Below the pieces are notes generated by a model that saw only the letters and a list, made by a program, of their open reading frames with translations, had not been told where the DNA came from and searched no databases. A stretch of 64,000 nucleotides of DNA from Acaryochloris sp. CCMEE 5410 (lineage in GTDB: Bacteria; Cyanobacteriota; Cyanobacteriia; Thermosynechococcales; Thermosynechococcaceae). The position numbers were made by a program, and so were the translations under genes. This document shows positions 1-64,000 of this stretch, piece after piece (within the stretch, counting starts at the first letter, position 1; every line of letters begins with the position of its first letter). Where the stretch lies: positions 124,001-188,000 of the forward strand of contig NZ_AFEJ02000005.1 in the NCBI RefSeq assembly GCF_000238775.2, in the 5' to 3' direction.

Positions 1-201
1 TTTCAGTTTTAGGTAAGCCCAGAACTGTTTTAGTTTTTCGCTATAGGTTTTGAGTGTTCCAAGAGCCGTATCTCCTCTCTGCTTGAATCGCAGAAATCTT
101 TCTATGGGTTTGACAAGTTGATAATTGTCGTCGAGCAGATGCCAGCGCATCAGCTCTGTTCCATCAGATAACCGTTCACAAGAATCTAAAACGATTGCCA
201 C
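1..201 (-). CDS. Tyrosine recombinase / integrase, N-terminal part (runs off left edge)
   Basis: The minus strand is open from a GTG at 201 (another in-frame GTG lies at 234) to the window edge, giving 67 residues. The segment RFLRFKQRGDTALGTLKTYS is typical of the SAM-like core-binding domain of phage-type integrases and XerC/D-like recombinases, where a helix is followed by 'T..TY...L..F..YL'. The catalytic R-H-R-Y domain would lie outside the window. Such enzymes mediate site-specific integration or dimer resolution, which suits a mobile replicon. The start codon is uncertain because there is no clear Shine-Dalgarno. Family assignment rests only on this N-terminal similarity. Confidence 0.6.
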   Translation of the reverse strand, partial: MAIVLDSCERLSDGTELMRWHLLDDNYQLVKPIERFLRFKQRGDTALGTLKTYSEKLKQFWAYLKLK

Positions 202-293
202 TATGAATACTTGAATAGTATGAAATGTGTACACAAGATCATTTGTGTTTGCACAATATCATTGTTGTTGTTGTTGTTTTGAATAGATAATGA

Positions 294-533
294 ATGTCTA
301 TAAAACCAGAATGTTTTCAAGAACTAGAACTGCCAGTAAGAGTAGAGGCTCCTAATGGTGGTACGAAAAAGTACGAATGCCAGCTTTTGAAAATTCGCTT
401 CCGCTTAGCGAATGGCACTCATGTTTATAGAGTGCAACTAAATTTCCCAACTGCGACTAAGGCAACTATTCCAGTGGGAAGTAAAATCTTTTCGAGTTCA
501 GAAGTGTTGCTGAACCTTCAAGTTGCTTCCTAA
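294..533 (+). CDS. Small hypothetical protein (79 aa)
   Basis: Unrecognised 79-residue protein. It is probably beta-rich: alternating hydrophobic stretches such as KYECQLLKIRFRLANGTHVY and VYRVQLNF suggest a small barrel or sandwich. There is no signal peptide or membrane segment. The region upstream is AT-rich and contains a run of TTG triplets (about 262-276); no convincing ribosome-binding site precedes the ATG. It lies divergently from the recombinase fragment and could be an accessory small protein of the same element. Codon use looks normal for coding DNA, which is the main reason for accepting it. Confidence 0.45.
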   Translation: MSIKPECFQELELPVRVEAPNGGTKKYECQLLKIRFRLANGTHVYRVQLNFPTATKATIPVGSKIFSSSEVLLNLQVAS

Positions 534-590
534 CAAGACATTTATTCTCAATTTCGGATCACCAAAAGAGGACAAGAGCCAAATAGCACT

Positions 591-923
591 TTAAAGTACA
601 ACGCACTCCCAGCAGAATCCCGGTGTAGCAAACGATTCCCTCACAAAGGGTTTCCCCGTTCCCGCCACGGTGATCCAATATTGTCCAGACCCATTCTTGG
701 CAACAGCCAGATACTCCAGCTCCCCTCGCGTCCTGACTTGCTCCATCAAATTCTTCTGACGCAGCTCCAGGTTCCTGAATCGCCGCTCCAGCTCCACCAA
801 CTCTCTAGGGGTTCTCGGTTGACTAATCTGGGCAGCTTCTGAGGATCGTGTCTTAGGAGTGTACTCAGGTTCGGCTGATCGGAGAGTTCGCCTAACACTC
901 CGACGTATTTCTCCCAGCTTCAC
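591..923 (-). CDS. Hypothetical coiled-coil protein (110 aa)
   Basis: Unrecognised. The start used is a GTG at 923. The middle (about residues 38-68) is a charged heptad-like helix (ELVELERRFRNLELRQKNLM) followed by a short beta-rich tail. The same frame stays open upstream to about 1080 but becomes proline-rich without ATG, so the true start may be elsewhere or the gene may be a remnant. The stretch 924-1238 between this gene and the P450 holds a G-rich (plus strand) tract around 990-1060 and nothing else I can support. Function unknown. Confidence 0.35.
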   Translation of the reverse strand: MKLGEIRRSVRRTLRSAEPEYTPKTRSSEAAQISQPRTPRELVELERRFRNLELRQKNLMEQVRTRGELEYLAVAKNGSGQYWITVAGTGKPFVRESFATPGFCWECVVL

Positions 924-1238
924 ATGCTCTGGTTCTCGCTTTGGTGGTCGGGTGCCTTCCGGTGTTTTCTTAGGGAAATGCTGTCCTACTAACCAGTTTG
1001 GGGGAGGGAGGGGCGGTTTTGGGTTGGTCTGGGGTGGTCTGAGGGAGGGGCTTGGGGTTGAGGGAGATGATGGAGGGTTTCATGGGGTTTTTCTGTGTGG
1101 CCGATGAGCTTCACAGGATGGGTAGGCAAGGAGGGCTGTGAGGTGCAAATGAGAAATTAGCTTACAAACAGAGGAAGGCAAAAAGATACTGTCAGGCTAG
1201 AGACTTACTGGGGGGTAGACATTAGATGGAGAGGATGA

Positions 1239-2591
1239 TCAAGAAATACGTTTTAGATGTATTTTGAGGATTGTATCTAACTTGCTTGGCTGTAGTACAG
1301 GTTCATTGATAGATGTTGCTGGTGAGAAACTCCATTCAAAATTACGTAATATTGTTGAAAGAATAATCTTCATTTCTACTTGAGCCAATCCATAGCCGAG
1401 GCATCTATGCGGTCCACCACCAAAGCCGATTAGTGCAAAAGGATGTTTCTTATCTTCCTCTAGCGGAGGAAGAAAACGAGCAGGATTAAATGTATTTGGC
1501 TGATGGTATATTTCATGAAGGCGATGCGTTAACAGAGGAGACAGCATCACAAACCATCCAGCAGGAACTATATATCCATTGATTTCAATATCTTCAATTA
1601 CACCACGCGGAATGAAGTATGTAGGAGGGTAAAGCCTTTCTACTTCTTTGATAACACACTTCATCTTCAATAACTGGTTAAGTTCTGATATGGTCAAGTC
1701 ATTGCCACTAGTATTCTCAAGTTGCTCGCGTCGTAGCTTATTTTTCCAGTCTGGATGATTAGCTAATTCGATTAAAACCCAGCACAACAACCTTGCGGTT
1801 GTCTCATGTCCACCAAATAAGAGCTGTATTGTTTGTGTTGCAATTTCTACGTCAGCTAAATAATTACCTTCTTCATCAATACTTGCCATTAATAAGCCTA
1901 AGACATCTTTACTCTCCTTAAGATTTTTACTTGTACGTCGCGCCTCAATTTGTGAATAGATATAATCCTCAAGTCTTTTTCGAGCTAGACAAGCCCTGCC
2001 AAACCGAGTAATAGGAGTATTTAGTCTAATAACAGTTCTTAGGCCATTGGTGTAGTCTGAGAACCATTGTGAAAGTTCATTGATTTCTTGAACATCATTA
2101 CTTCCTAAAAACAATTTACAAGATATATTTAGTACTAGCTTTCTCAATCTTTCAAGTAGTATATTTGGTGTATCATTTACCCATTCCTCTAAGTACTGAG
2201 CTGTTGCCTGCTGTATAGTATAGACATAATTTGAAAGTGCCTCACCATGCAGAGCTGGATAAATCAATCTCCTTGTTGACTGATGCTGATAACCATCTTG
2301 CAATAAGATTCCATTACCAAGTATTGGCTCTAAGAATTTCCATCCCAGTTTAGATGACACTTTGTACGATTGATCTTTTAAGACAATCTGATTAACTTTA
2401 GGGTCTGCTATTACAACAAACTTCATATCCATTATTTTTGTTTTAAATATATTTCCATACTTTTGATATTGATTATGGTAGTAAAGCTGTTGCAATCCGA
2501 ATAATTGAGCTGCTTCACCAATAAAAGGTAATCCAAAATCTCCTGGAATTTTATTTGCTCTTTTTAATAAGCTATGCATAGATTTTTCCAT
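1239..2591 (-). CDS. Cytochrome P450, CYP120-like
   Basis: A 450-residue soluble P450 monooxygenase. Seen in the sequence: the proline-rich hinge IPGDFGLPFIGE near residue 15, the I-helix oxygen-binding motif GGHETT (260-265), the K-helix ExxR (E316, R319), and the haem-binding loop FGGGPHRCLG with Cys397 as axial ligand. The hinge and haem loop most resemble cyanobacterial CYP120 enzymes, relatives of vertebrate CYP26 that hydroxylate retinoids; the substrate here is unknown. Length is normal and all key residues are present. Two ATGs are possible (2591 and 2579). Both overlap or abut the divergent exoprotein start at 2574, so the two genes must have promoters inside each other. No redox partner lies nearby. 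Confidence 0.93.
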   Translation of the reverse strand: MEKSMHSLLKRANKIPGDFGLPFIGEAAQLFGLQQLYYHNQYQKYGNIFKTKIMDMKFVVIADPKVNQIVLKDQSYKVSSKLGWKFLEPILGNGILLQDGYQHQSTRRLIYPALHGEALSNYVYTIQQATAQYLEEWVNDTPNILLERLRKLVLNISCKLFLGSNDVQEINELSQWFSDYTNGLRTVIRLNTPITRFGRACLARKRLEDYIYSQIEARRTSKNLKESKDVLGLLMASIDEEGNYLADVEIATQTIQLLFGGHETTARLLCWVLIELANHPDWKNKLRREQLENTSGNDLTISELNQLLKMKCVIKEVERLYPPTYFIPRGVIEDIEINGYIVPAGWFVMLSPLLTHRLHEIYHQPNTFNPARFLPPLEEDKKHPFALIGFGGGPHRCLGYGLAQVEMKIILSTILRNFEWSFSPATSINEPVLQPSKLDTILKIHLKRIS

Positions 2592-5090
2592 AAATTCATC
2601 AAGTCAGGATCATGTAAGAATACAGTTTTAATTGGAACTGCTCTAACAATATTTAATTCACTTTCTTTACTTGTTGGTACAAATGCTCAAGTGATTCCAG
2701 ACGCAAGTTTTAAGAATGAAACCTCTATAGTGATTCCCAATCAAGTGGTTGACGGCATCCCAAGTGAGAAGATTTCTGGCGGAGCAACTAGAGGGTCTAA
2801 CCTTTTTCATAGCTTTCAAGAATTCAACATCAATACAGGCCGTGGTATTTACTTTGACAACCCTCAAGGTATTCAAAGTATCTTGACGAGAGTTACAGGT
2901 AATAATTCATCTAATATATACGGTGTGTTGGGAGTTTTAGGTGAGGCAGACTTGTTTTTGCTCAATCCCAATGGTGTTATCTTTGGTCCAAATGCTCGAT
3001 TAGATCTAAACAGTTCCTTTTTGGCAACCAGTGCTGACTATATTAAGTTTGAAGATGGACAAAGCTTCAGTGCCCGCTCAAGAGAAGCAGTTCCTATGCT
3101 AACCATCAGTACACCTGTTGGCCTTGGATTTACTGGTAGTGCTGGGCCAATTGAAGTTCAAGGTCCAGGTCATGTCAATCAAATTCCTCAGCAATTACTA
3201 CCATCAACTCCCTTGGATTCAAATTCAGCGGGTTTAAAAGTTAGACCTGATAATACTATTGCGCTCATTGGTGGCGAAGTTATTTTTAGGGGTGGTATAG
3301 TAACCTCTCCTTCAGGAAGTATCGAAATCGGGAGCGTAATCTCTGGAGAGGTTGGCATCAGCAAAAACTCAGATTCTGGTATTTCACTGAAACCTCAAGG
3401 TATTAAGTCACGAGGTAATATCTTATTCTCACAACTTGCGCTTCTAGACGCTAGTGGTTTTAGAAATGGAAATATTAGAATTTTCGGGGAAAATGTTACT
3501 TTCACTGATTCCTCTATGGCATTAATACAAAATCTTGGATCGAGCCCTTTAGGAGAAATAAATATAGATTCTCAAAACTCATTAACGATTCTAGGGGATA
3601 CAAAATTTACTTCAAAATCTACTCAGTTAATCCTACCCGAAAGAGGGATTATTACTCATACTTTTGCCGATGGAAGAGGAGCCAATATAAGCATTTCAAC
3701 TAAAGTACTAAATGTTGATTTTGCTGGTCGCATCATAGCTAGATCAGTTGGCTCTGGGTCGAGTGGTGATCTGACTATTTTTGCTTCTGAATCAACCACA
3801 ATTTCAGGTAATTCCCCCTTTAACCCGTCATTTCCTCTTGGTAGCACTGTTGCTACTGCTGCTGCTGGTACTGGTTCTTCAGGGCACATAGCACTTTTTT
3901 CTCCACAACTATCTATCAAGGATGGAGGTCAACTTACTTCATCAGTTTTTAGAAATTCTGACGGAGGTGATATAGTTATCAATTCAGAGATGATAGATCT
4001 ATCAGGATTCAATCTAATAAGTCTTTCTCCAAGTATTATTTCATCTTTAACAAGTGGGAATGGTAAAGGAGGAGATCTACTAATTAATTCAGTAAAATTA
4101 AACCTGAAAAATGGTGGCCGTGTTGATGCATCAACACTTGCTAGTGGCCCAGCAGGAAATATTACTATCAATTCAAAAGACTCGATAAGTGTTAGTGGTA
4201 TTATTCCAGGTTCAGTCAACCCTAGTTTAATTATTTCTTCAGCAAATATCGTCGATCCAAGCATTCAAGCGGGCCTTGAATTACCTCCAATTCCTACAGG
4301 TGAATCAGGTAGTATCACAATCAGGACAGGTCGATTAGAAGTTTTTGATGGAGCAGAAGTCACTGTCAAGAATGACGGGCCAAATAATGCAGGCCAACTG
4401 ACAATTTTCGCTAAGAATATTAGAGTTTCCGATGGTGGTACTCTTTCAGGCAGCACAAAGGGTGGCGATGGTGGCAATGTCTTGCTCTTTGTCGATATCT
4501 TGCTCCTTGAAGATGGATCGATCTCTACATCAGCTCTAAACCAGGGTAAAGGGGGCAACATTTCAGCAGTCGCTAATTTCGTGATTGCCCTTAAGAACAG
4601 CAATATCACTGCTGAGGCGGAGCAAGGTCAAGGAGGCAATATTACAATCGCAGCTAAGGCAGTTTTCTTAGGTCCTGATGTTGATGTCAGTGTCTCTTCA
4701 GATGCAGGCTTGCAGGCCAGTGGGACTTTCAGGGTTGTAGTTGAGCAACAAGATTTTAACGAAACTAGCGCACCCGCTCCTGATGTTATCACTACACCTA
4801 AAGTTTCTTCAGTTTGCAATCCTTCAGGCAAAGTGAGCGAATTTGTTGTATTAGGTACTGGTGGTCTTAAAGAAGATCCTCAGTCTGGACAATCTAAGGG
4901 TTTGAAGTGGAATATGGAAACGTCCGATCTCGCAACAGTACCTTCCGAAACAGAATTACCCAAAGCCCCTTTAGTCGAAGCTAAGGGTTGGCAAAAGCTG
5001 GATGATCGTAGAGTTATGTTAACTGCTAATCCCCAAAACTCAAGCAACAAAGTTGCAGCACATCCAACCCCCTGCAATCAATCCTCCTGA
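2574..5090 (+). CDS. Two-partner-secretion exoprotein (filamentous haemagglutinin N-terminal domain)
   Basis: 838 residues. A signal peptide (about residues 1-38, basic start, hydrophobic core, ending ...GTNAQ) precedes a TPS domain with the conserved NPNG motif (131-134) in NPNGVIFGPNA. TPS proteins form a beta-helix and are exported across the outer membrane by a TpsB/FhaC pore. The central part is a long series of imperfect beta-helix repeats (G-G-x-I/L, 'G.SG.I.I'). The C-terminus keeps the pattern Cys...FVVLGTGGL...W..LDDRR, which resembles, in degenerate form, the GRGGLP-type tail of cyanobacterial haemagglutinin-like proteins. No TpsB gene is present in the window. A CHAT protease gene follows after 35 bp, probably in one operon. 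Its ATG shares an ATGCAT palindrome with the divergent P450 start. Confidence 0.88.
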   Translation: MHRFFHKFIKSGSCKNTVLIGTALTIFNSLSLLVGTNAQVIPDASFKNETSIVIPNQVVDGIPSEKISGGATRGSNLFHSFQEFNINTGRGIYFDNPQGIQSILTRVTGNNSSNIYGVLGVLGEADLFLLNPNGVIFGPNARLDLNSSFLATSADYIKFEDGQSFSARSREAVPMLTISTPVGLGFTGSAGPIEVQGPGHVNQIPQQLLPSTPLDSNSAGLKVRPDNTIALIGGEVIFRGGIVTSPSGSIEIGSVISGEVGISKNSDSGISLKPQGIKSRGNILFSQLALLDASGFRNGNIRIFGENVTFTDSSMALIQNLGSSPLGEINIDSQNSLTILGDTKFTSKSTQLILPERGIITHTFADGRGANISISTKVLNVDFAGRIIARSVGSGSSGDLTIFASESTTISGNSPFNPSFPLGSTVATAAAGTGSSGHIALFSPQLSIKDGGQLTSSVFRNSDGGDIVINSEMIDLSGFNLISLSPSIISSLTSGNGKGGDLLINSVKLNLKNGGRVDASTLASGPAGNITINSKDSISVSGIIPGSVNPSLIISSANIVDPSIQAGLELPPIPTGESGSITIRTGRLEVFDGAEVTVKNDGPNNAGQLTIFAKNIRVSDGGTLSGSTKGGDGGNVLLFVDILLLEDGSISTSALNQGKGGNISAVANFVIALKNSNITAEAEQGQGGNITIAAKAVFLGPDVDVSVSSDAGLQASGTFRVVVEQQDFNETSAPAPDVITTPKVSSVCNPSGKVSEFVVLGTGGLKEDPQSGQSKGLKWNMETSDLATVPSETELPKAPLVEAKGWQKLDDRRVMLTANPQNSSNKVAAHPTPCNQSS

Positions 5091-5125
5091 AAAATTTTCC
5101 TCTAAGCCTAGCGCTTAACTTAAAG

Positions 5126-7585
5126 ATGTTAAAACTGTTTTTTCGTAGAAGATTTGGATTTCTCGTACTTCTGATTTTCACTCAAACCCTTCTAACCCCA
5201 GCAGTGGCATCAGAGGATTCTGTTAAACAAGCCAACGCCTTAAACCAACAGGGATTACAACTCTTGGATGCAGGGAATCCTAACGAAGCCTTGCAGATTC
5301 TTACACAATCCCAGACCATTTATAAGAAGTTAAACAACACCGCTGGCATTTATGGCACTCTCATCAATCAAAGCCTCGCTTATAAACAGATGGGTCAGTA
5401 CCATTCTGCCTGTACCAGGCTAACTCAGGTACTCAATCTCGATACAAACATTTGCCGAAGGTGGAAACAAACTAGTCAAGAAGAGCTAAAAACATCTCTG
5501 GAGAAGTCGAATAATATTATTCAGAGTCAACAAATCATAGCTCTCCACAATCTAGGTAATATTTTACGGTTGTTGGGTCAGCTAGAAGCCTCTGAACTAG
5601 TTCTCAAGCAAGGATTACCTCACTCATCCTTGCTGAGTGGTGAAGATCGCCATTCCATCGAATTAGCGCTTGCTAATACTTACCAGTCTTTATATAAGCA
5701 AGCCTACAATCAGCTATCTATTTCCATTGATTCCGACAGCCAAGCTAATTCCTTAAATACAGCACAAGAGTATGCTCAAGCTGCTCTAGCCAATTATCAA
5801 TCTGTTACTGAAAGTCAATCAGCGGATCGAATTCGCGCTCAACTCAATACTCTGCAAATCCTTCTTCATCTCAAAAAAAGCGACTCATCACCACTTAAAG
5901 GCATTTACCAGCAATCGCAGAATCTCATCGGTTCTTACTTCAATAATCTGATTGCCGCTGACTTCAGTCAATTCCCTGCAAATGAATCAATTAATCTCCA
6001 ACTCAAATTAAGCTATCTTTTAGCGGAAGCTAGCCTACTTGAAATACCGAGCAGTGAAAATAACCTAAGTCTTGCCTATGAGATGACTAGAGATGCCTTG
6101 CGTCAAGCCGAAGCGTTTGGAGATAAAAGATTAGTATCACAAGCCTATGGGATCTTTGGAACACTTTACCTGCAATCGGACCAACTAGAGGATGCGACAC
6201 AGGTCTTCACTAAGGCACTCAAACTTGCCCAGACCATCCAAGACGATTACCTAGCTTACCAATGGTCATGGGAGATTGCTCAAATTCATCAGCAACGGGG
6301 GGAAAGAACCCAAGCAATTGCAGCTTACTCTTCTACCCTGCAGCACTTAGATAAGGTGCGAACCTTACTGATTTCAGCTAACGCTGATCTTCAATTCAAT
6401 TTCAAAGAAAGTGTAGAACCTGTCTATCACAACTATTTACAGCTTTTACTTTCCTCCCCAAACCCTGATTTGCAACTTGTCCTAACAACCCATAAGCAGC
6501 TACAAGTAGCTGAATTGGAGAATTATCTTAAGTGTGGGAAGCTGACCACTGCCCAAACTAATAACCAACAAACTCCTTACACTTCCACAATCCATATCTT
6601 TGAACTCAATGGGCAAGTTGAGATCATCGCCAAAACCCAGGATGGGATATTCAGACACCAGCCCGATTCATCAGTTGTCCAGGAGGAATTATCCAGGCTC
6701 TTCAATTTCTTGCATAGCGACTCATTTGAGGAAATATCAGAAGCCCATTTTAGAAGGAATTCACAAGTACTTTATGAGCAAATCATTGCCCCCCTCGAAG
6801 ACCATCTCCCTCCCACTGGCGATCTGTTATTCGTCTTAGATAGCAATTTTCAGAATCTTCCTCTAAGTATGCTGCATGATGGTCAGAAGTATTTGGTTGA
6901 GCGATACAGTGTAACCAATGCTCTCAATACCCAACTCCAGCAAGTTCAACCTCAAAGTCTTGAGGAGTTAAACGTCCTTTTTGCCGGGTTATCAGAAGAT
7001 TCCCCTAGCTTTACTAAGCCTGATGTCCCTTGGAATCTAGAAGCCTTACCTGAAGTAGAAGATGAGCTAGCTAGTGTTAAGGAAGCATCAAACAAAACCA
7101 TTTCTCTTCTCAATAATGACTTCACAACCAACCGCCTTCAATCAAAGCTGCAAGGCGATACTCCAATTGTTCATTTAGCGAGTCATGGGCAATTTAGTTC
7201 TGACCCTGAACAAACAATGATTTTGGCCTTTGATGCACCGATCAAGGCTAATGAATTTCATGATCTAATTAGCCAAAAAATTGAGTTAGGGCAGTCTTCA
7301 ATTGAGCTGTTAATCCTAAGTGCCTGCCAAACGGCAAAAGGAGATAGAAAGTCGGCCCTTGGTATCGCTGGCTTATCTGTTCAAGCTGGGTCACGGAATA
7401 CTCTAGCTTCGCTGTGGTTAGCGGAATCTGAAGCAACCTCTGAACTGATTACCACTTTCTACGAAGGTCTGGACAACAATATGCCTAAAGCTAGAGCGCT
7501 ACAACAAGCCCAAATCAAATTAATAGGATCTGAAGAATATTGGCATCCTTACTTCTGGGGAAATTTTGTTCTTGTCGGGAGCTGA
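5126..7585 (+). CDS. TPR-CHAT domain protease, exported
   Basis: 819 residues. A signal peptide (about 1-29, ending TPAVAS) is followed by TPR-like helical repeats (about 30-430) and a C-terminal CHAT domain (about 600-819), a caspase-like cysteine peptidase. The catalytic dyad is visible as His687 in HLASHGQF and Cys734 in LSACQTA; the terminal GAGS-like region (YFWGNFVLVG) is typical. Family knowledge: cyanobacterial CHAT proteins commonly sit next to haemagglutinin-type exoproteins. Inference: a periplasmic or outer-membrane protease that matures or regulates the upstream exoprotein, or an effector of the convergent STAND/kinase operon. Its 3' end overlaps that of the convergent gene by 37 bp. 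Confidence 0.92.
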   Translation: MLKLFFRRRFGFLVLLIFTQTLLTPAVASEDSVKQANALNQQGLQLLDAGNPNEALQILTQSQTIYKKLNNTAGIYGTLINQSLAYKQMGQYHSACTRLTQVLNLDTNICRRWKQTSQEELKTSLEKSNNIIQSQQIIALHNLGNILRLLGQLEASELVLKQGLPHSSLLSGEDRHSIELALANTYQSLYKQAYNQLSISIDSDSQANSLNTAQEYAQAALANYQSVTESQSADRIRAQLNTLQILLHLKKSDSSPLKGIYQQSQNLIGSYFNNLIAADFSQFPANESINLQLKLSYLLAEASLLEIPSSENNLSLAYEMTRDALRQAEAFGDKRLVSQAYGIFGTLYLQSDQLEDATQVFTKALKLAQTIQDDYLAYQWSWEIAQIHQQRGERTQAIAAYSSTLQHLDKVRTLLISANADLQFNFKESVEPVYHNYLQLLLSSPNPDLQLVLTTHKQLQVAELENYLKCGKLTTAQTNNQQTPYTSTIHIFELNGQVEIIAKTQDGIFRHQPDSSVVQEELSRLFNFLHSDSFEEISEAHFRRNSQVLYEQIIAPLEDHLPPTGDLLFVLDSNFQNLPLSMLHDGQKYLVERYSVTNALNTQLQQVQPQSLEELNVLFAGLSEDSPSFTKPDVPWNLEALPEVEDELASVKEASNKTISLLNNDFTTNRLQSKLQGDTPIVHLASHGQFSSDPEQTMILAFDAPIKANEFHDLISQKIELGQSSIELLILSACQTAKGDRKSALGIAGLSVQAGSRNTLASLWLAESEATSELITTFYEGLDNNMPKARALQQAQIKLIGSEEYWHPYFWGNFVLVGS

Positions 7586-8463
7586 GCCTCTACACCAATG
7601 GACGCTGCCAATTCTGATTGACCTACTTGATAATAGCGATCTGCTAACAACTGATTGAGTTGATGGTTGCTTTGTCCTGCTTGCCGTACTTTTTCCAAAG
7701 CATTAATCGATTCATGAAATAATTTGGCAGACATATAAGCAGTATCTAGTTCTTTAGCTGCTTCGACTGGGGAGAGTGGAAGTTGGTTTATAGCTGTGAC
7801 GGCATCTTGGATCAAGTTAGCTTCTTCTTCAATCAACAGTTCAAGGGTGTCATGATCTGAACTGATAATTCTTTGTTTCTGGTAGGCAAAAATCGTGACT
7901 CGATAATTCCTCCCATACTGAAGTTTCGGCCAAGCCTGCGGATAACGTAGACTATTGCCCGTATGAACAACTTGCTCCAACTTTTCGGTACTGTCGGAAG
8001 CCTGGAGCGTTACAAGGTAGTGTGTTGCCCCTACTACAGGGTTCCACTCCAGTTCGGGCCGAAGCTGCATGACCATCGTGCCAAACGGCTTAATTAAACT
8101 TGGTTTACCGCTCTCTCTCCCAGAACTACGAGACTTAGAAGAATTACTGCCACTCTTGCTTGGATAAATTCTCCTCTGCTTTCGTGAGCAAAGATCACCA
8201 ATCTCTCCCACCTCACCACGCAAGAGTTTTTGGGTATGGTGGCAAGAAATCATGGGTTTTTGATTTTGAAGGGGGCGCACCCGATCTTGAGGGCAAAGTA
8301 CACTCCCCTTTGAATGGAATTGATCACCCACAGACAACATTCGAGCGGCCACAGTTTTGCATCGGGTGGGTGGATCATTGCTCTGAGCTTTAACTGCCAC
8401 TGGCATAGCGCTCAGCAGGAATGCTGTGGAAATTATCAGTGAAAAATTATTGGGGATATTCAT
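7549..8463 (-). CDS. Secreted Fn3-like/TPR hypothetical protein
   Basis: 304 residues, unrecognised as a named family. Visible parts: a signal peptide (1-26, ending VAVKAQ); a Cys-containing segment (Cys35, 57, 74 and 92 region); a Ser-rich linker; a beta-sandwich-like domain (about 125-205) with ELEWNPVVGATHYLVTL, typical of fibronectin-III-like folds; and a helical TPR-like tail. It is last in a minus-strand operon behind the STAND NTPase and the kinase (28 bp gap) and converges on the CHAT gene. By position it may be a periplasmic sensor or scaffold of that module; this is inference. Confidence 0.7.
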   Translation of the reverse strand: MNIPNNFSLIISTAFLLSAMPVAVKAQSNDPPTRCKTVAARMLSVGDQFHSKGSVLCPQDRVRPLQNQKPMISCHHTQKLLRGEVGEIGDLCSRKQRRIYPSKSGSNSSKSRSSGRESGKPSLIKPFGTMVMQLRPELEWNPVVGATHYLVTLQASDSTEKLEQVVHTGNSLRYPQAWPKLQYGRNYRVTIFAYQKQRIISSDHDTLELLIEEEANLIQDAVTAINQLPLSPVEAAKELDTAYMSAKLFHESINALEKVRQAGQSNHQLNQLLADRYYQVGQSELAASIGVEAQLPTRTKFPQK

Positions 8464-8491
8464 CTTAAAAAGAAATATAAATAGGATAATG

Positions 8492-10234
8492 TCAGGGCAT
8501 ATTCTCTAATCGATCTATAAATTCTTGTTTCCATGTCCAAACTTCCGGTAGATCAGAGTTCAGGAATAAACAGAGTTTCCAGTGAGATTGAGCGTCTAAA
8601 TTTTTCTTGTTCCTAGTTTTGGCTAGAAGGCACTGGCTACTCGCTTCGTTTGGATCTAATTCAATACTTCGTTCTAGATTGACCATTGCCTTGTCATATT
8701 GTTCCATTTTGAACTGCGCCCATCCTAAATTCTTGTATAAGGATGCTTTAGTCCAAGGATGGAGGCCATCTAGTCTCAGGACTTGTTGGATGCTTGCAAG
8801 AGCTTTTTGATGGTTACCTTCCAAAATATCCAACCTTGCTAAATTATTACGCGAGGGTAAATGCTTTCCCTTGCTTATCTTGATTGCCTTTTCATAGAAT
8901 AATCTTGCTGTCTTATAGTCTTGGACATCCTCATAGACACCACCCACATTGTAAAAAGCAATTTCGTTATCAGGCTCTAGCTCTGATGCCTTACCAAAGT
9001 TTTCGATGGCGCAATTGTATTTTTTTTGGAATTGGCAGGACAGACCTAGATTGTTGTAAGACGAATAATCATGGGGATCAAAGAAGATTGCCCATTCATA
9101 ATGCTTCTGTGCTTCCTCAAAATTGTCTTCGCTTTCGCTTTCGGTCGCCAGTCTGAAAAAATATCTTGAGATACCAATCCTCCCACCTTGAAATAGTCCA
9201 AAAAGTACTAAGGCTGTGAGTATCACTGCAAGTAGCTGATAAGGCTTGGAATGGAAACGACGATATCTTTTGATATTTTTTGGAAGGCGATTCTGTAAAT
9301 ACTGCAAAATCTCCTGAGTGTTGTGTGGCCGCTTACCTGGCAAAACATCATTCAGCTCATCAATATAATCTTTGAGAGGCTTATCAATTTGTGGAGCTAA
9401 GTCACGCCATACGAGCAGTCCTGTATCTGGGTCTTCAGGTAGCGTTCGGGGATGTTCACCTGTCATTAAATGGATCATGGTTCTCCCCAATGCATAAAAA
9501 TCTGATTGGGGAAGTGCCCTACCTCGGATTTGCTCTGGAGGGGAATAGCCAATTGTGCGTACTAAAGTAGTATCCCGATCTAGCAAGCAACCTGTTTTAT
9601 TCTCCCCATGTATTTTGGCAAGGTACGTCTCCGTTACATCCCGCACTGCTCCGAAGTCAATCAAAACAATCTTTCCATCGGGTTTGAGCATGATATTCGA
9701 GGGTTTTATATCTCGATGGAAATAGCCCTTTTCATGAACTACACTCAAGATTTCAACGATCTGAATTAGCCAATCAATCGCAGTAGATTGAGAAACCTTT
9801 CCATGCTCATCTAGCCATTCTCTAAGGTCTACACCGTCTATCTTCTCAATCGCTAGACAATGCAGTGTAATCTTGAATTCCTTGGGTTTAACCGTAAAAT
9901 AATCATCAATATAAGCAAAAGGAATGCCTGGATGTCTGAGTGCTCTTAGAATGTGAGCTTCCCGATCCATCAGCTCTACATACTTTTCTTTCTGAGATCT
10001 CAAGACCTTTAGGATTTTGTGTGTCCCAGGTGGATGTAACCGATTCCCCTGAACATCGATAACCTCAAACACCTCAGAGGGACTGTTATCATCCAAAGGG
10101 CGAATAGGTCGAATTAAACGGAATCGCCCATCGATCAGTAACGGAGAGCCACATGCTTGACACTCCTCAAAATCACCCTGATTTTGTCGTTCCGTACAAA
10201 AAGGATGAATACAGTAGCTCACAAGCTTATCCAC
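8492..10234 (-). CDS. Serine/threonine protein kinase with zinc ribbon and TPR tail
   Basis: 580 residues. An N-terminal four-cysteine ribbon (C8, C13, C25, C28) leads into a Hanks-type kinase domain (about 35-310) with Lys76 (ILKVL), HRDIKPSN with Asp175, DFG with Asp193 and GYSPPEQ in the activation segment. All are intact, so it should be active. A single membrane span (about 332-352) follows, then five or so TPR repeats (about 358-570) that would lie outside the cytoplasm. The zinc-ribbon kinase architecture is common in cyanobacteria. It is separated by 4 bp from the STAND gene upstream, so the two are almost certainly co-transcribed. The substrate is unknown; the TPRs suggest sensing through protein contacts. 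Confidence 0.95.
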   Translation of the reverse strand: MDKLVSYCIHPFCTERQNQGDFEECQACGSPLLIDGRFRLIRPIRPLDDNSPSEVFEVIDVQGNRLHPPGTHKILKVLRSQKEKYVELMDREAHILRALRHPGIPFAYIDDYFTVKPKEFKITLHCLAIEKIDGVDLREWLDEHGKVSQSTAIDWLIQIVEILSVVHEKGYFHRDIKPSNIMLKPDGKIVLIDFGAVRDVTETYLAKIHGENKTGCLLDRDTTLVRTIGYSPPEQIRGRALPQSDFYALGRTMIHLMTGEHPRTLPEDPDTGLLVWRDLAPQIDKPLKDYIDELNDVLPGKRPHNTQEILQYLQNRLPKNIKRYRRFHSKPYQLLAVILTALVLFGLFQGGRIGISRYFFRLATESESEDNFEEAQKHYEWAIFFDPHDYSSYNNLGLSCQFQKKYNCAIENFGKASELEPDNEIAFYNVGGVYEDVQDYKTARLFYEKAIKISKGKHLPSRNNLARLDILEGNHQKALASIQQVLRLDGLHPWTKASLYKNLGWAQFKMEQYDKAMVNLERSIELDPNEASSQCLLAKTRNKKNLDAQSHWKLCLFLNSDLPEVWTWKQEFIDRLENMP

Positions 10235-10238
10235 TGGT

Positions 10239-11642
10239 CTATGTAGGTGGGGAGTGGGAGAAATGATTCACTTCGCCTGTAATTCTGTGAGAGTTTTTTA
10301 TAACGTATTTCCTAAACATAGGCTGTAATGTAAAGCTAGCTTCACTACCTGGACGTGAAGGAATAATCTCAATAGGGCATAACCGTTCTAGGGACTCTAT
10401 TGCAGCAATCAAATCTGACTCTGATACGATAATTTCTTGAGTATTGAGCTGGCTTATTAAAAGAGAAAATGCTATCGGATCTGAAGACTTTTCAGCTTCC
10501 TGTGCTAAGACTAATAAAACTTTTTTCTCCATCTTACTTAAGGAGTCAAAATCTACAAAACTCTCATTAAAACTCTCTTCGAGAATATTACTTCCTAGAG
10601 AAGTTTTATTAGATATGATATTGTCTAGATTGCCACTATAAAAACGTTTAACTTTATCTGCTGCACATTTCAACACATAAGGATTGCCTAAAAATGTATC
10701 TATAATTGAATAGTGATTTTTTTTGACCGATATTCCTTCAGACTCAAGCAGCTTGACACTCAATTCTAGATCAAGACCATCTATTTTTTTATGGGAGACA
10801 GGCAATCCTGAGCTTTGCAGTAACTCAATTCCATTTAAGGGTTGACGGCTAATAAGAACAAAACATCCTCTATGATTTTCTTCTATTATTCTTCTAATAA
10901 ATACATCGAAATCAGGTTGGGAGTCTCCAAGCCTCTTTAGTAGCGTTTCTAGATTATCGATTACTATTAAACTTGATTCTTGCCTTAAGTGAATTAGTAG
11001 AGAAGAAAGTAAAGTTTGTAATGATTTTCTTGGATCTATATCTTTTTGAGGAAGATCAAGAGTGATCATCAAGCCTTTGATAAAATCCTCTAATGGATAA
11101 TATGCTGATTGCCAAATAATGGAATCAAATCTAGAGTTTCCCTCGCTGCTTACCTTACGAACTAACTTTGAAGCTAGAGTACTCTTGCCAATTCCTTGAA
11201 TGCCAGTTAGTATGACACATCGATTTCCTTGAATCGCCTGATGTAATTCCTCTACCTCAGTATCTCGGCCAATACTTTTGTGTACTTCTGGAGGCTGACT
11301 TCCAAGAATTGATTGTTGTCCCAGTTCTGGATCGAAGAGGCTGGGTGCTAGCTTTTCTCCAAGAACTACCTGTTCTATCGCCGACCGAAATAAATTTTTA
11401 TCCAGTTTCTCCTCAACCCCAAGCTCTTCAGCTAGCTCCTCATCCAGGAATTTCCATAGCTTAGGAGCAACTGTTCGTTGCAAGTAATTCTGGGTATAGC
11501 GAGAGTTCTCAGCAGCTTGTTTGTAGTCATATTTTCCCCAAGCAGCTTCTAGGACTTTAATTTCAGCTTCACCCAGGCGTTTACCTCGTTTGGAAAACGC
11601 CAAGTCATTCACAAACGTAAGTGCATGATGCCAGCTAACCAA
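10239..11642 (-). CDS. STAND / NB-ARC-like NTPase with vMAP-type N-terminal helical domain
   Basis: 467 residues. The N-terminus (1-100, with AWGKYDYKQAAENSRYTQNY) matches the helix-turn-helix-like domain found at the start of many cyanobacterial conflict-system ATPases (vWA-MoxR-associated protein N-terminal type). An NB-ARC-like ATPase follows: Walker A GIQGIGKST (147-155), Walker B SLIVIDN (Asp229), then a sensor region ISRQPL and a winged-helix end. There is no WD40, TPR or other effector repeat, so it is shorter than most family members and probably acts through partners encoded next to it (kinase, CHAT). First gene of the minus-strand operon; divergent from the ParB-like gene. Confidence 0.85.
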   Translation of the reverse strand: MVSWHHALTFVNDLAFSKRGKRLGEAEIKVLEAAWGKYDYKQAAENSRYTQNYLQRTVAPKLWKFLDEELAEELGVEEKLDKNLFRSAIEQVVLGEKLAPSLFDPELGQQSILGSQPPEVHKSIGRDTEVEELHQAIQGNRCVILTGIQGIGKSTLASKLVRKVSSEGNSRFDSIIWQSAYYPLEDFIKGLMITLDLPQKDIDPRKSLQTLLSSLLIHLRQESSLIVIDNLETLLKRLGDSQPDFDVFIRRIIEENHRGCFVLISRQPLNGIELLQSSGLPVSHKKIDGLDLELSVKLLESEGISVKKNHYSIIDTFLGNPYVLKCAADKVKRFYSGNLDNIISNKTSLGSNILEESFNESFVDFDSLSKMEKKVLLVLAQEAEKSSDPIAFSLLISQLNTQEIIVSESDLIAAIESLERLCPIEIIPSRPGSEASFTLQPMFRKYVIKNSHRITGEVNHFSHSPPT

Positions 11643-11818
11643 AAGCTCCTCCTATTTTATCCAGACTAAAATAATTAATGCTAGTTAATCATACTATAGG
11701 CTACTGGCGCCGAGCTTATACTTTCTTGAAGTATTATTATGTCTTGACAAGAGGAACAGCGATACTCAATAATACCAACAAATTACTCAATAGAGCTAAA
11801 AGCTCGCGGGGGTATCTA

Positions 11819-12634
11819 ATGAACCAACTTATTCAAAAACTCGAAGCCCTTAGTCTAGATAGGATTACCCTTGATCATGAGATTCAACCCCGACAGCAAC
11901 TCAATCAGGAGGTGGTTGCTGAATATGCTGAAGCTATGAAGCGGGGGGCTACGTTCCCACCAGTAGTTGTTTTCTTCGACGGCTCTAAGTACTGGTTAGC
12001 TGACGGGTTTCATAGGATTGCTGCAAAACAGGCAAACGGTGATCTTGAAATCCTTGCTGAGGAAAAAATCGGCTCTCGTCGAGATGCTATTTTATTCGCC
12101 GCTGGAGCAAACGTTATGCATGGATTGAGAAGAACCAACGCTGATAAACACCGGGTTGTCGAGCGACTAATACAGGATTCTGAATGGTGTTTATGGAGTG
12201 ACAACGCGATTGCTCAACAATGTGGTGTAAGTCGTACTCTAGTTAGAAAAACAAGACAACTAACCTTGCCGACTTGTATAAAAAACAAGTCAGTTTCTCG
12301 TAAAGGAGCTGATGGACGCATTATAAATATCAGTAATATTGGCAAGAAAGAAAAGGCTGTAAACAAAGATGCTGAGTGTATTCAAGCAACTGAGCCTAAT
12401 ACATTAATCTCTATAAAAAGATCTCAATTCCCTACAAAAGCAAGCGTTTCTCAAGATCAACTAACCAACTATCTCAAACAAATTCAGTTCCCATTGAATT
12501 TTAACGGCGAACAGCATAAGCTCGGAGGAAACAGAACCCATCTCCAGATTGACTGGCAGTATGGCAACCAATCTGGACATCTTCAAATTCCAATCCATCA
12601 GATCATGCTTCTAGATGAACAATCAGCAGGCTGA
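11819..12634 (+). CDS. ParB-like nuclease-domain protein (first of a tandem pair)
   Basis: 271 residues from the ATG at 11819, chosen because homology to its paralogue begins just after it; the frame is open further upstream to 11678, but that part looks non-coding. Contains a ParB/sulfiredoxin-type domain (FFDGSKYWLADGFHRIAA; the DGFHR is the GxxR-like nucleotide-binding motif) and a helix-turn-helix (DNAIAQQCGVSRTLVRK). The C-terminal 80 residues (..LGGNRTHLQIDWQYGNQSG) are unlike ParB and unassigned. It is closely similar to the next gene over about 120 residues, so the two arose by duplication. No ParA is adjacent, so regulation or modification rather than partition is likely. Confidence 0.8.
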   Translation: MNQLIQKLEALSLDRITLDHEIQPRQQLNQEVVAEYAEAMKRGATFPPVVVFFDGSKYWLADGFHRIAAKQANGDLEILAEEKIGSRRDAILFAAGANVMHGLRRTNADKHRVVERLIQDSEWCLWSDNAIAQQCGVSRTLVRKTRQLTLPTCIKNKSVSRKGADGRIINISNIGKKEKAVNKDAECIQATEPNTLISIKRSQFPTKASVSQDQLTNYLKQIQFPLNFNGEQHKLGGNRTHLQIDWQYGNQSGHLQIPIHQIMLLDEQSAG

Positions 12635-12998
12635 AGTTTTCTGGTCAACAGAAATCTACGAATCCTAATAACTTTCAACTTTAATGGTCTGTACCAAGTA
12701 GTTGAACTCTCGGTGATGGCGAAGCTATAAAATGACCAAACACCACCCATGCTCAAGAGTTTATATAGAAATCAGCGAAAATCCATTATTCTAGCTAATC
12801 CTACCTATATAGATAGAGTTTCAACTAGTTCTCAGCAAATCGTCAAAGGAGACAAAGGCGACTCAGCCCTGCGACTAAGTACCAAGATTCTTTACTTAAC
12901 TCAACTTAATACAAGTTCTTCCAATTCCTCGAAAAGCTTGTTGCTTAGGGGCTTACATGGTTTTATAGCGATATCCTGCTGTCTACCTTTAGTCCTTG
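12635..12998 (+). other. Intergenic stretch, no supported gene
   Basis: About 360 bp between the tandem ParB-like genes. A 101-codon frame starting at 12749 crosses into the next gene in another phase, but its protein has no recognisable pattern. No hairpin followed by a T tract was seen. It probably carries the promoter of the second gene. Confidence 0.4.
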
Positions 12999-14060
12999 AT
13001 GCCGCCCAAAAATCTCCAAAGCGAATCTTCAGAATCTTCTATCCAACTAGTTGAGATAGCAAAAATTCGCAGGGACGGAGGAACGCAGCCCCGCGCTCAA
13101 CTCTATTCAGAAGTGGTTGCTGAATATGTTGAGGATATGGAAAAAGGTGCAGAATTCCCACCTGTTACAGTCTTTTTTGACGGTAAAGAATATTGGTTGG
13201 CTGATGGTTTTCACAGGGTACAAGCCAAAGAAGCTACAGGAGCAAAGGAGATTAAAGCAGATGTGCATCTTGGAGAAAATCGAGATGCTGTACTGTACGC
13301 TGTTGGAGCTAATGCATCACATGGCCTAAGAAGAACTAATGCAGATAAACGTCGAGCCGTGGAGAGGTTACTACGTGATCACGAATGGAAATTATGGAGC
13401 GATAATGCTATTGCCAAACAATGTGGTGTTGGTCATCCTCTAGTTGGGAGGATTCGGAAAGAGATTCAATCAACGACTAAAGATGATCCACCAACTCTCC
13501 GCAGAGGAATGGACAACCGATTAATAGATACTTCTAAGATTGGCAAATCTGCTCAAGTGTCTAAGGGTACAAATAAACGACAACGGAAAAAGAAACAGAC
13601 TGGTAAAACCACCTCCACACCTCTTGTTCAATCTAAAGAGGTTGTAAGAGGCGATACCTGGAGGTTAGGTAAATCTCACTATTTATTCTGTGGTGACTCA
13701 TCATCCAAGAAGTTTCAAAAGCTCTTGCCCCCTGAAATTGGACTTTTCATGATCTTTATAGACACAGAAGAACATTGGCCGACATCTCTCCTAGACAACA
13801 CAAAGAATGCTTTTTCTTTTTATTCTTCCTACGGAGAAGATATAGATCTAAGGAATTTACGCCAAATCGTTGAAAACTGTATTGTTACTACAACAGAAGC
13901 TGATGATGCCGTTATCATGATCAACCTCCCAGATCCTTCTCTTTTTATCTTAATGGAGAGTCTATACTGCCTTTGCTATTGTGCCGAGCCAGACCCTCAG
14001 CGTTGTACGGACGCTCTGACTGCTTGGGCAACAACTAAAAAATCAGTAAAAAAGCTGTAA
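12999..14060 (+). CDS. ParB-like protein fused to a decayed DNA methyltransferase
   Basis: 353 residues from the ATG at 12999. Residues 15-160 hold a ParB-like domain (FFDGKEYWLADGFHR) and helix-turn-helix (DNAIAKQCGVGHPLV). After a Lys-rich linker comes VVRGDTWRLGKSHYLFCGDS, which is the characteristic N-terminal segment of ParB-linked N4/N6 DNA methylases. The usual DPPY is replaced by IDTEEHWP, and the FxGxG cofactor loop near the end is replaced by INLPDPSLF, while the tail AEPDPQRCTDAL still matches the family's end. So the methylase has lost most of its core and both key motifs and should be inactive, while the DNA-binding half is intact. Paralogue of the gene before it. Confidence 0.8.
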   Translation: MPPKNLQSESSESSIQLVEIAKIRRDGGTQPRAQLYSEVVAEYVEDMEKGAEFPPVTVFFDGKEYWLADGFHRVQAKEATGAKEIKADVHLGENRDAVLYAVGANASHGLRRTNADKRRAVERLLRDHEWKLWSDNAIAKQCGVGHPLVGRIRKEIQSTTKDDPPTLRRGMDNRLIDTSKIGKSAQVSKGTNKRQRKKKQTGKTTSTPLVQSKEVVRGDTWRLGKSHYLFCGDSSSKKFQKLLPPEIGLFMIFIDTEEHWPTSLLDNTKNAFSFYSSYGEDIDLRNLRQIVENCIVTTTEADDAVIMINLPDPSLFILMESLYCLCYCAEPDPQRCTDALTAWATTKKSVKKL

Positions 14061-14478
14061 ATCCATAGAGAACAATGAACTTAAAAACTTCACAGGTAGT
14101 ATATTCACGCTTAGAAAAGTTGACGATCACCCATCATTTTTTGTTGTAAGATCGCGTTAAGCATTTTCCTAGTACAAGGATACCTTTATCCAACTATTCT
14201 CTAATATCAGCTTCTTACAACAGATCTGATATCATCCGAAACAATCCAAAGCTTGCATTATTCTTCTTATAACCAGCGCTAGGTATCTCTGATCTATCTC
14301 GCTATAATCTGTAAGCTTTCTTTGAGAACAAATCTCAAAAACATATCTTGACACTCCCCCACTCGTTTTGGGCTGTGTCTCTCAGTGTTCAAATCCGCTA
14401 AAAGCTTGATCGATCAACGCTTTCAGTGTATTTAAACTCTAATACTTAAAGATTAAGGAGGTGATTGATGACATAGAC
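14061..14478. other. AT-rich intergenic stretch
   Basis: About 420 bp with stop codons in all frames and no RNA gene recognised. It separates the accessory region from the replication region. Confidence 0.4.
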
Positions 14479-14534
14479 CTTTAAACGTTAAAAACCCTAA
14501 CTGGTGGAAGAGTCAGGGCTTTTGAGCGTTTAAG
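14479..14534 (+). terminator. Long imperfect hairpin upstream of the replication gene
   Basis: The arms are CTTTAAACG (14479) against CGTTTAAG (14527), and inside them TTAAAAACCCTAAC against GTCAGGGCTTTTGAG, with a loop of about 10 nt (TGGTGGAAGA). The right arm contains TTTT. It could be an intrinsic terminator or a structured leader or antisense RNA controlling the replication gene that starts at 14746. Confidence 0.5.
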
Positions 14535-14601
14535 CACTCCCAATATTTTAGGAGACTTGAACTTGATGCTTTTTGCTTAGGCATGGGTTCGGACCTCCAA
14601 A

Positions 14602-14677
14602 GGAGCCGTGTGTTTATTTTAGCCTATGACGCATACTGGTCAAGTTTTCTATGGAAATTTTTTGACCAAACGGCTCC
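14602..14677 (+). promoter_or_regulatory. Nested inverted repeats in the leader of the replication gene
   Basis: Outer arms GGAGCCGT (14602-14609) and ACGGCTCC (14670-14677) enclose inner arms TGGTCAA (14637-14643) and TTGACCA (14662-14668). This gives a two-tier stem about 70 nt before the replication protein start. Position and symmetry suggest replication control (attenuator, initiator-binding site or part of the origin); this is inference. Confidence 0.5.
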
Positions 14678-14745
14678 CTATCCACCACAAAATAGGGACC
14701 AAATCATGACCCCAATACCCACATCCCATGACTGGGAGCTAGGCC

Positions 14746-17700
14746 ATGTCTAGCTTTCGCAGTTCAGCGAGTAAACTTCTCGCAACCAACCGCTCCAACC
14801 CCTGCGACCTCTGCGGGGATATCACAGGCAAATGCAGAAAGGCTGACAACCTTAATCTCTGCATGACCCTCTCAGGCCAGATTGAGGGATATCGCTACCT
14901 AGGACAGTCCAAAGATGGCCTCTGGGGCAAGTACGTCCTCGATGACGGGCAAGACCTCAGCCAGGAAGACCGAGAACGCAGATGGCAAGAACAACGGATT
15001 CTCAGAGAGCAACGTGCCCAAGCTGAGGTTCAACGCCATGCCCAATCCCTCCCCGCTCCAGAGCGCGATAAGCTCTACCGTCAGCTCCTTGATCAGCTCA
15101 CACTACACCCTGCAGATCGGGCTGACTTGCATCGTCGGGGATTGACCAATGAGCAGATCCAAAACTGGGGGGTGAAGTCTATCGAGCAGTGGCAATCGCT
15201 CTCTGGTGAACTGCCTCATACCTTGCCAGGGATTAGTCTGGATGGAAATTCGCTCAACACTCCAAGACCGGGTTATCTCTGTCCCATCGTTGATATAGAT
15301 GGCCTTATCGTCGGCTTTCAAGTCAGAGCAAGAACCTCCGAAGGGGGTCGCTATTACTGGCTCACGGGCAAAACTAGGAAACGACCCAACGGACCCACAC
15401 CCCACCTTCCCACTGGCGAGTTACCCCTAGCCGTCCATCATCCAGAGCAAGTCACTAGAGATGCAATCGCACTCGTTGAAGGGACGGGGGCTAAGCCCCA
15501 CCTTCTAGCTCAGCGCATGGGCCAAGTGACCATCGGCGCAGCAGGGGGATTGTTCGCGGCATCTCCTGAAACCCTAAAAGCAGCGCTAGCTCAGCTTGGC
15601 GCAACAACTATCGAGTTCTACCCCGATGCTGGAGCGATTCAGAACAAGTCAGTACTGCGGCAATACCGGGCAACCTGGGCACTACTGAAGGAGTGGGGCT
15701 ACAGTGTAGAGGTCGCCTGGTGGAAGCAAACAGACAAACGCATCCATCTTGACATTGATGAACTGGACGACCTCGGTCAAATTCGGTTTTTGTCAGTGGC
15801 CGATTTTGAGCAGATTGCAGCTCAGTGCAACCAATTACTGCACAAGCTCCAAGACGTTCTGACCACGTTTACCCGTCCTTCATCACCCGCTCAAGGGTTT
15901 GCCACTCCCAATGATCAACAAACCCACCCCCCTAACCCTCGCGGAACGAAGCGAACTGCACCAGATGACAAGCGTCTTGCAACGCTGCCTGCAACAAGCC
16001 GTCGAGCTAAACGATCCCGTCGCCGCACTGCACGACTCCTTGCAGCTCATCGAAGACATGGATATATTTCAAAACTTCGACTGGAAAACTATCGAAGACG
16101 CATTAGAAGACATACTTCAAGAGCGACACACTCCAGATGTAGCAGCTTACAAAGCCGCCCTGGAGATAACGGGACTCTCGAAACAACAACACCTCTAGTC
16201 CACGAGTACGAACCAGGCCAACGGCTCCAAACTTGGGAAACCCTCATCACATCAGGATTCCCCTTCATCCTTGACCAGTCCCAACCCGGTACTGGTAAAA
16301 GCTACGATTCTGGGAACGTTACCCCGATTGGCTTTGGGATGGAGCAGGTTATTTATCTTTCAGACCAGCACCGCAATCCCACCGTATCAACATTAGAACA
16401 AGGAAATGGCTGGTGTGACCTAGAAGCACGACATGGAGGTCTAAACCGAGTCAAGAATCGACTCCAACGATCTGCCAAAGGGGATGCTTTTGCTGTTCCC
16501 GCTAACTGTAGTCGCGTTGGAGTGTTGAATGCATTGCGGGACAAGAACATCCCTGGTGCTGATACCGCCAACCTCATCTGCGGCACCTGCATTGCCAGAG
16601 AAGCCTGCATCAATGCCAATGGGCCAGGGTATGGTTTTTTGAACCAACGTCGTAATGTCCTAGGTGCGCCTCTACTGAGGGCACATCCTGACTCTCTGCC
16701 TGATCCAGAAGATTACCCCCTAGAAAACACTATGCTGATCTGGGATGAACCCGGTCAGAACTTCCAGGTTAAGCAGTCTGTGACCATTACCTTTAATGAC
16801 TTGCAGCAAACCATTTCGGCATTGATTGCCTACCCTGAAATCTTTGCCCTGGTGCAGCCCTTGCTCTCTGCGTTGCTGCCCTTAATGGATGGCTCAATAA
16901 AGCTTGGGAAATATGGCCTCAATCACTTGGAGATGAAAGCCAAGCTCCCTGACATGGCTGGAGTGAAGCTAGGCGAACTGACCCAAATCCTGATGCCTAA
17001 CCTAGGTTTTCTCAACACCACCTCAGACTATGGGGTGGATCTTGCTGATCTACCCAAGCAACTTCGCAAAAAGTTCTCTGAACGGGACTCAGAGATGGCA
17101 GAGCAGGCTAGGAATGGGGTGGTAAAGCAATGGCTCGTCCCTCTAATCCGCATCTTGCAGGGTGGAGCAGGATGTATCCAAGTTAGTCGCTATGGACTGC
17201 TGACCCTCAATACCCCTAACCCTCGACATCGAGACTTAGCTCAAGCGGCCCAAGCCAATGTGTTCCTCGATGCCACCCTATCCCGCGAAGACTTAGCTCT
17301 GAAGCTAAGCTGCTCTCCTGATGAAATCCTAGTAGTCCGTCAAGCCGTCCCTGACACCGGAAACCTAGAGGTGATTCAGGTGAAGGACATGGGGCGAGTG
17401 GGCATGAGTCGAGGCGGGGATCAACTGAAACGTATTGGAGCCTTGGCCCAGCACTACCAAGATTTGGATGCAGTGAATACAAGGACTATCGATTTTAAGA
17501 AGTTTGAAAAGGATGGGGCCTGGTGGCGAGATAGCCGAGGGGTCAATGACTTTCTCACCGTCCAGACCCTAGTGCTAGTGGGAACTCCCTGCCGCAATCT
17601 CAATGACTTGGCCGCAGAATTTGCAATTGTCTGTGGGTACTACCCAGAAGACGATGACCCAGTATTCACAGCATTTATTGACCGCTCCATCCTTGCCGAG

Positions 17701-18270
17701 ATTCACCAAGCCATCGGGCGACTCAGGGCGCATCGGCGTCCGAATGAATCCCTACAAGTCATCCTGATTTCCAATATTGAGATGGACTGCTTCGTTCAGG
17801 AAGTCCAAGCCAAGGAACTGACGATTGAAGCAGCCCACAAAACAGAGCGGGTGAAGATTGCGATTGAGTCAGCCATCCTCCAGCTCCAAGCTAAGGGCGA
17901 GAAGGTCACTCAGCAGATCGTTGCAGGCATGACCAAAATCCCCAGAGGGACAATTGCCCGGTATTGGCGTTTGTTCACTTCGCTATTAGAAGGTTTAAAT
18001 AGCAAAATGAACAATTTAAGCAACACGCCAAATCCAGACCAAGAAACCCATCAAGCGATTGCGGGTGTTTTGGATGAACTGGCGGATCTGCCCATCAATG
18101 ACCTATTGCCGAGTTTGAATGAAGTGTTCTTTGACTGGCTCAAGCCCCAGGAATGGAGTTTGGTCTGGGGTGAAGTCAGCGCATCGGGCCAGATGGCGAT
18201 TCTGGAGGGGTTAGCAATGACGCTGCCCGTGAAAATGCTGGAGACAGCGGTACCGGAGCTGGCGGCATGA
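14746..18270 (+). CDS. Plasmid replication protein, TOPRIM primase-helicase, CyRepA-like
   Basis: 1174 residues. The N-terminus has a Cys-rich zinc site (PCDLCGDITGKCR) as in primases. A TOPRIM-like domain follows (Glu245 in VEGTGAKP; Asp294 in PDAGA; DIDELDD), then a superfamily-type helicase/ATPase with Walker A QPGTGKS (Lys518) and Walker B LIWDEPG (Asp667-Glu668). This primase-helicase layout resembles replication initiators called CyRepA in cyanobacterial plasmids. Residues about 385-484 are extremely Arg/Thr-rich and look like the shadow of a nested gene in the +1 frame (15911-16198), yet no stop interrupts the main frame. The upstream leader has strong inverted repeats. Likely the replication initiator of this replicon. 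Confidence 0.8.
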   Translation: MSSFRSSASKLLATNRSNPCDLCGDITGKCRKADNLNLCMTLSGQIEGYRYLGQSKDGLWGKYVLDDGQDLSQEDRERRWQEQRILREQRAQAEVQRHAQSLPAPERDKLYRQLLDQLTLHPADRADLHRRGLTNEQIQNWGVKSIEQWQSLSGELPHTLPGISLDGNSLNTPRPGYLCPIVDIDGLIVGFQVRARTSEGGRYYWLTGKTRKRPNGPTPHLPTGELPLAVHHPEQVTRDAIALVEGTGAKPHLLAQRMGQVTIGAAGGLFAASPETLKAALAQLGATTIEFYPDAGAIQNKSVLRQYRATWALLKEWGYSVEVAWWKQTDKRIHLDIDELDDLGQIRFLSVADFEQIAAQCNQLLHKLQDVLTTFTRPSSPAQGFATPNDQQTHPPNPRGTKRTAPDDKRLATLPATSRRAKRSRRRTARLLAAHRRHGYISKLRLENYRRRIRRHTSRATHSRCSSLQSRPGDNGTLETTTPLVHEYEPGQRLQTWETLITSGFPFILDQSQPGTGKSYDSGNVTPIGFGMEQVIYLSDQHRNPTVSTLEQGNGWCDLEARHGGLNRVKNRLQRSAKGDAFAVPANCSRVGVLNALRDKNIPGADTANLICGTCIAREACINANGPGYGFLNQRRNVLGAPLLRAHPDSLPDPEDYPLENTMLIWDEPGQNFQVKQSVTITFNDLQQTISALIAYPEIFALVQPLLSALLPLMDGSIKLGKYGLNHLEMKAKLPDMAGVKLGELTQILMPNLGFLNTTSDYGVDLADLPKQLRKKFSERDSEMAEQARNGVVKQWLVPLIRILQGGAGCIQVSRYGLLTLNTPNPRHRDLAQAAQANVFLDATLSREDLALKLSCSPDEILVVRQAVPDTGNLEVIQVKDMGRVGMSRGGDQLKRIGALAQHYQDLDAVNTRTIDFKKFEKDGAWWRDSRGVNDFLTVQTLVLVGTPCRNLNDLAAEFAIVCGYYPEDDDPVFTAFIDRSILAEIHQAIGRLRAHRRPNESLQVILISNIEMDCFVQEVQAKELTIEAAHKTERVKIAIESAILQLQAKGEKVTQQIVAGMTKIPRGTIARYWRLFTSLLEGLNSKMNNLSNTPNPDQETHQAIAGVLDELADLPINDLLPSLNEVFFDWLKPQEWSLVWGEVSASGQMAILEGLAMTLPVKMLETAVPELAA
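15911..16198 (+). CDS. Nested small gene in +1 frame inside the replication gene
   Basis: 95 residues from the ATG at 15911 (in-frame TTG at 15899; AAGGG about 13 nt before the ATG). The protein (LTLAERSELHQMTSVLQ...FDWKTIEDALEDILQE) is acidic, helical and of ordinary composition, whereas the host frame over the same bases gives an Arg-rich, low-complexity stretch. That contrast says the +1 frame is, or was, the one under protein selection. It may be an independent protein between primase and helicase modules, or the two may be joined by frameshifting. Function unknown. Confidence 0.55.
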   Translation: MINKPTPLTLAERSELHQMTSVLQRCLQQAVELNDPVAALHDSLQLIEDMDIFQNFDWKTIEDALEDILQERHTPDVAAYKAALEITGLSKQQHL

Positions 18271-18855
18271 GCCTGATGCTTTGTATCAAGTGATACTAAA
18301 TATCGGTAGATCCTGAAGCTTCAATATTATTTTAAAAATTGGATATTCAGTGGAACGTTTTATGTCCTCTGAAGTGATAGCAATTCGCTTTCATTTCGTA
18401 GTTGATATTGTCACTATCAAGGCTAGAAGTAACGGTTGGTAAACAGCAGTTGGTGGAAGCTTGCAAACGCTAAAATGCATATTCAGTGATATTTCCAGCG
18501 GTTTGACCATGTTGATCTGCCTATTGTAATTCAGGTGTTTGTTGCTGATTGTAACGCTCAGCTTTACTTGAATCCTGGGTTAGGGTTAGAGTACAGCCAA
18601 GTAATTAAAGCGAGTGTTTTCGCGTCCAAATTTTCCCTTTTTGTATTTCTACTACTGCCCACACAAAACAGCGAAGGCTTGTCCTTTGCTCAGACTGTTT
18701 TTAAAAGCCAATTCTAACGGGAATCCCTGACAGGAGTCCTGACTGTTTCTGTATTACACAGGAATCATCCCTAGTTAAATTTGCAAACCACGGCCTGTCC
18801 ATCCTACGAAAATGCCAAGCCGTGATCCTCGACTCCTAGGACAGGAGTTATCACT
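18271..18855. other. Intergenic stretch, 585 bp
   Basis: No convincing gene; a 60-codon frame at 18535-18717 has no recognisable pattern. Near the right end CCTGTCC (about 18794) is repeated inverted as GGACAGG (about 18839), which overlaps the AGGAG ribosome-binding site of the next gene, so a hairpin could occlude its translation start. Confidence 0.35.
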
Positions 18856-19293
18856 ATGTTAGCCACTAATAAAAAATCGGGGAAATCCCGTGGAGGTAAT
18901 GAAAGCCTCCAAACTTCTGATCAGCCTGATCCGCAGGTGATTCAAGAGTATCGAGACAGATATCTCCAGATTGCCTGGAAGGTTCAAAGTTTATTATCAA
19001 TGCCCGTGCTTTATACCTATGACGAGCTGTATAAACTCGGTAGCGATCACCCGAAATTAAGTGAGCGAATTGATGCTCTCGTGAGCTACGAACTGCGGCT
19101 GTGTGGGTACTCCAAAGATGATCAGGTCAACATTCTTCTTTATGGCCCTTATATTCAGGCGCAAATGCTGGACCACTTTATGTCTGAGAGTGGTGCAAGG
19201 GGCTATATCCGTCAACGACTAGCCATTGCCCCCTCAGCTCCCTCTCCTTTAAAGCTGGCTCAAGTTCAAGAAGTTCCCAATACTGCTGCATAG
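18856..19293 (+). CDS. Hypothetical protein (145 aa)
   Basis: Unrecognised, soluble, mostly helical (DRYLQIAWKVQSLLSMPVLY; YDELYKLGSDHPKLSERIDAL). A well-placed AGGAG lies 8 nt before the ATG. The basic, Ser-rich N-terminus suggests a flexible start. It stands alone between the replication gene and a broken gene. Function unknown. Confidence 0.7.
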   Translation: MLATNKKSGKSRGGNESLQTSDQPDPQVIQEYRDRYLQIAWKVQSLLSMPVLYTYDELYKLGSDHPKLSERIDALVSYELRLCGYSKDDQVNILLYGPYIQAQMLDHFMSESGARGYIRQRLAIAPSAPSPLKLAQVQEVPNTAA

Positions 19294-19382
19294 TTTGACT
19301 CGGTAACTGGGTCCACCTGGCCCCTTGGAATTCCACATCAATTCAATATCAAAGCAGCATTCGCGCCACAAGGAGAAAGAGA

Positions 19383-20619
19383 ATGCAAGTTGCGATCGCA
19401 AAAATTGGAGATTCCCATCTCCTCGTCACCCCAGATGGCAAGCCTGTGCCTCACAAGGATAGTGATACCCCTCTATTTCATATACTCCCCAGGCTCTACA
19501 ATCCCTTTAAAAACATTGGCTTGGACAGAATCAGTTTAAGCTCGGCAAAGATTTTCCTACCCGGTTCCAAAGAACCCATCTCCGTATTACCGGAGGAAGT
19601 GGTGATCAGACGCCCCTATCCGAACGTAACCATGTGTGTGGCTGGAACCTCAGATAGGAAAATGGGTTGGTCTATTCCACTTGAGATGGATAACCTACCT
19701 GAGTGGTTGAGATTGGAATGGCTCATACAGCTTCCAGTTAAATGTGAACATAATCTGATGACCATTCACCATCAATTTAAGCTGGATTTCAACCTCACCC
19801 AGCAAGGTCATGTCTTTTCAATGGATCAAACGAGTACTTTTTATGATCCGAATGCACGGGCCGTCAGCTTTTAGATCTGGATGATATTGATGAGAGCTTT
19901 ACGAAGGGCGACAAATCTTTTAAGCCCTATGTGCTGGATGAGTCCTGTGGTTTTGGTTTTGCTTACTTTCAGACCCTTAATCTGAACTCCTGTGCTTGGT
20001 CAGATCTGATTTGCGATCAGATCGAGGACGTGGCTTTAGAGCGGGATGTAGAACCCGCCACCGAGTTCACAACCTATATAGAAGCCCACCATAATAATGC
20101 CTGCTGCGAGATCCTGGCAGCAGATTTATACAACGCCATTAGATTAGCGCGTGAAGTCATTGTTCCTGAATCAGCGACCTACTTCAACGACTCTGAAAAG
20201 CACCCAGCCATCCGATATATTTGCCAATGGTGGAACGACCTTGCCCCAGACCCTGCGACTCGAATCGCTGCCCACATCCAAATCGACGTTCGGATTGCAG
20301 ATGACAATCTGTATTGGAGCGGCATGAGTGAAAACCCCCTTGGCCCATCGATGGAGAGTGGCGGGCGAAGTCCAGAAATGCCTGTGCCCGTTGGGATGAA
20401 TATGTGTTGATCGAGTTCGCCCAATCTAAAACCGCTAACTTCTATAACGCGCACTCGTTTCAAGTGTTCAATGTCGTAGGCCAAGACTTTTGGAGTGGGG
20501 ATGGTGTTCCCTGTGAAGAAGCCATGACTTGGGACTTTGCTCGGGAAGGGTTAGAAGCTCTGAGGTCATTCCCGGAACGGTTTCCCGTTGCCTGGGAAAA
20601 GCTGAAAGCAGCACTTTAG
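19383..20619 (+). pseudogene. Unknown gene broken by two frameshifts
   Basis: Three consecutive frames read as one protein of about 410 residues. Frame 1 (19383-19874) is natural until ...TFYDPNARAVSF-stop. Just before that, frame 2 offers GRQLLDLDDIDESFTKG and continues through 20410 (VLDESCGFGFAYFQTLN...). Near 20350 the sense again moves to a third frame (EWRAKSRNACARWDEYVLIEF) that ends at 20619. Each junction joins smoothly into protein-like sequence, so single-base indels near 19855 and 20350 are the simplest explanation (real decay or assembly error). A normal ribosome-binding site (AAGGAGAAAGAGA) precedes 19383. No family recognised. Confidence 0.65.
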
Positions 20620-20678
20620 GAATCCATCCCAAACCCTCTCACTAATTCCAGTCACCCTCTTGTAGGAGGTTTGACCCA

Positions 20679-22772
20679 ATGACAACTGCTACGATTGCTA
20701 GCTCCTTCTCAGACGGAATCCGTCTACCCGAATATATCGTTCAGCTCTTGCACCGCTTCCCGATTCCTGATCCAGAGCAAGAGCTGGAGCTGATCCGCAA
20801 AGCCAAGCGAGGCCATGAGAACTCCTTGTCTTGGTTGATGATTGGGCATGTTCGTTTAGTCTCCAAACTCGCTAAGCAATACGCTTGGACTTTGGATGAT
20901 GCCCAAGACCTGATCCAAGAGGGAATGTTGGGAATCCGTCATGCCGTGCGGAAATTCGACTCTACGAAAGGATGCAAGTTCTCCACCTATGCTAGAGGCT
21001 GGATTCGCGGATATATCCGTAGATTTTGCTATAAAAACAGACCCAAGCAACTGAGATTGCCCGAAAAGAAACAAATTCACCTAGATAAGGTATACAGACT
21101 CCAAAATGAGTTTCCTGATGCCAGCCTGGAAGAAATTGCTCAAAAAGCGAATCTAGAGCTGGAATATATCGAAGATTTACTCTATTGGGGCCGTTCGTTC
21201 CAGGAAATCCCAGACTGGCATGAATTTACGATTAATGACGAATCATTCTACACGGATGATGAAGAATACGATGAGTCCTTTGATTTCGAGATTGAACCTG
21301 AGACAAAGACAAATCTCGTCCTAATCAAAGCACCTCCACCTTTCATCCCACCGAAGTATCAAATCCCCGTTCATCTCCTCAAGCAGTGGTTCCGGGTTGG
21401 TTTGGCTCAGTTCGTCAATGCAGCCAAAGACCAAGCGGAATCCGTTCGACTGGGATTCACACAAAGTTTCAGCAGACATCCTCAACCAACCACACCAGAA
21501 GTAGGTCAGGAGCGAGTAAATCTCAGCACTTGGCCTGCTTCTCTTTCGTTCTCTTACGATAACAGTATTAATCCTTCTGCTTATTCCCAGCATCCTCCTC
21601 AAACTCCCTCCATCGCTACAGAGTCTCTTTCCACTAAAGCTATCAACTTAGTCAAAGGAGTGATTACCCATGCTCAGGAATCTCTTTTGGTTCTTTGTGG
21701 GGGTCGCAGTGACGGGCCTACTGATCGACCGGGGCATCAACCTTCCCCAGCGGATCAGCGATGCCGTGGACTGGGAGAGTCTGGAACGACTGGGCGAGGA
21801 CATCTGGGATTCGGCCCAGCAGTAACCAAGTTTATCCACAGACCATTAGCAGCAATATCTGATTGCCTTAGAGGATTTCCATCACGGGCTGGCCCTGACA
21901 CCAGCCAACAACCACAGCGAGGAGCTGTCTTTGATAGCAACCCTCCTCCTGAACAGACGCACTTGCCAAGGAAAAACGCCATGTACAGAACCATTGCCGC
22001 ATTTATAGCGGCCTGGTTGGGGCTGCTTATCTCCCCAGCCACAGCGGAAACCATTAAGATAGCGCCCGGTCATGGTCACCTGATTGACCTTACCTCCAGC
22101 GGGTGCCGGGTCTCCAAAGCCTATATGGGCACGAGGGGCATCTTTGACTTGAGCTTGGATCAGCCCCAACCCCAGACCCAAAAGATTTACCTGACCTGGA
22201 AACCCAATACTCAGGTGAAATCGACCAACTTAATCCTAGATTTAGTGGGCTGCAACCGCTCCTCAATGGAGTTAACGATCAATCGGTCTGACAGTGCCCC
22301 CAGTACTGCCATCACTCGGATTGGAGCGCCCACCCCCATTGCTCATACCCCTGAGCAATCGCGAGTCTTCACAGGTCGCCTGGGTCAACCACCTGTGAAG
22401 ACTCGCGTTCATCAAGCTTCGACAGCGGTCCAACCTTTGACCCTGCAGCCTAGAACTCAAGTTCTGCCCAAGCCTAAGACCCTTAAACGTCCTCCCGTGC
22501 GGCGACTTACCGTGTCCAAGCAGACATCACCCAATCTCACTGCTAAAAACAACGTGTCCGATAGCCGTATCACTCCGGCGACTCTTTTAAAGGGTCTAAA
22601 CATCGCTAGAGCGTCAGGCAACCAGACATATCGCTATCGCTCGGAAATGCATTGGCGCGTCAACGGCATGATTCGCCAGATGCGTGGGGGGAAGTCTCCA
22701 GAGGACGCGGCAAAGCTAGCCAAAATCTCTCCTGACCAACTCCAGACCCTACTCAACTACGCCCAGCAATAA
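20679..22772 (+). CDS. Sigma-70-like protein lacking region 4, frame continuing into a secreted protein
   Basis: 697-codon frame. Residues about 25-130 are a clear sigma region 2 (DLIQEGMLGIRHAVRKF, FSTYARGWIRGYIRR), followed by a region-3-like helix (SLEEIAQKANLELEYIEDLL). No region 4 (-35 recognition) exists; an acidic segment and a Pro-rich tail follow instead. From about 331 to 434 the frame is low-complexity, overlapping a nested gene (21670-21825). From 435 (ATG 21981) it is a typical exported protein with its own ribosome-binding site. So this is either a true fusion or a sigma gene whose stop was lost or displaced. The ATG at 20679 is preceded by GTAGGAGG. It could be a plasmid sigma factor directing conjugation genes. 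Confidence 0.7.
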   Translation: MTTATIASSFSDGIRLPEYIVQLLHRFPIPDPEQELELIRKAKRGHENSLSWLMIGHVRLVSKLAKQYAWTLDDAQDLIQEGMLGIRHAVRKFDSTKGCKFSTYARGWIRGYIRRFCYKNRPKQLRLPEKKQIHLDKVYRLQNEFPDASLEEIAQKANLELEYIEDLLYWGRSFQEIPDWHEFTINDESFYTDDEEYDESFDFEIEPETKTNLVLIKAPPPFIPPKYQIPVHLLKQWFRVGLAQFVNAAKDQAESVRLGFTQSFSRHPQPTTPEVGQERVNLSTWPASLSFSYDNSINPSAYSQHPPQTPSIATESLSTKAINLVKGVITHAQESLLVLCGGRSDGPTDRPGHQPSPADQRCRGLGESGTTGRGHLGFGPAVTKFIHRPLAAISDCLRGFPSRAGPDTSQQPQRGAVFDSNPPPEQTHLPRKNAMYRTIAAFIAAWLGLLISPATAETIKIAPGHGHLIDLTSSGCRVSKAYMGTRGIFDLSLDQPQPQTQKIYLTWKPNTQVKSTNLILDLVGCNRSSMELTINRSDSAPSTAITRIGAPTPIAHTPEQSRVFTGRLGQPPVKTRVHQASTAVQPLTLQPRTQVLPKPKTLKRPPVRRLTVSKQTSPNLTAKNNVSDSRITPATLLKGLNIARASGNQTYRYRSEMHWRVNGMIRQMRGGKSPEDAAKLAKISPDQLQTLLNYAQQ
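21670..21825 (+). CDS. Small single-span membrane protein (51 aa), nested in +1 frame
   Basis: Starts at the ATG at 21670 with a strong AAAGGAG 9 nt upstream. Sequence features: an N-terminal hydrophobic helix (LFWFFVGVAVTGLLI) and an amphipathic acidic tail (DWESLERLGEDIWDSAQQ). It lies entirely inside the stop-free sigma-like frame but in the +1 phase, where the host frame reads as Gly/Arg/Pro-rich nonsense. Likely an inner-membrane accessory of the conjugation apparatus. Confidence 0.7.
   Translation: MLRNLFWFFVGVAVTGLLIDRGINLPQRISDAVDWESLERLGEDIWDSAQQ
21981..22772 (+). CDS. Exported conjugation-type protein (possibly TraK/VirB9-like), internal start
   Basis: 263 residues if translation starts at the ATG at 21981 (AAGGA 8 nt upstream), in frame with the sigma-like frame. 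A signal peptide (MYRTIAAFIAAWLGLLISPA) is followed by a beta-rich domain (ETIKIAPGHGHLIDLTSSG...), a Pro/Thr-rich basic linker and a helical tail (GGKSPEDAAKLAKISPDQL). An exported beta domain directly upstream of pilin-like and VirB4 genes fits a TraK/VirB9-type outer-membrane component, but the similarity is weak and this is inference. A second frame (about 21850-22003) ending inside it also looks partly protein-like but has no good start. Confidence 0.6.
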   Translation: MYRTIAAFIAAWLGLLISPATAETIKIAPGHGHLIDLTSSGCRVSKAYMGTRGIFDLSLDQPQPQTQKIYLTWKPNTQVKSTNLILDLVGCNRSSMELTINRSDSAPSTAITRIGAPTPIAHTPEQSRVFTGRLGQPPVKTRVHQASTAVQPLTLQPRTQVLPKPKTLKRPPVRRLTVSKQTSPNLTAKNNVSDSRITPATLLKGLNIARASGNQTYRYRSEMHWRVNGMIRQMRGGKSPEDAAKLAKISPDQLQTLLNYAQQ

Positions 22773-22808
22773 CCCCTAGATCCATTGACCCATTAGAGGT
22801 AACCTCCC

Positions 22809-23360
22809 ATGCGACTTCTCAGAACCTGTTATCACCGTCTCGACCGCTTTCCTTGGTGGTCAAGCCAACTTTTTCTCATCAGTATCGGCATAGGGGTTGG
22901 ACTCCCCGGCATTCTTTGGGCAGGCATCATCCAATTCATGATGTTGGCCTCTGGATTAGTGTGGAAGCGCTTTGCAGGTAAATCTCCCATCTCCCTTTTG
23001 CTGGGAATTTGGGCCTTTACTCTCACCGTCCTCACCCACAACGCGGTCTTTGCTCAGACCATCTCCATTACAGAGGCTGCTTGTGTTGAGATCGGCCCCA
23101 TCAAAGGAGCCTCATCCTCGATTAAAAGCTTACTCGGCCAAGTCACCGTGGGTTCCATCAACTTTGCAGGAATGACCTGTGTGATTATCGGGGCCATCGT
23201 CGCTTTTGTGTTCGTGACGGCTGTCGCCTTTGGGGGTAACGCCATTTTCCAGCATAACCATAACGGCACAGGCTACCACGAGATGTTGCGGCCTTGGATT
23301 GCCATCTTGATCTTTGCCGCCTTCCTGACGATGGCCGCATTTATGTTCTTTGGCGTATAG
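22809..23360 (+). CDS. Pilin/VirB2-like polytopic membrane protein
   Basis: 183 residues with four to five hydrophobic segments: two near the N-terminus (LFLISIGIGVGLPGILWAG; LLLGIWAFTLTVLT ending in a VFAQ signal-cleavage-like site) and two at the C-terminus (MTCVIIGAIVAFVFVTAVAF; IAILIFAAFLTMAAFMFFG). The last two spans separated by a short loop resemble VirB2/TrbC pilins after cleavage around residue 83. It is preceded by GAGGTAACCTCCC and followed 11 bp later by the VirB4 gene. Identification as pilin is by topology and position only. Confidence 0.6.
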   Translation: MRLLRTCYHRLDRFPWWSSQLFLISIGIGVGLPGILWAGIIQFMMLASGLVWKRFAGKSPISLLLGIWAFTLTVLTHNAVFAQTISITEAACVEIGPIKGASSSIKSLLGQVTVGSINFAGMTCVIIGAIVAFVFVTAVAFGGNAIFQHNHNGTGYHEMLRPWIAILIFAAFLTMAAFMFFGV

Positions 23361-23371
23361 GAGGGAGCGTT

Positions 23372-26300
23372 ATGAATCGAGACATGCTCAACGAGGGAGA
23401 TGTCAACACCATCATGGGCACCAACGTGTTGTTTGGCGGTGTCCATCCCATCGTTCTCCTCGCGGGGGCGATGCTGTTCTTTTTGATGACCCCGCTCATC
23501 TTCAAGAACCTCTTTATCGGCATCCCTTTATTCATGCTGGCGTTTGTTCTGATGTTTCTGTTTTTAGGGAATAACCCCCAGCAAAAATTACAACGCCGCA
23601 CCGTGCCGAAGCAATACCGTTCGGGTCATCCCACCCTGGAATATGACCGGGCGGGCCTCCCCAAAATGGAACTGCCTCAAGTGAAAACGAACTACAACTT
23701 TATCGAAGCGAACTACAAAGCCTTCAAAAGCTTTGGGCAGATGGCCTATGAAAGTCAAGACATCGGCTACTACCTCCTACAACGGGGGAAACGAGAGCTG
23801 ATGTTTATCTTTGCGTTTCGCGTCAAGAAAGGCCAGGAGCCAACCCTCACGGATGACATGGCCTGGAGTGGCCTTAAAGGGGGTACTGCTGCGGTGACAG
23901 GGGCGAAGGGGATTGATTTTAAGTCCTATTGGCACATCCATCGGAGTGCGGATGAACCGATGGTGCAATTAGCAGACGAGTACGAGACCAGCACGGACCC
24001 TCTATCCCAAGCCTTGACTCAGAGCGCTGGGGAGAACCTAGACCACCTGGAAAGTGAGGGGCGACTCGTCCAGAGTGACCTGATTTACTTCGCCAAGTAT
24101 CGGATGATCTTAGGCGCTGACTTTGAGATTAACCAGGGCTGGATGGATGCGATCGCCGAGAAAGTGACCCTCGTCCTGTCCACCCTCAAAGATGACAACT
24201 TCGACTCTTTACCGGGCTGGGGTAAAGCCATTCGTCAAGCCTATGTGCGGGGCTATCGTCGGGCCTTGATTGCCCTCACCGCTGCGGATGGCTTTGGCTT
24301 AGGCGTGGAAACCTTGGGGGTACAAGAAGTGATGGATATCCCCTATCAAGTTCTCCATCCAGGGGAAAGCGCTCCCCTCGGTCAATATATCCGCACCGAC
24401 GACCATTCAGAGCAGCCTGAAGTGGTTATCCAAGAATACGGAGACCATGACTTGGGAGCCATCTTTGAACCCTATCAAGGACTCCCCACCACTCCAGAGT
24501 TTACCCGCTCCACCGTTCATATTCCCAGTACTGGAAAGCATTGGGCCTTTATCCGTTTAGGTAAAGTGCGCCACTATCCCGTGGATGGTCAATCCGTCCC
24601 ACGCGGCTATCTGAAATATCTCTGGACCCGGCTGACCACTCCCACCCCGTTCTGGGATTGCCAAGTGATTACGGAGCTAACGGAAGACCCTTCCGACATC
24701 GAGATCAACAACATGGACTTGGTGATGAAGAACTCCATGAAGCGGATTGCCAAGGGACTCCAAGAGCAAAGCCCCGATGTCACCGCTGAGATGCGCTTGT
24801 CGGAGGCCAAGGAACTACAGGCATTAATCAAGAGCGGCTGTCGCCCCTTCTGGGTGAGCTGCGGTATCTGGGTCTACCGGGATAGCAAGCAAGAAGTGAT
24901 TGAGGCATGTAACGAGCTGATTGACCGCCTCAAGACCGTGCCCACAGAGTTGATCAGTGAGCAGATTGACCAGTATTGGTTTCAATCCTTCCCCTTTGAA
25001 TGGAATAGCCTGCTCACCAAGCCCTTTGTCCAACGCCCCAAATACCTCAACTACCAAGCCGTGCCCCTGCTGCCCCAAGTGCAGATGCCCACAATGGACG
25101 ATCAAGGGCTGATGTTTTTGGGCCAAGAACTCCCCTGTCCCTTGTACCTGGATTTGCTGAACAAGTCACCGAACCATACGGCCATCTTCGCCACCACCGG
25201 GAATGGCAAATCGGGAATCTTGTCGGGGATATTGTTCAGCTACATCCTCAACAACCGGGTCACCATCGTCTTTGAATATCCTCGGCCTAACGGTGAAAGT
25301 ACCTATACGGATTTAGTCAACACCTTTAACCGGATTGGCGTGAGCGCGGCCTACCATAACGTCAAAGAGCATGTCATCAACATCTTGGAACTGCCCGATA
25401 TGCGGTGGGTGGATGCCTTGCCTAAGCCTGGAGAACCCGGCTATAAATCCACCCTGGCAACGAGAGCAGACCTGTTTGAATCGGCCTTCAACAACCATCT
25501 GGCTATTCTGCAAGCGCTGGTCATGGGCACGACGGATGATCCGACGACAGAACTTATGGTCAGCTCCTTCCTCTCCCGTTGCTATGAAGCTTTTCATCAC
25601 GTTCCTGAGATTCAGCGCCGCTATCAGGTTGCCAGTGAAGCCGCCTTTGGCACCCCTGAATCCCAGCAGATGCCTATCTATGAAGAATTCGTAGACTTTG
25701 CTGAGACTTGGTTCACCCAAGAAGTGATGCGCGAAGACATCTCTGATCTGGAGAAGAATACCATCGGCCTGATTCGGACCCAGCTTAAAGGCGTCCTGTC
25801 CAAAGCCCTAGGCCGCTCCATCAACGGCATCTCCAGCTTTGATAGCAACGTCCAGTGCCTGGTTCTGGCCATGACCAACGTCAGCGATTCCATTGACTCC
25901 TTGATCTACTCAATGGTGGGCTTTAACCTCCTGCTTCGTAAGGCCATGAGTACATTAGGGTCGGCCCTGATCACCGATGAAGGGACCCGCATCTATAAGT
26001 TTGCCTCCTATGCCCGCCTGTCAGGTCGAGTCCCGTCAGAAGGACGCAAATGGGCCTGCAACTATATCGTTGCCGCCACGGAGGTGGAGACCATCTACCA
26101 GTCCGTGGCGGGGAATGAAATCTTCACCAACCTGCAAAACATCTTTTGTGGAGGCTTGCAGGATATCTCCATCGACCGTTTGTGCAACGATTTAGGCTTT
26201 CGTCGTGAGATTTTGCAGCAGTACGTGGGTAAAGGGATTTCCCATACCCGGCAAGAGAGCTACTGGTATTGGAAGCGGGATAACCAGCATGTAGAAGTGA

Positions 26301-26551
26301 GCTTTAACCCCTCCAGTATGCTGATGGGCCTCGTTGCCACGGAGAAAAAAGAAGTGGAATTACGGGACCGCATCCTAGCGCATTATCCCCATGACCCGAT
26401 TACGGGCTATCGCATTCACGGTGACCTTCTCGCCCGTGCTCACCGAGCGGGCCTATGTCCATCCACCATCACAGAGGATCAATATGTACCCCTTCCCCCA
26501 GCGCCTGAAGAAGCCCCTGCTAATCGTGATTCTGTGGGTGTCCGTTATTAA
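23372..26551 (+). CDS. VirB4/TraC-type conjugation ATPase
   Basis: 1059 residues from the ATG at 23372 (GGAGGGAG 6 nt upstream; an in-frame start at 23294 would overlap the previous gene). The N-terminus has two membrane spans (VLLAGAMLFFLMTPL; IPLFMLAFVLMFLFLG), as in fused VirB3-VirB4 or TraC-like proteins. The ATPase half shows Walker A TTGNGKSG (Lys613) and Walker B LITDEG (Asp869-Glu870). VirB4 powers pilus assembly and substrate transfer at the inner membrane. The overlapping next gene begins inside its last 68 bases, consistent with translational coupling. All catalytic motifs are intact. Confidence 0.9.
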   Translation: MNRDMLNEGDVNTIMGTNVLFGGVHPIVLLAGAMLFFLMTPLIFKNLFIGIPLFMLAFVLMFLFLGNNPQQKLQRRTVPKQYRSGHPTLEYDRAGLPKMELPQVKTNYNFIEANYKAFKSFGQMAYESQDIGYYLLQRGKRELMFIFAFRVKKGQEPTLTDDMAWSGLKGGTAAVTGAKGIDFKSYWHIHRSADEPMVQLADEYETSTDPLSQALTQSAGENLDHLESEGRLVQSDLIYFAKYRMILGADFEINQGWMDAIAEKVTLVLSTLKDDNFDSLPGWGKAIRQAYVRGYRRALIALTAADGFGLGVETLGVQEVMDIPYQVLHPGESAPLGQYIRTDDHSEQPEVVIQEYGDHDLGAIFEPYQGLPTTPEFTRSTVHIPSTGKHWAFIRLGKVRHYPVDGQSVPRGYLKYLWTRLTTPTPFWDCQVITELTEDPSDIEINNMDLVMKNSMKRIAKGLQEQSPDVTAEMRLSEAKELQALIKSGCRPFWVSCGIWVYRDSKQEVIEACNELIDRLKTVPTELISEQIDQYWFQSFPFEWNSLLTKPFVQRPKYLNYQAVPLLPQVQMPTMDDQGLMFLGQELPCPLYLDLLNKSPNHTAIFATTGNGKSGILSGILFSYILNNRVTIVFEYPRPNGESTYTDLVNTFNRIGVSAAYHNVKEHVINILELPDMRWVDALPKPGEPGYKSTLATRADLFESAFNNHLAILQALVMGTTDDPTTELMVSSFLSRCYEAFHHVPEIQRRYQVASEAAFGTPESQQMPIYEEFVDFAETWFTQEVMREDISDLEKNTIGLIRTQLKGVLSKALGRSINGISSFDSNVQCLVLAMTNVSDSIDSLIYSMVGFNLLLRKAMSTLGSALITDEGTRIYKFASYARLSGRVPSEGRKWACNYIVAATEVETIYQSVAGNEIFTNLQNIFCGGLQDISIDRLCNDLGFRREILQQYVGKGISHTRQESYWYWKRDNQHVEVSFNPSSMLMGLVATEKKEVELRDRILAHYPHDPITGYRIHGDLLARAHRAGLCPSTITEDQYVPLPPAPEEAPANRDSVGVRY

Positions 26552-27593
26552 TCCACCCGTCCATGCCCAGAGCTTTACAGGCGAAGATACCCCCTATACA
26601 GACATCATCACCCAGACTGCTGCCGCCCCCGGTGACAGTCCTTACAACGTCAGTGACATCTACACAGGTTCGGATAAGGGCAGCGGTCAGCCCAAAGGAC
26701 TGCTCGACCGCATCTTGAGCAAGAAGGCTCAGAAAAGCCTGTTCAAAGTGATTGAGCATGGGTCCAAAGCCCTTAAAGCCGCCAAGATTGGCCGCAATGT
26801 CTACCGAGCCGTGACGGGCAAACGGGTCCAACCCGCCCTCAAAGGGGTCACCGATATTTTGGTTCTGTATGGCATTATTGACCCCCCCAAGACCACAGCT
26901 CAAGGGGGCAGCTCCACGGATGGACGGCCCACCTATAAAGGACCGTCCTATGAAGACAACCCATCTCGGTTAAATATTGAACCGAACAGCCCCCGTGAAG
27001 TCTACGCCATCGCCCGGAACGTCCAGGCCATCAGTGAAGAGTTTCACGAGAAGCTAACCCAGATCGTTCTCAGTGACGAGGGCCAAGAACTGATCCAAGC
27101 AGAGGAAGAGACCGCTACCCTCGCCCAAGAAGAGACCATCGCCGCTCAAGACAGCATCACCGAGATCGTGGGGGTGAGTGAGGAGCAAGCGAGTGCCAAT
27201 GTTGCCTCCGCTGAAGAAGTCCAAGTGCTAGGGGCAGAGGCCCAGGGGGATAAAAGCTCCCAGAGTGTTTTGAAACGCCTCTCCCTCCAGCAAGCCTTTA
27301 ATGCCACGATTGGCTCCCAGACCTCCCAGCAGCTTGCAGGATTGACAGCTGCATCCGCTCATCAAAATCGCAGCTTGGGGGCCATCGCCAGTCAGAACCT
27401 CGTGCAGACCCGCAAGCTGAGCAAGCTGGAACTCCTCCAGGCTTCCGGGAATCAGCAACGGACCCAGACCAATTTCATGTTAGAGGCATTGAAGCATGGC
27501 GAAGACCTTAAGCAGGATATCCAGGTCGCGAATACCAAATATTCCTTCTTTACCCCGCAGATCCCTGGATTGGGTGAACCGAAACCCAAATAA
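26484..27593 (+). CDS. Exported VirB5/TrbJ-like protein
   Basis: 369 residues from the ATG at 26484 (AGAGGA upstream). A signal peptide (LLIVILWVSVINPPVHAQ) is followed by a basic helical part and a long acidic, Gln/Ala-rich coiled coil (about 180-350). Periplasmic coiled-coil proteins in this operon position, between VirB4 and VirB6, are usually VirB5/TrbJ minor pilus components; sequence similarity alone does not prove it. The start lies within the VirB4 gene and the end overlaps the VirB6-like gene, so the genes are tightly coupled. Confidence 0.65.
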   Translation: MYPFPQRLKKPLLIVILWVSVINPPVHAQSFTGEDTPYTDIITQTAAAPGDSPYNVSDIYTGSDKGSGQPKGLLDRILSKKAQKSLFKVIEHGSKALKAAKIGRNVYRAVTGKRVQPALKGVTDILVLYGIIDPPKTTAQGGSSTDGRPTYKGPSYEDNPSRLNIEPNSPREVYAIARNVQAISEEFHEKLTQIVLSDEGQELIQAEEETATLAQEETIAAQDSITEIVGVSEEQASANVASAEEVQVLGAEAQGDKSSQSVLKRLSLQQAFNATIGSQTSQQLAGLTAASAHQNRSLGAIASQNLVQTRKLSKLELLQASGNQQRTQTNFMLEALKHGEDLKQDIQVANTKYSFFTPQIPGLGEPKPK

Positions 27594-28971
27594 GGTTCTG
27601 CTGTTTGCCTTTCTGCTGTCCCTTTGCTGGGTCTTGGTCAGTGCCATTCCCGCATGGGGCAAGGAATCCCTCAATTACAATGGCCTGGATTACCTCCAAA
27701 GAATCACAGACAACATCACCAAAACTGCCGCTTGGTGGGATGACCTGTGGGATACCACCTTTAATCCTGATAATGCGGGGAATACCATCAACAACCGGGC
27801 CATTATGGATGTCGTTCGGTATGTACTACTGGCGGGATTTATTACCTGGAGCTGGCGAATCGGTCGAAAGATCTTTGAGAAAGGGAGTGATATTGGCGAC
27901 TGGGTGAAGTTCATCGTCCCCATCGTCTTAGTCTCCTTCTTCCTCACGAATTCAGGGCAAGCCATTTACTATACCGCTCATGGGATGCGGCAGATCGTCA
28001 ATGCCGCCCCTGCCGTGGTCGCTAAGGCCCAAGTCGCGGGTTTTAATGTCCGTCTAGCCATTAATGATGCCCTGTTTTCCCAAGTGACGCGGACGGTCAT
28101 TTCCCAAGAGGCGAAGAAATGTGCCCAGCTCCATCTTCCCGGTGTCAATCTGACGGAAGAAGAGAAAACCATGATTGGCCTCAAGAAATTGGGTCGCAGA
28201 CTAGAAAGCCGTCGGCAAGCGGGGCGAGAACTGACTGGGGAAGAAATCGCGACGGTTTATAAACAAGCCTCTATGAATCAGCTTCAGTGCCTCCAGTCCT
28301 TAGATGTCTTTATTGAGGAGCAAAAACAGACGATTAAAGACGGCTGTCCTGACTGTAAGACCGCCCTGGAGTTAGCGGAGCGGAGTCAGGAGACGGCTCA
28401 AGAAGCCATTAAAAGGAATATGGAGGGCTTGGCCGTCAAAGGCTTTGATATCGCCAAGTCAGCCGCCTACAAAACAGCCCTATTTGCTATCAATCCAGGC
28501 TTAGCCCTCGCGGAGATGATTGCTCCAGACTGGCAGCAAATCTTGACGGAAATCGCCATGGTGATGGCCTGGATCTTTATCGCGAGTCAGGAGTTGTCCC
28601 TGCTACTGGCGGCCTTGCTCGGCCCCATTGCCTTTGCCTTGGGCACGATCCCCCACGGCCAGAACGCCATCATTGAGTGGCTACTGTTCTTCGCCCGTGT
28701 TCTGCTCGTTCGTCTTGCCTACGTCATCCTGATTGGGTTTGTGGCCGTGATGTTAGCAGGCGTTGCAGCGACCCCTCTCATCTTCCCCCTATTCTTCGGT
28801 ATCTTTGCACCTTATATCGCCTACAAAGCCGTGAACGACGGGGTGGGGTTAGCCGCAGATGCCTTCCGCTCTAAGGCCATTGGTGTCGCTACAGCGGGTG
28901 TGGGCTTAGTGACGGGGGGACTGATCACCCTCAATAGCGTTATGCAGACCAGAGCGATGCGAAATCGTTAG
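27496..28971 (+). CDS. VirB6/TrbL-like polytopic conjugation protein
   Basis: 491 residues from the ATG at 27496, which has AGAGG 9 nt upstream but overlaps the previous gene by 98 bp. The first 26 residues are Arg/Ser-rich and may be a shadow, so GTG 27574 is an alternative. Membrane spans: VLLFAFLLSLCWVLVSAIPAWG, VVRYVLLAGFITW, FIVPIVLVSFFL, and a C-terminal cluster (IAMVMAWIFIASQELSLLLAALLG; VRLAYVILIGFVAVMLAGV; LIFPLFFGIFAPYIAY). A Cys-containing soluble loop (about 195-310) lies between. The topology fits VirB6/TrbL, the inner-membrane channel component. Confidence 0.75.
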   Translation: MAKTLSRISRSRIPNIPSLPRRSLDWVNRNPNKVLLFAFLLSLCWVLVSAIPAWGKESLNYNGLDYLQRITDNITKTAAWWDDLWDTTFNPDNAGNTINNRAIMDVVRYVLLAGFITWSWRIGRKIFEKGSDIGDWVKFIVPIVLVSFFLTNSGQAIYYTAHGMRQIVNAAPAVVAKAQVAGFNVRLAINDALFSQVTRTVISQEAKKCAQLHLPGVNLTEEEKTMIGLKKLGRRLESRRQAGRELTGEEIATVYKQASMNQLQCLQSLDVFIEEQKQTIKDGCPDCKTALELAERSQETAQEAIKRNMEGLAVKGFDIAKSAAYKTALFAINPGLALAEMIAPDWQQILTEIAMVMAWIFIASQELSLLLAALLGPIAFALGTIPHGQNAIIEWLLFFARVLLVRLAYVILIGFVAVMLAGVAATPLIFPLFFGIFAPYIAYKAVNDGVGLAADAFRSKAIGVATAGVGLVTGGLITLNSVMQTRAMRNR

Positions 28972-28982
28972 GAGAAACCACC

Positions 28983-29699
28983 ATGCTCACCAAAATAACC
29001 ATTCCGAAAAACCCCCTGCAGGCCGTAGAGAAAGGCAAATGGATGCCCTATCTGATCATTGGCTTAACCATACTCAATACCGGCCTGCTGTTTCGCGTGG
29101 GCCTCAGTAGCAAACGAGCCGCCCAACGAGAACCCTCCAATGTGTTTGTGCAGCTTCCCAGCAACCAAACCGTGGAGGCGAAGCCCGTAGACAAGCACCA
29201 TCGTGAAACGTCTCATATCCAAGACTTTGCTCATAAATGGGTCAGCGCCGCTTTCTCCTGGAGTAAAGGAGACGGAAAAACGGAAGGAAAGATTGAGTAC
29301 CCGGCCCAGTTTTACGACGTGTCCTATGCCATTGACCTGTCCTACCGGGTGGGTTGGATGGAATCGATCCATAAAAAGTACGACAAAGACTTTCCCTTTC
29401 GTAACTACATTGCGGGGGAGTGGGAAGCCCAAGTCCAGATTTTAGATAAAACCAAAGACATTGTGGTCGAGCAACTAGAGCCAGGACTGTGGAAAGTGAC
29501 GGTGATTGCCACACGGCTCCATGACCGAGGCCAAGAGCGGGACTTTATTGAGCGGCTCAACCAAGAGCTGATCCTCAAAGCCGTTGATTTTGTGAAAACC
29601 GAAGACCAAGACCAGACCCAACTTGCCAAGCTGATGCGCGTGGGCCAGGAATATGGCCTGCAAATTGTTGAAATCCGAGATGTGAAGGTGAATCTATGA
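28983..29699 (+). CDS. VirB8/TraE-like assembly protein
   Basis: 238 residues: a short cytoplasmic tail, one membrane span (MPYLIIGLTILNTGLLF, about 20-37) and a periplasmic alpha/beta domain. This one-span topology between VirB6-like and VirB10-like genes is that of VirB8/TraE, which nucleates the translocation channel. GGAGAAACC precedes the ATG. The stop overlaps the start of the VirB10-like gene by 4 bp (ATGA), indicating translational coupling. Confidence 0.7.
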   Translation: MLTKITIPKNPLQAVEKGKWMPYLIIGLTILNTGLLFRVGLSSKRAAQREPSNVFVQLPSNQTVEAKPVDKHHRETSHIQDFAHKWVSAAFSWSKGDGKTEGKIEYPAQFYDVSYAIDLSYRVGWMESIHKKYDKDFPFRNYIAGEWEAQVQILDKTKDIVVEQLEPGLWKVTVIATRLHDRGQERDFIERLNQELILKAVDFVKTEDQDQTQLAKLMRVGQEYGLQIVEIRDVKVNL

Positions 29700-31126
29700 A
29701 CACGACCCAGAAAGCCAAACATGCCAGAGATGTGCTGCTTAAGCGCAGACCCGCCCCATCCGAGGGGACATCAAACGAGCATGACCCAAAAGAGACCCGT
29801 AACCCCGCCGTAACTCTCGCCAATCTAGCGATGCCCGAGACGAAAACCACCGTCCCTAAAAACAAGCTGCACAAACGGCTGTGGTTTCAACTCTTGCTCC
29901 TCACCGTCGTCGGGACTCCCTTCGCCCTCATTGCCACGGGTTTGATGTATGGGAGTGCCCCTCAGCAGGCTGAGTCAAATCCCCAAAGTGAAGAGACTGG
30001 TTCTACCGTGGGTCAGAGTCGAGAAGAGGTGCTGACCGAAGAGAACGCAGATCTGAAGGTCCAGGTGGCTGCATTGCGGCAATCCTTGGATGGTCAGCCC
30101 GTTCCTCCTACTCAGAAGGCGGGTCCAAACCCTGCAACCGTTCCACCGACCCCCCAGCCTCAAGGGAGACCTCCGAGTCCGAATCATCGCGTGACCCGAC
30201 CGATTCGTTACCAAAGCTCCGTCCCTCGGACCCAGCCCAAACCCCGCATCGTCTATAGAGACAGACCCGCACCCAAGACTCAACCCGTGGTTGCGGCAAC
30301 GCCTCCAGCTCCTCAGCCTCAACCCGTCGCTCAAGCTGCCCCGAAACCAGCAACCAACTTCAGTCTCAGCAGACAATCGGCCTTTGCCCCCAAGCCCGTG
30401 CAGCCTGTGCCCATTCGTCCCATCAAGGTCACCACCTCTCACCCCGTCCGTAAACCGATCACGACAAAACCCATTGCTCAAACCCCTCCAGCTCCACCCC
30501 AAGGGGTTTTAGTGGCTTCCCTCACGGGAGATTTATTGCAGGATAATCAGGTGCAGTCCGATTCCCCCACAGCCCTCTATCCCGCTAGCAATAACCCCTT
30601 AGGTAAAGGACTTATCGCCCCTGGAACTAAGGTCAAGGCGAAGCTGGACAATCCGATTACCTGGATACCCCAGAACAGTGACACGATCATCGGTCAGCGG
30701 TATCTATTAACCCTCAATGAAGACTTAGGGGCAATGGCGAAGAAAGGCTCCAAGGTTGTGGCAGAAGTGACGGCTGCTGAGGGTGACTTTTTGAGTATGC
30801 AGGTGGTGGAAGTCAACCAGCAGCCCATTGAGCATGTCAATCTGACGGATGAATCACCCGAAGGTAGAAAGACCCCTGTTGCAGTCATTCAATACAAGCA
30901 ATCTCCCTACCTACAAGCCAAGCTCAAAGGTCAAGGAGAAGGCTTTGGCAACAAACTACTCAGGGCAGGGCTGAACGTGGGGATTGACCAGCTTCGCTCT
31001 AGCAGCGTGGGTGATAGGGCCTCGTCCGTCGTCAATAGCTTGGCTCCTAGAGGTTCTGGCCGTTCTCGAAATGGCCTCTATCACTTTGATAAAGAGGTGG
31101 AAATTTACTTTGTGGAGGGTGTCTAA
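29696..31126 (+). CDS. VirB10/TraB/TrbI-like channel protein
   Basis: 476 residues: a basic cytoplasmic N-terminus, one span (LWFQLLLLTVVGTPFALIATGLMYG, about 61-85), a coiled coil, a long Pro/Gln-rich periplasmic linker (about 135-270), and a C-terminal beta domain (GKGLIAPGTKVKAKLDNPITW; GQRYLLTLNEDLG) typical of VirB10/TrbI. These proteins span inner and outer membranes and transmit ATPase energy to the channel. Start coupled to the preceding gene (ATGA). Complete. Confidence 0.85.
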   Translation: MNTTQKAKHARDVLLKRRPAPSEGTSNEHDPKETRNPAVTLANLAMPETKTTVPKNKLHKRLWFQLLLLTVVGTPFALIATGLMYGSAPQQAESNPQSEETGSTVGQSREEVLTEENADLKVQVAALRQSLDGQPVPPTQKAGPNPATVPPTPQPQGRPPSPNHRVTRPIRYQSSVPRTQPKPRIVYRDRPAPKTQPVVAATPPAPQPQPVAQAAPKPATNFSLSRQSAFAPKPVQPVPIRPIKVTTSHPVRKPITTKPIAQTPPAPPQGVLVASLTGDLLQDNQVQSDSPTALYPASNNPLGKGLIAPGTKVKAKLDNPITWIPQNSDTIIGQRYLLTLNEDLGAMAKKGSKVVAEVTAAEGDFLSMQVVEVNQQPIEHVNLTDESPEGRKTPVAVIQYKQSPYLQAKLKGQGEGFGNKLLRAGLNVGIDQLRSSSVGDRASSVVNSLAPRGSGRSRNGLYHFDKEVEIYFVEGV

Positions 31127-31255
31127 ATGAAAGGTTGTCTTGTCATCCTCCTGATCGTCCTCACACCGTTCCTGTTTCTCGCAGGTCCCATTGGTTGGAT
31201 TTTGGGGATTATCGCCTGGATCTTGCTGCTCAAGGACTCTGGAAATGATCAGTGA
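31127..31255 (+). CDS. Small two-span membrane protein (42 aa)
   Basis: ATG immediately after the VirB10-like stop, with GGAGG 7 nt upstream. Almost wholly hydrophobic: CLVILLIVLTPFLFLAGPIG and WILGIIAWILLLK form a hairpin. Last gene of this tightly packed run. Likely an accessory inner-membrane subunit; no family recognised. Confidence 0.7.
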   Translation: MKGCLVILLIVLTPFLFLAGPIGWILGIIAWILLLKDSGNDQ

Positions 31256-31370
31256 ATTTTCATGCGGTGAGCTTTGGTTTTCCCTCTAAATATGAGTTCA
31301 GATAGCGGCTCCAGATGGGGCCGTTTTCCTTGAGCGGTACATTCATTTATCGCACCACAGCATTCCCCTT

Positions 31371-34300
31371 ATGAAACAGAAATTACTTGCCTTTTTCCTG
31401 GCTAGTCTGCCCACTGTGACGCAGATAGCCCCTGCTTTAGCTCAACAGCAGCAACAGACAGCAGCACTTAGCCCAGATACCCCCGTCAACTTACCGGGCC
31501 TCTACTATGATCCTGACCCTGGACCTTCACCGACGTTCCGACAGCTCACCACCGCAGAGCAGGCAGGGTATGTTGAAATCCCGCCCTTGCCCAATGGGGT
31601 GCAGCTTCCTTACCAAATTGATCGGGCATGGCCGCAGGGGGCGACTCCTGACCAAATCCTCAAGTTTGGAGACTTGCAGCAAAATCCCGTCACGGCATCC
31701 TTCACCAAACTGACCTTACGAGATATTTCAGCGAGGCAGGGCACGGATATTGCGGGTGTACCGATTGGCGATGTGCCCCTTGTCTATGGCCTCACGGTCG
31801 AGGAAGTTGATAACCTCTATACAAAGCTCAATAACGGTCAGAAAATCACGGTTGATGATGCCGCTCCCGCCATTCAAGCCGCACTAGGAGTACTCCATGA
31901 CCCTTCTCAAGCAGGTAAACAGCTCCAGCAAGCCGCCCTGACCACGGGAGAGAAAGTGCTGATTACCAACCTCAGTAAGATACCCGCTCTTAAAGGTATT
32001 CCGCTTCAGGATTTAGCACGGGGTAACTGGCAGGGGGTCATCTCCAAGGCAGAGCAGATTGAGTTAGCAGGGATTGGCAAGAAGATTGGTCCCACCCTCA
32101 AGAAGCTGCCCGTTAACCAGATTGTCCCTCTTGTTGGTGATGCGATTAATGGCAACTGGCAACAGGTCAGGAAAAGGGCACAAGCCTACGTCCTAGCAAA
32201 AGGGACGGATGTGGCCGTCAAGGAAGTGATCAAGGCTGTGCCAGAGCTGAAGAATCTACCCTTGGGTGCCGTCCCCGATCTCGCGAATCAGCCTATTGAG
32301 CAGACCCTACCTAAGATTGCGGACCTAGCGATTGAGGAGATACCAGGGGCTGAGGATGAATTGGTCAACTCCGTCCCTGGATTGTCTGACATTCCGATTG
32401 ACAAGCTGCCCTTTGACCTGGCCTTTAGCTTCCTCGCGGGTGACGTATTTGCGAGGTTTGATATTGCCTACAGTGGTGTTGAGGGACCAGAAGAACCCTC
32501 CATCCAACATGCCTTGTCCGGTGGTACAGAAGACCAAAAATTCAGACCGATTAAATGCACCCTTGGCAAGACCAAAAACCAGAGAGCGGACAACTGCCCC
32601 CACTTTGAGATGCGGAAGTTTATCAGCTCTCCCCTGGCCCAGGTGACGGGGGATGACGATATCGAAGGGAAGCAGTGGGTTGCAGGCCATTCAAAAGGCA
32701 AGAACGGTCAGGGCGTTAAAGGGGGCAAGGGACTCCTCAAGAAAGTGAATGGCGGGTGGGAGCCAGCGGGTATCAATCCCTTTGGCACGGGTTTTAATAC
32801 CAAGTTTGTCCTCAAGAATATTAAGGAATACCCGAATAAGCCCAGCACGGCGAGGCTGCATCTTGCCATTCAAGTCTGTGTCCCCGCTCCGCTTATTGGA
32901 GAGCAATGCACTCCTCACTTCTTTGTGATTCCGACACCCTTCACCGTCAGAGAAGGGGGCTTGTTCCTGGTGGCGAGTCGTAGGAGTCTACCTGCTGAGA
33001 TTGCCAAGTTTAGGAATCGGGCGTTGACGGCTGCGGGCCTGAGCCAGGTGTATTGCGACCCTAACCAGATCATTGCTTCATCAGGGCAAAGTGATGTTTC
33101 TCCATCCAATTCAAAATATGGTCATCTTGCCTATGATGAAAACACGGGTCAATTAGTCAACGTGACCTCTGTCGATGGGGTACAGGAAACGCTTGCCCCA
33201 GATGCAGCCCAAGCTTTTGAACAGATGCGACAAGATGCTGCGTCTCAAGGATTGGATATTAAGGTTGTATCAGGTTTTCGATCTGTGGCTGTTCAGAAGT
33301 CGATTTGGGATAACAAGGTGGCGAGTGCTTCTCCTGAAGTGGTTGCTAAAACTTCAGCGCCTCCCGGCCATAGTGAACACCATACGGGGTTAGCTGTCGA
33401 TGTGGGCAACAACCAGAATGCTAGCTTAGATCGGTCTTGGGCACAGACATCTGAGTATGCCTGGATGCAAGCCAATGCGGGCAAGTATGGGTTTGAGTTG
33501 TCGTTCCCAGAGGGCAATAGCCAAGGGGTGAGCTTTGAGCCTTGGCACTGGCGGTTTGTGGGTACGGATCAGGCGGCTGCTACCTTCAGCCCTACCGCTA
33601 GCAATGGTCAAAGTCAGGGCACATCAACCCCTGCTGATCCTGACCATAATCTCAGACAGTATCTAGCCCGAATCAGAATTGGAGAAAGTACGGATGGGAC
33701 GAACTGGAAGCCGAATTCTCAGACGGGTGCTTATGGAATTTATCAGTTCACGCCAGAGTCTAGGCAGTCTCTTCTGCAAAGAACAGGAATAGATGGTTGG
33801 ACCAGAGACCGGGCGGTTGCGGCTCAAGCAGCGGTGGAATGGATCAAAATCATTGGGGCTGAAGAGAATGTTGATTTGATGGCAGCGATTCAGCGTGGGG
33901 ACTTTGCCCTGGCGGATCGGGTGCTGAGTCCATTGCAGTGGACCTCTTTGCCAGGTGGCCCTGAGCAAAGTGAAGTGTGGAGTAATCCTGCGAATTTTGA
34001 GAAATATGGGCCAACGGGAGATGCTTCCACGAATGAGCCTGTTGGTGTGGCATCAAGTGGGTTACCTTGTCGGCCCGGTGCGATCGCGAGTAACCCTAAT
34101 GGTCAATTGGGGCCATTTGTTCAGGGAGATGGGATAACCACTGGACAATTTGGCTTGCCTACTGAATACTCTGTAAGTTCACCCTATGGTTCACGACCAT
34201 TAGGTTTCCATAGAGGAATTGATTATGCTACACCAATGGGATCTGAAGTTAGAGCATCAGATGGTGGTGTAGTGACAGATGTTGAAGTAGATTGTCCTCA

Positions 34301-34547
34301 ACAGGGACACTTAGGGTCTACATGTGGGGATAAATACGGTAATTTAGTGTTTATTAAACACAGTAACGGCTATGTTACGGTTTATGGGCATTTATCAACT
34401 ACAAACGTAAAAATAGGCGACCCTGTTAAGAAAGGTCAGGTAATTGCTCTCTCTGGCAATAGTGGCAGGACGACAGGCCCACACCTGCATTTTGAGATTC
34501 GAGACCCTTCTAATCAAAGACTAAACCCTGCTAATTACTTAAATTAA
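31371..34547 (+). CDS. Three-module peptidoglycan hydrolase (VanY + lysozyme-like + M23), VirB1-like role
   Basis: 1058 residues with a signal peptide (ending ALAQ). The N-terminal half is an unassigned region with Leu/Pro-rich repeats (IPLQDLARGNWQGV; LPLGAVPDL). A VanY/D-Ala-D-Ala carboxypeptidase domain (about 585-730) has GFRS, SEHHTGLAVD (His670, Asp677) and EPWHWR (His726). A lysozyme or transglycosylase-like domain (about 760-860) contains RIRIGES and AYGIYQFTPES. An M23 endopeptidase (about 930-1058) has HRGID (His947, Asp951) and HLHF (His1038, His1040). The enzyme could cut glycan strands and two kinds of peptide bond to open the wall for the conjugation channel. The M23 part is visibly AT-richer than the rest, suggesting a late addition. 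Confidence 0.88.
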   Translation: MKQKLLAFFLASLPTVTQIAPALAQQQQQTAALSPDTPVNLPGLYYDPDPGPSPTFRQLTTAEQAGYVEIPPLPNGVQLPYQIDRAWPQGATPDQILKFGDLQQNPVTASFTKLTLRDISARQGTDIAGVPIGDVPLVYGLTVEEVDNLYTKLNNGQKITVDDAAPAIQAALGVLHDPSQAGKQLQQAALTTGEKVLITNLSKIPALKGIPLQDLARGNWQGVISKAEQIELAGIGKKIGPTLKKLPVNQIVPLVGDAINGNWQQVRKRAQAYVLAKGTDVAVKEVIKAVPELKNLPLGAVPDLANQPIEQTLPKIADLAIEEIPGAEDELVNSVPGLSDIPIDKLPFDLAFSFLAGDVFARFDIAYSGVEGPEEPSIQHALSGGTEDQKFRPIKCTLGKTKNQRADNCPHFEMRKFISSPLAQVTGDDDIEGKQWVAGHSKGKNGQGVKGGKGLLKKVNGGWEPAGINPFGTGFNTKFVLKNIKEYPNKPSTARLHLAIQVCVPAPLIGEQCTPHFFVIPTPFTVREGGLFLVASRRSLPAEIAKFRNRALTAAGLSQVYCDPNQIIASSGQSDVSPSNSKYGHLAYDENTGQLVNVTSVDGVQETLAPDAAQAFEQMRQDAASQGLDIKVVSGFRSVAVQKSIWDNKVASASPEVVAKTSAPPGHSEHHTGLAVDVGNNQNASLDRSWAQTSEYAWMQANAGKYGFELSFPEGNSQGVSFEPWHWRFVGTDQAAATFSPTASNGQSQGTSTPADPDHNLRQYLARIRIGESTDGTNWKPNSQTGAYGIYQFTPESRQSLLQRTGIDGWTRDRAVAAQAAVEWIKIIGAEENVDLMAAIQRGDFALADRVLSPLQWTSLPGGPEQSEVWSNPANFEKYGPTGDASTNEPVGVASSGLPCRPGAIASNPNGQLGPFVQGDGITTGQFGLPTEYSVSSPYGSRPLGFHRGIDYATPMGSEVRASDGGVVTDVEVDCPQQGHLGSTCGDKYGNLVFIKHSNGYVTVYGHLSTTNVKIGDPVKKGQVIALSGNSGRTTGPHLHFEIRDPSNQRLNPANYLN

Positions 34548-34552
34548 AAACT

Positions 34553-34927
34553 ATGCGGACTCTTTTAATATCACTATCAGTCAGTTTGTTAATCTGCCCA
34601 GTTGCTGTAGCTGTTGAAGCAAACCAATCAAATCAGAGTGTTGAAGAATGTGCCCAGACTATAGAGTTTAGGCCACATGATCGTAAGTTTATAAAGCAGT
34701 TGAAAGTTGTTTATTCTCAGAACAGCTATCATCTCATCGGTGTAGAAGATGCCAATCACAACTGGTGGGTGATTTTAAAAACTAATCCCTGCAAAGTTCT
34801 GATGATGGATCCATTTGGTGATCATCTAGAGACTTTTAGAGGTGTAGTGCCTGACGATGTTGTAGAGGGAATGGAATTAGCAGCAAAGGAGTACAACCGT
34901 GAGTTTTATAAAAAAAATGGGTACTAA
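34553..34927 (+). CDS. Secreted hypothetical protein (124 aa)
   Basis: A signal peptide (LLISLSVSLLICPVAVAVEA) precedes a small mixed domain with two cysteines (EECAQ, NPCKV) that could form a disulfide. It follows the hydrolase by 5 bp and shares its AT-rich end composition, so it may have arrived with the M23 segment. Possible roles are modulating or inhibiting the hydrolase, but nothing in the sequence proves it. Confidence 0.6.
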   Translation: MRTLLISLSVSLLICPVAVAVEANQSNQSVEECAQTIEFRPHDRKFIKQLKVVYSQNSYHLIGVEDANHNWWVILKTNPCKVLMMDPFGDHLETFRGVVPDDVVEGMELAAKEYNREFYKKNGY

Positions 34928-35151
34928 GCAGAATCGACATCAACTTTAAGCTGGTGTTCTGAGCAAAAATAAATCAACCTCATCCCCAAATCTACTCCAG
35001 ATTGAGCATAAACTCTGGTAGCATGTCCGCTCCAGAAACCGAGCTGGGAGTTTGTAGCATCTTGACAGCTTGGTTTGGCTGATAGATTTCCACCTGATTG
35101 TCTTCTGGGTTGGTGAGCCATCCTTCCTCGACACCCCACCCCAAAAATCAC

Positions 35152-35165
35152 CTGGCGGTACATTA
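35152..35165 (+). repeat. Dispersed repeat CTGGCGGTACATTA, copy 1
   Basis: Part of a longer direct repeat in the 34928-35284 spacer: CCAAAAATCACCTGG followed by CGGTACATTA occurs here and again 112 bp later. The rest of the spacer holds no gene I can support; a short frame from 35190 (31 codons) reads through the second copy. Confidence 0.7.
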
Positions 35166-35263
35166 TCTTGTCGATAATCTCAGACCGCCATGACCAACAT
35201 CAGACTTCTTGCAGCAGTCCCCCTTGTGCTGCTGGATCAATCCACCCCCCACCCAAAAATCAC

Positions 35264-35278
35264 CTGGCGGTACATTAC
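35264..35278 (+). repeat. Dispersed repeat CTGGCGGTACATTAC, copy 2
   Basis: Second copy, immediately left of the insertion sequence (the IS-flanking TACGTA starts at 35279). A third copy lies at 39104-39118. Confidence 0.7.
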
Positions 35279-35284
35279 TACGTA

Positions 35285-36980
35285 GGGTTTGCTGAAAAAG
35301 TAAATTGAGCTAATTCCTGGCATCAAATCGTACAATCAACCCAGTTGTGACGGCCAGGGCCATATTCCTTCACTGGCCCTAGAAAAGCCCCAAGGCAGCC
35401 CTGGCAGCTCCATAACGCTTTCCAACACCAGCAATCCCACCCAAAAATGAATGATAAAAGGTGGCGGAGCCACCGCTCTAGATTCATCACCAAGAACGTG
35501 ATAGCAATCGCACTAGCAGCCGTATCCGCTAACTTCGCCATCACTCGATTCAAGCCAAATCTTCGCTTGGCCTGCCCAAACTTGCCCTCAATTTGGACTC
35601 TCACCTTTTCGTCCTCCCGTGCTTGTTGCTTGAGTTGGCCCTGCACCTGGGGGTCTTGTTGAGGTCTTCCTAACGGTGGTCCACTCAATCGGATACCTCG
35701 AGCTTTACACCATCGTCGATTAGCTCGGGTTCGATAGATTTGGTCGGCATGGACTGAGAGAGGATAATGGCCAAAGCGACGATGAAAAGCTTCCACTTGA
35801 TATTGAAGATGCTGGGATTCATTGAACGCATCCCAGCTTAAACGTTCCAGAAACACACATCCGTTGACACAACTGAGGGATAGCTTGGCCCCAAACTCAA
35901 CAGGTACTCCAGCTTTGCCTCGGACCATCGGTCGGACATGAGGCTGAGTGAGGCTGATAATACGGTCATCTACTCGACGCACGTGCTGTTGATACATCCA
36001 CTCTTGCTGTCGAAAGACTTCATGAATCACCAGCAACAGACGGTACTGTCGCCGGGACAGTCGGGACAGAGACGCTCCTAAAGCTATCAATCCATCAATG
36101 TGGGCTAGATTCCGACGCACATAGCCCAACTGCTGACGAATCCCTTTACGAATCAGCTTGCGACTCGGTTGACGTTTCTTGGCAATGGCCAGATAAGCTT
36201 TGCGGGCCTTTTGGCGGTAGGTGCGAGGTTTGCCCTTGAGAGACAGCATGACTTGAGCATATAAAGCATCAAGGATGGCTTCACTCGCTTTGCGGGCATC
36301 ATTGAGCAGATCTAAGTCTGTCGGATAGCGAATATCGGCTGGCGCACAGGTCGCGTCTATCAACAATTGGCCCTGGTTGGGAGGGGCAGGAGGCTCATCT
36401 TCGTCATCTTCAGGAGAAGGAGATGACTCAGGGGACATCACAACAGGAGAACCCTCAGATGCGAGCACTGATTCCACGACTGCGTCGTTGACTTGAGTCA
36501 GTAGCTCTAGATTCAACCGTTGGCGAAAGTGAACCAGCATGGAGGCATCAAACGGAGCACTCTCTCGATATTCACTAAAACCCAGAAAGTACTGCAAGTA
36601 GGGGTTCTCTCGAATCTGTTCTACGGTCTCTGCATCGGATACACCCAGTTTCTCTTTGATGATTAAGGTCCCTAAGGCCACACGAAAGGGTTTGGCAGGT
36701 GCCCCCATGGTCTGACTGAATTGGTCTGCATATTCTGATTCAAAGCTTTCCCAGGGAATCAGCTCGGCGAGTTTGACCCAGCGATTCTCTTCTGATAGTT
36801 TGCCTCCGAAGGGCAAGTAGAAGTTCTTAAAGGACAGTTGACCGGGGGATGGGCGACGATACATTGGGGTGCATGTGCAAAGGTTTTGAGTATTTTGAAC
36901 GATTTTCCTTGCACTTCTCAAGGGCGCTCAACACTTGGATACACTGCAAATATTCAACCTTAGACTTTCGAAGCAAGCCC
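35285..36980 (-). mobile_element. IS5/IS1182-like insertion sequence
   Basis: 1696 bp. The left end GGGTTTGCTGAAAAAGT and the right end (reverse complement GGGCTTGCTTCGAAAGT) form imperfect inverted repeats. Both ends are flanked by TACGTA (35279-35284 and 36981-36986), a palindromic candidate target duplication. It contains one intact transposase gene. It sits between the conjugation operon and the coupling-protein gene, directly next to a dispersed repeat. Confidence 0.82.
35323..36864 (-). CDS. IS5/IS1182-like DDE transposase
   Basis: 513 residues from the ATG at 36864 (MYRRPSPGQLSF is the usual family start; an in-frame start at 36921 is less likely). N-terminal DUF772-like domain (AELIPWESFESEYADQF; ENPYLQYFLGF). 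DDE residues appear in LLIDATCAP (first D), SVHADQIY (second D) and EGKFGQAKRRFGL (E). A Ser/Glu/Pro-rich insert separates the domains. No frameshift was seen, so it is probably active. The C-terminal extension after FGWDCW is variable. Confidence 0.92.
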   Translation of the reverse strand: MYRRPSPGQLSFKNFYLPFGGKLSEENRWVKLAELIPWESFESEYADQFSQTMGAPAKPFRVALGTLIIKEKLGVSDAETVEQIRENPYLQYFLGFSEYRESAPFDASMLVHFRQRLNLELLTQVNDAVVESVLASEGSPVVMSPESSPSPEDDEDEPPAPPNQGQLLIDATCAPADIRYPTDLDLLNDARKASEAILDALYAQVMLSLKGKPRTYRQKARKAYLAIAKKRQPSRKLIRKGIRQQLGYVRRNLAHIDGLIALGASLSRLSRRQYRLLLVIHEVFRQQEWMYQQHVRRVDDRIISLTQPHVRPMVRGKAGVPVEFGAKLSLSCVNGCVFLERLSWDAFNESQHLQYQVEAFHRRFGHYPLSVHADQIYRTRANRRWCKARGIRLSGPPLGRPQQDPQVQGQLKQQAREDEKVRVQIEGKFGQAKRRFGLNRVMAKLADTAASAIAITFLVMNLERWLRHLLSFIFGWDCWCWKALWSCQGCLGAFLGPVKEYGPGRHNWVDCTI

Positions 36981-37007
36981 TACGTACCATAATTTGCGGT
37001 AAGCACC

Positions 37008-38726
37008 ATGCAAACCCAAACAAATCAACCTCAGCCCACACAGCCCCCTGTGGACCTGGATCCGTTGTTGAGTTCCCCCCTGCCCTGGTTAGTGGGCATG
37101 ATCGGGTTCCTACTCATCCTGGCAACTGTCCTAGATAACAAAAATGGATATGGACGGAGTAAACGCGATGCCCGATTTGCCACCCCTGGAGAGATTCGCA
37201 AGGCCAGAAGACGAGGACTGCGGCAGATTCGAGATGCCAAAGTAGATGGATGCTCCTTAAGTCTGGGGAGTGATCGCAAGCTCATCCTCACGGACTGCCA
37301 GCCTGGGATTAGTGTGATTGGCGCGAGTGGCTATGGCAAGACCAAAAGTGTCGTCGAAAATTGTATTGACGATATCCTTCGACAAGGCTTTACAGGCATC
37401 ATCTACGACATCAAAGGAAGTTTGCAAAAGCGACATGCCGCCCTTGCCCATCGATTGGGTTATCAGCAGTATTTTTTCTGCCCCGGCAAAGCTTACACGG
37501 ATAGCCTCAATCTATTAGACTTCATCCCAGAACGAGGTGGTTCAAAGGAAGCCCTGGAACTTGCCAAGACCATCAACGCTAACTTTGAAGTACCGGGAAG
37601 TCGTAAGGACGGGTTTTTTGGTCCCCAAGGAGATAGCTTACTTAAGACCGTCTTCCTACTCGCCAAGAGCCATGTCTATCAAGATCTCGTCTCAGCCTGG
37701 GGATTCCTGAGCTTAGAAGACCTTCCCCAACGGCTACTCGCGGCTCATCAATATGGTCAATTTGACTTAGGGGGTGACCTGGACTTTTGGGCTAACCAAG
37801 CTGCACTGGGTTTAAGGTCCGTCTCCAAAGCCGAGAAAACCGCTGGAGGGATTGTGGGCACAGCGGTCACGAACTTCCAAGCGCTGATGGATGCCAGTGT
37901 CATTCCCGCGATCACCAGCTCCACGATTCCATTGGATCTCCCTGGTAAACAGATCGTATGGGTGCAGATCGATGAAAACGCTGAGAGTACGACCTCGCCC
38001 TTATGTGCTGCCGTCATTCATATGTTGATGCGGCGCAACCTGAATGCAGAAGTGAATCGGGATCGACCCCTGTTCTTGTGCTTGGATGAATTCACCTCGA
38101 TCCGCCTACCAGATATTGAGCGGTGGATTAACTTGTACCGAGAGTATGGGATGTGCTGTTTACTGTCCTATCAGAGTGATGCTCAGATTAACTTGCGGTA
38201 CACACGGGACCATGCCATGTCGATACTCAGTTCCCTTGGCACGAGAATCCACTTTCGCACGGGTCACCACTCCACCGATAAGAGTTTGAGTGATTCCCTA
38301 GGGACATTCACGGAAGTCTATAAGACCCGCTCTACGGGGCATAACAGCCGTTCAGGCAGCAGCCGCAACCGCTCCGAGCAGCATCGCAAAGTCCCACTTA
38401 TCACAGCGGACGAGATTGATACCTTTGAACCTGGAGAATGCCTGATCCAGTCTCCAGGCTGGAAGCAACGGGCACATCGGCTAAAAGTCCCGCTTAACAA
38501 AACGGATGAAGCTCTTAGAGAAGAGAATAAAACGCTTTGGCATTCTCACATCCATCCATTTCTGCTGTACTGTCGCCAATCGAGAGATCTAGGCATCACA
38601 CCAGAATATGTCGTGAGTGAACGTGCGGACATTGCAGAGTCGATGTTACCCACGGGGGCTGAGTTAGAGAAGCTTCATAAATCAGAAACTCTAATGGAAC
38701 GGAAAGCGGCGGTAGATTCTGTATAA
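37008..38726 (+). CDS. VirD4/TraD-type coupling protein
   Basis: 572 residues. One N-terminal span (LPWLVGMIGFLLILATVL) is followed by an ATPase with Walker A GASGYGKTKS (Lys111) and Walker B FLCLDEF (Asp360-Glu361). Coupling proteins bring the relaxase-DNA complex to the secretion channel. The protein is short at its N-terminus (one span, not two), as in some TraG/TraD variants. It lies just right of the insertion sequence, whose insertion may have separated it from an older promoter. Confidence 0.9.
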   Translation: MQTQTNQPQPTQPPVDLDPLLSSPLPWLVGMIGFLLILATVLDNKNGYGRSKRDARFATPGEIRKARRRGLRQIRDAKVDGCSLSLGSDRKLILTDCQPGISVIGASGYGKTKSVVENCIDDILRQGFTGIIYDIKGSLQKRHAALAHRLGYQQYFFCPGKAYTDSLNLLDFIPERGGSKEALELAKTINANFEVPGSRKDGFFGPQGDSLLKTVFLLAKSHVYQDLVSAWGFLSLEDLPQRLLAAHQYGQFDLGGDLDFWANQAALGLRSVSKAEKTAGGIVGTAVTNFQALMDASVIPAITSSTIPLDLPGKQIVWVQIDENAESTTSPLCAAVIHMLMRRNLNAEVNRDRPLFLCLDEFTSIRLPDIERWINLYREYGMCCLLSYQSDAQINLRYTRDHAMSILSSLGTRIHFRTGHHSTDKSLSDSLGTFTEVYKTRSTGHNSRSGSSRNRSEQHRKVPLITADEIDTFEPGECLIQSPGWKQRAHRLKVPLNKTDEALREENKTLWHSHIHPFLLYCRQSRDLGITPEYVVSERADIAESMLPTGAELEKLHKSETLMERKAAVDSV

Positions 38727-38746
38727 CTTTATCGAGGAAGAACGTT

Positions 38747-39103
38747 ATGTCATCATCAGACGACCAAGATTTCAGAGACATGCTGGGAGCAAGTAAAGAA
38801 CTCACGCAAGCCGCACTCAGCACGGTAATCCAATCTAGGTTTTTGAGACCTCCCAAGGTGACCGCCACCTTCAAACAAGCGGTACAAGTAGCAAAAGAAG
38901 GACAAAAGCGAGGCTTTAGCCCCAAAGAGCTATTAGGCGCAATCAAGCAGACGGGGTTTCTCGATGCCGTTAAAGCTCAAGGGGGTGATGTTAAGAAAGC
39001 AGAGTCCCTGGTGGCGCGTAAGGCCAAGATTTTCAATGCTGTAGAACAATTCCCCAGCTCACCCCAACGGAATCCGAGTATCGACAGACAGCAGGAAAGA
39101 TAG
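38747..39103 (+). CDS. Hypothetical protein with conjugation-associated tail (118 aa)
   Basis: Helical, basic protein. Its part from 42 to 100, ending AVKAQGGDVKKAESLVARKA, resembles the tails of the 508-residue protein (39158) and the nucleotidyltransferase (41485). The shared pattern is V-K-x-Q-G-G-x-V-x-x-A-E. It follows the coupling protein by 20 bp with GAGGAAGAACGTT upstream of the ATG. Inference: the shared tail may dock to the coupling protein. No known family. Confidence 0.65.
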   Translation: MSSSDDQDFRDMLGASKELTQAALSTVIQSRFLRPPKVTATFKQAVQVAKEGQKRGFSPKELLGAIKQTGFLDAVKAQGGDVKKAESLVARKAKIFNAVEQFPSSPQRNPSIDRQQER

Positions 39104-39118
39104 CTGGCGGTACATTAC
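39104..39118 (+). repeat. Dispersed repeat CTGGCGGTACATTAC, copy 3
   Basis: Identical over 15 bp to the copy at 35264, immediately after the stop of the 118-residue gene. Confidence 0.7.
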
Positions 39119-39157
39119 TGCGGGTATCAAGAATGCTCCATATGGAGGAAATAAACA

Positions 39158-40684
39158 ATGGAACATGAAGATAACAATATCGTTGACCCAAAAAAGGCGA
39201 CTGAGAAATCTAGTCCACCGATAAAGTATCAATATCACAACTTCATTGGCGACAAATACAGAGAACTTCAGGAGAAAGAACAACTCTATTTTGAGGGTGC
39301 CCCATTAGCGTGGGTCGCCAAGAAGGGAATCCAGATTGCAGCGCTTCCAGGAGTGGCCTTTGCTGCGACCCATGCCCCGATTGCAGGTCCTGTGGTTGCG
39401 AGTGCAATATCCCAAACCACTCATCTGTTGCATTCGGGGATTCATGGGATACGTGCTGATCAGATAGCCAAAAACTTTACAGATCTAGCTAGTCAAGTTC
39501 CACATGGTTGGGGTCGGCAAAGTGCATTTGACGCCTGGGCGAAAGTCAGAACTGCTGACATGTTGGCGAAGACGGATGCGTGGGCACGACCGTTGAGCGG
39601 GATTGTCGCTCCTTCCATGATCGGCAAGGGGTTGATCGACTCAGGCAAGTTGGCGGTGGGCTATTTAGCCAAAGGCATTCCAGTCGTAGTGGCCCGCCCT
39701 GTGGTTCACATGTGGAAGATGACAAACCACTATATCGACCGCACCAAGACTTGGCTGGCCGAGATGCAGCAAAGTGTTCAGCAAACCATTCAAAAACTAC
39801 AAGGGAGACAGACAACAATGGCAGACACAATGAATCAAGTCCCCACAGCAATTGAGCCAGATATGGAGCGACGAGCAGAGTATGCAAGACTGCTGTCTGA
39901 ATACCATAAAGATCCAGACCTCAGTAGCTATGAACAGATTGAGCAGAATATCCAAGGCAAGCCAGACTTAGCTTTGATCTATGACGAACATGTTGCTCAC
40001 CAAGCCCTGAGAGAAGGTAAAGATATTGATGAAGCAACCGCCATCGTTGCTCAGGGTCCGAACGTGACCGAGATGTCAGACAAGAACCTCCAGGATGTCT
40101 CTCCGCATTTAGCCGATGCGACAAATACCGCCTTAGAGGAGTACAACTATGAGAACTCGTCTAAAGATGCTGAGGATGACCTACTAGAGGCATTGTCCGG
40201 GTTAGACCAGCGGGGTGTGGATATTTCCAGGATGGCGGTTTTTTATAACAAAGAGCAAATCTTTGGGATGCGTGGAGGAGGTATTGATCGCTCTGTCACC
40301 CAGATTAGTGACCAGCAAATGGAAGATATCAAAGAAGCCTTAACGAATTTTAAGGATTTTGAAGGTGAATTCAAGATCAAAGTGGGAAGTAGGGTAGTAT
40401 TACACCTAAAAGAAGGTCAAAAGCTCGTTGATACCTATAATCTTGCTCCTCAAGAAAAGCAACGTGCTGAGGGTCAATTCAAGACCAAGGACCAGCTTAA
40501 ACAGGAGCAAGGAAAGCCCATCGATCCACGCTTAGAGAAAGTAAAGCAGCAAGGGGGAAATGTGGAGCGCGCCGAGAAATATTTAAAGAGGGCTGAGCAA
40601 ATTGCTAAGGCCGTCAGTAATGGCGTATCCCCCAAGCAGCCAGAGAAAGAGCCTGCCTTGGCCCACAGTGAACCCGAACTGTAG
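39158..40684 (+). CDS. Hypothetical protein with central hydrophobic region (508 aa)
   Basis: GGAGGAA precedes the ATG. Residues about 55-85 (GIQIAALPGVAFAATHAPIAGPVVAS) and about 150-195 are hydrophobic and could insert in membrane; the remainder is helical and charged. Around 365-430 a compact domain contains MAVFYNKEQIFGMRGGGIDRS. The end (VKQQGGNVERAEKYLKRAEQI) matches the tail of the 118-residue protein. Its position between coupling protein and relaxase suggests a conjugation role. Family not recognised. Confidence 0.7.
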   Translation: MEHEDNNIVDPKKATEKSSPPIKYQYHNFIGDKYRELQEKEQLYFEGAPLAWVAKKGIQIAALPGVAFAATHAPIAGPVVASAISQTTHLLHSGIHGIRADQIAKNFTDLASQVPHGWGRQSAFDAWAKVRTADMLAKTDAWARPLSGIVAPSMIGKGLIDSGKLAVGYLAKGIPVVVARPVVHMWKMTNHYIDRTKTWLAEMQQSVQQTIQKLQGRQTTMADTMNQVPTAIEPDMERRAEYARLLSEYHKDPDLSSYEQIEQNIQGKPDLALIYDEHVAHQALREGKDIDEATAIVAQGPNVTEMSDKNLQDVSPHLADATNTALEEYNYENSSKDAEDDLLEALSGLDQRGVDISRMAVFYNKEQIFGMRGGGIDRSVTQISDQQMEDIKEALTNFKDFEGEFKIKVGSRVVLHLKEGQKLVDTYNLAPQEKQRAEGQFKTKDQLKQEQGKPIDPRLEKVKQQGGNVERAEKYLKRAEQIAKAVSNGVSPKQPEKEPALAHSEPEL

Positions 40685-40696
40685 GAGTTTTTAGCT

Positions 40697-40885
40697 ATGC
40701 GCAAATTTATCCGAAATTTTGGAATTCTAATGGTCTGTGTCGTCCTGGTTCAGTTAGGAATTTATGCATTTCATGCATTTATCGGCTATCTCTTACGGAC
40801 ATGGGATGTAGAGGCTGCGGCTTTGGCTGTGTTTTTCAGCTTTTGGTTGTTTGCTATGTTATTGGAACGGTCTTGGCATTTTTGA
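40697..40885 (+). CDS. Small membrane protein (62 aa)
   Basis: Two hydrophobic spans (FGILMVCVVLVQLGIYAFHAFIG and ALAVFFSFWLFAMLL) and TAGGAG 9 nt before the ATG. It follows the 508-residue protein by 12 bp. Unrecognised; probably an accessory membrane protein of the transfer region. Confidence 0.65.
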   Translation: MRKFIRNFGILMVCVVLVQLGIYAFHAFIGYLLRTWDVEAAALAVFFSFWLFAMLLERSWHF

Positions 40886-40969
40886 GATCTGACAGAGGGG
40901 AAGGGATGTCTTATCCCCTCTGCTAACTCGAATAACTACACTTGAACGAAATAGCAATCCTTTTCAAGC

Positions 40970-41512
40970 ATGAGCAACCTTTCCCTGCCCCAGAATTCAT
41001 CAGAAGTTCTGTTGCGCCCTGTTGCCATCCCTGAAACAGAACTAGAACGGTATATCTCGTTCAAGCATGCTCTTAATCTTCGTTTTCCAGATGAGGATAC
41101 GGGGGATTGGCATTTTCAGCCCTACTTTTTTGAACAAACGGATTCACTCAAAACTCAAAAAAGCATCCCTCTTGCAGGCAAGGAGCAGCCAGTAGATACA
41201 ACGCCTTCTCTCGGTCACCAGGGGGTACGCGATATGTCCTCAATTTTGTCTCAGGAAAGACTCCCCATTCCCTCGGATCAGCCCGTATATGTCGCCAATC
41301 ATTATCGGGCGATTGCAGACTTAGCGATGCTGGACCTCCAGAAATCCAGAGTACCGAGTATTGCGGACAATGCAGCAATTAATGGTTGGCTGGATAGCCA
41401 AGAGCAAGTTGCCCACCTCAAGCGGGACTATCTAGAACGCTTGGCAATCCAACTATCGGGTGAACCCCTCAGAATTTTTAAGCAATGGATTCAGACCGTG
41501 AAATTCATATAA
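40970..41512 (+). CDS. Hypothetical partner of nucleotidyltransferase (180 aa)
   Basis: Unrecognised soluble protein; the N-terminal third is proline-rich and loosely structured, and the C-terminal part is helical (SQEQVAHLKRDYLERLAIQL). Its end overlaps the start of the nucleotidyltransferase gene by 28 bp, the usual arrangement for an antitoxin-toxin pair. It lacks the winged helix of the classical AbiEi antitoxin, so if it is an antitoxin it is of another type. A role as protein partner is inference from coupling alone. Confidence 0.6.
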   Translation: MSNLSLPQNSSEVLLRPVAIPETELERYISFKHALNLRFPDEDTGDWHFQPYFFEQTDSLKTQKSIPLAGKEQPVDTTPSLGHQGVRDMSSILSQERLPIPSDQPVYVANHYRAIADLAMLDLQKSRVPSIADNAAINGWLDSQEQVAHLKRDYLERLAIQLSGEPLRIFKQWIQTVKFI

Positions 41513-42498
41513 ACCCTTCCCAGTCCATCCACTTGGACTTGATGAGGTCGATAGCTCAACAAGTTGGAGATACGCCTTATGTTCTCAAGGGTGGAGCGGC
41601 ACTGATCTTCACTCGTGCCCTGAATCGCTATTCTACTGATTTGGATTTTGACTCTACAAAAAAGCTAAATCTCAAGGGGCGCATTGCGGCTGCTATCAGT
41701 GAAGTGAATGGCATTGAATTGAAGTCATTAAAGCTAGTCAAAGATACGGATACTGTCCAGCGATACAAGATCCATTATCTAGATCAGGAAACGGGTAACG
41801 ATAGATTGCTCAAGGTAGAGACGAGCTTTCGTGAAAGCCCCCAACTTGAAGCCGTTGAGACAATTTCAGGTATCAAGACCTATCGACTAGAGCAGCAAGT
41901 TGATCAGAAGTTATCAGCGGCCCAACATCGGACAGCGGCACGGGATCTGTACGATCTTGATTTTCTGGTGAATCATTATGGGTCACAACTACGGGATGAC
42001 CAGATAGAGGCCATTCATCAGTTTGCCTCGGAGCCAGATCATCTGGTAGATCGATATAGTTCATCCTTTGAAACGGATGAAGTTCTGAGTCTTTTTAACA
42101 AAGGTGAAGATGTTGTTCTCTCCCTACATCTTGGCGCAGAACGACTTTTAAAAGAGCGTCAAGAAGAGATAGCCAACACGACCCAGAACAAAGTCCAAGA
42201 CAGCCAATCCCTCTACAACGAGTTTTCATCTAAAGTTGATCAGCCAGGTTTAATTGGGGCGGGCCTCGTTGCCCAGAATGCACTGAAGGCAGGGTATGCC
42301 AAGTCTGATGTTGAATCCATGTTGCTAAAGCATGATCCATCTATTCGAGGAATTGTGGCTGAGCAAGGACAGGAAAAAGGTGTGCGGGCAGCGGCGATTG
42401 TCGTTAGAGGTGCCCGGATGAAAAGCCTGACCACTGAAAGTCTAGATCTGGAGCAGGGAACGCAAGCCCCAAGCCCGGATCAAGGTCAAAGCCTGTAG
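41485..42498 (+). CDS. AbiEii/GII-like nucleotidyltransferase with C-terminal tail
   Basis: 337 residues. The nucleotidyltransferase core has VLKGGAALIF (Gly36-Gly37), STDLDFDS with metal-binding Asp52 and Asp54, KVETSF around 110 and ARDLYDLDFLV with Arg153-Asp154, matching AbiEii/MenT-type toxins that add nucleotides to tRNA. All key residues are intact. Residues 259-312 form an extra helical tail resembling that of the neighbouring 118-residue protein, which ordinary AbiEii proteins lack. Convergent with the relaxase gene (12 bp apart). It could be an addiction toxin or a substrate exported with the DNA. Confidence 0.82.
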   Translation: MDSDREIHINPSQSIHLDLMRSIAQQVGDTPYVLKGGAALIFTRALNRYSTDLDFDSTKKLNLKGRIAAAISEVNGIELKSLKLVKDTDTVQRYKIHYLDQETGNDRLLKVETSFRESPQLEAVETISGIKTYRLEQQVDQKLSAAQHRTAARDLYDLDFLVNHYGSQLRDDQIEAIHQFASEPDHLVDRYSSSFETDEVLSLFNKGEDVVLSLHLGAERLLKERQEEIANTTQNKVQDSQSLYNEFSSKVDQPGLIGAGLVAQNALKAGYAKSDVESMLLKHDPSIRGIVAEQGQEKGVRAAAIVVRGARMKSLTTESLDLEQGTQAPSPDQGQSL

Positions 42499-42510
42499 CT
42501 ATCCTGCCGA

Positions 42511-45500
42511 TCACATCTCCAGTTCATTGTCCAGATTCGCAGCTTGAGTGGGTTGAGAATTATGCTGGAGCAGGAACAATCTGCGCTCAAGGACTTTGGT
42601 GGGCCTCCCTTTTTGTAGGGCATCTTGGTATGAGTGGGTAAAGCCAATTACCCCTTGTATATAGCGTTCTTTCTCTTCAGGTGATTTCATCTGTCTGACT
42701 GCATCTGACTGCATGATGACTCTTACTCCATCCATTGCATCCCCATCACCTTGAGCGATGAGGTAGATGGCAATATCGTTTGTGTGTTGTGGGTTCTCTC
42801 GGCTCAGGTGATTCTTAATCTGGGTGTACTGCCCTCGATAGTGCATATTGATTTCCCGGTCCATCGGATAGGCATTTTTGTCTGCCCGCTCAAAGGCAAT
42901 GGGGCCATGATTAGCGATCAGGTCATCGACGCCTTTCCCTTTCTCAGAATCCCAAGGAATTCTCCATGTCTTGCAGTCTCTTTCTTCAATGAGTTCAGCC
43001 TCTCTGACCATTTCACGACGCACATTCCAGACCGTGGATTGCTCTGAATCCCAGTCATGGGCATACCTGAATTGCCGACCTGGAACAGCAAATACCTCTA
43101 GATGAGGATGCAGCACCCGTCTTTCGAGTCTTTCATCGTGCTGATTCTTGGCCCGATAGCCGATGTTGACCCCCTGCCCGCCGATGACGACCCGACCTTG
43201 AGAAACCAGAGCAGCATCTTTCTTGTCTCCTTCAGTCCGGTAGATGGGAATCTCAGGATGCTTGTAGACCGTGTACCAGAATCCTTTAGTTTTCTCTTCA
43301 TCAGTTTGGGTGACTCCATACTTGGCTAAGATCCGCTCAGCGATGTGATCGGGAACGGGTTGGAAAGCCATATCTCGCTCAAACAGTTCGCGTTTTGGCC
43401 CCATTGGGTTTTCATACTTGCGATATTTGAGTGGGGCATTGGGGTCTTTCGCTCTAGCTCTGCGAGTTTTCTTCATGTCGATACGGGGAGTATCAGGCTT
43501 GAAGGTGCCATAGAGACTCAGTGTGGGTTCCTCATTGGGTCCAAGTCCTTCAAAGGACAGCGGATCCACTCCAGCATCAGCCCACCAGCCCCCACCCTCA
43601 GCTAGCTCCTGATAGCTCAACACTTCAGGTTGCGACCGATCATTAATCAAGGCTCGGATCGGCTCAATGTGATATTGGCTGCGAACCGTCTTGAAAGACC
43701 CATCCCGTCTACGAGTGGCGATGTCCTCAATCTTGGCTCCCAGCAACCGATCAATCACCTGATCATCGGCAATGGATTGGAGTCGAGCGGCAATCACATC
43801 AGGATGGGCGCAGCTCGCTACCCATTCGTTCCAATGCTTCTCATCAATGTGGTCAGGTCGCTCTACCCCGGTATAGTCGGGTTTCCAGAACACCTGATCC
43901 TCAATGGTTTTGGGCTTAGGCGTGACGCTTATTCCCTTGTCCGTTAACTGTTGAGCAACTTCCTTGAGCTGGTCTGCGACTGGCCCATTCATGAGTGCAT
44001 CCACAGAGCGCATTGCCTTTACGGATTTAGCCAATTGCAGCATAGCTGGGAAGGTCTTCAGACTTCGCTGAGCGCGAACGGTCAGATCGTTGAGAGCGCC
44101 AATGTGCTGAGTAATGGACTCATGTGCCCTCCACTCACTGACGGTATCGGCCAGCTCCTTAATCTTGGCAAAAGAATAAGTGGGTTGCTTGGCGTTAAAG
44201 GCTTCAATCTGTTGGGTGATGGCCTGGAGCTGAGGTTGCACCTGAGCGAGGGATTGACCTTGCTGGAGTTCGCTCACCACCTCAGCTAGCTGTGCCATAC
44301 CTTCAAACTGAATTTGCTGGGGTTCAACCAGCTCGTTAATCTGAGTGGTCAGCTCAGCCAACTGCTCAATCAAGCCACTCTCAGCTAAAGCTTGTTCTTC
44401 GTTGAGGTCATGGACATCCTGAGCCAGGTCATCCATATCAGGGAATTGGGGAATGGTCAGACCCTCAACCAGCTCCTGCACTTCACCGATGGCAGCAGAG
44501 ACTTCCACCTCAGTTTGCCAGTCCTGAACAGTATCAACCAATTCAGCCATTGCGGGGAATTGGACATCCAGAGATTGGGTCGCCTCAATCCCTGCTTGGA
44601 GTCTGATGATTGCTTGGTCTAACCCTTCAGTACCCTGAGCTAGGACATCCACCATTTCAGTAACAGCATTTGCCAGCTCCTGACCCGTTCGCCATTCCGT
44701 GACAGCATCGGCAATGGCCCTAATCCTCTGCTGTCTGACCGTCTGTTCGATGGTTTGGTCAATGGTCTGGTCTATCTGCTCTATGGATTGGGAAATATAA
44801 GTGAGGTTCTGGGCGAGGGCTTGTTGTTTTTGAAGCTCCTGAACGACATTAGCTAATTCGTCCAGGCCGTTAAAAGTATCAGGCTCTAGGCTCTGACATA
44901 AGGCATCGACCCGTTGAGCGAGATTCAGCAATTGAGACCCTAGTCCACTCTCAGCTAACGCTTGCTCTTGGGTCCATGCCTTTACCAGTTTTGCTAGGTC
45001 TGAGGAGGTTGACCCCCATTCTGGTGAGTGACCGTCTTGGGTGGGGCGTGTCGGGGGAGCTGGTCCTTGATCTGCATGATCTCCTCTGCGGCCTCCAATA
45101 CCTTGTCGCTCATGGTCATCTGCAAGACGCTGGTATCCTCGATTTTCATCCTTAAGTTGTCCATTGCCTTGGCGAGTTCCTTGATCGACTCGCTCATATC
45201 CGAGGGTTTCTTGGATGCCATCGCTTCTTTGAATTCCTGGATGAACAGGTTGAGAACGGCTTTGACTTCCATTGGTATGGTGTTGATCCGCTCCCTGACC
45301 TGGGACTTGAGTTCTCTGTTCTCGTCTAGGATGTGTTGGTTCTGGGCTTGGACCTCTTCGACTTGATTGGTCAGGATGGTGATCGCGTCCGTGAGGGGAC
45401 CGAGTTGGCTTCTGATTTCGTTGATGTTCTGTTGTTGATTGTTGACGTTCTGTTGTTGATTGTTGACGTTCTGCTGTTGTTGTTCGTTGCTTTCCATAGG

Positions 45501-48096
45501 TTCCCTCGATTAGATCTAAAGCACTTTTTTGAGCATTGGATTTGGCGACCCGATTCCTGAGTTTATTCAGGCTCTCGGTATAGACAGTCAATTCATGTTC
45601 TTGCCGAGAAATATCGACGAGGAACGGCTCCCGGCTGGAGGTGCGGTCATTGGTGGTGATGACAATCGTCCGTTTCTTGTTGCCACTCTGGGAGCGGTAG
45701 GATGTCCACACCCGGTCATATTCCAAGGCAAGCGGTTGCGTCAGTGGTACATCATGGGAACGTCCCTCGTGGTCCCTGACCGTCATATTCAAGCTATCAA
45801 GGGCGGTGACCGTGAGCTGCTGACCGTTGATCCAGTTGTTCTCTTTGATAGTTGTCGTCCACCGCAACTTATCCCCAACAGCCACATCAAATTTGTGGGC
45901 ACTGTAGACCTCCTTTAGTTTGTATTTCGCGGGTTTGAATCGATAGAGCCGACCGCCAAAGGAAGATACCACCAGCTCATCTCCCTCTCGTCGTTCCACC
46001 TTGTAGAGTTCTCCTCGCTTGATGGATGCGGTTTTAGACGTTTGCAATAGCCGAACGTAATCCCCTTTTCGATACCAATCCGCCCGTCGCTTTTGTTCGA
46101 TACTCAAGTTGCGGGACTTAAGCTGAACAATCTTGCTGGATTCTCCCAGCCGTCCCGCTTGTTTCTCCCCTCTACGAATGGCTTGCTCTGTATCGAGTCG
46201 TTCCTCATTGGTGCCTGCGATAATCAGGGTTTCCTCTTGTTCTTTGAGGGGGAGAGCGAGGAACTGATCCGCTGCGGCTTGGGCCATATCAGATTTATCG
46301 CCCGACTCAATCACATATCCATTAGCATCGAGGAGTTCTAGTGCTGCAATTCCTCTGCCTCTGGCAATCAGTTCAACGGCCTGCTTTTGGACGTCAACTT
46401 TTTGCCTGACAATCTCCTCAATCCGATGAGTGGTGGCTCCATTGGCCTGCATGAACTTGAAGGGATTGCCCGCTTCAATTGAAGAGTTTTGACCTGCATC
46501 TCCCACGAAGATGACTTGTGCCCCAATGGGTTCAGCTTTCTCCAGAATCACCTTCATCTGCCGTCGGCTCATCATGCCCGCTTCATCAATCAGCCAGACT
46601 TGGTTAGGGCTGTCCTCAGCTTTATGTAGGACCAGATGTTCAACGGTGTTGGTCGTGATGCCTAGCTCATCTTGGAGCTTCTTTGCCGCTGGAATCGTGG
46701 GGCTGAACCCCCGAATATTTAATCCAGACCCATTCAGTAAAGTCTTCAGTACCCCCAAGGTTCGGGACTTGCCCACCCCTGGAAAGCCCTGCCAGATTTG
46801 ATAACGGTCAGTGCTAGTGAGGGTGTTGAGTATGGCCTTGGCCTGGTCTTTGTTCAGTTCAACCGAAATCCCAACCAGCGAAGGATGAGCGACCATTGGC
46901 TGAGCTTGGCCTTGGCCCTCCATCCAGCGCTGGTGGATCTGGGTTTCTTCTTCTACAGCAGTGACGGTGGTGAATCCACGCTCAACGGGGATCAGTTCTT
47001 TGCTTTGCTTGATGGCCTCATCCACCTGTTCCATCGCCATGCCTTGACGCTTGAGGGTTTGGAAGACATAGGCATATATGTCATCCTTCTCAAAGATTGA
47101 GGACCATTCCGCATAATGGCGAATAGCACTTTCAACTTCCATCCTGGCTCTATCTGGGTCAGGCATTACGGCCAGAGGTTCAGCCAATACCGGATGGCCC
47201 ACCCCTTGAGAGAGGGCTTCCTCACGCCAATGATCTTGGATAACTTCGAGCTTTTTACCCACACCTCGCTTAGCCTTGCGAGTAGGGAGTACCTTCTGCT
47301 TCTTGTTCTCAGGTGTGACCTCTAACCCCTCTTTCTGAACTGCTTTGACGATGGCCCGGTGACGCTTAGAAAAGACTTCGACATCAGAACGGTCGTAGCC
47401 CACTATCTCAAACGCATCTTTAGTTTCGTAGATCCGATAGCCCAGCCGTTGGACTTTCTCAGCTAGCTTTTGGCGGTAGAAGCTACCGACCCACTTAGCT
47501 TGAGCCAGCTTTTCATGGGAGAGGGACCGCCACTGCCCATCTGGCCCCTGTGTCCCATTCATGATCAGCATGTGGGTATGCAACTGCATGTCCCCATCGC
47601 GAGACGTGTGATGGGGCATCAACGCCGCAATCATATTGCCCGTATCGACGACGGAGCGGACCCCATTCACTTGAATTCGGGTCTGGGCATACTCGCGCTC
47701 AAGTAACTCAAAGGTTTCGAGGACTGCCTCCATGTGGGCATCAAAGATCCGGTTATCCCCCTCCAAGTGCAGGGCCATCGATACACTTTTGGGAGCAGAC
47801 AGCACCAGGTCATGAGCAAGGCGTTCATCGTCTTCTTCGTTAGGTCTTTTGCCCCGAATTCGTTGAGCGGTTCCAGGAATGACTCCTCTGCTGAGAGATT
47901 TCAAGTCTTCGCGTTTGGCGTAGTGACCTAGTTTCTGGACTACATCATTCGAGCCGACCCACACTGTTGTCGTCATGCGGTCGATGTCAGCGATGGACTC
48001 GGATTCACCGTAGTAACGTTCCACTTCGTCTACGAGAGATTCATCTTCCTCGTAGTACTCAATCAAGTCCCGCGTTATGGTCCGCATCGTCTTCAT
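42511..48096 (-). CDS. MobF-type relaxase-helicase with C-terminal DUF3854/TOPRIM-like domain
   Basis: 1861 residues. Relaxase: paired tyrosines near the N-terminus (Tyr14-Tyr15, Tyr28-Tyr29), DLVLSAPKSVSM, and the metal triad His163...His173-x-His175 (QLHTHMLIMN). RecD-like helicase: Walker A GFPGVGKS (Lys443), Walker B LIDEAG (Asp504-Glu505). Residues about 865-1035 are Arg/Gln/His/Pro-rich and overlap a nested gene. A helical region (1035-1470) has repeating LA..V..W...QALA units. A C-terminal domain (about 1490-1750) with YRTEGDKKDAALVSQG (Glu1622), DWDSE (Asp1681, Asp1683) and GKGVDDLI matches DUF3854, a TOPRIM-like family often linked to primases. It would nick at oriT, unwind, and perhaps prime DNA in the recipient. 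Confidence 0.92.
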   Translation of the reverse strand: MKTMRTITRDLIEYYEEDESLVDEVERYYGESESIADIDRMTTTVWVGSNDVVQKLGHYAKREDLKSLSRGVIPGTAQRIRGKRPNEEDDERLAHDLVLSAPKSVSMALHLEGDNRIFDAHMEAVLETFELLEREYAQTRIQVNGVRSVVDTGNMIAALMPHHTSRDGDMQLHTHMLIMNGTQGPDGQWRSLSHEKLAQAKWVGSFYRQKLAEKVQRLGYRIYETKDAFEIVGYDRSDVEVFSKRHRAIVKAVQKEGLEVTPENKKQKVLPTRKAKRGVGKKLEVIQDHWREEALSQGVGHPVLAEPLAVMPDPDRARMEVESAIRHYAEWSSIFEKDDIYAYVFQTLKRQGMAMEQVDEAIKQSKELIPVERGFTTVTAVEEETQIHQRWMEGQGQAQPMVAHPSLVGISVELNKDQAKAILNTLTSTDRYQIWQGFPGVGKSRTLGVLKTLLNGSGLNIRGFSPTIPAAKKLQDELGITTNTVEHLVLHKAEDSPNQVWLIDEAGMMSRRQMKVILEKAEPIGAQVIFVGDAGQNSSIEAGNPFKFMQANGATTHRIEEIVRQKVDVQKQAVELIARGRGIAALELLDANGYVIESGDKSDMAQAAADQFLALPLKEQEETLIIAGTNEERLDTEQAIRRGEKQAGRLGESSKIVQLKSRNLSIEQKRRADWYRKGDYVRLLQTSKTASIKRGELYKVERREGDELVVSSFGGRLYRFKPAKYKLKEVYSAHKFDVAVGDKLRWTTTIKENNWINGQQLTVTALDSLNMTVRDHEGRSHDVPLTQPLALEYDRVWTSYRSQSGNKKRTIVITTNDRTSSREPFLVDISRQEHELTVYTESLNKLRNRVAKSNAQKSALDLIEGTYGKQRTTTAERQQSTTERQQSTTEHQRNQKPTRSPHGRDHHPDQSSRRGPSPEPTHPRREQRTQVPGQGADQHHTNGSQSRSQPVHPGIQRSDGIQETLGYERVDQGTRQGNGQLKDENRGYQRLADDHERQGIGGRRGDHADQGPAPPTRPTQDGHSPEWGSTSSDLAKLVKAWTQEQALAESGLGSQLLNLAQRVDALCQSLEPDTFNGLDELANVVQELQKQQALAQNLTYISQSIEQIDQTIDQTIEQTVRQQRIRAIADAVTEWRTGQELANAVTEMVDVLAQGTEGLDQAIIRLQAGIEATQSLDVQFPAMAELVDTVQDWQTEVEVSAAIGEVQELVEGLTIPQFPDMDDLAQDVHDLNEEQALAESGLIEQLAELTTQINELVEPQQIQFEGMAQLAEVVSELQQGQSLAQVQPQLQAITQQIEAFNAKQPTYSFAKIKELADTVSEWRAHESITQHIGALNDLTVRAQRSLKTFPAMLQLAKSVKAMRSVDALMNGPVADQLKEVAQQLTDKGISVTPKPKTIEDQVFWKPDYTGVERPDHIDEKHWNEWVASCAHPDVIAARLQSIADDQVIDRLLGAKIEDIATRRRDGSFKTVRSQYHIEPIRALINDRSQPEVLSYQELAEGGGWWADAGVDPLSFEGLGPNEEPTLSLYGTFKPDTPRIDMKKTRRARAKDPNAPLKYRKYENPMGPKRELFERDMAFQPVPDHIAERILAKYGVTQTDEEKTKGFWYTVYKHPEIPIYRTEGDKKDAALVSQGRVVIGGQGVNIGYRAKNQHDERLERRVLHPHLEVFAVPGRQFRYAHDWDSEQSTVWNVRREMVREAELIEERDCKTWRIPWDSEKGKGVDDLIANHGPIAFERADKNAYPMDREINMHYRGQYTQIKNHLSRENPQHTNDIAIYLIAQGDGDAMDGVRVIMQSDAVRQMKSPEEKERYIQGVIGFTHSYQDALQKGRPTKVLERRLFLLQHNSQPTQAANLDNELEM
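44994..45497 (-). CDS. Nested coiled-coil protein (167 aa) in +1 frame of the relaxase
   Basis: ATG at 45497 with GAGG 6 nt upstream. After an Asn/Gln repeat (three units of QNVNNQQ, coded by 21-bp tandem repeats at about 45430-45478) comes a long heptad coiled coil (LTNQVEEVQAQNQHILDENREL; ESIKELAKAMDNLRMKIED) and a Pro/Gln tail. The host relaxase frame over these bases reads as repetitive ERQQSTT and then Arg/His/Pro-rich linker, so the +1 frame looks like the selected one. The 504-bp frame has no stop. Probably a separate protein translated from the same mRNA; function unknown. Confidence 0.65.
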   Translation of the reverse strand: MESNEQQQQNVNNQQQNVNNQQQNINEIRSQLGPLTDAITILTNQVEEVQAQNQHILDENRELKSQVRERINTIPMEVKAVLNLFIQEFKEAMASKKPSDMSESIKELAKAMDNLRMKIEDTSVLQMTMSDKVLEAAEEIMQIKDQLPRHAPPKTVTHQNGGQPPQT

Positions 48097-48236
48097 GACA
48101 TCGACCTTTGATTCAGCGGCCTAAACGTTTCAGGAAAGTTTTAAGCATGGGAATACCTGCTGTGAAATTTTTAAAAAGCGATTCCATCGACCACGAATGT
48201 GATCATCAGCGTGAAAACTACAAAGATGTGACGGTG

Positions 48237-48311
48237 TACTACAGAGTGAAGTTACAAAACAACTACGGAAGTACTACGTGATAGTACAAAAATGTTTCTG
48301 AATGTACTACG
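48237..48311. repeat. GTACTAC repeats, candidate oriT/operator
   Basis: GTACTAC at 48237, 48272 and 48305, spaced 35 and 33 bp. The middle copy forms an inverted repeat GTACTA-CGTGA-TAGTAC (48272-48288). They lie 140-215 bp upstream of the relaxase start, where oriT or a relaxase operator is expected. Confidence 0.5.
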
Positions 48312-48461
48312 AAAATTTAGGGTCAGTCCGATTGGGTAAATTTCCGTTCCGGTGCCTCGGAGTGGTGATGGGTGTGGGAGCCTCAGCGACCCCTCCAGAA
48401 CCTCTTGAATCTGCCCTCAAAGTAGCACCATCTCTAGGATCCTTGCAAATACTGCGTTTTC

Positions 48462-48491
48462 GGTGGTAACCCGGTGGTAATCAAGTGGTAA
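48462..48491 (+). repeat. 11-bp direct repeats upstream of parM, candidate parC centromere
   Basis: GGTGGTAA at 48462 and 48473 and AGTGGTAA at 48484, exactly 11 bp apart, about 60 bp before the ParM-like start. ParMRC systems such as R1 use 11-bp direct repeats upstream of parM as centromere and operator. Followed at 48505 by GGCGGGGGTACATTACC, related to the dispersed repeats. The rest of 48097-48461 shows no gene. Confidence 0.6.
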
Positions 48492-48547
48492 AAACCGCAA
48501 TTTTGGCGGGGGTACATTACCTTGTCCAAACCGATAGGTTTTTCAAC

Positions 48548-49666
48548 ATGACTACAAAAATATTTTTGACGGTCGATGTCGGTGCAAGTTTGACCAAAGC
48601 CTTCTTGCAAATTGCACCGGATGGCAAGCTTCCGATTGAGGAATGTATTACACAACCGTCTGCTGTCCTCAGAACAACCGAGAGTCTGTACGAGGAGTCG
48701 GACCACGACAACTCCGCTCACAGTTCTCTCCTTGGCTATGGAGGGATGTACTGGCAGACGGGCCAGATTGCTGAAACCAATCTCAGGCAGACCAACACAG
48801 ACCAGCACAAGCACCCTGAAGCGATTGCCAAGGTGCTGTCGATTGCGGGGTATGCCATCTCCAAGGCTGGGAATGGTTGCGAGATGTATTTGGACTTGCT
48901 CTTGCCTCAGAGTGAGGAGCCAAGCTTTGCCCAGATGAAGCGAGATTTGGCGAAGTACGTCAGCAAGTTTTTGTACGGGCCGAAGCAACTGACCTGTGCG
49001 CCGAGGTTTGTGAATGTCTTGCCAGAGAGTGCGGGAATCGTCTCGTATGCCAAGGTCTACCCCTCGATTATTCTGATGTTTGGTCACAAGGACTTCACTT
49101 TGACGAAGGTCAAGGATGAGCATAGTGGCTTGGGCTATATCCAGACCTGGGCTGGACGAGGCTCATTGATGATTCAGCACCATATGAACTGGACACCATC
49201 GAATGAGCTGACGGGTGCCAAGCTGATTTTTTCCCAGGGGGTTGGTCAGAAAGGACTTGAGAAGACATTGGGTGAGAAAGCTGGCCCCATCGTGGCTTCC
49301 TTACGCCAAGCGAGGGATCTGTACTGGGTGAATCTCCAGCATCAATTGAGTAGTGACATTGATGTGGTGCAAGCCAAGCGCATCTATGTTGCAGGCGGGG
49401 GCGCGCCCGCCTGGTCTAAGCAGCTCAAGGAATTCTTTAGTGGCAAGATGGATTCCCTTGGCCCTGTGATTCGCACCATTGGTCAGGAATTCCCAGAATG
49501 GTCAAAGTCTCCGATGACCTACCGCCTGACGGATGCGTATCTGGTATGGCGTCAGAGTGCGGATCGTCCTGAAACGTTGCAAGCTCCCCCCACTCGTAAA
49601 AATTCCAAGACAACCAAGATTACTAAGTCAGCCAAGAGTGCAAAGGTGGAGGTGAGCAATGTCTAG
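48548..49666 (+). CDS. ParM/StbA-like plasmid-segregation actin
   Basis: 372 residues from the ATG at 48548; homology starts immediately (FLTVDVGASLTKAF, phosphate-1 loop, Asp10), and an in-frame GTG at 48485 lies in the iterons. Further actin-fold signs are the second phosphate loop region (FGHKDFTLTKV) and the adenosine motif YVAGGGAPAW. The C-terminus is a Lys/Thr/Ser-rich basic tail, possibly disordered. Such proteins polymerise with ATP to push plasmid copies apart. Upstream 11-bp iterons and an overlapping downstream gene complete a ParMRC-like arrangement. Confidence 0.85.
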   Translation: MTTKIFLTVDVGASLTKAFLQIAPDGKLPIEECITQPSAVLRTTESLYEESDHDNSAHSSLLGYGGMYWQTGQIAETNLRQTNTDQHKHPEAIAKVLSIAGYAISKAGNGCEMYLDLLLPQSEEPSFAQMKRDLAKYVSKFLYGPKQLTCAPRFVNVLPESAGIVSYAKVYPSIILMFGHKDFTLTKVKDEHSGLGYIQTWAGRGSLMIQHHMNWTPSNELTGAKLIFSQGVGQKGLEKTLGEKAGPIVASLRQARDLYWVNLQHQLSSDIDVVQAKRIYVAGGGAPAWSKQLKEFFSGKMDSLGPVIRTIGQEFPEWSKSPMTYRLTDAYLVWRQSADRPETLQAPPTRKNSKTTKITKSAKSAKVEVSNV

Positions 49667-50057
49667 AGTCATTTTCAGGATTGATACTCGTTGGCAGCTC
49701 ACTTCTGAGCGAGGGGCGATCATCAATGCCGTTCGCAATCACTACGGACCCGGACCCAGTTTTACCCGGCTATGCCTAGGCATTATGTTTTCTGTGCTGA
49801 AGGTGTTGTCAGTCGCCATCCAAACTCGTAACCGAGCTGCGATTCAAGGGGCCATTGAAGTTTCTAGGGTCCAGGTTGAAGGCTATTACCAGATGGCTTT
49901 GGGGCTAGCTGAAGCTGAGGTGCCCCTGCCCGTCATGGTTGAACCAACACTGAGTATCCCTGGTGGCACATTACCAGCGGAAGCCGATGACCTTGATGAC
50001 ACACCCCCTTGGGATGAGTCGCAAGCGGAATTCGAGGAGTTCGTTATGGACGACTGA
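49659..50057 (+). CDS. Candidate ParR-like adaptor (132 aa)
   Basis: ATG overlaps the ParM-like stop by 8 bp, the position of parR. The N-terminus (SRVIFRIDTRWQLTSERGAIINAVRN) could be a beta-strand plus helices as in ribbon-helix-helix adaptors; the C-terminus is acidic (DDLDDTPPWDESQAEFEEF), as expected for a filament-binding tail. A copy of the GTGGCACATTACC repeat lies inside the coding region at 49973. No direct similarity to a named ParR was recognised, so the function is inferred from operon structure. Confidence 0.55.
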   Translation: MSRVIFRIDTRWQLTSERGAIINAVRNHYGPGPSFTRLCLGIMFSVLKVLSVAIQTRNRAAIQGAIEVSRVQVEGYYQMALGLAEAEVPLPVMVEPTLSIPGGTLPAEADDLDDTPPWDESQAEFEEFVMDD

Positions 50058-50071
50058 CCGCAAAAAAATGA

Positions 50072-50175
50072 GGGGGCATATTCATATGTCCTCTCACCAC
50101 CGATATCAAAACCCACGGTGGCATATTCATATGTCCCTTCTTTACTGCCATCAAAATCCACGGTGGCATATTCCA
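50072..50175 (+). repeat. 45-bp tandem repeat with GTGGCATATTCATATGTCC
   Basis: Units begin at 50072, 50117 and 50162 (period 45), the last one partial. Each has G(G/T)GGCATATTC; the first two also share ATATGTCC and a CATATG palindrome. The array fills the gap between the ParR-like gene and the next. Confidence 0.8.
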
Positions 50176-50202
50176 TCAGCACAACATTTGGAGAATTAAA
50201 CA

Positions 50203-50838
50203 ATGACGAATGCAACTGACCTAACCCAAACACTGGGCATTGAGCAAAATGACCTCGACAAGCTACTACGGGCCTGCGGGATGAGCGAGGACTGCTATGA
50301 CTTGGAGACCTTGCAGGGTGTCCTCCAACTCAAGGCCGAAAACATCGCTGACACCTACACTCATGGCTGGTGCATCTACACCGCTGACACCCATCAAGTT
50401 GACCTGAAACCCATCCACAAGGCCATCACTGCGGAGGGAATTGAGACGGGCGATGACCTGTACCACCCACTGTTTACCCTGGTCTGTGAGCGGGTCTCTG
50501 AGGAGAGCATAGACCCCGTTGATGCGGTCAAAGCTGAATTGCAGGGCACCGAAGAACCCGAGGAAGAAGTGACTATTGATGATGTGGAGGAAGTCGATGA
50601 GGGCATGAAGTTAGCTTTAAAAGCTGACTCACTGCGAACCTGCCGCCGAGTCGTCAAGAACGCTCGAAAGACTTCAGAGCGGGTTGTCCAAGCCGCGCAT
50701 AAGTACCACATGCAGCAACTGAGTCGTGACTTGAAGAAAATGTTTGCCGAAGAATGGGCGAAGGAGGAAGCCCAAGAAGCCCTTGAGGGCGAAACGGTGC
50801 CGGGAAAGTGTTTAGAGGCAGAGGTCCGGGAAGTTTAG
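50203..50838 (+). CDS. Hypothetical protein (211 aa)
   Basis: GGAG 8 nt before the ATG. Residues 1-110 are a mixed helical domain (LGIEQNDLDKLLRACGMSE), followed by a very acidic linker (EEPEEEVTIDDVEEVDEG) and a basic helical tail. There is no membrane segment. The end overlaps the next gene by 31 bp. Member of the maintenance operon by spacing; function unknown. Confidence 0.65.
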   Translation: MTNATDLTQTLGIEQNDLDKLLRACGMSEDCYDLETLQGVLQLKAENIADTYTHGWCIYTADTHQVDLKPIHKAITAEGIETGDDLYHPLFTLVCERVSEESIDPVDAVKAELQGTEEPEEEVTIDDVEEVDEGMKLALKADSLRTCRRVVKNARKTSERVVQAAHKYHMQQLSRDLKKMFAEEWAKEEAQEALEGETVPGKCLEAEVREV

Positions 50839-51182
50839 AGCGTCAAATCTTGTTGGAGCTGATGAACTCCCAGTACCAAGTCTGGGCGATGCAGTCGAAA
50901 GAGGCCCTCGCTGTCCGAGAGCGGGCAATGCTCCTCGCGGACCAGGAAGCCTTGCGTGAGGATGCCAAAAAGCGAAGGGAGCATGACTACCGCATGGCCG
51001 TGCTTGGCGATTTCAGCTATTGGGGTTGGCTGGTGGTGCTCGTCGCCCTTATCGCTGGGTTTGGGGGCTGGTGGCTGCGGGGGACCATCGCCCCATCATC
51101 GGCAAATAACAAGAGTGGCATATTACCCGTCACTACTCAGCCAAATTCGGAAGGTGGCACATTACCCGTCACCGCCAACTAG
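50808..51182 (+). CDS. Single-span membrane protein with repeat-coded tail (124 aa)
   Basis: A GTG start at 50808 is used; TTG 50850 or ATG 50862 may be the real start. A charged helix (SKEALAVRERAMLLADQEALRED) precedes one span (WGWLVVLVALIAGFGGWWL). The tail is encoded by the dispersed repeat: SGILPVTT and GGTLPVTAN come from two 39-bp units, so the repeat has spread into the end of the gene. Unknown function. Confidence 0.55.
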   Translation: MFRGRGPGSLERQILLELMNSQYQVWAMQSKEALAVRERAMLLADQEALREDAKKRREHDYRMAVLGDFSYWGWLVVLVALIAGFGGWWLRGTIAPSSANNKSGILPVTTQPNSEGGTLPVTAN

Positions 51183-51213
51183 CAAATTAACGGTGGCATA
51201 TTAATCCGTCACC
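51115..51213 (+). repeat. 39-bp tandem repeat, GTGGCATATTACCCGTCAC
   Basis: Units start at 51115, 51154 and 51193 (period 39) and run across the stop codon of the preceding gene into the spacer. Consensus GTGGCAYATTACCCGTCAC. Confidence 0.85.
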
Positions 51214-51244
51214 TTCAAAACCATCAAATTAAGGAGCAATCATT

Positions 51245-51760
51245 ATGCTTATTCAAGACCGTCCAGCCCAGCCCAAACCAGAACTTTGGGTTGAGTCTCC
51301 ATCAAATAATCAGCTCTTACTCAATCGCCCGGTCCTCATCAAATCCATCGTCACCCCACTCTGGAAAGACGAAGCGCGTCAACAGCTCCAGTCCCAATCT
51401 GACCAATTAGATGAACAACTCACCCAACTGGATACCCAAGTCCAACAAATGGTCGGAGAGCTGAGTCAGCACACCATCCAAGTCATCGGAGCCGATAACA
51501 GCACGGTTACCGAAACCCAAAACCAGATCCAAGGTATCCAGGCCCAGGCCAATGAACGCAAAAACGAACTGCTCCAGCAAAAGAACCAAGTCTTGCGGCA
51601 ACTGGAGCAAGTCGAAACCTTGGAGCTGGGCCAGGAAGTTGATCAAGGCCAGGTCGATAACTTCTTTTATGCCAAAGTAGGCGACCATTTGGTCCGCAAG
51701 ATGCAAGTCGAGGTTGTCCTCCGTGATGGGGTCATTGAAGAAATTCGGGGCGAATTGTAA
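51245..51760 (+). CDS. YlqD-like coiled-coil protein
   Basis: 171 residues. N-terminal strand (NRPVLIKSIVTPLWKDEAR), a long coiled coil (LQSQSDQLDEQLTQLDTQVQ; ANERKNELLQQKNQVLRQLE), then the closing segment VDNFFYAKVGDHLV and VEVVLRDGVIEEIRGE. This order matches the YlqD family found in Firmicutes and cyanobacteria, whose function is not known. AAGGAG precedes the ATG. An unusual gene to find in a plasmid maintenance region. Confidence 0.75.
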   Translation: MLIQDRPAQPKPELWVESPSNNQLLLNRPVLIKSIVTPLWKDEARQQLQSQSDQLDEQLTQLDTQVQQMVGELSQHTIQVIGADNSTVTETQNQIQGIQAQANERKNELLQQKNQVLRQLEQVETLELGQEVDQGQVDNFFYAKVGDHLVRKMQVEVVLRDGVIEEIRGEL

Positions 51761-51783
51761 TTCCAACCCGCCTGTTTTGAGGG

Positions 51784-51845
51784 AGGGGGCATATTACTTG
51801 CCCTTTCCCGACCCATCAATAGGGGTGGTGGCATATTCATCCGTC
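51784..51845 (+). repeat. 42-bp spaced copies of the GTGGCATATT repeat
   Basis: GGGGCATATTACTTGCCC at 51784 and GTGGCATATTCATCCGTCAC at 51826, 42 bp apart, just upstream of the next gene. Confidence 0.8.
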
Positions 51846-51876
51846 ACCCACTCCACCAAAACTCAGGAGAAGACAT

Positions 51877-52302
51877 ATGTTAACTGAATTGCGTACAGGG
51901 ACTGTCCCAAGACAACCCACGATTTTGGAAGAGTTAGGTTCCACGCTCAAGTTTGTTCTCGGTGCGATATCCGTGAGCTGTGCTGTGTTTGGCTTGCTCA
52001 CGATTTCGCCTTATTTGATTGATGCTAAATGTTCTCAGCTAGGGTATACGCCCGTTACCCTAGCTCAGTGCTTGCCAGAGTCTGAAGTCAAATCCACGAT
52101 TTGGGAGGCAAGAATCTCCACGCCAATGGGAAATGTCTATTTTGCTAAAGGCGAACCCATTGCCCAGGAAATTCCGCTGCTTTTTTCTTTGTGGATTTTA
52201 TCTTTTCCGACTGTGGTAGCCGCCCACACTTTGGGACGTTTAGTTTTCATGAAGCTGGCATTATCTGCCGCTCAATCGCATGAATCACGAGAAAGCAAGT
52301 GA
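51877..52302 (+). CDS. Two-span membrane protein (141 aa)
   Basis: AGGAG 8 nt before the ATG. Two spans: LKFVLGAISVSCAVFGLLTI and IPLLFSLWILSFPTVVAAHTL, with a Cys-containing loop (AKCSQLG...AQCLPES) between. Overlaps or couples to the next gene. Unrecognised. Confidence 0.6.
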   Translation: MLTELRTGTVPRQPTILEELGSTLKFVLGAISVSCAVFGLLTISPYLIDAKCSQLGYTPVTLAQCLPESEVKSTIWEARISTPMGNVYFAKGEPIAQEIPLLFSLWILSFPTVVAAHTLGRLVFMKLALSAAQSHESRESK

Positions 52303-52312
52303 GGTAGAACCC

Positions 52313-52669
52313 ATGACTAACATAGCTCCCATAGATAAGCCACTGAAAAAGGAAGTACTCTCGACCATTATTTCAGCCTTGCCAGTTATTGCCCTGCGCC
52401 TCGGTCTGGTGGGTTGGGGCTGCTGGCTCATGGCTGATGGTTTGGTCGGGCCAGATCCAATGACGGGTCATTTGCGACTTGAAGCGCTCCCTTTTCGCCC
52501 TGTTGTAGAAATATCCAAGTCAATCATCCATAACCCCGTTGCCAATGATTTCCTCCACTACGGTTCGCTGGTGTGCATCGTTGGTGGAGCGGGTGTCATT
52601 GGCCTCAGACGTGTCGCTTTCCTTTGGGACGCCTACAGAGGTAAGGACGGGAAAGACGACGGGGGGTGA
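52313..52669 (+). CDS. Membrane protein (118 aa)
   Basis: Start at ATG 52313, which has GAGG 9 nt upstream; an earlier in-frame ATG at 52280 lies inside the previous gene. Two spans (IISALPVIALRLGLVGWGCWLM; LVCIVGGAGVIGLRRVAFLW). Basic end. Function unknown. Confidence 0.55.
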   Translation: MTNIAPIDKPLKKEVLSTIISALPVIALRLGLVGWGCWLMADGLVGPDPMTGHLRLEALPFRPVVEISKSIIHNPVANDFLHYGSLVCIVGGAGVIGLRRVAFLWDAYRGKDGKDDGG

Positions 52670-52678
52670 TACCGAAAA

Positions 52679-52737
52679 CGCGATGACCGAAGGTCGGTCT
52701 TCGACCATCGCGTGACCAATACCAACGACAATTACCC
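52679..52737 (+). repeat. Duplicated intergenic hairpin element, copy 1
   Basis: CGCGATG (52679) pairs with CATCGCG (52706); between them is CCGAAGG...TCTTCGA. Then comes ACCAATACCAACGACAATTACCC, which recurs in copy 2. Confidence 0.8.
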
Positions 52738-52761
52738 AAATTTACTCATGAGGTGATACCC

Positions 52762-53121
52762 ATGAAAGTTATCCGTACCGTCCAAGCAGGCGTCATCAAC
52801 ATCGGCTATTCAGTCGGCAAAGATTTGGTTGATGTGTACGAAGGGCTTCTGTATCGTCGATGTTCGGTGCTGGCGCTGTGCAAAAAGCTTTGTGTCGTGC
52901 TGTTCACTCAGCTCTTGATTCAGATGTTGGCGAGTGTTGCCATTTCTATTCTTTATCTAAGCTGGCACGCCTTGAGTGTCATCTCTAGCTCCATTCCGCT
53001 AGAGGTCTTCTATGCCAGGACTGAAACAGCACCCGATTTTCTGGGGCATCTCCTTGTCCTTTATATGCTCGTCTTTGATGTGTCGGCAATCTTGGTCTAT
53101 CAGCAGCTTAGACCAGAGTAA
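52762..53121 (+). CDS. Membrane protein (119 aa)
   Basis: ATG 52762 chosen (GAGGTG 6 nt upstream; GTG 52753 also in frame). Two hydrophobic segments (LIQMLASVAISILYLSWHALSV; LGHLLVLYMLVFDVSAILVY). Lies between the two copies of the hairpin element. Unrecognised. Confidence 0.55.
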   Translation: MKVIRTVQAGVINIGYSVGKDLVDVYEGLLYRRCSVLALCKKLCVVLFTQLLIQMLASVAISILYLSWHALSVISSSIPLEVFYARTETAPDFLGHLLVLYMLVFDVSAILVYQQLRPE

Positions 53122-53139
53122 TTGGCGCAGTATCACATC

Positions 53140-53197
53140 CGCGATGGCCGAAGGCCGCTCTCCGAGCATCGCAAAACAATACCAACGACAATTACCC
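53140..53197 (+). repeat. Duplicated intergenic hairpin element, copy 2
   Basis: Same layout as copy 1 (CGCGATG...CATCGC, then CAATACCAACGACAATTACCC). Differences in the stem loop tend to keep it symmetrical. Confidence 0.8.
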
Positions 53198-53242
53198 CCC
53201 TGCAGCCCGCTCATATCACACCTAATAAAAGGATTTCGCATC

Positions 53243-53425
53243 ATGCCCAAGCCCCACAACCCATACCCCACCTCTCCTTTGCCCTGGTGCGACCCACCAA
53301 ACCAGGAAGCGATGACCCAGGCAATTCTTGAAAACACCACCACTCAACTCCAGTTCTACCCATACCGCCCCGCCGAAGATTCAGACGGATGTGCTGAGGA
53401 CAAAACAACTGAAGGATTCCGCTGA
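53243..53425 (+). CDS. Small Pro-rich hypothetical protein (60 aa)
   Basis: AAAAGGAT before the ATG at 53243. Starts MPKPHNPYPTSPLPWCDPPN and ends in an acidic tail (AEDSDGCAEDKTTEGF); no membrane segment. The frame is open upstream inside the previous gene, but coding character begins here. Unrecognised. Confidence 0.5.
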   Translation: MPKPHNPYPTSPLPWCDPPNQEAMTQAILENTTTQLQFYPYRPAEDSDGCAEDKTTEGFR

Positions 53426-53454
53426 TCAACTTATGAACAATTGAGGATATTCCC

Positions 53455-53832
53455 ATGAAACTTTCCCTACCGTCCAAACAAACTCTCTGTGCCTTGGCCC
53501 GAGGTATCGTTGTCGGCTCCATCGGCGTGTCACTGGGGTTTTATCTGGTGATGATGCACCCCATCCCCAGAGCGGCCCGCCTCTTGTCCACGCATTTCTA
53601 TCATCAGTATGAGAAAGCCAATATTGTCCTGCCTGAGATAACTGAGGATAGCAGTACCAAAGAGAAGCTGGAATATATGAAGCAGATGCATGAATGGTCA
53701 GGGCTGAAGACCAATATTATTGTTGCTGTTCTCGCAGAGGAACAGATTTACTGGAGTCTCGCATCTGGCCTGATTGCTTTTGCGCTGTGGTTCCCCGTGA
53801 CCTGGTTGGGAAGGAAGTTTGAGACTCGATAG
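53455..53832 (+). CDS. Two-span membrane protein (125 aa)
   Basis: GAGG 9 nt before the ATG. Spans ALARGIVVGSIGVSLGFYLVMM and IYWSLASGLIAFALWFPVTWLG flank a soluble loop of about 60 residues (EKANIVLPEITEDSSTKEKL). Fits the run of small membrane proteins here; function unknown. Confidence 0.6.
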   Translation: MKLSLPSKQTLCALARGIVVGSIGVSLGFYLVMMHPIPRAARLLSTHFYHQYEKANIVLPEITEDSSTKEKLEYMKQMHEWSGLKTNIIVAVLAEEQIYWSLASGLIAFALWFPVTWLGRKFETR

Positions 53833-53879
53833 TTGTCCACCAATCCCTACCCCAGAACTTAGACCATAGGAGAAAAATC

Positions 53880-54479
53880 ATGGATTGTGCTGCTACGCGA
53901 ACCCCCGAGGAGAGGGAATTCCTGCGTCTGAAAAGTTTTGATATGGCCTTTGGCTACATCCAGATGGCCCGCCGCCGACCCCGCCCGGAGGAGATTGCTA
54001 ATATGGCGCTTGCCGATTGGGGCCAGGGCAATATCTTCAATGGCGTCGTGGATCAACTGGGCCTCATCTGGGAGGACGTTGACGGCAAGATTATCTATCG
54101 TAAGAATCCCCAGCGAGAGGTGGAAAAAGAGGAAGCCCTTGGCCGCTATCGATGCGCCTCGAAGGAGCCACCTTTCAAACAGTATCCAGACCTTCTGGAT
54201 ATGTCGCTTGATACCCTGCTCAATGAACTGGAGAGTTGGCACAAGATCGGCGGGTTTGATGAGCGGTATGACGAAGACAGAGTAGAAGCCTTGGTCTGGA
54301 TGCTGTGTTATCGCATTGCTTCAGTCATGGCAGAAGACCATTGCATCCTGCTTGAGATGGCGGCATACGCGATTGGCTATCAGCATAAGACCCACCCCAC
54401 GGCCATCCCTGAATGGAAGGATTGGGGCATGGCGATGTGTGATCGGGTTCTGGGGTCAATCTATACGAAACCTGAGTAA
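53880..54479 (+). CDS. Hypothetical protein (199 aa)
   Basis: AGGAG 8 nt before the ATG. Soluble and helical, with a region (REFLRLKSFDMAFGYIQMARR) that could be a small helix-turn-helix-like fold, and a C-terminal helical domain. The 165-bp spacer to the next gene shows a weak GACCTC/GAGGTC inverted repeat. Unrecognised. Confidence 0.65.
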   Translation: MDCAATRTPEEREFLRLKSFDMAFGYIQMARRRPRPEEIANMALADWGQGNIFNGVVDQLGLIWEDVDGKIIYRKNPQREVEKEEALGRYRCASKEPPFKQYPDLLDMSLDTLLNELESWHKIGGFDERYDEDRVEALVWMLCYRIASVMAEDHCILLEMAAYAIGYQHKTHPTAIPEWKDWGMAMCDRVLGSIYTKPE

Positions 54480-54644
54480 GTTCCCAGATTTTCAGCTTCC
54501 AGATGGAATCTATGTTGCCTGGATGCCACCATCCAATACCACCTCTCAGACTTCACCCCCAACCACAATAAAACGACCTCCAGTTCTTCCAGCCCAAGAG
54601 GTCGCAAATAAATCCTTTCATTTAATTATAACGAGGTCACCCCA

Positions 54645-54863
54645 ATGGAACGAACCTATTTTTTCGGCTTCATCGAGCAAGCCTGGATCGACCACCAGAC
54701 TGACTACGGTCAGCACCCAGACCCATGCACAGGACTCCCATCAGACCAGATCCTAGACCGGGTTTCGTCCTGGCTGTCAGCGTTCAATCCACTGATACCC
54801 CCTGAGCCTCAGGTAGCTGAGAGCATCCGGGTGGGTATTGTCCAGAGATTTTACGGGTGGTAG
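54645..54863 (+). CDS. Small hypothetical protein (72 aa)
   Basis: GAGGTC 7 nt before the ATG. Acidic, with aromatic N-terminus (MERTYFFGFIEQAWIDHQ) and a helical end. Followed after 2 bp by the 396-residue gene, so co-transcribed. Unrecognised. Confidence 0.6.
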   Translation: MERTYFFGFIEQAWIDHQTDYGQHPDPCTGLPSDQILDRVSSWLSAFNPLIPPEPQVAESIRVGIVQRFYGW

Positions 54864-54865
54864 TT

Positions 54866-56056
54866 ATGGCTAAATCAACGTGGACAATTACGGTTGATCC
54901 AGAAACTAGGATTGACCCCAATCGCTGGTTTGATCTGAAGCCTTGCCATTCTGACGAGGAAGTTGAAAGCGTTCGCCAGAGCTTAGATGAACAAGCTGAG
55001 CATCCTGACTACTGCGACCCTGAAGGCGATTCAGTCATTATGGAGCTTTTGGCTGATGAATACTGGCGTCGTCGCATTCGCCCGGTCTATTTGCAGCAAG
55101 GGGAGCTGGGCTATTGCTCACTAGCTATCAGAGTAGAGCTACGACTAGGTGAATTTGGTGTGATCCATTGCGGCTCAAATATCTTCCAACACGAGTATAT
55201 TCCCCAAGCCTTGCAATTTATTGATGCACTTGAAGGCCAGGATCTGGAGTACAGCGAATATTGGATGGCAATTGCTGAGCATTCTCAGCTACTACCGCCA
55301 TCTCCAATGCTTGAAGACTTCTATCAGTATGTTCTGAAGCGATGCCAGCTAGCCATCGAGGATTATCACGAACTCCTTAGCTTCTTTGTCACGGATCGAA
55401 GTGGATACCTAGAGATTGTCCACGGGCGGAAGCCTAGGAGCCTTGAGGGCAAGCATGTCTATGCTCGATTTGAAGCTTCTGAATTTCCCGGTGACTGTAA
55501 GCGCTGCATCAAGCCACAGAAGGAAGGGTTTGAAACACCTGAAGAAGAGCAGCGAGGGATTGAGGACTATGCTCGTCAGGTTGCACGTCATCTATTTGAT
55601 GGTTTTCAAGATATCCGGCGTCGTAGGGCTGATCGGGGTATGCATTCCCAGAGTGTTCAACCCCTCGCTGAACGCCAATCTACTGCTCCCGATCAGCCTG
55701 CTCAACCCCAGCAGAGAGTCGAGGAGCCCATTTTCGACCAGTTAGCGCAAATCATCGCTGCCTTTGGGAGTCCGATGGAAGATGCTGAGGGCGGCACCCT
55801 ATATGACGATGGTCGCTACCTCTTTATGAAGGGCGAGTACGAGATCAATGTTGCTCGATGCGCCGATCATGATCTCCTGAATCACATCTATCGCAATGCA
55901 AGATTTTTCAGTCATCAGGACATCCGGGGTGTTGGACACAATTATTTCTTCGACCACACTACCGTTGAGGATCGGGCTTATTTCACTCGCTTAGCTGAAT
56001 CCATTGCAGACAGGTCACAGAAAGATGCTGAGCCTGAGTTGAATCCTGCTGTTTAG
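54866..56056 (+). CDS. Large hypothetical protein (396 aa)
   Basis: ATG 54866 used (54857 GTG is possible). Acidic, soluble, with three parts: 1-230 mixed alpha/beta, a Gln/Pro linker (about 265-290) and a C-terminal domain (FDQLAQIIAAFGSPMEDAEGG...). Cys-x-x-Cys (FPGDCKRCIKPQK) near 215 might bind metal. No family recognised. The 134-bp spacer after it has an inverted repeat (AGTTATTTCAATTTCC / GGAAACTGAAATAACT, about 56090-56126), a candidate terminator. Confidence 0.6.
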   Translation: MAKSTWTITVDPETRIDPNRWFDLKPCHSDEEVESVRQSLDEQAEHPDYCDPEGDSVIMELLADEYWRRRIRPVYLQQGELGYCSLAIRVELRLGEFGVIHCGSNIFQHEYIPQALQFIDALEGQDLEYSEYWMAIAEHSQLLPPSPMLEDFYQYVLKRCQLAIEDYHELLSFFVTDRSGYLEIVHGRKPRSLEGKHVYARFEASEFPGDCKRCIKPQKEGFETPEEEQRGIEDYARQVARHLFDGFQDIRRRRADRGMHSQSVQPLAERQSTAPDQPAQPQQRVEEPIFDQLAQIIAAFGSPMEDAEGGTLYDDGRYLFMKGEYEINVARCADHDLLNHIYRNARFFSHQDIRGVGHNYFFDHTTVEDRAYFTRLAESIADRSQKDAEPELNPAV

Positions 56057-56190
56057 TTTTTTGGTTTCTCTCTGGAATTTGTATTGCCTAGTTATTTCAA
56101 TTTCCTTATGGAAACTGAAATAACTAACTAGATTCTCCACTCGATACCCATCACTTGCACTGAAAACACCCACCTAATGAGGTGAATCCC

Positions 56191-58560
56191 ATGACTACTG
56201 CAACCGTCCTACAGCCGATACCCTTCAATACTGACAGGTCAATCATCTTCAATGTTGACCTTGAAGAAATCGACCTAGATCCATCCTTCCCTTATACGGG
56301 CTTCTTGTCCGTCACCCAACATTGGCATCATCCGCTTGAAGTGGAGCTATGGCCGCAACCTGAAGGGATGAGTGAACCTGAGCTTTTGTCTCAAGGCTTT
56401 TACCAGACCAGCGCTGTATTGAGTGGCGCAAGGCTCTATGTCCATCACACTCAAGTTGCTGAGTTTGTCGAAGCTCAAGACCTGTTTGACCACTCCCACC
56501 CTAACCCAGAGGCTAAGACCGTACACTACACAGCTCCCTTTGAGTTGCGGATATTGACGCCAGAGATATTCTTGTCATTTTTTGGCAACGAGAAGCCCAA
56601 GCCATCCAGCTCCAAGGCAATCCACCCGCTTCTGGTAGAGCCATCCAAGCAAATCCTAGAGAGAGTCGAAAGACTGGATCATTTGCGCGAGTCTGGTTTT
56701 CTCACCGAAGTCTTCAGACCTCACGAAGTTCTGAGGGTCTCTCTTTCCCACCTCGACCATACGCAGTTGCCGTGCTGCCTGGAGGGCGAGGCCAAGTCTC
56801 CGTCAAGAATTCTTATCTTTGGCAGTGAGCCATTTTTTCAGCTCAATGGCATCGAGACAACGATGGATATCCCGTGCCTATGGAATATCGTCAAAGGCTT
56901 ACAGATGTGCTTTTGGGATTTTGACTACTTTGAATCATTTGGCAGCTTGGATGTCATCTATCTGCTTTGTCGATATTTCAATTGCACCCCGTTGTCTGGC
57001 CTTGCCAGTGGTTTTGATGCCCAGTTGGATTTGATGGATAACTGGGAATGGTCTAATCTGCCGGGTGCCGAATGGGATGTTTGTGCTTCCCTGATACCTG
57101 AAGAGGTGCGGGACGAAGTTGAGCGCATCTCGCAGGGTTGGAAGATTCGAGAGAAAGGGATTGAACAGGAAGTCAGCCTAGAAGTCGCTCCTGTAAGCGA
57201 GTCGGGTGAGGTGCAGCGATATTTGTACCTATCTGCTCAAGGCTGGGAAGAGCTGCATTCACCACACCCACTTGACTTGGAGGATTTACAGTTGCTGGTG
57301 GGTGTTCGGGGTCATCGGACGACTATCGAGTACTTGACTGATCGCATTTCAATGTCAGGTTTAGAAGTTGAGATTTTAATGGACGCCGAGGCCCGCACCA
57401 AAGGTCTAGAGCCTTATTGTCTGGACCCAAAAACCTTTGAAGCCTTGCCGGGGAATATTCTCATTGTCACTAGAGACGAAGGGCGTATAACTGGCTTTCC
57501 TAAAGAACGCATTGAGTGGTGCTTATCAGAGGTTTGCACCAGAGGGGATCTGCCTTATTACGGCACTCGAAAGACCACTAATTATTGCCGGGAAGAGGTT
57601 CTAGCAGCTTTCCAGGGTAGACCTCAATCGCGGCTCTCCCCGTCATCCGTCCAGGTTTACCACATCACACACAGATATCGGTATGACAAGCCATTGGATG
57701 CTTGCGTCAAGAGCGACCGCCCCCTGAAAGAACTGAAGGAAACCCTCTATTACTTGATTGAAATCGCGGCCATCATGCTTGAAGAGGATTTGTGCGGCCC
57801 ACTTAAGTATGATGATTTATCCAGTGAATCTATCTGTTTTTTATTGCAGGAATACTATGATTTTGAGCTGTGCCCCTACCAAGATGGTGCAGTTGAGATA
57901 GACCTGTACTATCTCTGGGAGTTTGACGAGGATGTGCAACGGACCGATCCTGAAGGGGAACTGGAGTTGCATGAAAAGTATGGTCGATCTGGAGTGATTG
58001 ATTGCATTGGGATGTTCATGAGGAATGAACTTGAATGTGATGGTAGTGGAAAAGTGGTTACAGAAAACCCGCCTGCTCTACCTCGTCGAAGTGATCAAGA
58101 CACCCATGAGGTTGAATCCTATTTTCAGCGGTCTTGCACCAAGCTAGCTAGATGTTCTAGCAAGGCTGACAAAAAGATAATTTACCCCAAGCTGACCAAT
58201 GCCACCCTCTACAGCATCCTGACCCCAGAGAACTTTTATCGATACCTCAAGGCACACGACCCTGACGAGTGCGCTGGCCTGTCGCAGTTTCTGCCGTCTC
58301 ATCCCATCTCCTGTTTCCTCTCTGAGGCAATTAGAGACAGCTACGGGCAAGAGGGGAGTGTCGTCCTGTCCAAGCACTGGATCGGGTTTGATGAATTTCC
58401 ACCCCTCATGCGCCGCTACACGATTTTGCTAATGCCTTGGGTCAAGCGGTTTAACAAACTCATTAATGCATTTAGTGGGGGCGAAGATGCTGAAGTGCCC
58501 GCTTACTATTGCCTCGAATCTCTAGCGATTGCGATAGGAGGTCCGCACCATGCAAACTAA
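56191..58560 (+). CDS. Large hypothetical protein (789 aa)
   Basis: ATG 56191 with GAGGTG 6 nt upstream. Soluble, acidic, Cys- and Tyr-rich in its second half (for example LLQEYYDFELCPYQDGAVEI; LEEDLCGPLKYDDLSSE). There is no signal peptide, membrane span or nucleotide-binding motif that I can see. The end overlaps the pentapeptide gene by 11 bp, so the two are coupled. No family recognised. Conserved length without decay suggests it is used. Confidence 0.6.
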   Translation: MTTATVLQPIPFNTDRSIIFNVDLEEIDLDPSFPYTGFLSVTQHWHHPLEVELWPQPEGMSEPELLSQGFYQTSAVLSGARLYVHHTQVAEFVEAQDLFDHSHPNPEAKTVHYTAPFELRILTPEIFLSFFGNEKPKPSSSKAIHPLLVEPSKQILERVERLDHLRESGFLTEVFRPHEVLRVSLSHLDHTQLPCCLEGEAKSPSRILIFGSEPFFQLNGIETTMDIPCLWNIVKGLQMCFWDFDYFESFGSLDVIYLLCRYFNCTPLSGLASGFDAQLDLMDNWEWSNLPGAEWDVCASLIPEEVRDEVERISQGWKIREKGIEQEVSLEVAPVSESGEVQRYLYLSAQGWEELHSPHPLDLEDLQLLVGVRGHRTTIEYLTDRISMSGLEVEILMDAEARTKGLEPYCLDPKTFEALPGNILIVTRDEGRITGFPKERIEWCLSEVCTRGDLPYYGTRKTTNYCREEVLAAFQGRPQSRLSPSSVQVYHITHRYRYDKPLDACVKSDRPLKELKETLYYLIEIAAIMLEEDLCGPLKYDDLSSESICFLLQEYYDFELCPYQDGAVEIDLYYLWEFDEDVQRTDPEGELELHEKYGRSGVIDCIGMFMRNELECDGSGKVVTENPPALPRRSDQDTHEVESYFQRSCTKLARCSSKADKKIIYPKLTNATLYSILTPENFYRYLKAHDPDECAGLSQFLPSHPISCFLSEAIRDSYGQEGSVVLSKHWIGFDEFPPLMRRYTILLMPWVKRFNKLINAFSGGEDAEVPAYYCLESLAIAIGGPHHAN

Positions 58561-59179
58561 TCACACCAGCACCAGCACCCACCAGCTCCCACAGATAGAC
58601 AAGGTACTGCTCCCCCACGAGGCCGCAGTGTTCCTGGGGCTGACCGAAGACAGCCTGATGAATGCAACCCTGCAAGGTAATTGCCCTGGTGCCTGCATCG
58701 ATGGTCACTGGCGATTCAGCCAGCGAGGGCTAAGTAAGTACCTATTACAGCAGAAAAATCACGGGACGGGGATGCCGTGGCTAGATGAACATTACGGTCC
58801 TTATTGGCTGGATGACACTGTTGAAAGTAAGGCTAAGAAAATCATTGAGCGGTATCAGGCCGGGGAGCGATATTTCCCTTTGCTAGAAATTGAGGGTGGC
58901 AACTTCTCAGGGCTGGATCTGACGGGTATCGACTTTTGGGAGTCGAATCTGAAGGGGTCCAGCTTCAAGGGAGTAAATCTCAAGAATGCCATCTTTGTGG
59001 GCTGCAATTTAGAGTCAACCAGCTTTGCCGGGGCAGATCTGACGGATGCCGATTTCCGGTCTGCCTCGGTTAGGGGCAGCGACTTCAGGGGTGCAAACCT
59101 CAATCGCACGATATTCAGAGTTAGGAGTTGGCGAGGGGTGAACCTGGACGGAGCGCAGATCAGCCTTGCGAAGTTCTGA
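58550..59179 (+). CDS. HTH (excisionase-like) and pentapeptide-repeat fusion protein
   Basis: 209 residues. N-terminal 70 residues (LLPHEAAVFLGLTEDSLMNA...GHWRFSQRGLSKYL) resemble a MerR/excisionase-type winged helix. After a linker, residues about 112-208 form pentapeptide repeats (A/S-x-F/L-x-G: FSGLDLTGIDFWESNLKG; FAGADLTDADFRSA), a right-handed beta-helix that can mimic DNA or bind proteins. The combination of a DNA reader with a DNA-mimic helix is uncommon. Start overlaps the upstream gene. Confidence 0.82.
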   Translation: MQTNHTSTSTHQLPQIDKVLLPHEAAVFLGLTEDSLMNATLQGNCPGACIDGHWRFSQRGLSKYLLQQKNHGTGMPWLDEHYGPYWLDDTVESKAKKIIERYQAGERYFPLLEIEGGNFSGLDLTGIDFWESNLKGSSFKGVNLKNAIFVGCNLESTSFAGADLTDADFRSASVRGSDFRGANLNRTIFRVRSWRGVNLDGAQISLAKF

Positions 59180-59220
59180 GGTGCAGAGAACCCACAACAT
59201 CGAAACAAGGAAGAATCATC

Positions 59221-59580
59221 ATGAACAGGCAAGAATTGATCCGTGAGCAATGGGAGTTTGACGGAGAGATAGGTAGTCTTGTTAACCAACCCAAGATCAC
59301 CGCTCCTATTCCCCCATACTCCAGCCCCGAGATTCCAGACAATGCAATATTTTGGGCGGTTGAAATTGGCCTCAAATGCTGCAATAACCCAAAAACGAAA
59401 TGGCTTTATTGCTGGACTCTCCCAGATGTCCATATTTTTGATCTGCTCGACGATATTGAGACTCAGACCATTAACGACAACGAAGAGATCAGGGAGTATA
59501 TTTACCTCTCTCCAGAGGTGATCGAAGAAAACAAGGCTAAGTTGGCTATTGATGAGAAGGGCTGGCTTTTACCTGAATGA
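59221..59580 (+). CDS. Hypothetical protein (119 aa)
   Basis: ATG 59221 chosen: AAGGAAG lies 8 nt upstream, while the open frame before it overlaps the pentapeptide gene with poor composition. Acidic protein with Trp/Cys-containing core (WAVEIGLKCCNNPKTKWLYC). Could be an immunity-like partner, but no evidence. The spacer to 59848 contains nothing I can support. Confidence 0.6.
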   Translation: MNRQELIREQWEFDGEIGSLVNQPKITAPIPPYSSPEIPDNAIFWAVEIGLKCCNNPKTKWLYCWTLPDVHIFDLLDDIETQTINDNEEIREYIYLSPEVIEENKAKLAIDEKGWLLPE

Positions 59581-59848
59581 TTCTGCGGACGAGAAAGCGC
59601 CTAAATCTCTACCTTAAACCAACCCATCCCTCCATCCACACTCCGCACAGTCCCAGTGAACTCGTGTCGGTGTTGCCTCCCTGATGGGCCTCTCACAGTT
59701 GGGTTTATTGGGGAATCTGGGGGATATCATTAGGTCTGAATATCACAGGTTGGAAATAACCCCCTCTGTTATTGCTATGTAGTGAGGTTACAAAAGTTTT
59801 TACGACTCCCTTGTAGAAGACCATACAGGGAGTCATTTGTATCAACGA

Positions 59849-60238
59849 TTAATCCTCTTCAGCCATGAGTTTTAAATGAATATGCTTACGCCCCAATGCA
59901 ATTTCAAGCTCATCTCCCGGTTGCAGTTCCATTTTCTTGGTGTAGGGACTTCCGATCATTAGATTGCCATTGGAATGTACGCTGGTACGAAAAGTGAGGT
60001 GACGTCCTCCCATCTTCTTGTTGCTCTTGCCATTTGCATCTAGGTCCATTCCTTCTGCGTCTAAGACGGCATTGAGGAAGGCCATGACGTTGATGCGTTC
60101 AGTGCCATCTTTAGCGACTTTAGAGTAGCCACAAGCTTTGGCTTTTTCTTCCCGAGTCAAATCGTTTAGGGTTTTCACTTTAGTCAATAGAGCTTGACCT
60201 GTTAAAGGCTTACTTTGTTTTTTAGTTTTCTTCGGCAT
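59849..60238 (-). CDS. cyAbrB-type transcriptional regulator
   Basis: 129 residues from the second of two adjacent ATGs (60238; 60241 also possible; GAGG just upstream). Start MPKKTKKQSKPLTGQALLTKV, then KACGYSKVAKDGTERINVMAFLNAVLDAEG and the swapped-hairpin AbrB domain FRTSVHSNGNLMIGSPYTKKMELQPGDELEIALGR (split here: VHSNGNLMIG; LQPGDELEIALGRKHIHLK). This is the cyanobacterial cyAbrB pattern, a regulator of nitrogen and carbon genes when chromosomal. Here it likely regulates plasmid genes or mimics the host factor. Confidence 0.92.
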   Translation of the reverse strand: MPKKTKKQSKPLTGQALLTKVKTLNDLTREEKAKACGYSKVAKDGTERINVMAFLNAVLDAEGMDLDANGKSNKKMGGRHLTFRTSVHSNGNLMIGSPYTKKMELQPGDELEIALGRKHIHLKLMAEED

Positions 60239-60337
60239 CATTAAACCTCACTGCTTACTATTCCCTCAGATTGATTGTCAATTCCATAGATACTTTGTCC
60301 ACACTAAGCTTAAGGTGTCGTGAAGGTGAGAACTGGC

Positions 60338-60595
60338 ATGAAAAAATCAAGCAGTTCGCATGAAATGGTTGGATTAGAACAGATATCTCTTCTAAGAAAG
60401 AAACTAGCGATTATCCTTAGGTTTCATCATTATGAAGTTCTCCATAAACTTCCACTAGAAATTGCCACTAGAGCGATGACAAAAGCATGGGATGCTCCAA
60501 TGTACCCGGAGAGAGTAGCGCTATATTGTAGCGAGGTTCCAACGACCATCATCCCCTCCCCCGAAGCGAGATTACAAGCCCATTTGAGAAAGTAA
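60338..60595 (+). CDS. Small hypothetical protein (85 aa)
   Basis: ATG 60338 with AAGGTG 9 nt upstream (in-frame GTG 60320). Basic, helical (EQISLLRKKLAIILRFHHYEVL). Divergent from cyAbrB and followed by a long non-coding stretch. Unrecognised. Confidence 0.45.
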   Translation: MKKSSSSHEMVGLEQISLLRKKLAIILRFHHYEVLHKLPLEIATRAMTKAWDAPMYPERVALYCSEVPTTIIPSPEARLQAHLRK

Positions 60596-60702
60596 ATACT
60601 TCTTGGAAGACTAGCGAGTATTGTCCTCTCTTCGAGATGAGGATGGCGTGACCAACTACCCAAATGTAAGCCTTGCGTCCTGCCAAGGTGAGGGGCATCA
60701 TC

Positions 60703-60744
60703 AAAACAAACTGACAGTGTTATGGGTATCTGTCAGTTTGTTTT
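60703..60744 (+). terminator. Perfect 15-bp inverted repeat, terminator-like
   Basis: AAAACAAACTGACAG (60703-60717) and CTGTCAGTTTGTTTT (60730-60744) with a 12-nt loop. The stem ends in TTTT on the plus strand and AAAA on its start, so it could terminate transcripts from either side. Confidence 0.7.
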
Positions 60745-61021
60745 AGCGTTAGCATTGCGAATTGACAAGCCATACTATCCCAGTCTAACGAATTCCCCCA
60801 GTGCCTTGGACGCCCCTCTCAAGCCCTTACCTGGGAACATCTTGAGCCTGGGCTGTCATGGGGTGAGACTTTGGGGTGTCTGGGGTTTTTGCTGTTGTTG
60901 AGGTGATGGTTTGGTATTGTGGTTTGCGATCGCAATCTTGAGACCAAGACAACCTTCTGGCCTGGTCCTTGTTTGCTTGCATACTGATATCGAGTAGAAA
61001 AGCGTAGAATCCAGATGAAAT

Positions 61022-61100
61022 AAAGGGCTGTTGACAAATCAGGCAATAAAAGCCCTTTCAGTTGACAAAAAAGGCTGTCAACCATAGTGATTTTGTCAAC
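61022..61100. promoter_or_regulatory. TTGACA-repeat cluster in long non-coding stretch
   Basis: GTTGACAAA at 61030 and 61061 and the inverse TGTCAAC at 61076 and TTTGTCAAC at 61092, overlapping a hairpin AAAGGGCT/AGCCCTTT (61022-61029, 61051-61058). It is a candidate operator or iteron site. The surrounding 60596-61535 has two HIP1 octamers and no supportable gene. Confidence 0.5.
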
Positions 61101-61535
61101 TATGACAGATCTGGCATCTGAGTTGGTTGCGTTCTTATCCTTGATACCAGGCTATGCTCCAGCCTCCTAACCTCGCTCCTTTCACTCTCAGACCGAGTGA
61201 GTGCATCGGTGGAAACACTTGAAACCCTTTTGTAGACTGAATTGCCATTTTTGTGGTTTTAGACTTCTATGCCCAAATACCGGAATTCTGGGGATTGATT
61301 ACGACGAATCATCTTTGCGATCGCGCAAACGATACCACCACACCCAAGCTCTCTCGCACCTCCACCACCCGAATCACCATCAGGAGAACTGCGGGCCTAC
61401 TGAAGCGCCAGAGGAGAACCCCAGAGTTTTCTAGGACAAGTCCGAGGGATGGGCTGGGGTTGTTGTTTGAGTTGAGTGATACGGGTTGTGGTGTCCTAGT
61501 ATTCCATAAGTCGGAGTTGGTGACAGCAGTTATAG

Positions 61536-61928
61536 GTGAGAAGCTTGTTTGAGTATGTTGCTGAAGTCATGTATTTTGTCTCTGATCGTCATGCGGCAGC
61601 AGAATGGTATTCATGCTTGTTTGATATCGAGATTACCTGGTTGGAGAATTTGGAACACTTTTTTATAAGAGTTGGCGATCAAGAAGTATGGTTTCATCAA
61701 TCAGATAGCAAAGTGCCATCAGGGGCAGCGGGACATGTTACCTATTGGCAGGTTACAGATTTTGATGTGGTACTTGAAAGAGCAATTCACTTGGGGGCAA
61801 AACTCTATCGAGGTCCATTGGATCGACAGGATGGGAATTATATGTGCCAAGTGATGGATCCTGACGGGAACTTGATTGGTCTAATTGGTCCAAGGTATGA
61901 AGACAATGGGGCCGGTGCAAGTATTTAG
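61536..61928 (+). CDS. VOC (glyoxalase/dioxygenase-like) family protein
   Basis: 130 residues from GTG 61536 (TTG 61545 or ATG 61569 also possible). Pattern AEVMYFVSDRHAAAEWYSCLF, VWFHQSDSKVP and VMDPDGNLIGLIGPR is typical of a single-domain VOC protein (betaalphabeta-betabetabeta modules) that dimerises to bind metal or small molecules. Candidate metal ligands are few, so it may be a binding protein. Monocistronic; no clear partner. Confidence 0.8.
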   Translation: MRSLFEYVAEVMYFVSDRHAAAEWYSCLFDIEITWLENLEHFFIRVGDQEVWFHQSDSKVPSGAAGHVTYWQVTDFDVVLERAIHLGAKLYRGPLDRQDGNYMCQVMDPDGNLIGLIGPRYEDNGAGASI

Positions 61929-61943
61929 CGTCAGATCAGTTAA

Positions 61944-62261
61944 TCAGACAATCTTATCTTGAGTTGATTTTGGTGATTCAGGGTCAGGGGTGTATTCGAT
62001 TAAATCTCCTGGTGTAATTAACTCTTCTTCTTGGCGTAATTGATTGAGAGCATGGCAAAGCTTGTTTAATGTTTCTTCCGATAGCCTTGGCATACTTCTT
62101 TTACGAAGGTTGGAAACGGCAGTAGAACTGACCTTCATTGTTTCAGCCAGCTCTTTAGGACGAATACCGTGCCTAGCCATAATTTCGTTTAAACGCCACC
62201 GAATCAAAGTTTGAGCCACAGAACTGCCTGTCATGACTCTACAGCAAGTCATAGTCTTCAT
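61944..62261 (-). CDS. XRE-family helix-turn-helix regulator
   Basis: 105 residues (ATG 62261, or 62234 where MTGSSVAQTL begins). A Cro/CI-type five-helix fold: RWRLNEIMARHGIRPKELAE, TMKVSSTAVSNLRKR (recognition helix), SEETLNKLCHALN. The tail is acidic. Convergent with the VOC gene. A palindrome TGAGTTAAAAACTCA lies about 100 bp upstream and may be its operator. Confidence 0.88.
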   Translation of the reverse strand: MKTMTCCRVMTGSSVAQTLIRWRLNEIMARHGIRPKELAETMKVSSTAVSNLRKRSMPRLSEETLNKLCHALNQLRQEEELITPGDLIEYTPDPESPKSTQDKIV

Positions 62262-62356
62262 GATCTTTGGGCTTGAGGTTTAACAATCTAAGCTTAGCAT
62301 AAATTTTTTTAATCTAGACCTTGATAATGTAAGCAAGAGATGCAATAATTTAAGTG

Positions 62357-62392
62357 TGAGTTAAAAACTCATTTCAACTAAATAAGTGAGTT
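62357..62392. promoter_or_regulatory. Candidate XRE operator
   Basis: Palindrome TGAGTTAAAAACTCA (62357-62371) and an extra half-site TGAGTT at 62387, between the XRE regulator and the gene at 62581. Confidence 0.45.
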
Positions 62393-62508
62393 CTACGAAG
62401 TGCTGGTTACACTGCTGAATGCCGCAGAGACAAAACCGAGGTAACGCTGGATTACGGTCTGATGCCCTCGGTGGATGAATTACACAATTTGAAAATTTTC
62501 CCTGAAAA

Positions 62509-62548
62509 GAGCCGCTGCCTTTCCCACCAAGAAAACTCAGCGGCTCTC
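62509..62548 (+). terminator. Strong 10-bp hairpin in leader of 62581 gene
   Basis: AGAGCCGCTG (62509-62518) and CAGCGGCTCT (62539-62548), perfect arms and 20-nt loop, followed by CCTTCTG. It could be an attenuator or terminator; there is no long T tract. Confidence 0.5.
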
Positions 62549-62580
62549 CTTCTGCAAACCAATTACCAGAGGTAATACAG

Positions 62581-62874
62581 ATGATTACTACATTAGCGCA
62601 ACTTGAGAAACAGGTAGATGAGCAGATTACCGATCCTCTCTACCCTGAAGTGACCCTAGTCTGTGGTCAGGTCGAACATTGGCCCGGAGTCCGTGACGGT
62701 GGTGAACTTGAGGAAATCTATTTCATTGTCAAAAACCGAGTCGGTTCATTAGGTGATCGGCTCAGAGCTTGGGTGCTGTCCGAGTACGGTCCTAGCTCCA
62801 GGCTCGCAGACTGGCGAACGGTGCCAACATCCCGCCAGCTAAGAGCTGAGGCTGAATACGAAGACGAATTCTAA
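62581..62874 (+). CDS. Hypothetical protein (97 aa)
   Basis: AGAGG 9 nt before the ATG. Acidic; pattern YPEVTLVCGQVEHWPGVRD then helical end. First of a short plus-strand series (62581, 62939, 63369, 63828). Unrecognised. Confidence 0.6.
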   Translation: MITTLAQLEKQVDEQITDPLYPEVTLVCGQVEHWPGVRDGGELEEIYFIVKNRVGSLGDRLRAWVLSEYGPSSRLADWRTVPTSRQLRAEAEYEDEF

Positions 62875-62885
62875 CCCACCCACTA

Positions 62886-62906
62886 CAGGGGCACCTCTTG
62901 CCCCTG
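62886..62906 (+). terminator. Short GC hairpin between small genes
   Basis: CAGGGGCA (62886-62893), CCTCT loop, TGCCCCTG (62899-62906). There is no T tract, so it could stabilise mRNA ends rather than terminate. Confidence 0.4.
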
Positions 62907-62938
62907 CCCCGTCTCAGGTAAGTTCAGAGGACAATCTT

Positions 62939-63283
62939 ATGACCACTACAGAAGCAACCCAAGCCCCCACTATCGCCCAACTCAATGACCGCTTTCGTCA
63001 AGGTGACCATACCCTAGGCCAGGTCTTCACCACTCAGCTTGTCCAGGCTCTCTCGTCAGTCGATCAACAGGAACTCTTTCGACTGGTCCGCACGTTCGAT
63101 GACTTCACCCCAGAAAATGACCCTTATGGAGAGCATGACTTTGGCAGTGTGGAGTTTCAAGACGAAAAGTACTTTTTCAAGATTGATTATTACGACAAAT
63201 CCTTGAAATACGGGTCAGAAGCTCCCCGTGATCCCAAGGTCACCACTAGGGTTCTGACGCTGATGCATTCAAGCGAATATTAG
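62939..63283 (+). CDS. Hypothetical protein (114 aa), DUF3768-like pattern
   Basis: Starts MTTTEATQAPTIAQLNDRFR; the later part FTPENDPYGEHDFGSVEFQD followed by YFFKIDYYDKSLKYGSE and TRVLTLMHSSEY recalls the DUF3768 family of plasmid and phage small proteins, in which 'NDPYGEHDFG' is typical. Function of that family is unknown. No clean Shine-Dalgarno beyond CAGAGG. Complete. Confidence 0.7.
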   Translation: MTTTEATQAPTIAQLNDRFRQGDHTLGQVFTTQLVQALSSVDQQELFRLVRTFDDFTPENDPYGEHDFGSVEFQDEKYFFKIDYYDKSLKYGSEAPRDPKVTTRVLTLMHSSEY

Positions 63284-63368
63284 CCTCGCATTCCTCCGCA
63301 CCCTGGCTTACGGGGTGAAGTGCTTTTCGTTTCTGATTGATACAATGATATTAACCAAGGAGCTTGCA

Positions 63369-63593
63369 ATGACAGCATCTGAACCTGATCGACTTGACCG
63401 CATAGAAAGTACTCTAGAGACTGTTCTAGAGACAATTCAAAAGCTTGATGCAGATCTTCGCTCCACTAATGAGCAAGTCAAGAAATGGGATGGTCGGCTC
63501 TGGGGTCTGACCCTAGCCCTGATCAGCACTGCTTGGGCTGGCATCATTGGTGCAACCGCTGTGGTGATTACCCGTTCCTTGACTGGTAGCTAA
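63369..63593 (+). CDS. Small coiled-coil, single-span membrane protein (74 aa)
   Basis: ATG 63369 with AAGGAG 8 nt upstream. A heptad coiled coil (RIESTLETVLETIQKLDADL) precedes a C-terminal membrane span (LWGLTLALISTAWAGIIGATA). The layout resembles XhlA-type phage haemolysin/holin-associated proteins; function here unknown. Confidence 0.65.
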   Translation: MTASEPDRLDRIESTLETVLETIQKLDADLRSTNEQVKKWDGRLWGLTLALISTAWAGIIGATAVVITRSLTGS

Positions 63594-63634
63594 CCCTTAT
63601 ATCCCTCATCTCTTTATTTCAATATCTGCTGAGG

Positions 63635-63662
63635 ACCCCGGCTGCTCCTGTCCGGGGTTTTT
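63635..63662 (+). terminator. Rho-independent terminator
   Basis: CCCCGG (63636-63641), loop of 10, CCGGGG (63652-63657), then TTTTT. It follows the stop of the 74-residue gene. Confidence 0.85.
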
Positions 63663-63827
63663 CCTGCTGAAATATTGGCGGGATATGTCCAAGCCTTGCA
63701 ACCCAGTCAACACCCCCTCCCTCCCAAACCTTTCTCTTTCTTCTCTTTCTTTCCTCTTCTCCCCACGCCAACAGGCCCCTTGGTATCCCCGTCAAGGGCC
63801 TTCTTTAGGATTTCCGGAGGTATCCTT

Positions 63828-63983
63828 ATGAAAATCCACGCTGCCAAAATCGAGGTCTGGAATGGCCGCTCCTTCCAGTTGATTGATTTCCAACAGGCCC
63901 AAACCCAGGAAAGCCTGGGGTCGGTCATCAGGGAGTACGTGGCTGCGATGGGGTTGCGGCTGGTGTATTGGAGTAAGGTTTGA
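63828..63983 (+). CDS. Small hypothetical protein (51 aa)
   Basis: ATG 63828 with GGAGG 7 nt upstream; the frame is open upstream but Pro-rich and non-coding in character. Starts MKIHAAKIEVWNGRSFQLID; a short beta-helix-beta fold is likely. Probably a plasmid accessory gene; unrecognised. Confidence 0.6.
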   Translation: MKIHAAKIEVWNGRSFQLIDFQQAQTQESLGSVIREYVAAMGLRLVYWSKV

Positions 63984-64000
63984 GGCTGAGGTTGAGATAC

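Follow-up and report, generated by a model that had tools for sequence, protein, structure and literature searches.

The gene at 42511-48096 of the window (the whole 64,000-nucleotide stretch of DNA analyzed here, part of a 316-kb contig in an 8.1-Mb assembly) probably encodes a conjugative relaxase and gives rise to at least 2 proteins. One would be a long chain in which a MobF relaxase and a helicase are joined to a primase-core-like end, and the other a coiled-coil-like mobilization accessory encoded in a different reading frame inside the same gene. The long chain had been recognized in the original prediction, which missed the second reading frame under selection at 45497-44994.

Domain layout and neighborhood of the relaxase gene

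The gene is an uninterrupted frame of 1861 codons with an ATG start (Table 1). The original prediction described its product as a MobF relaxase-helicase fused to DUF3854 in a single 1861-residue chain and proposed an HMM search for TrwC and DUF3854 in one protein; both were found in one protein, together with AAA_30, and all 3 score well above their Pfam cut-offs. The NCBIfam MobF model NF041492 also matches the protein (2.8e-71), and a Pfam match to TraI_hel_assoc_N supports a RecD-like helicase after the relaxase. The predicted relaxase residues are likewise present in an alignment with TrwC of R388, where Tyr14/15, Tyr28/29, and His162/173/175 are kept; we take these to be the catalytic positions of the relaxase. 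The protein has the HUH relaxase domain with 3 His, the N-terminal Tyr pairs, and the RecD-like helicase of the MobF family. A MOBQ identity was rejected, since the relaxase domain matches TrwC/MobF. TraA-type NCBIfam models match the protein as well, and their best stretches (aa 313 onward) correspond to the helicase part. The NCBIfam CyRepA1 model NF042913, with which CyRepA1 of pSYSA scores 595.8 bits, gave no match in the window protein at E values up to 1. Between the nested ORF and the C-terminal module (43837-44991), the host frame contains what appear by eye to be degenerate helical repeats of about 55-60 residues (FPxMxELAxxV...QALA).

Table 1. Features of the relaxase gene and its surroundings in the window.
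Feature	Coordinates	Strand	Basis or remark
Whole gene, from MobF relaxase and helicase through a partly dual-coding linker to the primase-like module	42511..48096	-	1861 aa
TrwC-type relaxase domain, aa 11-294	47215..48066	-	Pfam TrwC 3.3e-63
RecD-like helicase core, aa 413-598	46303..46860	-	Pfam AAA_30 4e-51
DUF3854 (TOPRIM part), aa 1606-1732	42901..43281	-	Pfam 1.5e-41; E1622, D1681, D1683, KGVDD 1721-1725
Primase-core-like module, aa 1421-1811, conserved part about 1451-1742	42664..43836	-	Modelled
Nested ORF, +1 frame, 167 aa, ATG, over host aa 867-1034	44994..45497	-	Conservation, selection, model
GAGG, Shine-Dalgarno-like, 7-10 nt before nested ATG	45504..45507	-	Sequence
Type IV coupling protein (T4SS-DNA_transf / TraG-D_C)	37008..38726	+	Same window

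Besides a type IV coupling protein, the window contains a large ORF with a sub-threshold match to HerA/DUF87 (22.9 bits; cut-off 23.2). The relaxase gene is adjoined by a gene for an AbiEii-type nucleotidyltransferase, a toxin family (41485-42498), and pMB01 also has an AbiEii-type gene near its relaxase gene, with one gene between. A divergent gene at 48485-49666 occupies the place where ParM/StbA stands next to related relaxases (L023 and L024); it had no Pfam match at E values up to 0.01. A screen of 48050-48560 for an oriT returned 2 short inverted repeats only.

A primase-core-like module at the C-terminus

The original prediction assigned a TOPRIM-like domain to the C-terminus. A TOPRIM fold is indeed predicted there, but the conserved module is wider than TOPRIM alone, spanning about aa 1451-1742 across 44 relaxase-type and 29 stand-alone rows, and stand-alone DUF3854 proteins possess the same conserved module, including the part before TOPRIM. 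An AlphaFold2 model of aa 1421-1811, made with a 37-sequence alignment, reached a pLDDT of 84.5 and a pTM of 0.84, and this predicted structure supports the TOPRIM fold, so that the absence of the fold, which would have refuted the original prediction, was not observed. E1622 lies at the end of one strand and D1681 after another (model residues 202 and 261), and it is at such strand-end places that the catalytic Glu/Asp of the TOPRIM fold are expected.

Structural comparisons support a predicted fold that goes beyond TOPRIM and resembles the primase core of DnaG and T7-type enzymes. Foldseek against the PDB placed DnaG at ranks 1 to 4, with 1 match under 0.001 and TM values of 0.3-0.4, and many of the top named matches among viral models were DnaG/Twinkle-type primases. 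The first 23 rows from VIA-align were all DnaG, T7 gp4, T4 primosome, or Twinkle (Z 9.8-12.4; 172-253 residues aligned), the best of them with Z 12.4 over 241 residues at an rmsd of 5.5. Non-primase TOPRIMs ranked lower (RecR, Z 8.3 over 127 residues; RNase M5, Z 8.0 over 105), and other TOPRIM enzymes are disfavored as the identity of the C-terminus by this match to primase cores. Identity to the DnaG and T7 gp4 cores in structural alignments is about 10-12%. Local profile-profile alignment with DnaG covered 80 columns at 95.7% (P 9e-9), against 0.2% and 0.1% for 2 unrelated control alignments, and in global mode the value was only 59.7%; the DnaG profile comprised 26 sequences of the phylum, after 3 of 29 loci whose longest frame had no zinc motif were dropped.

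The 3 residues highlighted in the original prediction, Glu1622, Asp1681, and Asp1683, exist in the window protein. E1622 is invariant in the 81 aligned rows, D1681 is found in 76 of them (4 gaps, 1 Gly), and position 1683 is Glu in 59, Asp in 18, a gap in 3, and Pro in 1; the KG-DD motif is kept in 75-76 rows. D1681 pairs with the FDxD motif of DnaG, and KG-DD with GKD-D, in the local profile-profile alignment. E1622 falls on the EG motif of DnaG, but in a low-confidence extension of the alignment, and K1626, also in a low-confidence stretch, takes the position of the Asp in the EGYFD motif of the host's DnaG.

Other searches with the module returned little. PHROGs gave no named family for it, and for the relative L055 one weak "DNA polymerase" match (E 0.15). 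A PDB profile search gave a weak DnaG match (E 0.13) that we do not count as evidence, as well as ZASP/PDZ matches (E 3e-4) to 49 profile positions of an unrelated protein that we take as chance.

On the modelled fold, the C-terminal end is likely a primase. The original description of this end as primase-like is borne out by the match to DnaG/T7-type cores, but Pfam detected no zinc-binding domain in this chain at E values up to 10, and the DxD motif is DxE in most relatives. These same 2 features would also fit a structural relic, comparable to Twinkle, that binds single-stranded DNA or the nested protein and has ceased to make primers, as would the Lys in place of the DnaG Asp after the EG motif (in the low-confidence alignment) and the presence of Twinkle among the structural matches; Twinkle is primase-less in animals. 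We consider such a relic unlikely, given the conservation of E1622, D1681, and KG-DD over the 81 rows and the purifying selection on the stretch 3' of the nested ORF (43/23/117 substitutions at host codon positions 1/2/3 between the window and L019).

In 60 of the 81 rows, a set of H, C, C, H, and C is kept together at the places of window aa 1498, 1506, 1531, 1563, and 1609 (43270-43605). None of these residues occurs in the window or its nearest rows (LATNT or LVTNT instead), and the missing set may represent a metal site lost in this group. Six DUF3854 modules gave short HMM matches (L061, L092, L095, L097, L103, and L104), and all of these except L095 are without D1681 in the alignment, possibly from an insertion or a broken gene.

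An internal start from which a separate primase could be made, preceded by an SD-like motif at one place, was not common to all 8 Acaryochloris-type genes; a GTG after AGGAT or GAGGAT and before VFW is shared by 3 of them (the window gene, L015, and L019).

Distribution and history of the fusion

The MobF-DUF3854 fusion is not unique to the window but recurs in Acaryochloris, Nostoc, and other cyanobacteria. TrwC, AAA_30, and DUF3854 occur together in 5 of 5 fused relatives scanned. A plasmid collection gave at least 5000 matching records; the 40 listed were all cyanobacterial and mostly annotated as MobF, and 3 of them cover at least 80% of the query. A scan of species genomes with C-terminal alignment confirmed at least 275 candidates, of which 80 loci were kept. 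Relaxase, helicase, and DUF3854 are found in one ORF in 37 of these best 80 loci, which are cyanobacterial. A further 6 combine the helicase with DUF3854, and in the remaining 37 the ORF with DUF3854 has neither of the other domains; 8 of these 37 ORFs begin at the edge of the extracted stretch. Of 195 genomes sampled evenly across the class, 34 had TrwC and 96 had DUF3854, and by our reading of the rows the two domains share an ORF in at least 5 of the 34. DUF3854 is absent from 8 of 8 other cyanobacterial MobF proteins, 2 of which are also without AAA_30. The nearest named relatives are Acaryochloris, in searches that may omit records closest to the window's genome. We found no description of a MobF-DUF3854 fusion, or of a gene nested in MobF, in the open-access literature, preprints excluded.

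Phylogenetic analysis of 95 DUF3854 modules, in a midpoint-rooted tree with several long branches and some "stand-alone" rows that are split or cut hosts, placed 5 CyRepA1 rows together with 1 stand-alone row, outside all relaxase-type rows. Since stand-alone Nostocales forms are interspersed among the relaxase-linked rows of this tree, the history of the module may have involved either several fusions or later loss of the relaxase.

The window's genome has 4 long DUF3854 ORFs. Two of these have a full relaxase domain, the one on contig C7 has the relaxase end only, and the copy on C10 is cut at the contig end. The genome additionally contains a 665-aa MobF protein without DUF3854 and a broken copy of a relaxase-DUF3854 gene.

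All 6 DUF3854 matches in the window's genome are in relaxase-type ORFs or their remnants, and no CyRepA-type gene turned up in that search. This could be explained if the relaxase doubled as a plasmid replication initiator whose DUF3854 end serves vegetative replication more than transfer. DUF3854 is the common domain of CyRepA1 and CyRepA2, which 2 reports describe as supporting plasmid replication, with DUF3854 termed Toprim-related (PMC10079941, PMC9978351). We nevertheless give a replication initiator a low probability, since 3 of the 4 small plasmids that we read have other replication candidates: a DUF3987 protein on one, dnaB and a DEAD-box helicase on another, and on the third a second DUF3854 protein that scores over the CyRepA1 cut-off. 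The fourth belongs to type rep_cluster_1642, and its record ends with an unlisted ORF of 567 aa. The window protein itself does not match the CyRepA1 model.

A probable second gene nested in the relaxase gene

The nested ORF begins with an ATG preceded by a Shine-Dalgarno-like motif (Table 1), in a part of the gene where the host frame reads by eye as R/Q/G-rich low-complexity sequence. Its predicted protein is coiled-coil-like and was modelled as long helices (pLDDT 75.5, pTM 0.41). An ORF with its ATG at the same place is present in 8 of 9 Acaryochloris-type genes, including the divergent pREC2 gene L021, although 3 of these 8 hosts are incomplete (L014 is without the relaxase front, L015 is cut at a contig end, and L026 is in 2 frames). 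The ninth, L022, is without a nested ORF.

An HMM of the 8 nested ORFs gave 45 matches at E values up to 0.01, of which 42 lie in an assigned host, 34 of these 42 being beyond the seeds. All 42 host-assigned matches are in frame +1, in Nostoc, Gloeocapsa, Aphanocapsa, Chlorogloea, and others. After iteration of the HMM, 53 of 53 host-overlapping matches were in frame +1, and 2 more fell in a broken copy, L017; members such as L016, L164, L166, L205, L206, L208, L209, and L211, which are MobF hosts outside the reach of the first HMM, joined only on iteration and match by construction. Among the 7889 ORFs searched, none of the nested family was found outside hosts or L017. L017 itself, in the first 8 kb of contig C4 of the window's genome, is a decayed relaxase copy with stops in the host frame and a nested ORF split over 2 frames.

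An SD-like 4-mer is found 4-14 nt before the first ATG in 43 of the 53 nested ORFs, against an expectation of about 15% by our own arithmetic with even base use; many of these rows are close relatives. The place of the nested ORF in the gene varies: Acaryochloris-type genes, L028, and L029 have it 5' of the primase-like end, and Nostoc-type genes at or beyond the end of the module. L063, L208, and L209 have 2 nested ORFs each. It was not detected in 21 of the 50 ORFs with all 3 domains, L022 included, so the nested ORF is not essential to this type of gene. No Pfam family was listed over its cut-off for 7 nested proteins (best 25 matches for 3 of the 7), most of the matches being coiled-coil noise. 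A search of R388 trwC found no nested ORF (best E 2.8).

Two nested proteins matched 3 and 16 records of the plasmid collection. The annotated feature under the match was mobF in 14 of the 19, a DUF3854 fragment in 2, an AAA ATPase in 1, nothing in 1, and a "hypothetical protein" in 1, whose CDS lies in another frame than the match. The nested ORF was thus listed as a gene in none of the 19 records of this collection, the gene table of which is incomplete.

Selection on the overlapping frames

Comparison of the window with L019 gave 49/25/160 substitutions at host codon positions 1/2/3 upstream of the nested ORF, 34/15/9 inside it, and the 43/23/117 given above downstream. The same reversal was seen in 10 pairs compared by DNA-level alignment, some of which share a gene: host third positions are the most changed upstream in 10 of 10 pairs and the least changed inside in 10 of 10 (with one tie), and downstream they are again the most changed in all pairs but L063/L068, L208/L209, and L046/L053 (7 of 10). 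In codon alignments, the nested third position is the most changed in 27 of 28 Acaryochloris-type pairs (all but L021/L026). Counts summed over 3 pairs without shared genes are 79/47/138 at nested-frame positions 1/2/3, and over 10 further pairs 380/244/521; these summed counts come from alignments on the nested protein, which slightly favors the nested frame. By these codon-position patterns, conservation in the overlap is stronger for the nested frame than for the host frame. The signal is weaker in MobF proteins without DUF3854, since it is clear in 2 of 4 pairs (53/44/66 and 19/16/39), marginal in 1 (87/68/89), and absent from L205/L211 (66/50/58).

The host frame was evaluated by random recoding. 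When the nested protein was kept, none of 2000 recodings preserved an open host frame for 21 of 22 genes, and 1 of 2000 did so for L206. This indicates that selection maintains the open host frame as well and speaks for a long chain made through the nested stretch. Taken with the codon-position counts, this shows at the level of sequence that both frames are kept by selection. When the host protein was kept instead, frame +1 stayed open in 0-985 of 2000 recodings, and in the window its openness by itself would be weak evidence for a nested gene. It is very improbable that the +1 ORF is a codon-bias artefact or part of a frameshift product with no gene of its own: 380 of 2000 synonymous recodings do retain an open +1 frame of this length in the window, but the codon-position pattern is reversed inside the ORF in all 10 pairs, the nested protein is conserved into divergent hosts, an ATG and an SD-like motif are present, and the combination of a stop codon in the nested frame and a host frame under selection to stay open fits 2 products better than one frameshifted chain.

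Proposed roles of the two products

Nicking, unwinding, and piloting are known MobF biology. The domains and active-site residues of the 1861-aa chain are present and the fold of its end is predicted, and we expect from its family that the chain would nick and pilot the plasmid strand through its MobF relaxase and unwind it with its RecD-like helicase. The DnaG-type core at its end would most likely prime synthesis on the plasmid single strand. We infer this activity from the fold and residues; it could act on the complementary strand in the recipient, as the original prediction had it, on the displaced strand in the donor, or on both. The coiled-coil-like protein would be translated from its own ATG in frame +1 and, judging from its position, its helical nature, and the parallel with RSF1010, may be a MobB-like mobilization accessory that works on the relaxase itself or influences how it is delivered to the coupling protein.

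How such a gene arose is a more tentative matter. A conceivable course, to which we give somewhat less than even weight, is that an ORF for relaxase and helicase grew through a mobB-like coiled-coil gene that was already there, now in frame +1, and so became fused to a CyRepA-type primase. Cyanobacterial MobF plasmids would then have reached the RSF1010 design independently, with a self-contained transfer enzyme for all 4 steps from nicking to priming and an overlapping gene for its delivery that is unannotated in the records considered here.

If these roles are correct, a single protein would nick, unwind, pilot, and prime, a point relevant to the conversion of the transferred strand to double-stranded DNA in the recipient. 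The nested frame suggests that a conserved second product has been overlooked in annotating a widespread relaxase family and that the linker of a fusion can be an overprinted gene.

Comparison with known systems

The window protein shares a MobF relaxase with RecD-like helicase with TrwC of R388 and TraI of F, which to our knowledge are without DUF3854, and trwC differs further in having no match to the nested family. With CyRepA1 and CyRepA2 it shares the DUF3854 module, but these proteins are described as combining DUF3854 with a DEXD helicase; they have no relaxase, carry DUF3854 at the front, and use another helicase. Like DnaG and T7 gp4, the predicted model spans an RNA-polymerase-type core with TOPRIM, in which DxD and KG-DD align; the window module differs in that no zinc-binding domain was detected, DxE is common, and the module is fused to a relaxase.

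Accessory genes nested in a relaxase gene are also found in ColE1, where mbeB and mbeD lie within mbeA; the MbeA relaxase belongs to MOBP and is without a helicase or primase. RSF1010 is a MOBQ system, and its RepB' is a different primase type. In RSF1010, mobA/repB has a C-terminal primase domain and mobB lies in another frame inside the gene (PMC2200642). The window gene resembles it in having a relaxase and a primase-like end in one gene with a putative accessory gene nested in another frame, and differs in that its relaxase is a MobF with a RecD-like helicase and that no conserved internal start for a separate, RepB'-like primase was found among the 8 Acaryochloris-type genes. The likeness of the nested genes is an analogy and does not imply homology of the window's nested protein to MobB. 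A relaxase, a primase-like end, and a nested gene would together amount to the layout of RSF1010 mobA/repB-mobB in another relaxase family.
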